Below, piece by piece: positions 1 through 29,354 of a stretch of DNA of 29,354 nt; the first letter of the stretch is position 1; each line of letters starts with the position of its first letter. The position numbers and the translations under genes were made by a program. Under the pieces are notes generated by a model, which saw only the letters and a program-made list of their open reading frames with translations, made no database searches and had not been told where the DNA came from. The stretch lies in IMG/VR virus record IMGVR_UViG_3300027486_000021, positions 1 to 29,354 of that record; one strand, given 5' to 3'. The DNA comes from a virus.

Positions 1-554
1 CCCATTGCCGCCATCATCCCCATCTGGCCTATGCCTTGAACAGCTCCCATCGTATTCTGAAGTCCCGCCTCTCTCATCTCTCTTGCCGCTGCCGCCCTTT
101 CGTACCAATCTTGTTGCTTGTCAGCGGTCACCTTTTCTTGATATCCAGCCATAGTGCCTAATGCCCCAGCTAAATTCTGTTGACGTTGCATATAATTTTG
201 AGCAGCAGCCAAACCAAGTTCTTGTTGCTGTTCCATGCCTTTCTCTCCAAGTTGTGTAGCAACACCAAGCAAATCTTGTGATGATGTAGCCGCACGGCTT
301 GCACCTCCCAAGGTCTTTGCTTGTTGCATATCAATCATGTTTTGCATCAATTGCTGACCGGGCATGGTCTGAGATGCCGCCATGTTCTGATAAAGAGCAA
401 GGGCCTTTTTAGCTTCTTCGGGTATTTGATAATTAACCCTTGCGCCAAGGTTTTTTTGCATCTCCTTGGCCTCACGTGTTTGCTGCACCCCTTTAATCCC
501 CTGAAAGAGTGCTGATCCTCCAGCCGCTATTAATGCTAATGTAATTGGGTCCAT
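1..554 (-). CDS. Internal virion (ejection-like) protein, partial at C-terminus
   Basis: The gene starts at the ATG on the minus strand at 554 and runs off the left edge, so at least 184 residues are coded here. The N-terminus is short and hydrophobic (MDPITLALIAAGGSALFQG), followed by a long Ala/Gln/Met-rich, almost Pro-free helical region (for example EMQQQ, LMQNMIDMQQAK) and another Gly/Met/Ala stretch at the window edge. That composition, and the place directly after the large tail protein, resembles the small internal/ejection proteins of podoviruses (T7 gp14 type) or crAss cargo proteins; this is by analogy, not by a recognised motif. It has its own promoter at 561-591, only six bases before the ATG. 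Function is inferred, not established. Confidence 0.6.
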   Translation of the reverse strand, partial: MDPITLALIAAGGSALFQGIKGVQQTREAKEMQKNLGARVNYQIPEEAKKALALYQNMAASQTMPGQQLMQNMIDMQQAKTLGGASRAATSSQDLLGVATQLGEKGMEQQQELGLAAAQNYMQRQQNLAGALGTMAGYQEKVTADKQQDWYERAAAAREMREAGLQNTMGAVQGIGQMGMMAAM

Positions 555-560
555 AGTTCG

Positions 561-591
561 CAAATTTAAGATAAAACACCCTTTATTCCAA
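561..591 (-). promoter_or_regulatory. Bacteroidota-type promoter for the gene starting at 554
   Basis: On the minus strand TTG (589-591), a 20-base spacer, then TAAATTTG (561-568) match the Bacteroidota consensus TTTG-N19-21-TAnnTTTG. The -7 element ends six bases before the ATG, so the transcript would have almost no leader. The promoter lies across the 3' end of the preceding large gene, giving the internal-protein genes a separate dose from the rest of the late operon. Confidence 0.65.
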
Positions 592-3500
592 CTGAGAAAA
601 GAACAGATGACTGATCCGCTAGTGACGGGTCAAAGTAAAGATCATGAGTCAAAGCATTTGCCCTGATATCTTCACCGTTCAACATCGCTCTATCGCTGTT
701 GTACCAGTATCCAGTTACACCATAAGTGCCAGGCCCTTGATTGAAAAGCTCAATCAAAGTATTGTCATTTACTGTATCGTATACCGCAGACACAACTCTA
801 GCGGAAAATATGCTGCCATCGCTTTGAATTATGGTTATATTTTCATTATTCAAAAACTGTTGATCACCAGGAACAAGCCATCCATTAACAGGGTAAGTCA
901 TTGGGTCGTAATTACTTACGGTTGATGTTCCTGTATTAAAAAATCTAGGGTCATATAAGTTTTTCCTATAGTACGTCTTGCCGTATCCTTCGTATATGCT
1001 TACAATATTTGTTGGCATTGACGTCTTCATTCCAAGTGGATAACTTCTGTTTGGCTCTGAATAAGCCTCAATTGAAAATGTATCATCAGAAACCAAAGTT
1101 ATATCCTGATACCTTTTGAGCATCAACGGATTTTCGTTTGATACAAAAGAAATCTTCTGAATGAATGGCTGACCATGAAACTCCCAGCTTCCAGGCTGAT
1201 TGTGGAGATACATTTGATTGTTTAAACCCCATCCCACAAGTGTTTGCCCAAGGTTGCAGAACTGTTTGAAGTTATAGTCATAGGTTGATCTCCATCTCAT
1301 GTTAACGTAGTCAAATACTACGTGGTCATAACTCAAACCGCTTGTAGTAAAATAATATCCTTCTACATCAAAATCATCCGGGCTTGGCAATACTCCCTCA
1401 ATACCTATCAAAGTATAATCAAATGCAGGATTATACTGAACATAGTTAATCGTTCCTTGATAAACATTTCCGCTCCCTCCATTTGCTGGAGAAAAAGTGA
1501 TCACTATGCTATAGTCATACAGATATTCTACGTCTCCATTGATTCTGAAATATTCAGTATCAACTATTGGAGGATTAAACGCTCCATAGGCCGCGCCGGT
1601 ATAGGGGACGTCAAATCTAAAAGCAAAACCTACTTCTCCAACGGATTCATTCACGTATGTTCGAACCATTGGATTGGAACTTTCGTTGTAAGCCTTTGCC
1701 AAAGCCTTTGTTTTGGTTCTGAACTTATAGTCCTTTCCGCTATCTGGATCTACTTCACTTACTTGAATTTGGCCATTTGATCCCGAATATACAAACACTC
1801 CTGTGTTATTGTCAAAATACATCGTAGAGCCATTAGGCAAAATAGCTGTAGCGCCAGAATTAGAACAGCCCAAAAGACTCTTGTAATCAAACCACGAGGC
1901 AAACGTCTTATTCGATACACGAACCGTTGAGTCTGATCCAACTTCATTGGGGTAGAATTGAATGTAAATTGAGTTCTCCTTTTTTGGTTGAATACATTTA
2001 AGAGTCTTACCCTCACGCCCCGACATATAAGCTCTAACAACACCTCCAAACGTTGGATTCATGTCCTCAATATTGGTGTTGTCAAGTGCAAATGAAGACA
2101 AGCCGTTTACCTGGGTTCCAAAAATAAAAGAATCAGAGTGAATAGCCGTCGCCTGGCGATGAGTCATCTTTGCGTTTTGGTCTTCAACCCTTGTTCTACC
2201 TGTATTGTGGATATTACTTGACCAATAATCAGAGTAATGAGGGTCTTCGATAAAATAATACATCACAGCACCAGTACCTACTAATCCTGTTTGATAATTA
2301 CGTTGCCTTACGTAAACATCTCCATACGACAACGAAAACTCAGCAGCCGTAGTCGAATTTAACGCAGTTACAACTTGATTCACATTGTTAGTCAAGCACA
2401 CATACCATATCCTGGCATCAGCAACCACGCCGGGTATAGTGACGGCAGTTAAATTGTTTACTTGATTGTAAGATGTGGTTATTGTAACATTTGAAAATGA
2501 ATCTGAGGTATTATCGTCATAGTAAACAAATACATTGAACGATGTATTGTTTAAATTGGTATAATCGCCTTGTATATAAAATTGAGGTGTACCTATCGCA
2601 TTTGTTTCTACATATAGAATGTATTCACACGGACTCCCGTGAGATCTATTCTCTGTATGTGGATTGATTATTTCTATAGATTCAGTTATGTCTTTCCAGG
2701 TACTCACAAAAACATTTCCAGTGCTATCAACAGATGGTCGAGGAGTATATATTTCTATCAATTGACCAAATAAAAATCCACCAACAGCTCCAGGATCATC
2801 ATCAATCAATGTTGTATCAAATAAGTTGGTATAAACAACCTGTCTTCCATCAACGCCTGCGCCTGAAGATTCGTAGCCTATTACATCTAACTCTAAATAC
2901 GGCAAATATTGTATGCTTATAGGCCCAGGACCTCCAGGTCTTCTTCTAATAAATCTTATTTTATCACCAATTTTTATTTCATGATTAATAGTAGCGCCTA
3001 AGTTTTGAGTCACATAATATTTGTCTATTGCTATTTTATATCTATTATTTGTAACGACATCAAGAGTTACAGAGCTAATGTAATATCCACCATCGCCTTG
3101 AACAGGATTTGCATTTGTTGTGTACTGCCCAAAACTTAAAATTTCAGTAGCGGGTTTTGCAACTATCCAGTATTTAGTAGCCCATACTGGGGGTATGTGA
3201 TCTATTGTAAATTTTGGGTTTATAGTAAAAGGATCTTCGGCATTTGTCAATCCTGAACGATCTATATCGTAAAACCAAGGAACAAAAAGATTCATTGAGT
3301 CAACCGTATAAACCGTACTATCCCTATACGCGCGATCTCCATATACTATCCCAAACTCATGAGTTGCTCCAGATTTTAAAGATGGAGTGGCAAGAGTTGG
3401 TTTCAACGCAGAAACTACTCTACGATATTCAAATCCAGATGGTCCACCAACAGTCGTAGAGTAATATATGCTATCGGGTTGCAGCCCAGGTCCCGCAACA

Positions 3501-4909
3501 CCATTTGGTATACCTAATTGATTTGTAAAAGAATCTCCTATTACTTGTAATACACTCAAATTTGCATTAATAATAGACGGGAATAAAGCCGTTGCATTTT
3601 GAATGTCCTCATGAGTTACGGTATAATTTATCGGAGCATTATTACCATCCGTAAAACTTAATGTCATGCCTTCAGAAAATGCGAATACTGCATTAGGGTT
3701 GAAAGTAGCCGCATTAGTTGCAGCCAATATGTTGTCCAACGTATAAACATTAAGACCACCTATAAAACTATATTGAAAATAAAATAGTCCTTGGACATTT
3801 GTTGGATTCCAAAAAATCTCATTTATCTCATAGTCGACAGCAACATCCAATATGAATGGGGCTTCAGTTGGTTTGTCGTATCCCTCTCTAAAATTTACAT
3901 AAGTTAATTGGTTCGTAGGAAGATACTCTTGACAATCGGCAACTATGGGTAATCGGTCATAATTTTTAAAAACATCTATGGCCGGAGTGGCTGCAACTCC
4001 TCCATAAAAATCAACAGTATAAAAAGAATTGCTTGGAATATTGTCTTGATCTTTATCCAATTGTAAAAAAACAGCAAATGGCGGCTCCGTCCCAAAGGCA
4101 TCTTTGTCAAATTGCTGAACAGCCAAATTGAACTTGCGAATTATTTCTGGACCGGTATTGAACTGAATTTTTATTCCATTACTGTTGTTTAGGAATATCC
4201 AATTGGTTCCACTTACAAGCTCTGACTGTTGAGGAAGATCAAGATTAGAATACATTGACCAAACACCAAGCTCCCCATTTTCATAAATAGGTTGAATAAT
4301 AAACTTAAAAAGTTTATTCCGCAGCTTATTGTCATTCCTTGTGGGATCGGTAAAATAACTAATCCTTGGCGGGTCTAGTGGCCATTTTATAGCATCGATC
4401 GTTTGAAGGTCAACTATTGTATAGTAACCATCAAGCGCTTTGCGAAGATTAATTTGGTAGGGTGGGTTAAATAAACGAGTTCCATCTGCCTCATACATCT
4501 GATTATCCCAACGGCCATCGGTCCACTTTAAAACATCATCTACGACATTAGCATGATAAATCGGCCAATCGCGACTAAAATTAAGACTGTTATCTTGTAC
4601 GGCAAGAATATGGGTTTGACTTGTAATGTCATACACCCAAATCTCGTGGCTTAAGTCAGCCTTATAAACAAAGTAAACTATAGAATTTTCCTTTTGCCAC
4701 TGAGTAGCCCCAAGTATTTGATCTTGGATAGCTATGTCAAGATTGGGAATAACGATAGTTCCACTTGAAGTCGTAACCGCCATGGCATTACCCGCATTGT
4801 ATCCTAATCGGCAATACGAGAAATCGCGGTAATCCCCCTTGGGGACTGCCTGTGGCGTGTCGTCGGTGTTTATTCCGCCTTCAAAAACTATGACCTCGTT
4901 AAACTCCAT
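566..4909 (-). CDS. Large tail muzzle/nozzle-like structural protein (1447 aa)
   Basis: At 1447 residues this is the largest gene here. The N-terminus (VIVFEGGINTDDTPQAVPKG then YRDFSYCRLGYNAGNAMAV) has the pattern 'F.GG...D..P..vP.G.Y.d...' that I associate with the large tail stabilisation/muzzle proteins of crAss-like podoviruses, which sit at the tip of the short tail. The rest is Asn/Tyr/Thr/Ser-rich and beta-prone with no visible enzymatic motif, as expected for a nozzle with inserted domains; length also fits that family. It follows three small connector candidates, with a TAATG stop/start overlap to the upstream gene, the usual order connector then nozzle then internal proteins. The alternative is a tail-tip or fibre-attachment protein. 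Assignment to the muzzle family is by pattern memory and synteny. Confidence 0.6.
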   Translation of the reverse strand: MEFNEVIVFEGGINTDDTPQAVPKGDYRDFSYCRLGYNAGNAMAVTTSSGTIVIPNLDIAIQDQILGATQWQKENSIVYFVYKADLSHEIWVYDITSQTHILAVQDNSLNFSRDWPIYHANVVDDVLKWTDGRWDNQMYEADGTRLFNPPYQINLRKALDGYYTIVDLQTIDAIKWPLDPPRISYFTDPTRNDNKLRNKLFKFIIQPIYENGELGVWSMYSNLDLPQQSELVSGTNWIFLNNSNGIKIQFNTGPEIIRKFNLAVQQFDKDAFGTEPPFAVFLQLDKDQDNIPSNSFYTVDFYGGVAATPAIDVFKNYDRLPIVADCQEYLPTNQLTYVNFREGYDKPTEAPFILDVAVDYEINEIFWNPTNVQGLFYFQYSFIGGLNVYTLDNILAATNAATFNPNAVFAFSEGMTLSFTDGNNAPINYTVTHEDIQNATALFPSIINANLSVLQVIGDSFTNQLGIPNGVAGPGLQPDSIYYSTTVGGPSGFEYRRVVSALKPTLATPSLKSGATHEFGIVYGDRAYRDSTVYTVDSMNLFVPWFYDIDRSGLTNAEDPFTINPKFTIDHIPPVWATKYWIVAKPATEILSFGQYTTNANPVQGDGGYYISSVTLDVVTNNRYKIAIDKYYVTQNLGATINHEIKIGDKIRFIRRRPGGPGPISIQYLPYLELDVIGYESSGAGVDGRQVVYTNLFDTTLIDDDPGAVGGFLFGQLIEIYTPRPSVDSTGNVFVSTWKDITESIEIINPHTENRSHGSPCEYILYVETNAIGTPQFYIQGDYTNLNNTSFNVFVYYDDNTSDSFSNVTITTSYNQVNNLTAVTIPGVVADARIWYVCLTNNVNQVVTALNSTTAAEFSLSYGDVYVRQRNYQTGLVGTGAVMYYFIEDPHYSDYWSSNIHNTGRTRVEDQNAKMTHRQATAIHSDSFIFGTQVNGLSSFALDNTNIEDMNPTFGGVVRAYMSGREGKTLKCIQPKKENSIYIQFYPNEVGSDSTVRVSNKTFASWFDYKSLLGCSNSGATAILPNGSTMYFDNNTGVFVYSGSNGQIQVSEVDPDSGKDYKFRTKTKALAKAYNESSNPMVRTYVNESVGEVGFAFRFDVPYTGAAYGAFNPPIVDTEYFRINGDVEYLYDYSIVITFSPANGGSGNVYQGTINYVQYNPAFDYTLIGIEGVLPSPDDFDVEGYYFTTSGLSYDHVVFDYVNMRWRSTYDYNFKQFCNLGQTLVGWGLNNQMYLHNQPGSWEFHGQPFIQKISFVSNENPLMLKRYQDITLVSDDTFSIEAYSEPNRSYPLGMKTSMPTNIVSIYEGYGKTYYRKNLYDPRFFNTGTSTVSNYDPMTYPVNGWLVPGDQQFLNNENITIIQSDGSIFSARVVSAVYDTVNDNTLIELFNQGPGTYGVTGYWYNSDRAMLNGEDIRANALTHDLYFDPSLADQSSVLFSVGIKGVLS

Positions 4910-5640
4910 TATCCTAAGTTAAATTCTGAACTTTGTGCAAGTGCGTCAATCATTTCACTCAAGCGAGGAGCCTTAACCAAAAGGTTGGCGCTCCACTGTG
5001 CAGCCTCGTACTGCATCTGCAATTCTTTATACTTAGCCTTGTCTTCGCTTCCGCCTTTATGCAAGCAGTATTCGCTCATCAAATACAAACGGAAAGGCTC
5101 GGCATAAGCCGTATCAATCAATGTATTCTCATTAACGTCTGCCCCATTTGAGAAATACTCGATTACTAACTGGCCATCAGGAATATTATGACTGAAAATA
5201 ATGTTGTTACCATCTACTCGATAGTAATTTTCGTTTCGTCCGCCTCCCACAGTATAGTTTGGGTAATTGTAGAAATATCCAAAATAACCAGTAGGAAAGA
5301 ATCCATCTAAAATAACATCATCATTTTGATCACTTTCACATTGAAAAAATTCTTCGGGATAGGTCAAGGATGTGTCTGGAGTTAGAGTCCAAATGCGACG
5401 GCCTGACTTCAATCCAATCTTGGAAATCCTCATACAGTCTCCTGGCATTGTAAATACCCGTGCGCCGGTATCAATCTTCCCGTAAATCGTCCGTAGACTT
5501 ACATTCCCATCAAGCGGACTCTTCTCACTTAAATAGTCAATGGCCACCTGAGTCATCCAAGTAAGCTCGCGACCAACTGGGTTCTTGCCCAAACGGTACA
5601 ACGCGGACGTTGCGATATATTTTATATTCTTTATTGTCAT
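4909..5640 (-). CDS. Head-tail connector/ring protein candidate (243 aa)
   Basis: A 243-residue protein with a helical N-terminus (MTIKNIKYIATSALYRLGK) and a middle beta region (RTIYGKIDTGARVFTMPGDC) rich in Tyr/Asn/Gly, ending in a helical section that includes YKELQMQYEAAQWSANLLV. This helical-beta-helical pattern is typical of the small ring, gatekeeper or tail-tube subunits of podoviruses. It overlaps the upstream gene by the four bases ATGA and the downstream gene by one base (TAATG), so it is translationally coupled to both. It lies between two other connector candidates and the large nozzle-like protein, which is the main support for its role. No single diagnostic motif is visible, and its exact place in the tail stack cannot be given. 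Confidence 0.6.
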   Translation of the reverse strand: MTIKNIKYIATSALYRLGKNPVGRELTWMTQVAIDYLSEKSPLDGNVSLRTIYGKIDTGARVFTMPGDCMRISKIGLKSGRRIWTLTPDTSLTYPEEFFQCESDQNDDVILDGFFPTGYFGYFYNYPNYTVGGGRNENYYRVDGNNIIFSHNIPDGQLVIEYFSNGADVNENTLIDTAYAEPFRLYLMSEYCLHKGGSEDKAKYKELQMQYEAAQWSANLLVKAPRLSEMIDALAQSSEFNLG

Positions 5641-6236
5641 CCTTGAGTCCTTTGTGATTGAGCATCAATACCATCGTTATTCAAGTCGTCTTGGAACCCT
5701 TGGGTTGAAAGCAATTGCATACACGCCTGGAACAGCATTGTTTCCCCCTTCCCCGTTTCGTCGCTAGGGATAATCAAAACGTCGTCATCAGCCATTTGAT
5801 ATACGTTAGGAACCATTGTAACTGTAACGTCACCCTCTGGCTTCCTGTTGAAACGCAACTTATCCTTAAAAAGGATGGCCGCCGAGTTGTTTCCTCCGCG
5901 CAATATGTTTATGGCCGTGGCTTCTGCCTTGCTTTGAACGATGTAACCATTATCCCCAGTTGACTGGTCTTCTACGCTAAAGATCGCCATAGTCCCCGCA
6001 ATTGGCTGTGGACTGAGAGTTACATAGTAACCATTGGCGTCAGTAGCAGGAGTGAAAGTGTACGGAACAGCCATGTCACTTGCCTCATAGGGATTGCGTG
6101 ATACAATGTCGGCAAGGGCTAAGTTAAGTACACGAGAAATAATCGAACGAGGATACAAACGGCGCAAATCTTCTGGGACATCGCCCCCGGTCAACCTGTG
6201 TTGTATTAATTCAATGGCTTGACGTTTCGTGATCAT
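5637..6236 (-). CDS. Head-tail connector/ring protein candidate (199 aa)
   Basis: A 199-residue protein that opens with two amphipathic helices (MITKRQAIELIQHRL and SIISRVLNLALADIVSRN), then a beta region with repeated Thr/Val stretches and an acidic loop (MADDDVLIIPSD), and ends with a Gln/Asp-rich tail. A helical N-terminus that opens with an '(I)xKRxxxExIxxRL' pattern followed by beta structure is what I expect of the ring proteins stacked under the portal in crAss-like and related short-tailed phages. It overlaps both neighbours by four bases (ATGA), showing tight co-translation with the other connector candidates. The role is inferred from size, pattern and position; no catalytic features are present. 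Confidence 0.58.
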   Translation of the reverse strand: MITKRQAIELIQHRLTGGDVPEDLRRLYPRSIISRVLNLALADIVSRNPYEASDMAVPYTFTPATDANGYYVTLSPQPIAGTMAIFSVEDQSTGDNGYIVQSKAEATAINILRGGNNSAAILFKDKLRFNRKPEGDVTVTMVPNVYQMADDDVLIIPSDETGKGETMLFQACMQLLSTQGFQDDLNNDGIDAQSQRTQG

Positions 6237-6982
6237 ACTTTACTTGGCATTTGAGTCTGAATATCCCACTGATCTTGGTTTCCAATTCCAACATAGGTCT
6301 TGATCATCTCAATCAAATGGTCAACACAGCTTTCGGGGTATTCAAATTCAACGCTCAAACTTGGGTCTCCAGTATTTGGTCCCGTTGTATGAACTTCTCC
6401 CGGTGGTAAATATACGGGAATTCCGTTAATAATATCGTAGTCAAAGTAAGGAACTTCAGGAGTTCTTATGTATGTAAACGTAATCCGCGTGATGTACGGG
6501 TAGATGTAATATTTGTCGTTTCTTGTAACAATTACAGGATCATTTTCCTGAGGATTGTCTACGGGACTTGTAATTGAGTTACGCATTTTAGCGTCAAACT
6601 CATGTTGACTAACAAACTCTACACTACGATAATTAGTTTCGTATCCGCAGTTTACGTTCAAAACTTCAAGATAACTTGAATTTGCTTGATACCAAAGATC
6701 AGCAGGGATTGTAGCGTAACCACCACGTTCGGGGCGTCCTTGCAGCACAGGAGTGAATGCAAGGGCTGGATATTGAGGTGAACCCAATGTCTTAATGAAC
6801 GTCTGCAAGTCACTTGTAACCTCGCGATTCTTTTCAAAGTTATCTACAAGCGTGTTCAGATATCTCTGATTCACCGCGTTAATAGCCTTGTTAAAAGTAT
6901 CGGGCGTAATATAGCCACCCCTCAGGTCCTTTCCGGCCCTGAAGAGGAGGTCGCTATATATTTGGCCAAGGTTAGTGGTCAT
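6233..6982 (-). CDS. Head-tail connector/ring protein candidate (249 aa)
   Basis: A 249-residue protein with a helical start (GQIYSDLLFRAGKDLRGGYI, then FNKAINAVNQRYLN), a Tyr/Pro-rich beta middle (YIYPYITRITFTYIRTPEVP) and an acidic helical end in which EFEYPESCVDHLIEMIKTYV is followed by GNQDQW. The order of elements and the late helix after a 'FEYPE' strand resemble ring or tail-tube subunits of short-tailed phages. It is the first of three coupled connector candidates; its start overlaps the stop of the fibre-like gene upstream by one base and its stop overlaps the next start by four. Structural role is inferred; an exact ring number cannot be assigned from sequence alone. Confidence 0.58.
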   Translation of the reverse strand: MTTNLGQIYSDLLFRAGKDLRGGYITPDTFNKAINAVNQRYLNTLVDNFEKNREVTSDLQTFIKTLGSPQYPALAFTPVLQGRPERGGYATIPADLWYQANSSYLEVLNVNCGYETNYRSVEFVSQHEFDAKMRNSITSPVDNPQENDPVIVTRNDKYYIYPYITRITFTYIRTPEVPYFDYDIINGIPVYLPPGEVHTTGPNTGDPSLSVEFEYPESCVDHLIEMIKTYVGIGNQDQWDIQTQMPSKV

Positions 6983-9330
6983 TATGCAAATATCTTGATT
7001 TCAACAGTAGCATTATTCAAAATACCATCTTGCAATGTGGCTGTGTCGTAGTCATAAGTTCTTATGGCGACATATCCGGCGGAAACAGGTTCAGCATAAA
7101 CAAAACCAACTCGCGACCCAGCATTACCATTGTTGATTACAACTGATGTCTTTAAATCATTAATCAAAGACCCCAACGACAATCTATACTGACCAACGCC
7201 TCCATATTGGAATGAAAACGTAGCTCCAGTGTTATTATAGACAGTCTGAACAAGGGTTGGAGCGCCTGATCCGGATTGAGTAATTCGAATTACCGCCATA
7301 CTATAAATAGCAGAAACGGTTTCCGTAACTAACCCGTTATTATCTACACCAAGAAGATATTGTGGGGCGCCAGAGAAAGCTGCTGGAGTTTGGCCATATT
7401 CATTCAGTGTTACAGAACCATCAAAGTTTAAGGTAATCGCTGGATTTTCTACTCCAGAATTTTTTGTGGTTATTTGTAAATTAGAACTTTGTGTGGTTGC
7501 GTTAACCCACGTACTTTTAATATTAGACGTTGGGGCCGCTGATCCCGATGCTGTTGCTGCTGAGAATTGTATTGAAGAACCTATTCCATTGGCTCCTGCG
7601 CCAGAGCTGTTTAGCGTTTGAAGAACAAGATTAGTCCCCAAGGCTGACGAGTTTTGATTTACATTACAAAGTAGCGGAACTCCAGCTGTAGCAATAACTT
7701 CTAATGAAGTGTCATCGCTCTGTATAATAAAATCATTTCCGTCAACATCTATTAAAGTAACACCATCAAGTGTACCGCCCAGTCTAACGTCATTGCCAAC
7801 CTTGTTCAGTCCATTAATACCATCAAACACAGCAAGGGCGTCCACTTGGTCTAATTGTCCCTGAACAAACCCAGATGTTAAAATAGCACTTGGAGTTGCC
7901 GGAATTTCAGAAGCCGTTGGAATTTGACCTGGGCCATAATATTCTTCCCAAGTAGCAGTACCCTGACCATTAGTCAAGCAGATGTATATTACTTGAGTCT
8001 CTACATTTTCCCACAATGCTCCTACCTGGACTCCTTGTGTTACGTCATTAGTTGACAATGGAGATCCCGGACCTACAGGATCGGCGTTAAAGAGTCTAAA
8101 CTGAATTGCATTGATAAGTGTATCAATTGTAGACGCAGCGTTATTGTTTACCCACTGATAAGTATCTGGATCGCAGCATCCACATTCGCATCCAGAAGCG
8201 TCTAGTTGACCTTCAATAAGGGCTAATGTTTTGCGATAGTTCTCAATATCACCACAAGAGCGGTAATTCTGAGCCTCAGTGTAGTAGAGCAATACGTTAT
8301 CTACAAATACCTGGTACTTAGAAATTCGATTACGCTGAAGTTCTGTGGCGTGAGCATTACGAAGACTTTCAATACAAGGAATAAGCCCACAAAGAGAACC
8401 CGCGCAACTAACTACAAACTCTTGGCTTCCAGATGATATATACTGAAGAATCAATCCATCGGTCTGTACCTTTTGAATTGTTTGACTCAATGAAACACTA
8501 AATGTTCCAGTAGCAAGCACATTGTTGCTATACGGAAGCGTGTTCGTTATAATCTGAGAGTTAAACGTCGGGGTTAAACTTGTCCAAGCAGGGTAGTTAA
8601 TTGCAGCGCTTAGACTTGTAATTGTCTGGCCGTTTAATACAGTGGAATTTGCTACCGCCCATGTGCCATTTGTCCCTACCTCGCAGTCATATGAGAATGT
8701 TACATCAGCTGCCGATTGAACACATCCTGAATAAGTGTAAACGCCATTTAATTGTACGTTGGTTATATCAAATGAAGAAGAGCTGTCCGTATCATTCTGT
8801 AGTCCAGAAAGAGTAATTGGAAACTCGCCTACAGAAACTTCTCCTACAGATACGATTACTACCGGATCACCGCTAGGATCCATAGTTAAACTATTTCCAG
8901 CTTCTAAAAATCCGGCAAATTGGAAACTATCAGAAACAGCAGTACTTGGCAGTGTAATCGACTGAAAATCACAAAGACCTGTCAAGCGAAGTCTATATAG
9001 CAAAGTGTACACGCCATTAGCTACGTTTCCGTTTACGTCTAATGGTAAATTAAAAGCAAAATAAGGAGTCTCGCCTGAATGCTGAGACTCCCAATCTTGC
9101 AGATTTATCATGGTTGTATCATTGCTTGAAGGATCATTCAAGTCAACAATTACATCTCCATTAAAAGTAATTACACCTACCCCCTTTGCCTGATTGATAT
9201 TAAGGTCAATTCCGATACCACCAGGTCCTGAGTAATTTGTTGAATCTGTTACTATGCCTCGCGGAACCACTGTGTTTGTAAGTGGATCAACGTATGTTAG
9301 ATCAAACGTAAGGGTTACGGTGCTAATCAT
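6982..9330 (-). CDS. Large beta-rich virion appendage/fibre-like protein with Cys-rich module (782 aa)
   Basis: A 782-residue protein rich in Ser, Thr, Gly, Asn and Val, with no charged catalytic clusters. Residues 1 to about 300 look like successive beta domains. Residues 309-386 hold eight cysteines (309, 314, 319, 359, 381, 383, 385, 386) around a helical segment (IESLRNAHATELQRNRISKY) and the knot CECGCCDPD. The C-terminal half has fibre-like repeats (LGGTLDGVTLIDVDGNDFII) and ends in an Ala/Gly/Asn-rich beta domain, as in head fibres or tail appendages that contact the host. It lies between an unknown gene four bases away and the connector genes. The alternative is a decoration or head-fibre protein. 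There is no signal peptide. Confidence 0.6.
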   Translation of the reverse strand: MISTVTLTFDLTYVDPLTNTVVPRGIVTDSTNYSGPGGIGIDLNINQAKGVGVITFNGDVIVDLNDPSSNDTTMINLQDWESQHSGETPYFAFNLPLDVNGNVANGVYTLLYRLRLTGLCDFQSITLPSTAVSDSFQFAGFLEAGNSLTMDPSGDPVVIVSVGEVSVGEFPITLSGLQNDTDSSSSFDITNVQLNGVYTYSGCVQSAADVTFSYDCEVGTNGTWAVANSTVLNGQTITSLSAAINYPAWTSLTPTFNSQIITNTLPYSNNVLATGTFSVSLSQTIQKVQTDGLILQYISSGSQEFVVSCAGSLCGLIPCIESLRNAHATELQRNRISKYQVFVDNVLLYYTEAQNYRSCGDIENYRKTLALIEGQLDASGCECGCCDPDTYQWVNNNAASTIDTLINAIQFRLFNADPVGPGSPLSTNDVTQGVQVGALWENVETQVIYICLTNGQGTATWEEYYGPGQIPTASEIPATPSAILTSGFVQGQLDQVDALAVFDGINGLNKVGNDVRLGGTLDGVTLIDVDGNDFIIQSDDTSLEVIATAGVPLLCNVNQNSSALGTNLVLQTLNSSGAGANGIGSSIQFSAATASGSAAPTSNIKSTWVNATTQSSNLQITTKNSGVENPAITLNFDGSVTLNEYGQTPAAFSGAPQYLLGVDNNGLVTETVSAIYSMAVIRITQSGSGAPTLVQTVYNNTGATFSFQYGGVGQYRLSLGSLINDLKTSVVINNGNAGSRVGFVYAEPVSAGYVAIRTYDYDTATLQDGILNNATVEIKIFA

Positions 9331-9334
9331 CTTT

Positions 9335-10264
9335 TTATAGTTTTCTTAATTTACCTAATAATTCTTCATTTACCTTGAGGTGATCAATCAGAGCAAATGC
9401 AGCCTCGCTACCCGTCTGCGCTGACTCAAAGAATGGTGATTTCAACCACTTTGTTCCATCGCCTCTACGGTCGCGAATATACCACATTCCGTCTTCATTT
9501 TTGATAAAATTCTCACTTATCAGTCTGTTAACTAACTCGTGAACAGACTCTCCCTCTAAAGATGTTGTCTGTTGAGGTTTAGATGAGCCGATAATTTCGA
9601 ACGCGTTCTTTTTAAATGTCTCACTTCCGTTCTTGAGTGCGTCATGAAGAGCAACGCGGGTTTCTTCCTCAGTATGAAGTGGAGCCATTCCTAGGCCCTC
9701 TACAGTCTTTAGAATGGTTTTGTAATCCAAGTTGAAGTAAATAAGGTCTTCGAGTTCGCGAGCAGCCTTGGCTAGGCTGATTTTGCTCTTAGCCTCAATG
9801 TCTTTCTTCTCGTAATGGTATTTTACGCCCGGAGACTTATATAAGGATTTATTGTTTTCTACAATTGGGCATATATAATGTACGTAAAATAACAAGTCTT
9901 TTTGGTGAGGTTGAATGGTAAATCCATCCCCTATTTGTACCCTCATGTTTTGATAAGTAAAAACACCACCAATATTGCTAGGAGCAGAAGTTGTGTATAG
10001 CAAAGTGTATTCTGATTCTGTTTCTTTGTCGTAAAAATTTCCTCTAGACTTTATAGAAACAGCCCCAGGAGCCTGAATCATTAATATAGGGTCTGCCTCA
10101 GTGTTGTGGGTTGGTACTTTGTATGATTTTACTTTATACTCATCTTTAACACGAAGAACTACTGGGCGTTTTTCATTGAAAAAATACGGAAACTCAGTTC
10201 TTAATTCCTGTTCTGCCCATTCCGGAATATCTACAGGAGAGTTGTTGCTTAGATCAAATAACAT
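9335..10264 (-). CDS. Conserved-looking phage protein of unknown function, after the capsid gene (309 aa)
   Basis: I do not recognise a family. The protein has 309 residues, with an N-terminal region that starts MLFDLSNNSPVDIPEWA, a central beta-rich part, and a helical, charged second half (SLAKAARELEDLIYFNLDYK; HTEEETRVALHDALKNGSET). No membrane segment, signal peptide or catalytic motif is visible. It lies between the major capsid gene (with a terminator between them) and the large appendage-like protein, so a virion or assembly role is likely. Being downstream of the capsid terminator, it should be made at lower level than the capsid. The stop lies four bases before the next start. The start codon follows an A-rich stretch, typical of Bacteroidota. 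Confidence 0.7.
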   Translation of the reverse strand: MLFDLSNNSPVDIPEWAEQELRTEFPYFFNEKRPVVLRVKDEYKVKSYKVPTHNTEADPILMIQAPGAVSIKSRGNFYDKETESEYTLLYTTSAPSNIGGVFTYQNMRVQIGDGFTIQPHQKDLLFYVHYICPIVENNKSLYKSPGVKYHYEKKDIEAKSKISLAKAARELEDLIYFNLDYKTILKTVEGLGMAPLHTEEETRVALHDALKNGSETFKKNAFEIIGSSKPQQTTSLEGESVHELVNRLISENFIKNEDGMWYIRDRRGDGTKWLKSPFFESAQTGSEAAFALIDHLKVNEELLGKLRKL

Positions 10265-10285
10265 ATCGTTTTATTTTTTTGTTTG

Positions 10286-10314
10286 TGAAAAATAGGGAGA
10301 GGTTTCCCCCTCCC
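10286..10314 (-). terminator. Intrinsic terminator after the major capsid gene
   Basis: On the minus strand the bases 10314 to 10295 fold into an eight-bp GC-rich stem (GGGAGGGG / CCTCTCCC with one G-U pair) closed by a GAAA tetraloop of the GNRA type. It is followed by a run of TATTTTT. It starts 20 bases past the capsid stop codon and so ends the abundant capsid transcript or reduces read-through to the tail genes. Confidence 0.75.
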
Positions 10315-10333
10315 CATTTTGAATTTACTAAGA

Positions 10334-11773
10334 TTATGCTGTGAACAAACCGTACTTGTTAGCGTTTACAAACTTGTAAGCTACTTCAGATACGATGTGA
10401 ACACCGAGTTGCCATACATCAGTCTTGTTAGCTGCTGCACGACCACCTGTTTGCCACATATTCATGAATGCACCTGGCTTGTGGCACAGACGAACATACT
10501 TACCCATGTTACCAATACCATCGTCAACACCTCCATTGGTACTCAATGGAATGAAGAACGCATAGTTTTTCCAAGCGTTATCAGCAGCAGTAGATCCAAC
10601 ACCAAGCATGGTTGGGTTGTCGAAGATACCCATACGAACAAATCCAAAGTTCTTGTTATTGAACACGAGGTTGTTGAATGAGAAAGTCTTGCTCATCAAA
10701 TCAGCATAAGCACCTTCACCCCAGAAGGTCTTCTCCATCTGAACCTTGTTAACGGTTACGTTCAAGTTCAATGGGTTGTTGGTTGTTTGTGTTTGACCTG
10801 TTCCAAACATATTTGTCTCCATCAATTGCTGCATGAATCCACTAGCCCAAACCATGTAGTTCTTTACAGAACCATCTTGTGAGGTCAAAGCCTGCTCCAT
10901 TGCATAGAAGTCAGTAACATCAGGAGTACCACCAGTTGGAACCACAGTGTTCAAACCACCACCGTTAGTGTTAGATCCGCTGTTACGAATCGCATTCTCC
11001 AAACCTTGAGTAGTTTGGAACGAAGTAGCAGACAAACCAGTGTTGTAACCGGTAGCAGTAGATGGAACGCCAGTGAAGAAAGTGTTTACCAAGGCAACCT
11101 GGTGTTCACGCTGCAAATAGATGATGTCGCGTGAGTTAGAGTATGGAGTTTGAACTCCGTTCTCCAACTGTGAATACCAAAGTTGGTTGTAAAGAGCTTC
11201 TGAACTAGAAGTAGTATCGTTACGGAAAGTCTGCAAAGGAGAAGTCTTAACCGTATCGAATGTGAACTTAGAAGCGTAAGCACCACCGTTCTCAGGAGCT
11301 GAGTTACCTACGTAGAACATCAATCCAGCAGGAGCAGCAGCGCCTGTTGTGATCAACGCAGCCATGGTAACCGTGTTGGCAGCAGACTTAGCTGTGATCT
11401 GGTACAAAGCACCAGTGCTTGCGTCTCTCCAAATGTCACCAATTGCTGGCCAAGAATAGTCAACACCACCAACAGTTTGAACGTTTGCAGCATCCAAAGT
11501 TACTGTGTACGGGCCTGCGCCGGTAGCTGTTACAGTAATTGGAGCTTCCATACGAGTCAACTCAAACCAACGAACTTTAGGGTTCTTCGCGATTTCGCGG
11601 TTACCCACAGCGTTCATGATTTGGTTCATCGCATCAAAATATTCATCACCAAAAGGAAGATATGCTACCGCATCGAAATCTTCCATGATTGCATCCCAGT
11701 TGTTCTGGATGCCCCCAAAGGTCATCGCACCCGTACTTAACGGATTGATGGTGGGACTCTGTACAAATGCCAT
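10334..11773 (-). CDS. Major capsid protein (479 aa)
   Basis: A 479-residue protein directly downstream of the scaffold gene and two genes downstream of the portal, the standard place for the major capsid protein. Length is typical of HK97-fold capsid proteins of podoviruses without a cleaved N-arm. The N-terminal part is helical and acidic (NWDAIMEDFDAVAYLPFGDE, YFDAMNQIMNAVGNREI) and is followed by a domain that looks like an inserted beta region (ITVTATGAGPYTVTLDAANV), rich in Ala, Gly, Asn and Thr as are abundant virion proteins. The start has a strongly A/T-rich leader (AAAAAAATTTAATAAA before the ATG), consistent with strong initiation in Bacteroidota, and a GNRA-loop terminator follows the stop. 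The fold itself cannot be confirmed by eye, so the call rests on synteny and size. Confidence 0.85.
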   Translation of the reverse strand: MAFVQSPTINPLSTGAMTFGGIQNNWDAIMEDFDAVAYLPFGDEYFDAMNQIMNAVGNREIAKNPKVRWFELTRMEAPITVTATGAGPYTVTLDAANVQTVGGVDYSWPAIGDIWRDASTGALYQITAKSAANTVTMAALITTGAAAPAGLMFYVGNSAPENGGAYASKFTFDTVKTSPLQTFRNDTTSSSEALYNQLWYSQLENGVQTPYSNSRDIIYLQREHQVALVNTFFTGVPSTATGYNTGLSATSFQTTQGLENAIRNSGSNTNGGGLNTVVPTGGTPDVTDFYAMEQALTSQDGSVKNYMVWASGFMQQLMETNMFGTGQTQTTNNPLNLNVTVNKVQMEKTFWGEGAYADLMSKTFSFNNLVFNNKNFGFVRMGIFDNPTMLGVGSTAADNAWKNYAFFIPLSTNGGVDDGIGNMGKYVRLCHKPGAFMNMWQTGGRAAANKTDVWQLGVHIVSEVAYKFVNANKYGLFTA

Positions 11774-11798
11774 TTTATTAAATTTTTTTAATGGTTAA

Positions 11799-12860
11799 TT
11801 ATGATTTTAGCGCCTGTGACGGGAAAGGAATGCCTCGCTCCATGAGATCTCTTTGAGCGGCAGTCAATCCTTTTTGATCAACAGCTGTTTTGCCTACACG
11901 GTTTGGCGTTTTAGGCTGACCGTTGTAAACTTCTTTTACCACCTTTTTTTCGGTTTGAGCCGTAAGTGATTTAGCTATTTGAACTCCGAGATCCCCAGAC
12001 TGAACCTTATGAATGAGGACTTGGTTCGTTAACCATTCACGTACCGCTTGTTTACCTTCCTTTGTGGTAGTATCAAAGGCTTGACCTAAGTAACCTGCAT
12101 ACTGCGACTTCAAAATCGATTCGACCTCTTCGTTTGAAACTTGTAACGAAACTTCCGTATCGCCGAATTTGTATGGGACCTCCTTTAGCTGCTTGGCGTA
12201 GGTCTCTGCCTCGGCAAGTGCTATAGACTGTCTTTCCGCAATCTGTTTTTCTGTTTGGCTCTTTAGCTCTTTCGCAAAGGTATAAGGATTTTTCACTGTT
12301 TCAACATCTTTTTTAGTCTTTTCAATCATTTCGATTGCGTCGATTGCATCAGACTTTAAAAGGGCTGTAGCATAATACTCACCTTCTCCTAAGTTATATT
12401 TTTCACGAATGGCCTCCTCAATAGTTGACTGGCCAAGTCGCTTGAATTTATCTGGATTCTTTACTGCCTCCGCAAGCACCAATGCCTTGAGCGGATCTTC
12501 CATCAAACTGTCCGGGTTAGAGGAAACGATTTGATTCGCTATAGACGAGTTAATACCCTTTTTACCAAAGGCCACAATCGTCTTAGCTTCCTCGATTCCG
12601 CCAAATGGATCATCAGCATCTTGCAACAAAGCAAGACCTTCTTCTATTTCGCGTTGCTTATGATTTAACTCATCTGAAAGGTTCTTGTATGAACGAAGCT
12701 GTTCAAACTCACTCTTAAAGGAGTCCTCATTGTCGTAACCATAAGCAGCAAACCAAGGACTTTCCTGTGGCGCTACTTCTTCATTAACCTGTTCGTTTAC
12801 CTGATTGGTTACTTGTTCGTTAACCAATTCTTCTTGATTGTTCAATTCGTTGTTTTCCAT
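11799..12860 (-). CDS. Scaffolding protein (353 aa)
   Basis: A highly charged, helical, cysteine-free 353-residue protein lying between portal and major capsid genes, where scaffold proteins are normally coded. The first 30 residues are Glu/Gln/Asn-rich with a repeated NEQV-type unit (QVTNQVNEQVNEEVAPQE). The middle has long predicted coiled-coil segments (KNLSDELNHKQREIEEGLAL, EMIEKTKKDVETVKN, KSQTEKQIAERQSIALAEAE). The basic C-terminus (RDLMERGIPFPSQALKS) would bind the capsid protein, as in other scaffolds. It is lost or proteolysed during capsid maturation in known families; no protease is visible in the window. Confidence comes from composition and location, not from a motif. Confidence 0.8.
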   Translation of the reverse strand: MENNELNNQEELVNEQVTNQVNEQVNEEVAPQESPWFAAYGYDNEDSFKSEFEQLRSYKNLSDELNHKQREIEEGLALLQDADDPFGGIEEAKTIVAFGKKGINSSIANQIVSSNPDSLMEDPLKALVLAEAVKNPDKFKRLGQSTIEEAIREKYNLGEGEYYATALLKSDAIDAIEMIEKTKKDVETVKNPYTFAKELKSQTEKQIAERQSIALAEAETYAKQLKEVPYKFGDTEVSLQVSNEEVESILKSQYAGYLGQAFDTTTKEGKQAVREWLTNQVLIHKVQSGDLGVQIAKSLTAQTEKKVVKEVYNGQPKTPNRVGKTAVDQKGLTAAQRDLMERGIPFPSQALKS

Positions 12861-12865
12861 ATGTT

Positions 12866-15262
12866 TTATACTCTACCTGTTATTTCATTTCCCATTTGAG
12901 CTTCGAGGGTTGCCTCAAGCTGTATTTGTTCCAATACTTGTTTTCCTTTCAATAACTGAACCTGATAGTTTGAATCAGCTTTAATCTTGGCCATCTCCTG
13001 TTCCTTCATAAGTTCCATGTTAGCCATCTCACGCTGTTTCATGATTTCAATCTGAGCAAGCTGCATTGCAGTTTGACGTTTAGCCTCCTCAGTCATAAGT
13101 GCAGACTGTTGCTGACCTTGAATTGTCTGCTGCAACATCATTTGTGCGTGTTGTTCCTCGCGCTGACGGGCTTCCGTCTCTTCAGTAGCCATGAACCAAA
13201 GCGCTTCATCAACATCTCCATTCTTCAAAAGCTGGGCTACACGCTCTACGCTTGAAGGACTTAATAAAACGGCTCCATCCTTAGTTGGCATTTGAGACAT
13301 CTGTATGGCACGTTGAAGAATAGCGCTCTTTTCTTTTTCGTTTGGAAGGACCTTGCAAGTAATAGCTAATTGATCTAATGATAAGCCCTCAAGTTCATCA
13401 AGTGCATTAACCATAGTTTCACCAATAACGCTTTCATAAAACTCTCGAATCTTAGGGTCATATTCAATATCTATTCGAGCCTGGTGAATGATTCTCTCAC
13501 CAAGTTTCTGTTTGAATTGACGCTCAGACTCGCGAAGAGGCCAGTTGGCATGATTTCCGGCAACGTAATCTGCCTCCATTACTCCAACTAATCGTTCCGC
13601 CGATTGATCTGGGCTTGCGGCCATCGCATCCGGAATACCCATAAGATCCTTAATCATCATTTGAATGTTTGCTATTTGAGCAAGCCATTCTTGACCCTGT
13701 GGACCAAGACCATTATCCATCTCAACAAGGGGTTGAGATACGTACTTACCTGTTGCCGCATTAAACTTAGTAGCAACAATCTGAATACCGTTCTGACGGT
13801 GGATGTGCATGAGGTCGAACAAGTCGTACTCTACACCTCCAATCTTGATGTTGGCGGCTTCGCCCACATCAATTCTATATCCTTTTGGAGCAGCAGCCCA
13901 TACCGCCGCACGTAATTTCAATACCGCAAACATCAAATCATCAAGCAATCCCTTCACGCTGCGTGTAGGAGATTGTCCGTTGATTCGATGAATTACATAT
14001 GAACTCATTGGAGAAAGGCCCTTCTGCATTTGGTTAGGCTTCTTCTTCCACTCGTAAATGCGATCTTGACCGGTTCCTGAGATGATATAAGAACCCTCAT
14101 ACCAATAATTACAAGAAACTTCGTCGTAGGTATCGTTTGGGTTCTTCTTCTTTTCTTCTACCGGCTTATTATTACGGATGTAACTTCCATAACCCTGCTT
14201 ATTTACACGCTCTACATACTGCTTGTAGTCGGTAGACAAATACTCAAACTTCAAAACATAAACCTTGAAATCCATCCACACCCAACGATTTGTAGTGGAG
14301 TCCTTGCGTTCAAAGGCCCACTGAGGGATGGTTGATACGTTCGTTTGATAAGGCACATATGATTTAGCCATAGCTTGAATCTGCGCCTCATTAAATCCAG
14401 CATCTATAAGTTTATCAAAAATAGACTGTATAGTTTCCGCCTCAATATGACCAATAGCAACAGGCTCCTCTTGGTTGTCTTCATTCCAAAGCATAACCAT
14501 TCGAGCAGGGTCAACATATTGAAACTTAACTTGACCGGTAATAGGGTCGTTGTAAATCTTTGCTGCACGGAAATGGAAGTCAATTGCATCGCGATTGAAC
14601 TCCATTCGCTCTCCAGCCCAGTTAGAGGCCCTGAAGCCTGATTCAGCAAGTTTTTCCAAGGCTACCTCATACTTGCTTTTGAAAAAACCTAAACGATCCG
14701 CCATTTCAAGCATGGTCTCGTCTTTGGGTACAAAAGGCAACTTGAACTCAGGAAGACCAAGCTCTCGTGCTAAAGGGTTTGTATAATTCGCCTTAGCGTA
14801 CAAATCGTATTTTTTACGCTTCTTTTTATTGATGATGTTTTTATCAAGAGAAACACAATCAAGTTTATAATCGTTATCTGAAAGAATTGATAGAAGAACA
14901 TTCGATAGTTTTCGCATTGGAGAGAAAATGTCATAACTAATGTTAGCCATGGCCTTTCTCTGAGCCTTACTCATTCCCTTGGAAGTACCATTTGCTTCGT
15001 TTTGACTTATCCCCTTCGTGCCGATGGGAGATCCGTTGGTAAACCAGTTTTTGTATTTTTCTTGGGACTGATTGCCCGCACCGTAGTTTCTAGTTTCCTG
15101 CATTTCAGGAAGTTGAGTATACGTAAAATATGTTCCTCCTGCACAAAAACGAGTATATAAAGCACGAGCAACTCGCAAGCCGTATTCTGGCTTTAGTTTA
15201 TCAACCTCCGGAATGTTGTCGTTTGGGAACAACATACTACCAAGTATCTGTGGTAATATCAT
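12866..15262 (-). CDS. Portal protein (798 aa)
   Basis: The 798-residue protein lies between large terminase and scaffold, as portals do. It has a long N-terminal arm, a wing region with DPITGQVKFQYVDPARMVML, a central helical stem (SVKGLLDDLMFAVLKLRAAV), a conserved-looking segment MMIKDLMGIPDAMAASPDQS and a very long Gln/Met/Glu-rich C-terminal helix from about residue 690 (EETEARQREEQHAQMMLQQT and onward). The last matches the barrel helix of large portals of T7-, P22- and crAss-like podoviruses. Portal forms the dodecameric ring at one vertex that docks terminase and through which DNA passes. The start at 15262 gives MILPQILGSM; a later Met at residue 10 is possible. Length is above the 500-700 range of small portals and fits crAss-like ones. 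Confidence 0.88.
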   Translation of the reverse strand: MILPQILGSMLFPNDNIPEVDKLKPEYGLRVARALYTRFCAGGTYFTYTQLPEMQETRNYGAGNQSQEKYKNWFTNGSPIGTKGISQNEANGTSKGMSKAQRKAMANISYDIFSPMRKLSNVLLSILSDNDYKLDCVSLDKNIINKKKRKKYDLYAKANYTNPLARELGLPEFKLPFVPKDETMLEMADRLGFFKSKYEVALEKLAESGFRASNWAGERMEFNRDAIDFHFRAAKIYNDPITGQVKFQYVDPARMVMLWNEDNQEEPVAIGHIEAETIQSIFDKLIDAGFNEAQIQAMAKSYVPYQTNVSTIPQWAFERKDSTTNRWVWMDFKVYVLKFEYLSTDYKQYVERVNKQGYGSYIRNNKPVEEKKKNPNDTYDEVSCNYWYEGSYIISGTGQDRIYEWKKKPNQMQKGLSPMSSYVIHRINGQSPTRSVKGLLDDLMFAVLKLRAAVWAAAPKGYRIDVGEAANIKIGGVEYDLFDLMHIHRQNGIQIVATKFNAATGKYVSQPLVEMDNGLGPQGQEWLAQIANIQMMIKDLMGIPDAMAASPDQSAERLVGVMEADYVAGNHANWPLRESERQFKQKLGERIIHQARIDIEYDPKIREFYESVIGETMVNALDELEGLSLDQLAITCKVLPNEKEKSAILQRAIQMSQMPTKDGAVLLSPSSVERVAQLLKNGDVDEALWFMATEETEARQREEQHAQMMLQQTIQGQQQSALMTEEAKRQTAMQLAQIEIMKQREMANMELMKEQEMAKIKADSNYQVQLLKGKQVLEQIQLEATLEAQMGNEITGRV

Positions 15263-15268
15263 ATCTTA

Positions 15269-15295
15269 CAAATTTAGTTTACCAGCACAAATGTA
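15269..15295 (-). promoter_or_regulatory. Possible weak promoter elements before the portal gene
   Basis: The 63-base gap between the portal start and the terminase stop contains two -7-like octamers on the minus strand: TACATTTG (15288-15295) and TAAATTTG (15269-15276). Neither has a TTG at the usual 19-21 base distance, so at best this is a weak promoter or one that needs an activator. The gap is the only clear non-coding space in the terminase-portal-scaffold run. Confidence 0.3.
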
Positions 15296-15325
15296 GTAAA
15301 TTTTTCATTAAATAGTTGAAAACAA

Positions 15326-17788
15326 TCATGCTACATCAAACATTGTAAAACCTCCCTTTATCTCTATGGGTTGATATACCTCCTTGTAAAGGTCTGGCAT
15401 CCTGCTTTTTATAGCCCTCATACACCATCCGGTAGCTGCACACAAGTCATGGTTAGTCAAGTCATCAAGACCTCTCATTTGACTCCATTCCTCAACTATC
15501 TCCCACATTTTCACATACTTAACATTGTTATTAAAAAATGTCATAATGTCTCCAGCCATTTCGTTTTTTTCTGCTTCGCCAGCCCAAACACCAGGTCTAC
15601 CCTCCTGCTTACCATCAGAACCCAAATCCTTCAAAAGATAACCATCAAATCCATTGTCTCTAAAATATTCAACAAGGGCTTCTCCATCTGGCCATTCAGG
15701 GTAAACGTATGCCCCAAGAAATATTGCCGCCTTTAGCCATTCCTCGTGATATTCAGCCTTGTCTTCAGTTTGTCTATTGTAAATCAGTATCCAATCATTG
15801 CTAATCCATTCGTTTCTTGGCTTGGTGTCTGGATCGACTTGACTATCTCGTTTATAGAAAACCGCTGCCGCCGCATTTGACTTCTTTTTTCCTACCGTGT
15901 TTCTTTTATGGAACTTTACCGGGTCACAGCAAAGGAAATACTTATTCATTACCGAAGGATCCGGAGCGTATATTGGCCCCCTTTCTTTTGGAGGTATGTA
16001 TCCTTCTTCTGCTGTTACAACTGTTCTTCTGTTTCTTTGATCCTGTGGTGGCAAGTAGGTCATGGTCCAACTTCCCTTGGGATCATTGTCTACATAAACA
16101 TCCCCTCCAAATTTATCTCCAATCCACTTGAAGTTTATCTTGGTACTTATTGGGGTTCTTGAAAACTTCAGTTCAGATATGCGATCACGCATCTTTTCGA
16201 TGGGCATACCCATGTCTTTGGGTATTACAGCAAACGCTTGCTTCCAACTCATTGGAAAGTTCTGCTGTAACTTAATCAGCTTTTGCCATTCTCTTTTACG
16301 TTCGAAGTAATCGGCCTGGTTTAGAAGATAAGACTTTGCTCCCTTGGTAATCCATTTGCCCTCGTTAGACATTACAGGCTCCTTGGGGTCGTCGATAATG
16401 CTCGCACCGTATTCGTCGATATATCCTTCTACCGCATAGTATCCAGGTAGGAAGAAATTAATTAGTCCAGAAGGAGTAGTTCCGTTCTCGTTACGGTCAG
16501 AGAAGTGCGAGTCATTGGCAATATCAAAGAACTGCGCTCCACCTCCTGTATCCATGTCGCCAACGGTAGATGGCATGATGCAGAAACCTCGGATGTTTTC
16601 CCCGCGCTCGATGGCGGGTTTCATCGTGTTGTACCACCACGTCGGAATGTTTTGGTCCGCCGCCTTTGCGTCCGTTTTTTTCGCTGGCTCGTCACGGTAA
16701 ACAAATGCGATTTCCGCTTCTCCATCCGCCGCTTTTTCCGTTGACGGGAGTGGCGTAATGAAGCACTCCATTTGTTCGGGGACAATTCCAGCCCTTGCTG
16801 CTGATGCGATTGCTCCTTCATACTGAAAACGCAAACCCTCCTTCGCCTCTATTCGACCACGATAGTGCGGACGAAAGAAGAAGGGAAGTTTGCTTACAGG
16901 TGTTTGAATTTGTTTTATAAATATCTTATTTACTGCCTGATCCTCATTCATCGCTTGGATGATAAAGGTTTGATCCGGCATATTGAGTGTTCCCCAAGTG
17001 CAGAAGCAACAAGCAATTGCTGTTTTGGCAATACGACGTCCAGATACAAAGTTAATTCCGTGAACGGTCCTTTTTCCTTTGCCTACAGTGACATTTACGT
17101 TTGGCTCAACATAGTATTCAAAGCCTTGTTCATTCATGTCGTCTACAACACTTTTGACGTCTTGATTTGAATACCTTGTCTTTACTACGCCATCTTCTCT
17201 ATACAATATCTTGTGTTTGTAAAATGCATCCTCTGTCGTGTATGCGTACATAAACAAATGAAACATTTTGCGCTGGTAATCGCGGTAGTCTGGCCTATTG
17301 TTGTTCTTTCCAAAGTTCTTTACCGTCCAAAAGTTTAGAAAAAAATAATTTGCTCCGTTTAAATACACAGGCTTTCCCTTTATGAAACACCAATACCCAA
17401 CGTATCTGCGTTTGATTTGGAGTTTGATCCATTCAATCTCCATTGCATAATACTTCTGATGAGACTCAATCTCCTCGTAAATGTCCTCAAGCCTCACGTC
17501 TCCAACTTCCTTGTACTTAGACTTGTTGGTTGCATGTTTCTTATTGAAAACAACCTCATAGATGAGTTTTATCTTTTCAGGAATTTCTTGATAGGTAAAC
17601 TTTTGGTCCTTAGGGTTCAATCCATATCCATCAACATAAGTTAGGGCTTCTTCTCTACTTACTTCTCTCTTTAATTGGCGGGAATACCACTCCTCAAGGC
17701 GTGGAAGAGGAATGCGGATGGTATCTAATTCATCGTCATCCTCATGGAATGAAACGTATTTATCTTCCTCCTCGTATTCGTACTTCAT
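15326..17788 (-). CDS. terL: Terminase large subunit (820 aa)
   Basis: The DNA-packaging motor: an ATPase that pumps DNA through the portal and a nuclease that cuts the concatemer. The ATPase part shows a Walker A-like loop at residues 249-256 (SGRRIAKT), a Walker B at 360-367 (IAFVYRDE) with the catalytic Glu, and a coupling motif around 403-416 (CIMPSTVGDMDTGG). The RNase H-like nuclease begins near 617 (YFLCCDPV, Asp 622), with further acidic residues near 698-703 (PEWPDGE) and Asp 781 (LTNHDLCAATGW). Walker A has Ala where the usual Gly precedes Lys. The protein is longer than the usual 500-750, mainly from about 130 extra N-terminal residues. It lies upstream of portal, and its start is next to a 15-bp tandem duplication. 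Confidence 0.93.
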   Translation of the reverse strand: MKYEYEEEDKYVSFHEDDDELDTIRIPLPRLEEWYSRQLKREVSREEALTYVDGYGLNPKDQKFTYQEIPEKIKLIYEVVFNKKHATNKSKYKEVGDVRLEDIYEEIESHQKYYAMEIEWIKLQIKRRYVGYWCFIKGKPVYLNGANYFFLNFWTVKNFGKNNNRPDYRDYQRKMFHLFMYAYTTEDAFYKHKILYREDGVVKTRYSNQDVKSVVDDMNEQGFEYYVEPNVNVTVGKGKRTVHGINFVSGRRIAKTAIACCFCTWGTLNMPDQTFIIQAMNEDQAVNKIFIKQIQTPVSKLPFFFRPHYRGRIEAKEGLRFQYEGAIASAARAGIVPEQMECFITPLPSTEKAADGEAEIAFVYRDEPAKKTDAKAADQNIPTWWYNTMKPAIERGENIRGFCIMPSTVGDMDTGGGAQFFDIANDSHFSDRNENGTTPSGLINFFLPGYYAVEGYIDEYGASIIDDPKEPVMSNEGKWITKGAKSYLLNQADYFERKREWQKLIKLQQNFPMSWKQAFAVIPKDMGMPIEKMRDRISELKFSRTPISTKINFKWIGDKFGGDVYVDNDPKGSWTMTYLPPQDQRNRRTVVTAEEGYIPPKERGPIYAPDPSVMNKYFLCCDPVKFHKRNTVGKKKSNAAAAVFYKRDSQVDPDTKPRNEWISNDWILIYNRQTEDKAEYHEEWLKAAIFLGAYVYPEWPDGEALVEYFRDNGFDGYLLKDLGSDGKQEGRPGVWAGEAEKNEMAGDIMTFFNNNVKYVKMWEIVEEWSQMRGLDDLTNHDLCAATGWCMRAIKSRMPDLYKEVYQPIEIKGGFTMFDVA

Positions 17789-17811
17789 GGTATAATACTT
17801 TATGGTATAAT
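17782..17811 (-). repeat. 15-bp tandem duplication at the terminase start
   Basis: On the minus strand two adjacent 15-mers, ATTATACCATAAAGT (17811-17797) and ATTATACCATGAAGT (17796-17782), differ at one base. The first holds the TAA stop of the upstream gene, the second holds the ATG of terminase. With a G in the first copy the stop would be TGA overlapping an ATG, as at neighbouring junctions in this operon. Confidence 0.85.
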
Positions 17812-18453
17812 CTCCGGGAATATTTCTTTCTTCTCACGCCATATACGAGAGTAGTGTTCAGGCTGTATGCCTAAGTTCTCTGCACGAACCGAAAACGTAA
17901 TTGCCTTCTGTAAGGTAATGCTAACCTCATCATTCATAATTCGTGTCCGAGCATCCACAAGGGTCTGCCTCCAACTCTCAAGACCCGCCTGAAAGTTCTT
18001 ATCGTCGTTTGATCTGTCTACGGGTTGAGTCAACAGCGCCCTCTGCAAGGCGGCTATTCGGATATCAGCCGTACTCATAATGGAATAATCTTCCGAACAC
18101 TGTAAACGAGTAAAGGTAATGTAGCGCTCCACCGCCCAGTCCACATTCATCATGCAGAGCTGGGCGTACCCGTTTTCCATATCCGTATCATCAACCATGA
18201 TGTTGAGTTTGTTCAGCGTATATCGTTTGCGCTGATTGATGTCCGGATACGCATCTTTAACGGGAGTACCTGGAGCGAACATATATATTAGATAGCGTAC
18301 AACCTTGTCAGCGCTAACCCCTTCAGGAAGGTCGTCAGACCTGTCGAGAATATGGGCTTGACTAGCCAGGTCCGAGAAGCGGTAAATCACCGACTCGTCA
18401 TCCGGGATGCCTTCAATGTTGTACGATATTTTACTAAAGTCAAGTTTTATCAT
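17800..18453 (-). CDS. Unknown protein directly upstream of terminase (217 aa)
   Basis: I do not recognise a family. The protein has 217 residues, is mostly helical and charged, and contains an aromatic-rich middle (NVDWAVERYITFTRLQCSED) and a Thr/Arg-rich helix (WRQTLVDARTRIMNDEVSIT). It starts MIKLDFSKISYNIEGIPDDE. It has no visible helix-turn-helix, zinc site or membrane segment. Its start overlaps the stop of the upstream gene by four bases (ATGA), and its TAA stop lies just before terminase within a tandem duplication. A gene immediately before terL is often the small terminase subunit; that is possible here by position only, and no DNA-binding fold can be pointed to. Confidence 0.7.
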   Translation of the reverse strand: MIKLDFSKISYNIEGIPDDESVIYRFSDLASQAHILDRSDDLPEGVSADKVVRYLIYMFAPGTPVKDAYPDINQRKRYTLNKLNIMVDDTDMENGYAQLCMMNVDWAVERYITFTRLQCSEDYSIMSTADIRIAALQRALLTQPVDRSNDDKNFQAGLESWRQTLVDARTRIMNDEVSITLQKAITFSVRAENLGIQPEHYSRIWREKKEIFPEIIP

Positions 18454-19253
18454 CTTTCGTATGCCATTATCACTCGTGGCTGAAAACGAACATATTCTGT
18501 TGTTTTTGCAAGGGTTGGGTCGAGTTTAGTTGCAAACACACTTTTTACGCAAACTACATCTCCCTTTTTAACCTCTGTGTTTGTCCATACATCTGGGCTT
18601 GCATAACGGGGGGTTCTAGCATTAGGCACAACTACCTCAACCCTTTGAATGTCATTGTCTACCATATGGATTGAACCAAATTTTCTTTCATTTCCAAGTA
18701 GTTTACCTATTACATATCCATTCAAACTAATTATTTCATCGCCTCTCTTGGCTGCATAAATTGATTTTTTTGAAATAGTCAAGTAAACCTTTCCGTCAAT
18801 TATGCATCCTCCCTCTCCCTCTGTAATCATCTCACGAGTAAAAGTAGCATCAAACCAAACATCGTCTCCCTCTACAGCGTCAAATTCACAGTCGTAATCC
18901 CAACCTTGATAACTAAGATCTCTTTCTGCTATTTTAACTATTTTGCCTCTCCTAACAGCTTGTTTACCTTGGATATCTTCTTTGTTTTCATCGGCTTCTC
19001 TCTGAGACTCTGCCACAATCCTGGTATATTCTTTAGCCAAAGATTTATCCTTGTATCTTGATTTTTTCATGCCATCCACAAGATCGAACATATATTGTGG
19101 GTCAACTTCTTGAATGTAGTTTTTTACCTTGTTTACAATCTTCAATTTACCTCCATTGAAATCGATTTCATCTTCTGTTAGCGAGTGAAGTTTAATAATA
19201 CACTCCCCATTTACAAGTCTCAAATTTTCTAGGTCAATCCCATTTAAGTTCAT
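18450..19253 (-). CDS. Possible co-chaperonin with two GroES-like folds in tandem (267 aa)
   Basis: The protein appears to hold two GroES (Cpn10)-like units. Unit 1 has NGECIIKL (15-22), a mobile-loop-like GGKLKIV (34-40), an insertion of about 58 residues, RRGKIVKI (101-108), VEGDDVWF (127-134) and the closing strand YLTISKKSIYAA (157-168). Unit 2 repeats the order: NGYVIGKL (178-185), VEVVVPNA (205-212), VKKGDVVCV (228-236) and EYVRFQPRVIMAY (253-265). In GroES the same elements are RVIVK, GGIVL, GEVLAVG, VKVGDIVIF and a closing segment EYLI..SDILAI. A phage GroES would work with host GroEL to fold capsid protein (as T4 gp31 does). The family is inferred from motif order only; a plain beta-barrel virion protein is the alternative. 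It overlaps both neighbours by four bases. Confidence 0.5.
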   Translation of the reverse strand: MNLNGIDLENLRLVNGECIIKLHSLTEDEIDFNGGKLKIVNKVKNYIQEVDPQYMFDLVDGMKKSRYKDKSLAKEYTRIVAESQREADENKEDIQGKQAVRRGKIVKIAERDLSYQGWDYDCEFDAVEGDDVWFDATFTREMITEGEGGCIIDGKVYLTISKKSIYAAKRGDEIISLNGYVIGKLLGNERKFGSIHMVDNDIQRVEVVVPNARTPRYASPDVWTNTEVKKGDVVCVKSVFATKLDPTLAKTTEYVRFQPRVIMAYER

Positions 19254-19507
19254 TTGTTCGCTAATTTTTGTTCGTAAATCTCTAGCACTTGTTTCTGCTT
19301 GTCAAAGTTCTTCTTTCCAATCGGAATCTTTTTCTTTAATTTATTCACGCACCTGCGTAGGGATGAGTAGCTTCCAAACACCTTCACGGCGTCCCAGTCA
19401 GACATCAATCCTTCCACTTTTACCGGATCTACTTGCTCTCTTCGGATGTAGTATTCGTATACCTCTATGATTTTTAGGTAGTTATTTTTTGTCTTTGTTC
19501 TGATCAT
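19250..19507 (-). CDS. Small basic helical protein, unknown (85 aa)
   Basis: An 85-residue, Lys-rich protein (MIRTKTKNNYLKIIEVYEYY at the N-terminus, then NKLKKKIPIGKKNF and a helical end QVLEIYEQKLANK). The segment SDWDAVKVFGSYSSLRRCVN could form a helix-turn-helix-like pair (AVKVFGS..SLRRCVN), so DNA binding is possible but unproven. It overlaps the upstream gene by 26 bases and the downstream GroES-like gene by four, so it is part of the late operon. No family recognised. Confidence 0.6.
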   Translation of the reverse strand: MIRTKTKNNYLKIIEVYEYYIRREQVDPVKVEGLMSDWDAVKVFGSYSSLRRCVNKLKKKIPIGKKNFDKQKQVLEIYEQKLANK

Positions 19508-19784
19508 AATGCTCTTGAAGCGTTTTGAAGAAGGAAGATCTCTTGATCCTAGTCTCTACTTTTGTTTCAGATATCTCCTTCATTGTTTCTCTGTATCTTT
19601 TTATGGCCTTCTCAACCTGATCAAGATCTTCAGAACTGATTGCCGGGTCACAATAAAGAAGTTTTCTTCGTGACTTAGTAGCCATAGGAGTAAAAATCCT
19701 CATAACCTCATATATCTCAATCTTCTCTTCGATCATGGTATTGAGAATAAGTATAGCCCTATCCCAGTTTTGAATGTTATTCAT
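19482..19784 (-). CDS. Small helical protein, unknown (100 aa)
   Basis: A 100-residue, strongly helical and charged protein (starting MNNIQNWDRAILILNTMIEE; middle SSEDLDQVEKAIKRYRETMK). It has one cysteine, no membrane segment and no known motif. It is the second gene of the late operon, overlapping the mini GroES-like gene by eight bases and the next gene by 26. A regulatory or assembly role is possible, but nothing in the sequence points to either. Confidence 0.6.
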   Translation of the reverse strand: MNNIQNWDRAILILNTMIEEKIEIYEVMRIFTPMATKSRRKLLYCDPAISSEDLDQVEKAIKRYRETMKEISETKVETRIKRSSFFKTLQEHYDQNKDKK

Positions 19785-19992
19785 ATACCATAACTATATA
19801 TCGCTCGTGTACAGAATACTCTGTAACATCTTGCAGTTCAACTTTGTCTACTTTTCCTACAATACAGATTCGCTGTCCAACTTCAAAATCACAAAAGTTT
19901 CCAACCTTGGTTATTACCGCGTCAATCTGTTTGTCGGTTTTGTTTTCTATCTCGATAAACACCCGGTGGTCGGGTGGAAATAAATTACTCAT
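19777..19992 (-). CDS. Mini GroES-like beta-barrel protein, first gene of the late operon (71 aa)
   Basis: A 71-residue protein beginning MSNLFPPDHRVFIEI. Its strand order is like GroES: PPDHRVFIEI (compare PLHDRVIVK), AVITKVGNF, FEVGQRICIVGK (compare VKVGDIVIF) and EYSVHERYIVMVYE (compare EYLI..SDILAIVE). It lacks a clear mobile loop and is about 25 residues shorter than GroES, so it may be an OB-like or barrel protein instead. The start at 19992 is chosen because no other early Met exists and the -7 promoter element ends just four bases upstream, implying leaderless translation. It would be the first protein made from the late operon. Confidence 0.55.
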   Translation of the reverse strand: MSNLFPPDHRVFIEIENKTDKQIDAVITKVGNFCDFEVGQRICIVGKVDKVELQDVTEYSVHERYIVMVYE

Positions 19993-19996
19993 GCTG

Positions 19997-20026
19997 CAAA
20001 TATACAAAAAAATCACACAGTGTCAA
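19997..20026 (-). promoter_or_regulatory. Late-operon promoter (minus arm of divergent pair)
   Basis: Minus strand TTG (20024-20026), a 19-base spacer, then TATATTTG (19997-20004). It matches the Bacteroidota consensus exactly and drives the virion block. The -7 element ends four bases before the ATG at 19992, so the mRNA probably has no leader. Confidence 0.7.
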
Positions 20027-20034
20027 GTTCTTGC

Positions 20035-20064
20035 TTGTAAACAACACTATTTTACTTAAATTTG
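20035..20064 (+). promoter_or_regulatory. Early promoter (plus arm of divergent pair)
   Basis: TTG (20035-20037), a 19-base spacer, then TAAATTTG (20057-20064). The two -33 boxes of the divergent pair are only eight bases apart, so a regulator bound between them could switch early and late transcription. The first ATG follows the -7 element by four bases, the same distance as on the other strand. Confidence 0.65.
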
Positions 20065-20068
20065 CACT

Positions 20069-20260
20069 ATGTTTATCTGCTCAATCATACTCGTCATTAT
20101 ATCGCTTGGATTTATGATTAAAAACTCCATATATGGCTGTGGCAAAAGGTGTTATAAGACTCGAAATGAGGCAAAAGAACATTGTGATTACGATCAATAT
20201 CCATATATGTGCTGGGACTGCGAAACATGGCATATAAAAAATAATGAAGAAAACACTTGA
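20069..20260 (+). CDS. Small zinc-ribbon-like protein (63 aa, or 48 aa from a later start)
   Basis: The first 15 residues (MFICSIILVIISLGF) form a hydrophobic segment, followed by YGCGKRCYKTRNEAKEH and an end with CDYDQYPYMCWDCETWHI. The two Cys pairs (CGKRC and CWDC) and the closing WHI resemble the small phage proteins of type 'K.R..T...A........Y.C..C..WH', which are probable zinc-ribbon DNA- or RNA-binding proteins. The start is uncertain: ATG 20069 would be leaderless from the promoter at 20035-20064 and adds a membrane anchor, whereas ATG 20114 gives a plain 48-residue ribbon with a leader of about 45 bases. It is the first gene of the early block. Confidence 0.55.
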   Translation: MFICSIILVIISLGFMIKNSIYGCGKRCYKTRNEAKEHCDYDQYPYMCWDCETWHIKNNEENT

Positions 20261-20287
20261 CAGCCTCGCGTGTTTGTTTTATGTTTG
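20257..20287 (+). promoter_or_regulatory. Promoter for the structured leader RNA before the replication genes
   Basis: TTG (20257-20259), overlapping the stop codon of the preceding gene, a 20-base spacer, then TATGTTTG (20280-20287), a full match to the Bacteroidota consensus. Transcription should begin at about 20292-20295. Confidence 0.65.
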
Positions 20288-20292
20288 CTGAA

Positions 20293-20403
20293 ATATTTCA
20301 CTCCTCGTTTGCTATCGAACCACAGTAAACGAGGGTTGGAAGGTAAATGATTTGCACTTACCAATCCAAAAGCTCGCAAAGTGGTTCTTGCGAGCTTTTT
20401 TTA
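20293..20403 (+). ncRNA. Candidate structured small RNA or attenuator leader, about 110 nt
   Basis: Between a consensus promoter (20257-20287) and a strong terminator there is no open reading frame worth the name, but three stem-loops follow each other. Stem 1 pairs CCTCGTTT (20303-20310) with AAACGAGG (20327-20334), eight bp with a 16-base loop. Stem 2 pairs GGGTTGG (20333-20339) with CCAATCC (20361-20367), seven bp including one G-U, with a 21-base loop that could also fold through GGTAA/TTACC; it overlaps stem 1 by two bases. Stem 3 is the terminator. The RNA ends just before the initiator gene. It may be a regulatory small RNA or a leader that controls read-through into the replication genes. 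No known RNA family is recognised. Confidence 0.55.
20368..20403 (+). terminator. Strong intrinsic terminator just upstream of the initiator start codon
   Basis: A perfect stem of nine GC-containing pairs, AGCTCGCAA (20371-20379) with TTGCGAGCT (20388-20396), extends to twelve bp with flanking A and T runs. The loop is eight bases (20380-20387), and a run of seven T (20396-20402) follows. The ATG of the replication initiator lies five bases after the T run, so any transcript from the upstream promoters must read through it. Confidence 0.85.
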
Positions 20404-20407
20404 TTTT

Positions 20408-21097
20408 ATGAATACAGGACAAATTGTTAAGGGGAAACGCAAGCATGACTTTGCGATTATCCCAAATGAAATCTCACAATCCAAGCAGCTTACAATGGAG
20501 GAGAAGGGCATGCTTTGCTTCCTTCTTTCCCTTCCGGAGAACTGGGTTCTATACAAGAAGAATCTTTACGATCAAATGCCCGATGGTAAAAATGCGGTAG
20601 ACAGAGTGTTTAAATCCCTGCAAGAGAAGGGGTATGTTTTAAGCTGCCGTCAAGTGGATGCTACTACGAACAGAATGGTTGGTTGGAACCATATTGTATA
20701 TGACGCACCTCAACTTGGCCGAGATGCGGATTTCCCGATATCGGGTTTTCCCGATGTCGGAGATTCCCGTCAGTCGGAAAACATCGATATATATAAAGAA
20801 ACAAACATCTACAAAGAAACAAAAACATACAAATACGCATTTGAGGATTTTTGGATCGCTTACGACAAGAAGGTGGACAAAAAACAAACCCTTGCTGTAT
20901 GGAACAGACTATCTGATGAGGACCGAACCCTAGCAGTAGAAGGCATGGGGAACCATAAGAACGGGCGCGAGAAGAAGTATTGGAAGGATCCGGTGCGCTA
21001 TCTTCGCGACAGGAGGTGGGAAGACGAAACGACAACAACGAATGTAAAACAAACAAACTATAGCTATGATCCAAATGACGCAAGGAATAAATGGTAA
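20408..21097 (+). CDS. Winged-helix replication initiator (DnaD/O-like), carries origin repeats (229 aa)
   Basis: A phage replisome-organiser type protein. Residues about 1-95 hold a winged helix (FAIIPNEISQSKQLTMEEKG, then LCFLLSLPENWVLYKKNLYD and AVDRVFKSLQEKGYVL). A linker of about residues 105-145 is low in structure and covers the iteron-like repeats. The C-terminus has AFEDFWIAYDKKVDKK and YWKDPVRYLRDRRWED, a pattern usual in phage initiators that load the helicase. I start it at ATG 20408: an earlier GTG at 20381 lies inside the terminator. The helicase gene begins within its last 32 bases. As in lambda O, the initiator would bind repeats in its own gene and recruit the primase-helicase. 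Confidence 0.85.
   Translation: MNTGQIVKGKRKHDFAIIPNEISQSKQLTMEEKGMLCFLLSLPENWVLYKKNLYDQMPDGKNAVDRVFKSLQEKGYVLSCRQVDATTNRMVGWNHIVYDAPQLGRDADFPISGFPDVGDSRQSENIDIYKETNIYKETKTYKYAFEDFWIAYDKKVDKKQTLAVWNRLSDEDRTLAVEGMGNHKNGREKKYWKDPVRYLRDRRWEDETTTTNVKQTNYSYDPNDARNKW
20715..20777 (+). repeat. Four iteron-like repeats, 16-base period, inside the initiator gene
   Basis: Copies: TTGGCCGAGATGCGG (20715-20729, degenerate), TTTCCCGATATCGG (20731-20744), TTTCCCGATGTCGG (20747-20760) and ATTCCCGTCAGTCGG (20763-20777). Each carries a dyad CCGA...TCGG; in copy 2 it extends to the perfect palindrome CCCGATATCGGG (20734-20745). The 16-base period is not a multiple of three, so the repeats are conserved as DNA rather than as protein. 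Confidence 0.75.
20778..20836 (+). other. AT-rich tract next to the iterons, candidate unwinding element of the replication origin
   Basis: The stretch straight after the repeats is clearly AT-rich (cgatatatataaagaaacaa and onward) and contains two copies of ACAAAGAAACAAA-like sequence. Iterons followed by an AT-rich tract, all inside the initiator gene, is the arrangement of the lambda origin. Origin function is inferred. Confidence 0.5.
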
Positions 21098-23012
21098 GGT
21101 ATCTATCTACAAAGATTTCAACGACCTGCAAGGACACCAAATTAGTGTGCTGGGCGCACTTGAACGAATTAGGGCTGGAAAATCAAAGACACTTGTTGAG
21201 AAGGCGAGGGAAGCCAAAACCAAGAAAGAGGCGGATGAGTTAAAAAAGAAACTTCCTGCCGTTTGTTTCAGTGGTACTTTTTCCAAGAGAAAGGACTCTG
21301 AGCTGATCGAACACTCTGGATATATCGTACTTGATTTCGATAATGTGACAAATATTACCCAAAAAAGAAATGAATTGTGCGCTATAAGTTACATTACCGC
21401 AGTTTGGTTGTCTCCGTCTGGAAAAGGACTGAAGGCTTTGGTCCAAATTGAGTGGAAAACCCAACATAAGGAACACTTTGATGCCCTAATGGTGGAGATG
21501 TCCCACATTGACAAGACTGGTCGTAATGTTTCCCGTCTGTGCTTCGAGTCTTATGATCCTGAACTTTACTACAACCCAAACGCAGAGGTATACACAAGAC
21601 TGCCCGTAAAGAAGTCCGACAGAAGGCTGCCTCAACAGACAACTACAGAGACGGTTAATGACGACGACAAGATATTCCAAAACCTGCTAACGTGGATGAC
21701 ATCCAAGGGGGATGCGTTCCGTGAGGGGGAAAGGAATCACTTTGTGTTTAAATTGGCAGCAAGCTGCTGTAGGTTTGGAATGCTAGAGGATACGTGCTAT
21801 AACCTTATGATGATGCACGTCACGCCAGACTCTAGCTTCAGCCAGAAGGAGTGCCGACAAGCAATCCGTAGCGCCTACCGCGCAAATATGAATCAGTGGA
21901 ACACGGCTGAGTTTACCAAGGACCAACTGGTTACAAAGAGTAACCACACCGAGGTAAAGATTGAACTCACCGAGCAAGACCTCGAAGAGATAAGTAAGGA
22001 AGATGTAATCTACGCCGAGGAGGTAATGGAACAGGCCTCCGAGATTTACCTCAAGGGATATCAGGCAGCCATGCCACTGGGTGTTCCGTTACTAGACAAG
22101 CACTTCAAAAGAGTTAAAGGCGAATTAACAATTGTTTCCGGAATAGGAAACTATGGTAAGTCATCGTTCATGAAGTGGGAGATGATATTCCGCATGGTTA
22201 GGTTTGGAGAGAAGGTGGCAATCTTTACACCGGAGGAGTTGCCGGCAGAACAGTTCTACCACGACCTTGTAGAGATTTACTTTGGAAAAGACTGTACGCC
22301 AAGCAATTACAATAGGCCGAGTTATGATGCGTACATGAAGGTGTACAAGATGATTGGCGAACACATATTCATGGTGTACCCCAAGAACGTAAGCCCAACG
22401 CCTGATTATGTGAAGGAGGTGTTTTTGAGCATGATTATCAAACACGGAGTTGACCGTGTGATCATCGACCCATTCAACCAAATGGCGAATGACTACACTA
22501 AGGGTGGTGGACGTAGCGACAAGTACCTTGAGACCTTCCTGTCTGACTGCACCCGCTTTGCTCGTAAGAACAACGTGTACTTTGACATCGTGGTCCACCC
22601 GCACAAGATGAGAAAGGGAGACGACGGCAACTATCCATGCCCAGAGGTGTTTGACCTAGCCGATGGGGCGATGTGGAACAACAAGGCGGACAACATCATC
22701 ATTTACCACCGTCCGCTTGCCCAGACCGCACCGGAAAGTCCACTGTGTGAGTTTCACTCTAAGAAGATCCGCAGACAGAAGATTGTAGGGATCAAGGGAT
22801 TCTTTGACTTTGAACTTGTAAGGTCTACTCGCAGGTTCACATTTGAAAATGTTGACTACCTACAACAGGCCATAGACGGAAAGTATGTACAGTCTGAAAT
22901 CAAGCAGCCAACCGCAATAAAACCGAACAAGAGCTGGACAGACTCCAAGGAGGTCAAGGAATGGAATGAGGAGGCAGGACACCCGAACGGATATAAAGAG
23001 GCTTGGGAGTAA
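21066..23012 (+). CDS. Primase-helicase: BT4734/VirE-like N-terminal domain plus DnaB/Twinkle-like helicase (648 aa)
   Basis: Residues about 25-175 match the BT4734-like (VirE N-terminal) domain: VCFSGTFSKR, the acidic pair in GYIVLDFDNV (Asp 90, Asp 92) and SPSGKGLKALV. These recall the hhhDhD motif of archaeo-eukaryotic primases. Residues about 200-280 resemble a primase C-terminal helical linker. From about 335 there is a RecA-type helicase core: Walker A GIGNYGKS (359-366), FTPEEL near 390 with a candidate catalytic Glu, Walker B RVIIDPFNQM (Asp 468) and the HPHK motif (511-514). It should unwind the fork and prime synthesis in one polypeptide. The start is ATG 21066 or ATG 21075, both overlapping the initiator gene. 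Primase activity is inferred; helicase is well supported. Confidence 0.9.
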   Translation: MIQMTQGINGKVSIYKDFNDLQGHQISVLGALERIRAGKSKTLVEKAREAKTKKEADELKKKLPAVCFSGTFSKRKDSELIEHSGYIVLDFDNVTNITQKRNELCAISYITAVWLSPSGKGLKALVQIEWKTQHKEHFDALMVEMSHIDKTGRNVSRLCFESYDPELYYNPNAEVYTRLPVKKSDRRLPQQTTTETVNDDDKIFQNLLTWMTSKGDAFREGERNHFVFKLAASCCRFGMLEDTCYNLMMMHVTPDSSFSQKECRQAIRSAYRANMNQWNTAEFTKDQLVTKSNHTEVKIELTEQDLEEISKEDVIYAEEVMEQASEIYLKGYQAAMPLGVPLLDKHFKRVKGELTIVSGIGNYGKSSFMKWEMIFRMVRFGEKVAIFTPEELPAEQFYHDLVEIYFGKDCTPSNYNRPSYDAYMKVYKMIGEHIFMVYPKNVSPTPDYVKEVFLSMIIKHGVDRVIIDPFNQMANDYTKGGGRSDKYLETFLSDCTRFARKNNVYFDIVVHPHKMRKGDDGNYPCPEVFDLADGAMWNNKADNIIIYHRPLAQTAPESPLCEFHSKKIRRQKIVGIKGFFDFELVRSTRRFTFENVDYLQQAIDGKYVQSEIKQPTAIKPNKSWTDSKEVKEWNEEAGHPNGYKEAWE

Positions 23013-23028
23013 TTTAACAGTTTTTTTC

Positions 23029-23059
23029 TTGCACAAAAGAAACATATATGCTACATTTG
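23029..23059 (+). promoter_or_regulatory. Promoter for the ssb gene
   Basis: TTG (23029-23031), a 20-base spacer, then TACATTTG (23052-23059), consensus Bacteroidota type. The leader to the ATG at 23093 is about 28 bases and A/T-rich. It gives the single-strand binding protein, needed in large amounts, its own promoter. Confidence 0.7.
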
Positions 23060-23092
23060 CGAAATATAACCAATTAATTAATCATAAAAATT

Positions 23093-23722
23093 ATGGGATT
23101 AAATCAAGGTGGTTCATCAAACCGTACTTACCTCAGCATATCTGGAGGTAAGATTGCCAAGCGCGTTCCTGAGGGAACAGCTGGCTCAATTAAGTGTAAT
23201 AGCAAGGACGGCACTAAGGTGTGGTACGAACAGCGATTTTCTTCGCTTTCTGGCTACATCGTGGATGTGTTCAAGCGAGTGTCTGAACAAGGTTACGGCG
23301 ATCAGCTGTGCGTTGTTTTAAAAGATGGAAATGAAGAATATCAAATCCAAATGCCATGGTCATCACGCTACTCATCAGGATTCTTCTTATCAATGCCTAA
23401 CATCGATGCCGGAAAGGAAATTACCCTTACCCCGTGGTCTAAGGAAATTGATGGCAAGACACGCACAATGCTTTACCTCCGTCACGGACAGGAGGACATC
23501 AAGTGGGGCTGGACCAAGGACAACCCCGGCAATATGCCTGAGATGAAACAAATAAAGGTAAAAGGTCAAGTTGTTTGGGATGACTCAGAACGTCAAGAGT
23601 TCTTTGAAAAGCACCTCAACGACATTTTCCTACCACAAGTGAAGGCTGTCAGTGCCGTGAAGAAATTAGATTCATATTCGGCTCCTGCTACTGAAGATCC
23701 TGGAGACGATTTACCATTCTAA
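23093..23722 (+). CDS. ssb: Single-strand DNA-binding protein (209 aa)
   Basis: The 209-residue protein ends in an acidic tip, DPGDDLPF, the hallmark C-terminus (DDxPF) by which SSB proteins recruit partner enzymes. The body is beta-rich with many aromatic residues (KVWYEQRFSSLSGYIVDVFK, WGWTKDN, FFLSMPNIDAGKE), consistent with an OB fold that stacks on single-stranded DNA. It follows the primase-helicase gene and has its own promoter. Overall sequence differs from bacterial SSB and is closer to Bacteroidota phage forms; the family is inferred mainly from the tip, the context and the aromatic beta pattern. Confidence 0.82.
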   Translation: MGLNQGGSSNRTYLSISGGKIAKRVPEGTAGSIKCNSKDGTKVWYEQRFSSLSGYIVDVFKRVSEQGYGDQLCVVLKDGNEEYQIQMPWSSRYSSGFFLSMPNIDAGKEITLTPWSKEIDGKTRTMLYLRHGQEDIKWGWTKDNPGNMPEMKQIKVKGQVVWDDSERQEFFEKHLNDIFLPQVKAVSAVKKLDSYSAPATEDPGDDLPF

Positions 23723-23731
23723 CATTAACCA

Positions 23732-23774
23732 AGGTCGTGGCGGGGGATAAATGCAAGCAAACCCGCCACGACCT
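23732..23774. repeat. Perfect 13-bp dyad between ssb and the DnaA-like gene
   Basis: AGGTCGTGGCGGG (23732-23744) and its exact complement CCCGCCACGACCT (23762-23774) are separated by 17 bases. No U run follows on either strand, so it is not a classical terminator. It lies nine bases after the ssb stop and fourteen before the next start. It may be an mRNA-stabilising hairpin, an operator or part of a second replication site. Confidence 0.85.
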
Positions 23775-23788
23775 AAACCTAAACGAAC

Positions 23789-24274
23789 ATGAGATATACA
23801 TTCAAAGATTTAGTTGATTTGGTACACGTAACCAAAAGATCTGAGTTTACAAAGATTTATGAATACATACACAAAACGGATAATCAGCCGGAGGATGTAA
23901 TTCTAAATAAAGTAAGCCATCATTTTGATGTACCCACTAGAGACATCATGAGTCATAAACGATTTGCAGAGGTTGTATTGGCTCGACAGGTGTACATGGT
24001 TACAATTAAGGTTTGTTCTACAAAGACTCTTGCTCAGGTTGCAAGGATTGTGGAAAAAGATCACGCCACTGTTTGTCACGCCATGAAGACGCTGCGTGTG
24101 GATTATGAATTTAACCCTGTGCGCCGTAACAAAATTCGCCAATACATATCATCATTAGACCAAGTAAAACAAGAACTTTTATTAGATTTTTTCAATGAAC
24201 GGAATCCCAATATACTTGCCTCCTACGCCGCCAACTCTGAGCGAGTTGCAGCACCTTCGGAACTTGAGGCGTAA
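23789..24274 (+). CDS. Free-standing DnaA domain IV-like DNA-binding protein (161 aa)
   Basis: Residues about 30-115 match the C-terminal DNA-binding domain of DnaA without its AAA+ ATPase. The order is a helix with ILNKVSHHFDVPTRDIMSHK (compare VAEYY.I...DLLSK.R), RFAEVVLARQVYMVTIK (compare ARPRQIAMYLAKE) and TLAQVARIVEKDHATVCHAM (compare LPEIG..FGRDHSTVIHA). The DHATVCHA signature contacts the DnaA box. A protein with only this domain cannot unwind DNA and probably acts as a regulator or competitor of host DnaA, or binds phage sites. It sits just after ssb, with a perfect dyad before its start. The C-terminal 45 residues are extra. Confidence 0.82.
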   Translation: MRYTFKDLVDLVHVTKRSEFTKIYEYIHKTDNQPEDVILNKVSHHFDVPTRDIMSHKRFAEVVLARQVYMVTIKVCSTKTLAQVARIVEKDHATVCHAMKTLRVDYEFNPVRRNKIRQYISSLDQVKQELLLDFFNERNPNILASYAANSERVAAPSELEA

Positions 24275-24461
24275 GCTCCTCACTGACGACATGGAATATC
24301 CTAAGTCAGGAGTTCATAAGCCTAAGAAGAAATACGCTCGTGATCAGTCTCTGATGCGTTTAATCAACGTAAGGCTGTATGAACTAACTGGAAATGATAT
24401 GTACCTTTGGCTCAGTGGACATTTTAATGAACTTAAAAAAATAGAAGATGGGCAGAATTGA
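24195..24461 (+). CDS. Small basic protein, unknown (88 aa)
   Basis: No family recognised. From ATG 24195 the protein has a Pro-rich start (MNGIPIYLPPTPPTL), then a helical, Arg/Leu-rich stretch (LQHLRNLRRKLLTDDM) and a basic middle (KPKKKYARDQS) ending LWLSGHFNELKKIEDGQN. This start overlaps the previous gene by 80 bases; an ATG at 24291, giving 56 residues, would avoid the overlap. The helix between the two starts looks like real protein, so I keep the longer form with caution. It overlaps the next gene by 14 bases. Confidence 0.55.
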   Translation: MNGIPIYLPPTPPTLSELQHLRNLRRKLLTDDMEYPKSGVHKPKKKYARDQSLMRLINVRLYELTGNDMYLWLSGHFNELKKIEDGQN

Positions 24462-24723
24462 AATCAAAGACGCCAAGCGCACAATTGACGGAAAAAAGAT
24501 TAATGCGTATCGCGTAAGAACAATTGGAGAAAACAATGAGATTCTTCAAACGTCAGAGGTGTTGAATACACTGGATGCAGTTAAAAAGCACATAAAGGCT
24601 ATGGCAAACGCTTGGGGTAGTTCCGGAGATTGTGAGGTCATTGACTGCACATACCGTGGAAAGTTTGATGGTAAAACTATAGATCTACAAGAATATGACA
24701 AGCTCAAATTTAGCCTTGTTTAA
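24448..24723 (+). CDS. Small protein resembling a YegP/DUF1508-type unit, unknown role (91 aa)
   Basis: A 91-residue protein with the pattern AYRVRTIGENNEILQTSEVL followed by a helix (LDAVKKHIKAMANA), reminiscent of the beta-beta-alpha repeat of YegP (DUF1508), where a strand reads 'G.vi..S..Y....a...gI..v'. Only one unit is visible, and the second half (CEVIDCTYRGKFDGKTIDLQ) is different, so the link is weak. It is the last plus-strand gene before the inserted minus-strand gene; the two coding ends overlap tail to tail by 14 bases. Confidence 0.6.
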   Translation: MGRIEIKDAKRTIDGKKINAYRVRTIGENNEILQTSEVLNTLDAVKKHIKAMANAWGSSGDCEVIDCTYRGKFDGKTIDLQEYDKLKFSLV

Positions 24724-25006
24724 GCCTACCCCCCTTACCGTGTCCATTCCGAGCGCGATTAGAAGACTGAGACTCTCTAACAAGTCTTCCAGATTTGGTA
24801 TGAGACATATCCTTTCCATCGCCATTGCCATAAGTGCCTGCATTGCGATTGGCGCGATTGAGGCTGGCGCGGTAATTCTTGCGTTTCTCTGTAGAGTGGT
24901 AATTTTTATTGTACTCGTTTTTCTTTTCGCGGGAATCTGGATTGGCTGCGTAATACCGAGCAGATTTAGATTTCCCCGTAGAACGACCCGCAAGTTTATT
25001 CCTCAT
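24710..25006 (-). CDS. Small basic SHTKSG-type phage protein on the opposite strand (98 aa)
   Basis: A 98-residue, very basic, Asn/Ser/Arg-rich protein: MRNKLAGRSTGKSKSARYYA, then KKNEYNKNYHSTEKRKNYRA and near the end GKDMSHTKSGRLVRESQSSN. I recall similar small proteins with a 'SHTKSG.lV.E....NRARN' signature in many environmental phages; their function is unknown to me, with a virion-associated nucleic-acid binder the usual guess. The start at 25006 is chosen because the promoter's -7 element ends at 25022, so the longer form from 25051 would start upstream of the transcript. It is the only minus-strand gene inside the early block. Confidence 0.72.
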   Translation of the reverse strand: MRNKLAGRSTGKSKSARYYAANPDSREKKNEYNKNYHSTEKRKNYRASLNRANRNAGTYGNGDGKDMSHTKSGRLVRESQSSNRARNGHGKGGRLKQG

Positions 25007-25021
25007 AGAAGTCAATTTTAG

Positions 25022-25051
25022 CAAAGATAAATGGAAATCATAGAGGGACAA
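25022..25051 (-). promoter_or_regulatory. Promoter for the lone minus-strand gene
   Basis: On the minus strand TTG (25049-25051, within TTTG), a 19-base spacer, then TATCTTTG (25022-25029). It is a full consensus match and supports independent expression of the 98-residue basic protein. Confidence 0.7.
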
Positions 25052-25177
25052 ACATTTGAAAGATATGAATGGACCGAAAATGGCAAAGACACATATGCGT
25101 ACATTTGTGTTCCCATAACCTTGCTAATAATGAAAAATGGTGAAATACACCACACACAATTTATATTTTGGAACTAA
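25031..25177 (+). CDS. Very small protein, unknown (48 aa)
   Basis: A 48-residue reading frame starting MEIIEGQTFERYEWTENGKD and ending HHTQFIFWN, with a short hydrophobic middle (YICVPITLLIM). Its stop overlaps the next start as TAATG, the junction type seen for real gene pairs here, which is the main support. The minus-strand promoter at 25022-25051 overlaps its first codons, and it has no clear promoter of its own. Confidence 0.45.
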   Translation: MEIIEGQTFERYEWTENGKDTYAYICVPITLLIMKNGEIHHTQFIFWN

Positions 25178-25401
25178 TGAAAAAATTTATTTACAACATG
25201 ATTGAAATCCAAAACGTTACATTAACGGCGTTTATTGGAGCTTTCGTTATAGCAATTGCTGCATCTATAGCTAAAAAAGATTGGGGTAGTGCAATTGCTT
25301 GTTTTGTAACAGTTTTATTTATCGTTGGAATTAGATATTATTCCTGGAGAAAAAGTAAAACAGAAAGCAAGCAAAAAGTCATCGTAATCAAAAGAAAATG
25401 A
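25177..25401 (+). CDS. Small membrane protein with two predicted helices (74 aa)
   Basis: A 74-residue protein with two hydrophobic segments, about residues 13-33 (VTLTAFIGAFVIAIAASI) and 39-55 (IACFVTVLFIVGIRYY), and a Lys/Arg-rich C-terminal tail (WRKSKTESKQKVIVIKRK). Two membrane helices with a short turn and a basic tail would suit a small holin or another inner-membrane protein, but no lysis gene is next to it. I start it at ATG 25177, which overlaps the upstream stop, rather than at an in-frame TTG at 25168. Confidence 0.62.
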   Translation: MKKFIYNMIEIQNVTLTAFIGAFVIAIAASIAKKDWGSAIACFVTVLFIVGIRYYSWRKSKTESKQKVIVIKRK

Positions 25402-25499
25402 ACAAGCTAAAAAGTTTGTTGATACATTTGCTGAGGATGCGTGTACTCACGCAATTTCAGTTTGTTTTATTCATTTCGTTTGTGAAAACCGTCTCTTAA
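25398..25499 (+). CDS. Possible 33-residue membrane peptide
   Basis: It starts MNKLKSLLIHLLRMRVLTQF and continues with a hydrophobic stretch (FVLFISFV). The start overlaps the upstream stop by ATGA and the stop lies within the loop of the following terminator. Size and weak coding signal make it uncertain. Confidence 0.3.
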   Translation: MNKLKSLLIHLLRMRVLTQFQFVLFISFVKTVS

Positions 25500-25513
25500 T
25501 TGAGGCGGTTTTT
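25485..25513 (+). terminator. Intrinsic terminator before the metallophosphoesterase gene
   Basis: AAAACCGTCTC (25485-25495) pairs with GAGGCGGTTTT (25502-25512), eleven bp with one U-G pair and a six-base loop, followed by TTTTTGCTTTT. The next promoter begins within its T run. Confidence 0.85.
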
Positions 25514-25541
25514 GCTTTTGTGGTGATACTGATTATATTTG
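25512..25541 (+). promoter_or_regulatory. Promoter for the metallophosphoesterase gene
   Basis: TTG (25512-25514), a 19-base spacer, then TATATTTG (25534-25541). The -33 element lies in the T run of the preceding terminator, so one transcript ends where the next begins. The leader to ATG 25557 is about 10 bases. Confidence 0.7.
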
Positions 25542-25556
25542 CAATATATCAACCAA

Positions 25557-26579
25557 ATGAAAAATAGCGTACAAAACTATCGCAACATCTTAAACGACAC
25601 GCGAGAACTAAGCCAAAACAAGAAGATTGAAGAGGAATGGCAAAACATCCAAACCGGAGCAACTCTTGAATCATTCAAGCGGGCATTTATGTCCTGGAAG
25701 AAAAAAAATGTACACAAAGATTCGATAAAAAAGGCTCGTATTAAACCGCAGCCAGTTCTTAATGCGTTTGAGGATATCATTAATGAGCTGATTCCCGACA
25801 GCAACCCGCTGGGTCTTCCGGACTCCAGGGAAAATCAGTACAATGCGTATAAATTTCCAACCAATCACAATGATATCCTATTTCTCACCGACATTCACGT
25901 ACCATATCACAACATTGCTGCCCTCACAGCTGCACTCAAGTACGGTATTGAAAATGAGGTCAACACAATCTACATTAACGGGGACCTCATCGACTTCTAC
26001 GCGATCAGCCGGTTCCAAAAAGACCCGCGCAAACGCGACCTCGCTTCGGAAATCTACATGGCAAGAGAATTCCTCTACACCCTGCGAAGATTGTTCCCTA
26101 CACAAGCAATATACTTCAAAGCAGGAAACCACGACATCCGCTGGGACCACTATCTGATCAACAACGCTTCAGACCTTGTGGGAATTGAAGAATTTTCTTT
26201 GGAGTCCATATTACACCTCAAGCAACTTGACATCACGTTCATCCCAGACAAGCAGCTTGTGAAGATGGGTAAATTGGTAGCCCTACACGGACACGAGTTT
26301 GGATCAAGTATGTTCAGCCCGGTAAACATTGCCCGTGGTCTTTATCTCCGCGCAAAAGACAACGCTATCTGCGGACACCACCACCAGACTTCAGAGCATA
26401 CAGAACCCAATATCAATGGAAAAGTGACTACCTGCTGGTCGGTCGCTTGCCTTTGCGAACTACATCCGGATTACATGCCAATTAACAAATTTACACATGG
26501 GTTTGCCCACGTGAAAGTGTTTGATAATGAGGAGTTTGAAGTAAACAACTATCGAATTGTGAACGGCAAAATTAAATAA
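25557..26579 (+). CDS. Calcineurin-like metallophosphoesterase (340 aa)
   Basis: All conserved blocks of the metallophosphoesterase fold are present in order: DIH (Asp 112, His 114) in FLTDIHVPYH, GDLID (142-146), GNHD (190-193), LHGHE (His 244, His 246) and GHHH (273-276). These bind two metal ions and the phosphate. The first 100 residues are a charged helical extension with no homology I recognise. Phage members of this family may be DNA exonucleases of the Mre11/SbcD type or phosphatases acting on nucleotides or RNA; substrate cannot be read from the sequence. ATG 25557 is used because the promoter's -7 element ends at 25541. It stands alone as a transcript start, with small genes following. 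Confidence 0.9.
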   Translation: MKNSVQNYRNILNDTRELSQNKKIEEEWQNIQTGATLESFKRAFMSWKKKNVHKDSIKKARIKPQPVLNAFEDIINELIPDSNPLGLPDSRENQYNAYKFPTNHNDILFLTDIHVPYHNIAALTAALKYGIENEVNTIYINGDLIDFYAISRFQKDPRKRDLASEIYMAREFLYTLRRLFPTQAIYFKAGNHDIRWDHYLINNASDLVGIEEFSLESILHLKQLDITFIPDKQLVKMGKLVALHGHEFGSSMFSPVNIARGLYLRAKDNAICGHHHQTSEHTEPNINGKVTTCWSVACLCELHPDYMPINKFTHGFAHVKVFDNEEFEVNNYRIVNGKIK

Positions 26580-26645
26580 CGAGCCGTAACATTTTCTGCG
26601 TGTTTTTTGTTACAAAGGTCTAAGAATTTTTCCTTATTTTGCTAT

Positions 26646-26888
26646 ATGGAAAACTTGATCGTAAAAGAAAGAAACCTGGGAAGGGAAAAAGCTCGTGGCC
26701 TTTACCATGAACACGGTTTGATCGAGATCGATCCAAGACTTCCAGCCAAGGAATATTTAGAGGTTTTGATTCACGAATATCTTCACCATGAATTCAAGCA
26801 CTGGGAAGAAAACTTTGTTGAAGAGTACGGGAAAAAACTTTCTGAATTTCTGTGGAAAATGGGCTACAGGAAAGTAAATTTGGATTAA
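26646..26888 (+). CDS. Small HExxH zincin-like metallopeptidase (80 aa)
   Basis: An 80-residue protein with the zinc-binding motif HEYLH (residues 43-47), extended by another His (IHEYLHHEF), followed by Glu/Trp-rich helices (HWEENFVEEYGKKLSEFLWK). The short length and the place of the motif resemble minimal SprT- or ImmA-like zincins of phages; the third ligand could be a Glu or His in the helix after the motif. I start it at ATG 26646; an upstream ATG at 26607 would add 13 residues of A/T-rich leader translation. It follows the metallophosphoesterase gene by 66 bases, and the next gene starts two bases after its stop. Confidence 0.72.
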   Translation: MENLIVKERNLGREKARGLYHEHGLIEIDPRLPAKEYLEVLIHEYLHHEFKHWEENFVEEYGKKLSEFLWKMGYRKVNLD

Positions 26889-26889
26889 T

Positions 26890-27144
26890 ATGCTGAGAAT
26901 CATCCTCCCTGTCGTTGTGGATACCGATGAGAAAAAAATCGCGGATCTGGTTGGTTCTACGCCCGAAAAGTTTGAATGCGAGCCGGCAGTGTTTTATTCC
27001 ATTGACAATGTAAGGCCATATCTAAATTTCAAAAATCTTTGCATGGTAAGCTCCGGTGGGGATGACTTTATCGTGGGCCTTTCTATGGAGCAAGTAGATG
27101 AGATAATCATGAACGACGTAAGTTTCATGTTCAGCGCAAATTAA
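26890..27144 (+). CDS. Small protein, unknown (84 aa)
   Basis: An 84-residue protein starting MLRIILPVVVDTDEKKIADL, with a further run SMEQVDEIIMNDV near the end and two Cys. It looks like a compact alpha/beta protein (beta strand, helix, strands, helix). No motif recognised. It follows the zincin gene by one base and is followed by a new promoter. Confidence 0.6.
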   Translation: MLRIILPVVVDTDEKKIADLVGSTPEKFECEPAVFYSIDNVRPYLNFKNLCMVSSGGDDFIVGLSMEQVDEIIMNDVSFMFSAN

Positions 27145-27154
27145 TGTTAATTTA

Positions 27155-27185
27155 TTTGACTTCCGCCACGCGTGTATTATATTTG
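27155..27185 (+). promoter_or_regulatory. Promoter for the small-gene cluster from 27,203
   Basis: TTTG (27155-27158), a 19-base spacer, then TATATTTG (27178-27185). It is a full consensus match. The leader to ATG 27203 is about 12 bases. It drives the overlapping small genes up to 28,825. Confidence 0.7.
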
Positions 27186-27202
27186 CCACATAAATAAACG
27201 AA

Positions 27203-27676
27203 ATGAACGATTTAGAAAGAAAAAAACGATTGATTGTTACCGCTCTTGGAGCGCAACAGATCTATGCCCAGTGTCATGACGAATGCGTTGACTTGAAATT
27301 CTTCAAGCACGACCTGAAAATGCACTCAAAAAACCTTATTACCAAGCTAGAGCGTGAGCTTATGCCCATATTTGGGGTGCTTGGCAATGTAGACGGTGGA
27401 GGAGCGTACCTAAACGCTGTAGAATCGATGGAAATCACGCTCCAGAACCTCGCAACCCTACCGGTTGAGTACTGGGCGCTAGTTAGTCAAGGAATTTCGG
27501 ACATAAAACGACAAATAGATGAAAAAAACCAAGCAAGCACTGAAGGAGCATCTGATCAACAAGTTGGCGGAATGGAGGCCGGAGATGGATCAGGACATCA
27601 TCAGGACGGCGGTGAACGTGAACCTGAACAAATTGAAGTCAATGAAGATGGAGGACGTGGAGAATCTATACATTAA
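27203..27676 (+). CDS. Small helical protein with Gly/Glu-rich tail, unknown (157 aa)
   Basis: The first 107 residues look like a normal helical protein (MNDLERKKRLIVTALGAQQI; LKMHSKNLITKLERELMPIF). After about residue 110 it becomes Gly/Asp/Glu/His-rich (GGMEAGDGSGHHQDGGEREP), which looks like the wrong-frame reading of the next gene. The next gene starts at 27519 in another frame, so the overlap is 158 bases. Either the tail is real and disordered, or a one-base change in the A7 run at 27522-27528 separates what was one longer protein. Confidence 0.65.
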   Translation: MNDLERKKRLIVTALGAQQIYAQCHDECVDLKFFKHDLKMHSKNLITKLERELMPIFGVLGNVDGGGAYLNAVESMEITLQNLATLPVEYWALVSQGISDIKRQIDEKNQASTEGASDQQVGGMEAGDGSGHHQDGGEREPEQIEVNEDGGRGESIH

Positions 27677-27776
27677 GTGTAAAAATGATCTTTTGCCCTT
27701 CACCAATCCCAGTTACGACTCCCCTTGGAGACGGATACATCCTCTACATAACTCCGGGGGGGATGCTGGAGAATGA
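27519..27776 (+). CDS. Small basic helical protein overlapping both neighbours, unknown (85 aa)
   Basis: It begins MKKTKQALKEHLINKLAEWR, continues with a helical stretch (NLNKLKSMKMEDVENLYIKC) and ends with a Pro/Ser/His-rich tail from about residue 62 that reads like a shadow of the next gene. The first 60 residues look like a real helical phage protein. It overlaps the gene before by 158 bases and the one after by 92, all in different frames, which is odd for this genome, where other overlaps are 1-80 bases. Confidence 0.55.
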   Translation: MKKTKQALKEHLINKLAEWRPEMDQDIIRTAVNVNLNKLKSMKMEDVENLYIKCKNDLLPFTNPSYDSPWRRIHPLHNSGGDAGE

Positions 27777-27876
27777 TGAGATAACGGTCGTGCTGTCAAA
27801 CGGCGGCGAAATCAAGCACTTCTCCAGCGACCAGGTGCGTGTATGGAAAAACTCAACCTACGGGATACATGAATAA
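27685..27876 (+). CDS. Small beta-barrel-like protein, unknown (63 aa)
   Basis: A 63-residue protein with MIFCPSPIPVTTPLGDGYIL, then GGMLENDEITVVLSNGGEIK and a final FSSDQVRVWKNST. The pattern of a short beta barrel with 'TPLGdGYil...' and 'G.i.hfss..v.v' suggests an SH3-like or similar small fold, common among phage accessory proteins. It overlaps the next gene by eight bases. Function unknown. Confidence 0.65.
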   Translation: MIFCPSPIPVTTPLGDGYILYITPGGMLENDEITVVLSNGGEIKHFSSDQVRVWKNSTYGIHE

Positions 27877-28057
27877 CTACGTAATAACGGTGTGGGATGG
27901 CGAGAAGATCGTCCATAACGCAAAATCAAAAGCCAAGAGTCCAGAGTCGGCCAAGACCAAGGTCCTAAACGACTGCTACAAGCTGGATAAACTGATGGGA
28001 ACTGAACATAAATGGTTAAGCTACAAATGGGACATACAAGCGACAATAAGCCGATAA
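27869..28057 (+). CDS. Small protein, unknown (62 aa)
   Basis: A 62-residue protein, MNNYVITVWDGEKIVHNAKS followed by a helix (SPESAKTKVLNDCYKLDKLM) and WLSYKWDIQATISR. The beta-then-helix layout and Trp content resemble small phage accessory proteins of unknown role. I choose ATG 27869 rather than the in-frame ATG 27839: it leaves only an eight-base overlap with the gene before. Confidence 0.62.
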   Translation: MNNYVITVWDGEKIVHNAKSKAKSPESAKTKVLNDCYKLDKLMGTEHKWLSYKWDIQATISR

Positions 28058-28245
28058 AATACGTCTCTGATCTACTCAATGAAGTGATCGTCGACATGAT
28101 TATGCGTGAAAAGAAGGGTTTTTCTGAGTATAATCACACAATGGACCGCTCAGATTTGACCAAAGAGGAGTGGATCCAGCACGCATACGAGGAGGCGCTT
28201 GACCTAGCGTTGTATCTTAAAAAAATTATGAAACAAACGAAATGA
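28012..28245 (+). CDS. Small all-helical MazG-like protein (77 aa)
   Basis: A 77-residue protein ending in a helix EEWIQHAYEEALDLALYLKK, which carries the EExxD-like spacing (YEEALD) typical of all-alpha NTP pyrophosphohydrolases of the MazG type, and preceded by ATDxS-free helical segments (YVSDLLNEVIVDMIMREKKG). Such phage proteins may hydrolyse nucleotides or act as regulators; the sequence is too short for a full MazG fold, so it may be a half-size relative. The start is ATG 28012 or ATG 28027; both overlap the gene before. It overlaps the next gene by four bases. Confidence 0.62.
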   Translation: MVKLQMGHTSDNKPIKYVSDLLNEVIVDMIMREKKGFSEYNHTMDRSDLTKEEWIQHAYEEALDLALYLKKIMKQTK

Positions 28246-28529
28246 AAAATAAAGAGCAGTACACAATTTTTGCCTACAAGCCAGGCACGGAGGTCTACGC
28301 CATCTCGCGTTGGTACGACGACGGGGATCCAACCGATCACCTCGCAATCTACAAAGCCCGTGTAGAATCATGGCACTACGATTCCGATGACAAGGATGTC
28401 GTTTACTGGCTAGCAAATATGGATGGGGAGCCGTGGGGAGACTCTGTTGAGGGCCAATACGTATCAGAATCGTTTGACGATCTGATGCTTGATGCTAAAA
28501 AACTCTGGAACCATGAAGACAAAGTATAA
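28242..28529 (+). CDS. Small acidic, aromatic-rich protein, unknown (95 aa)
   Basis: A 95-residue protein rich in Asp, Glu, Tyr and Trp: MKNKEQYTIFAYKPGTEVYA, then WYDDGDPTDHLAIYKARVES and YWLANMDGEPWGDSVEGQYV. It looks like a compact beta protein. No motif recognised. ATGA overlap with the gene before and a 17-base overlap with the next short frame. Confidence 0.68.
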   Translation: MKNKEQYTIFAYKPGTEVYAISRWYDDGDPTDHLAIYKARVESWHYDSDDKDVVYWLANMDGEPWGDSVEGQYVSESFDDLMLDAKKLWNHEDKV

Positions 28530-28629
28530 CTTCCGCAAGGATGTGGAACACCTCATCCCGTATTTAGTAATGATCGCCGTTGGCGTAGCAATGTTTTATA
28601 TTATCCAGGTATGCATAAATCTGATGTAA
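28513..28629 (+). CDS. Single-pass membrane peptide 1 (38 aa)
   Basis: A short frame starting MKTKYNFRKDVEHLIPYLVM, followed by one hydrophobic helix (IAVGVAMFYIIQVCINLM). The basic N-terminus and the hydrophobic end suggest an inner-membrane peptide with its N-terminus inside. It overlaps the upstream gene by 17 bases and ends eight bases before the next start. Confidence 0.5.
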   Translation: MKTKYNFRKDVEHLIPYLVMIAVGVAMFYIIQVCINLM

Positions 28630-28637
28630 GACGAGCT

Positions 28638-28757
28638 ATGAGAAAGATCCGGTGGGAACTTAACAAGCCCCACTGGTATACCGTAGTAGTCTACTACTTA
28701 ATTCTAACAATCCTTTATTTTGTATTCGTATGGAAACTTACATCCACCTCGGACTGA
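28638..28757 (+). CDS. Single-pass membrane peptide 2 (39 aa)
   Basis: It starts MRKIRWELNKPHWYTVVVYY and continues LILTILYFVFVWKL, one hydrophobic helix with a basic N-terminus. Its stop lies 28 bases inside the next frame. Codon spacing and the strong membrane pattern favour a real gene, but with its size this remains uncertain. Confidence 0.5.
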   Translation: MRKIRWELNKPHWYTVVVYYLILTILYFVFVWKLTSTSD

Positions 28758-28825
28758 TCGTACTTGCCCTATACGCCGGAGTCTACGCCATAGTTCGTAT
28801 AATAGAAAAAACCGACCATTACTGA
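28730..28825 (+). CDS. Single-pass membrane peptide 3 (31 aa)
   Basis: It reads METYIHLGLIVLALYAGVYA then IVRIIEKTDHY, one hydrophobic helix with a charged C-terminus. It is the last gene of the plus-strand block and overlaps the preceding peptide by 28 bases. Confidence 0.42.
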   Translation: METYIHLGLIVLALYAGVYAIVRIIEKTDHY

Positions 28826-28874
28826 TCGGCTTTAACCGTAATTATAACGGGCCATCTACACAACCCGTGCATCT
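28826..28874. other. Convergent intergenic region with a small hairpin
   Basis: This short gap separates the plus-strand block from the minus-strand right end. ACGGG (28847-28851) pairs with CCCGT (28864-28868) around a 12-base loop, and the preceding AAACCGA...TCGGCTTT (about 28810-28833) is a weak terminator-like stem. Neither is strong; nothing else is seen. Confidence 0.35.
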
Positions 28875-29135
28875 TTAGCAGTCCCACTTGCGAAGGGCCA
28901 ATGCTTTCCTTGTGGGTTTGCCATTTGGTTTCTTCATGGGACCAGGCATGCCACCCATTCTAGCACAGAAGGACTTCCGTCGAGCAGCGCTCTTGGGAGA
29001 CTTCTTAGCCTGAGCGGCAGACACCGGAGGCTTGAGGTTGTGGCCCTCTCGTTTTGCAGATGCCCTCCCCTTGGCGTTTAAACCTCCTTCGGGGTTTTTG
29101 CCTTCCTTACGCTGCCATGCTGGTGACTTTGCCAT
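28875..29135 (-). CDS. Small basic KSFCARM-type phage protein (DUF6321-like, 86 aa)
   Basis: The 86-residue basic protein starts MAKSPAWQRKEGKNPEGGLN and holds the signature RRKSFCARMGGMPGPMKKPN and the end KALALRKWDC. I recall this signature from small proteins found in many environmental phages (DUF6321-like); their function is unknown to me, though high Lys/Arg content and conservation suggest a virion or nucleic-acid-binding role. It lies three bases after the stop of the 52-residue protein upstream on the same strand. Confidence 0.75.
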   Translation of the reverse strand: MAKSPAWQRKEGKNPEGGLNAKGRASAKREGHNLKPPVSAAQAKKSPKSAARRKSFCARMGGMPGPMKKPNGKPTRKALALRKWDC

Positions 29136-29138
29136 CCC

Positions 29139-29297
29139 TTATTTTTTTTTGGTTTTTTTTGCGGTCTTTGCTGACTCCTTAAATGCCTTTGCTGTTGGTG
29201 CACCCTTGCTACCAACCTTTCTCATTGTTTCGCCTGATCCAGCAGCAATGCGCTTGCGTTTGGCGTTGATGTTTGCGTATAGTCCTGGTTTTGCCAT
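29139..29297 (-). CDS. Small basic GLYANI-type phage protein (52 aa)
   Basis: A 52-residue, Lys/Ala-rich protein: MAKPGLYANINAKRKRIAAG, then SGETMRKVGSKGAPTAKAFK and a Lys-rich tail. The 'GLYANI.AKRKRI..GSGE.MRK.G..GAPT..AF..SAKTAK' pattern is one I associate with many environmental phages and no known function. The start overlaps the upstream gene's stop as TAATG. It is so basic that DNA binding in the capsid is a reasonable guess. Confidence 0.72.
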   Translation of the reverse strand: MAKPGLYANINAKRKRIAAGSGETMRKVGSKGAPTAKAFKESAKTAKKTKKK

Positions 29298-29354
29298 TAT
29301 CCCTGTCCTCTTGATGGTTTAACTTTCTTGTCCATAGGCGACTTGCGCTTAAAC
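29297..29354 (-). CDS. Small basic protein, partial at N-terminus
   Basis: The last 18 codons before the stop read FKRKSPMDKKVKPSRGQG, continuing upstream past the right edge. It belongs to the same run of very small basic genes as the two proteins to its left and shares a TAATG junction with the next. Nothing else can be said. Confidence 0.5.
   Translation of the reverse strand, partial: FKRKSPMDKKVKPSRGQG

Follow-up and report, generated by a model that had tools for sequence, protein, structure and literature searches.

Genomic context

The window analysed here is a stretch of 29,354 nt of viral DNA, corresponding to positions 1-29,354 of the IMG/VR record IMGVR_UViG_3300027486_000021, in which genes run leftward up to approximately position 20,000 and rightward beyond. 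The rightward block includes a replication initiator gene encoding 229 amino acids (20408-21097, plus strand, ATG at 20408), directly followed on its 3' side by a primase/helicase gene (21066-23012, plus strand; PF08800, phrog_18375, phrog_239 and phrog_19), and a metallophosphoesterase gene (25539-26579; phrog_221, 1.7e-40). A conserved leader RNA precedes the initiator gene, and the gene itself harbors a repeat array and an AT-rich tract.

The terminase and primase encoded in the window match, among the matches listed, mostly those of Flavobacterium, Cellulophaga, Maribacter and Tenacibaculum phages, with approximately 22-37% identity. Together with a promoter-like site of the form TAnnTTTG, which we take to be the Bacteroidota promoter form, these distant matches make a Bacteroidota host likely for what is probably a tailed phage. 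The host assignment relies on these two observations since neither host genomes nor prophages carrying the initiator gene were found in the genome contigs searched.

A total of 61 loci containing the initiator were collected from IMG/VR (individual loci are designated by L numbers below), and a scan seeded with the neighboring primase gave three further contigs, including one of a new type. All close relatives are metagenome contigs. Two of the loci (L056 and L057) correspond to the same initiator region found at both ends of the 68.5-kb contig IMGVR_UViG_3300031857_000124, which suggests terminal redundancy or an assembly wrap-around. Around the initiator gene, the segment at 18593-19130 is unalignable in L028, L047, L050 and L054 while both of its sides align, and approximately 540 additional bases are present 3' of the primase/helicase gene (window ~23010) in L013, L014, L039 and L051.

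The initiator protein

The initiator matches the phrog_270 profile 'replication initiation protein' over residues 8-219 (1.4e-17), and its C-terminal part matches phrog_9327 'primosomal protein'. In tblastn searches against phages, TP901-1 Rep was retrieved with an E-value of 4e-14, along with many initiators from staphylococcal, clostridial, Gordonia and Bacteroides phages. The N-terminal DNA-binding domain (20408-20707, plus strand), which is exchanged among relatives, appears winged-helix-like on the basis of a weak Pfam match to HTH_36 (0.0036, 17.5 bits, below the cut-off of 25), a structure model and Foldseek comparisons. The model, of low confidence overall (mean pLDDT 54.8), displays a helix-helix-helix-strand-strand fold at its N-terminus (helices 30-41, 50-56 and 61-74; strands 77-83 and 90-97). 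Foldseek retrieved general winged-helix matches only, none at E <= 0.001, those in the PDB being mostly MarR-type repressors, and a sequence search with the initiator gave no relevant solved structure. RepA_N (PF06970) did not match the N-terminus in a Pfam scan at E 0.05.

The conserved C-terminal domain (20837-21028, plus strand), delineated by alignment and by phrog_9327, stays with the backbone among relatives and putatively contacts the primase/helicase. The intervening linker, coded by the repeats and the AT-rich tract, is predicted to be disordered (pLDDT <50, residues 104-140), as expected if this stretch serves mainly as DNA.

The original prediction described the locus as lambda-like, which holds for the architecture, namely tandem in-gene iterons beside an AT-rich tract, but not for protein family membership. 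No Pfam or PHROG match to the O family was obtained and lambda was absent among the tblastn matches listed, the best matches being HTH_36 (weak) and phrog_270, and membership in the lambda O family was hence rejected. By homology, the protein belongs to the HTH_36/phrog_270 initiators of the TP901-1 Rep type, with Pfam HTH_36 itself under the cut-off.

A periodic repeat array within the initiator gene

Four 16-bp iterons with the core CCGA..TCGG are found at 20715-20778 (plus strand), between the winged-helix-like N-terminus and the conserved C-terminal domain. The copies start at 20715 (TTGGCCGAGATGCGGA), 20731 (TTTCCCGATATCGGGT), 20747 (TTTCCCGATGTCGGAG) and 20763 (ATTCCCGTCAGTCGGA), one of them holding the 12-base palindrome CCCGATATCGGG (20734-20745). 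Direct reading thus confirmed the four dyads, the exact spacing and the palindrome that had been predicted, with the nuance that copies 1 and 4 are imperfect dyads whose right half-site lies one base further out. This array is the best four-copy 16-bp array of the whole 29-kb window (score 0.583); codon shuffles keeping the protein fixed reached a mean of 0.351 and a maximum of 0.490, and 0/500 attained the observed value. The strict pattern CCGAN(1-3)TCGG taken alone gives two matches, a number reached by 16/100 shuffles, and this count was dropped as a statistic because it is not significant by itself; the evidence is therefore carried by the periodic array and its conservation.

The AT-rich stretch expected after the repeats is present at about 20779-20840 (plus strand) and constitutes a putative unwinding element, as suggested by its duplex instability and low synonymous variation. 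It ranks in the top ~0.5% for 40-bp duplex instability, yet 17 other places are equally unstable, and duplex instability was not retained as a decisive origin test. The GC-skew check proposed earlier was run on four relatives of ~70 kb, whose records were treated as circles. The minimum lies near the gene, 683-1,406 bp before the C-terminal domain begins, at a position that is also the turning point of gene direction. Skew consequently cannot decide the origin site and was also set aside as a decisive test.

The repeats could alternatively be operators mediating repression of the initiator gene or of a neighboring gene, rather than an origin, given that winged-helix proteins commonly bind dyads as repressors and that the PDB fold matches are mostly MarR-type repressors. 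We regard this as improbable: the array is located 300 bp into the gene, past the promoter-like site, a constrained AT-rich tract comes next, and the protein groups with replication initiators and precedes a primase/helicase. Operator and origin roles could nonetheless coexist.

Selection on the repeats as DNA

The relatives sharing the repeat type of the window (type A, see below) were compared. The 16-bp period is kept in 17 out of 18 distinct type-A relatives, the exception (L026) being devoid of copy 1. In the 64-mers of these 18 relatives, bases 5-6 (CC) are the same in 72/72 copies and base 14 (G) in 71/72; with a unit of 16 bp, the conserved bases occupy each of the three codon positions. 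Among 19 distinct type-A genes, the pairwise amino-acid difference amounts to 0.38 over the iterons (residues 103-123) vs 0.12 and 0.13 in the N- and C-terminal domains, respectively, whereas the synonymous difference is 0.14 over the iterons vs 0.34 and 0.36 in the same two domains. The linker segment coded by the iterons hence changes three times faster in amino acids than the flanking domains, with less than half of their synonymous variation. The AT-rich part (amino-acid difference 0.18) displays the lowest synonymous variation of the gene (0.08). In the repeat core, third positions are conserved at 94% vs 78% elsewhere (p 0.0016, a value based on 8 positions only and ignoring relatedness). 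The original prediction proposed such an alignment as a check, looking for a drifting linker and retained repeats; fast amino-acid change combined with low synonymous change is the mark of a cis element and supports selection on the iterons as DNA.

These data also bear on the possibility that the repeats simply arose through slippage or from a repetitive peptide in the linker, with no function as DNA. Relatives of type B, which share the dyad but have a 15-bp period, do encode repeated pentapeptides such as PDVGK, and the earlier argument that a period not divisible by three prevents repetition of residues is thus valid for the gene of the window but does not extend to these sisters. A by-product is nevertheless extremely improbable in our opinion, as no repeated peptide is encoded in type A (16 bp), variation at synonymous sites is restricted, shuffled genes do not reproduce the array, and the repeats are replaced along with the DNA-binding domain.

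Protein types matched to repeat types

Four types of initiator could be distinguished among the relatives. Type A displays CCGAnnTCGG repeats with the 16-bp spacing described above, while type B has the same dyad at 15 bp (11/11). The repeats of type C (CCCCTGCTCA) and type D (CGACTCGCAAAATCAGAGTC) are spaced by 22-23 bp, with 23 bp in 12/12 C and C2 and 22 bp as read in D. The N-terminal domains of A and B are homologous (41-44% identity), with a common dyad CCGATnTCGG and distinct spacings; in C and D, the N-terminal domains are unlike or barely similar and the repeats are unlike. Among the loci examined, protein type and repeat type are never separated, and each change of N-terminal type comes with a change of repeat type.

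A finer case is provided by L051, a relative of type C with an N-terminal domain 81% identical, in which the half-site TGCTC is converted to TGACC (L051 1163-1208). The residues specific to L051 include three in or beside the putative recognition helix (R55K, D59E and Q62V, in the numbering of that comparison), and we interpret L051 as a candidate natural specificity shift. Because domain type and repeat type change together, and given the changes in L051, we infer that the N-terminal winged-helix-like domain reads the repeats. Co-exchange further suggests that the types may be functionally distinct, in which case each initiator would work only with its own origin and the replicons would be compatible.

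Exchange of the N-terminal domain and repeats as a cassette

In protein alignments, the C-terminal domain is nearly constant, whereas the N-terminal domains attached to it are unlike. At the nucleotide level, blastn of the flanks delimited an exchange cassette of ~400 bp (20410-20840, plus strand) encompassing the N-terminal domain and the iterons, with borders that vary slightly by pair: for type-B relatives, the alignment with the window breaks off at 20430 and resumes at 20810, and for type-C relatives it breaks off at ~20410 and resumes at ~20840. Near-identical pairs make the exchange most visible. L187 (type D) and L195 (type B) share 96.8% identity over the 3,816 bp that precede the start codon; alignment is regained within the AT-rich tract, at 97.8% identity from there on, and the cassette in between is unalignable. 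Similarly, L028 (type A) and L050 (type C) have different cassettes between flanks that are 95.4% and 95.0% identical. The DNA-binding domain and the putative origin thus covary while the C-terminal domain and the flanks are conserved, the pattern of a modular exchange in which domain and repeat array are replaced as a unit into a constant backbone composed of the leader RNA, the C-terminal domain and the primase/helicase.

A tree was built from the 1,500 bp downstream (62 rows, 52 distinct), on which at least 19 changes of cassette type are required, vs a mean of 27.8 after shuffling; recombination inside this stretch could inflate the figure of 19. The exchange itself stands apart from this count, since the evidence of the near-identical pairs is independent of the tree. 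Several types coexist in individual samples, as judged from contig names, examples being 3300042691 (A and B), 3300042561 (A and C) and 3300016667 (A and D).

One may wonder whether this pattern merely reflects general phage mosaicism or assembly chimerism, without any meaning for the relation between reader and site. All loci are metagenome contigs, type D is known from a single contig, and other nearby blocks vary as well (18593-19130 and, in some loci, the additional ~540 bp at 23010). However, A, B and C are each represented in many different samples, their borders staying the same, and the domain and its iterons are never split; constant borders and matched pairs therefore point to a functional unit. 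We accordingly give little credence to mosaicism or chimerism as the whole explanation, although mosaicism may supply the mechanism of exchange.

Arrays outside the initiator gene were also sought. The type-B pattern matched 11 contigs, all of them known type-B initiator loci. For type C, the double matches among those listed were known type-C loci, and the single matches among them appear to be chance occurrences. Within these type-B and type-C scans (the latter among the matches listed), no origin-targeting enemy was found.

A conserved leader RNA upstream of the initiator gene

A promoter-like site of the form TTG-N20-TAnnTTTG is located at 20257-20287 (plus strand), as identified by pattern and consensus scan. 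The pattern occurs three times in the window vs 0.47 expected, and the same site is visible by eye upstream in relatives. It would drive a conserved leader RNA spanning 20296-20407, directly 5' of the initiator gene, and the gene itself by read-through.

The leader contains hairpin 1 (20303-20334, plus strand; fold z-score -4.8, covariation in 43 relatives), whose loop GAACCAC lies at 20317-20323. It ends with an intrinsic-terminator-like hairpin (20370-20397, plus strand; terminator scan and covariation), whose loop GTGGTTC (20381-20387) is complementary to that of hairpin 1 and whose T-run ends at the initiator start codon. Across the 43 relatives, the loop-loop helix is 98.7% paired and three of its seven pairs show double changes. 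It exists in at least four forms: GAACCAC/GTGGTTC, GAGCAAC/GTTGCTC, GAGTCAC/GTGACTC and GTAAGGC/GCCTTAC, the last one, from L055, read by eye owing to a misalignment of that row. Pairing over the whole structure reaches 94.3%, vs 36-50% with partners slid, a comparison biased toward the structure since the latter was derived from the window sequence itself; this bias does not account for the loop-loop double changes. The middle hairpin is unsupported in the alignment (75.7% paired, no double changes).

The loop form is independent of the cassette type, the two main forms being distributed 10/9 in A, 4/6 in B and 5/5 in C. All 27 matches to the pattern with the loop complement are located directly before this initiator gene. 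No Rfam family matched the leader at gathering thresholds, which led us to reject a known RNA family; the leader may represent a new family of regulatory RNA. In the simplest reading, it probably attenuates the initiator gene and thereby sets the amount of initiator, and RNA copies may also act on each other in trans.

Comparison with known systems

Lambda O, P22 gene 18 and phage L provide known cases of iterons inside the initiator gene, the iterons being specific to each phage (PMC8022706), and an AT-rich tract adjoins the lambda iterons (PMC3349717). The window resembles ori-lambda in having four iterons in the middle of an initiator gene next to an AT-rich tract. It differs by the iteron length (16 bp vs ~20 bp in lambda), by the gene that follows (a primase/helicase, whereas the helicase loader P of lambda is a separate gene) and by an initiator without detectable sequence homology to lambda O.

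The nearest known relative, judging from sequence comparison, is TP901-1 Rep (HTH_36/phrog_270) of a Lactococcus phage, whose N-terminal part is homologous to that of the window initiator (E 4e-14) while its C-terminal region differs. TP901-1 Rep is reported to bind its repeats. The TP901-1 rep gene, annotated as 'experimental', carries 15-bp CCAGAT(GT/TC) repeats behind the DNA-binding domain, in the same place as in the window. PHS3 displays four CCGTnnACGG units at 15 bp and phiCD418 has CCCGGAAACCGGATTT at 16 bp, such that repeats of 15-16 bp lie in the linker right behind the DNA-binding domain in TP901-1, PHS3, phiCD418, AS73P1 and the window. The in-gene repeats may hence be a family-wide origin arrangement. 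The phage initiator genes in which these repeats were read (L063, L064, L067 and L068) are from phages of Lactococcus, Alistipes, Clostridioides and Pseudoalteromonas.

Exchange of origin modules has been described in two other contexts. In the PLE satellites of Vibrio cholerae, a RepA_N/ori module was swapped at least twice, the DNA-binding domain and the origin being exchanged while the C-terminal domain is constant; this was ascribed to an origin-cutting nuclease, and the ICP1 nuclease cuts PLE origins (PMC8263062). The PLE origin is intergenic and belongs to a satellite, whereas the putative origin of the window lies inside a gene of a phage; likewise, PLE faces an origin-cutting nuclease, while our limited array scans found no origin-targeting enemy of the window phages. 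Among RepA_N plasmids, pPR9 differs from pSK41 by an exchange of ~500 bp covering the DNA-binding domain and the in-gene origin, with the C-terminal domain and the upstream control region kept and an incoming domain of HTH_36 type; the corresponding linker of pSK41 is dispensable in trans (PMC5703833). The pPR9 case concerns a single plasmid, whereas the phage population studied here displays four types and a minimum of 19 changes.

A probable exchangeable origin inside the initiator gene

Taken as a whole, the data are, with high probability, best explained by a replication origin of a tailed phage located inside its own initiator gene, with the reader domain and the iterons exchanged as a ~400-bp cassette. 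The N-terminal winged-helix-like domains would bind the four-iteron array, the adjacent AT-rich tract would open, and the C-terminal domain, always with its backbone, would recruit the phage's own primase/helicase encoded next. A single exchange from the start codon to the AT-rich tract would change the origin specificity while keeping the match between reader and site, which survives because the site lies between the reading domain and the replisome-recruiting domain. The constant leader RNA, with its terminator just before the start codon, would probably control the amount of initiator. The in-gene origin in itself is an already known arrangement; what is new is the population-scale record of exchange, in which near relatives differ only in the DNA-reading domain and its site, as well as the covarying leader RNA. 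The former suggests why an origin would be placed within its initiator gene, as a single exchange keeps reader and site matched.

More tentatively, and with clear reservations, origin specificity could be a balanced polymorphism, with at least four incompatible types in one backbone whose diversity is kept by enemies or rivals, the mid-initiator origin allowing exchange and the new type-constant kissing-loop leader setting the dose. The drivers would be decoy origins, satellites, origin-cutting nucleases or co-infecting phages exploiting a common origin, and several types would circulate in the same sample. Precedents exist for pressure to change origin type, since plasmid copies of ori-lambda block lambda (PMC3349717, PMC4488673) and the ICP1 nuclease cuts PLE origins.

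The natural pairs described here are ready for the study of initiator specificity, origin incompatibility and origin-directed competition. Comparing type C with L051 singles out a shift in specificity accompanied by few changes in the protein, and comparing A with B (same dyad, 16 vs 15 bp) isolates the effect of spacing. The copy number of the type-B array also varies, with ~3 to 6 units in L045, L190 and L281, as read from the peptide repeats.
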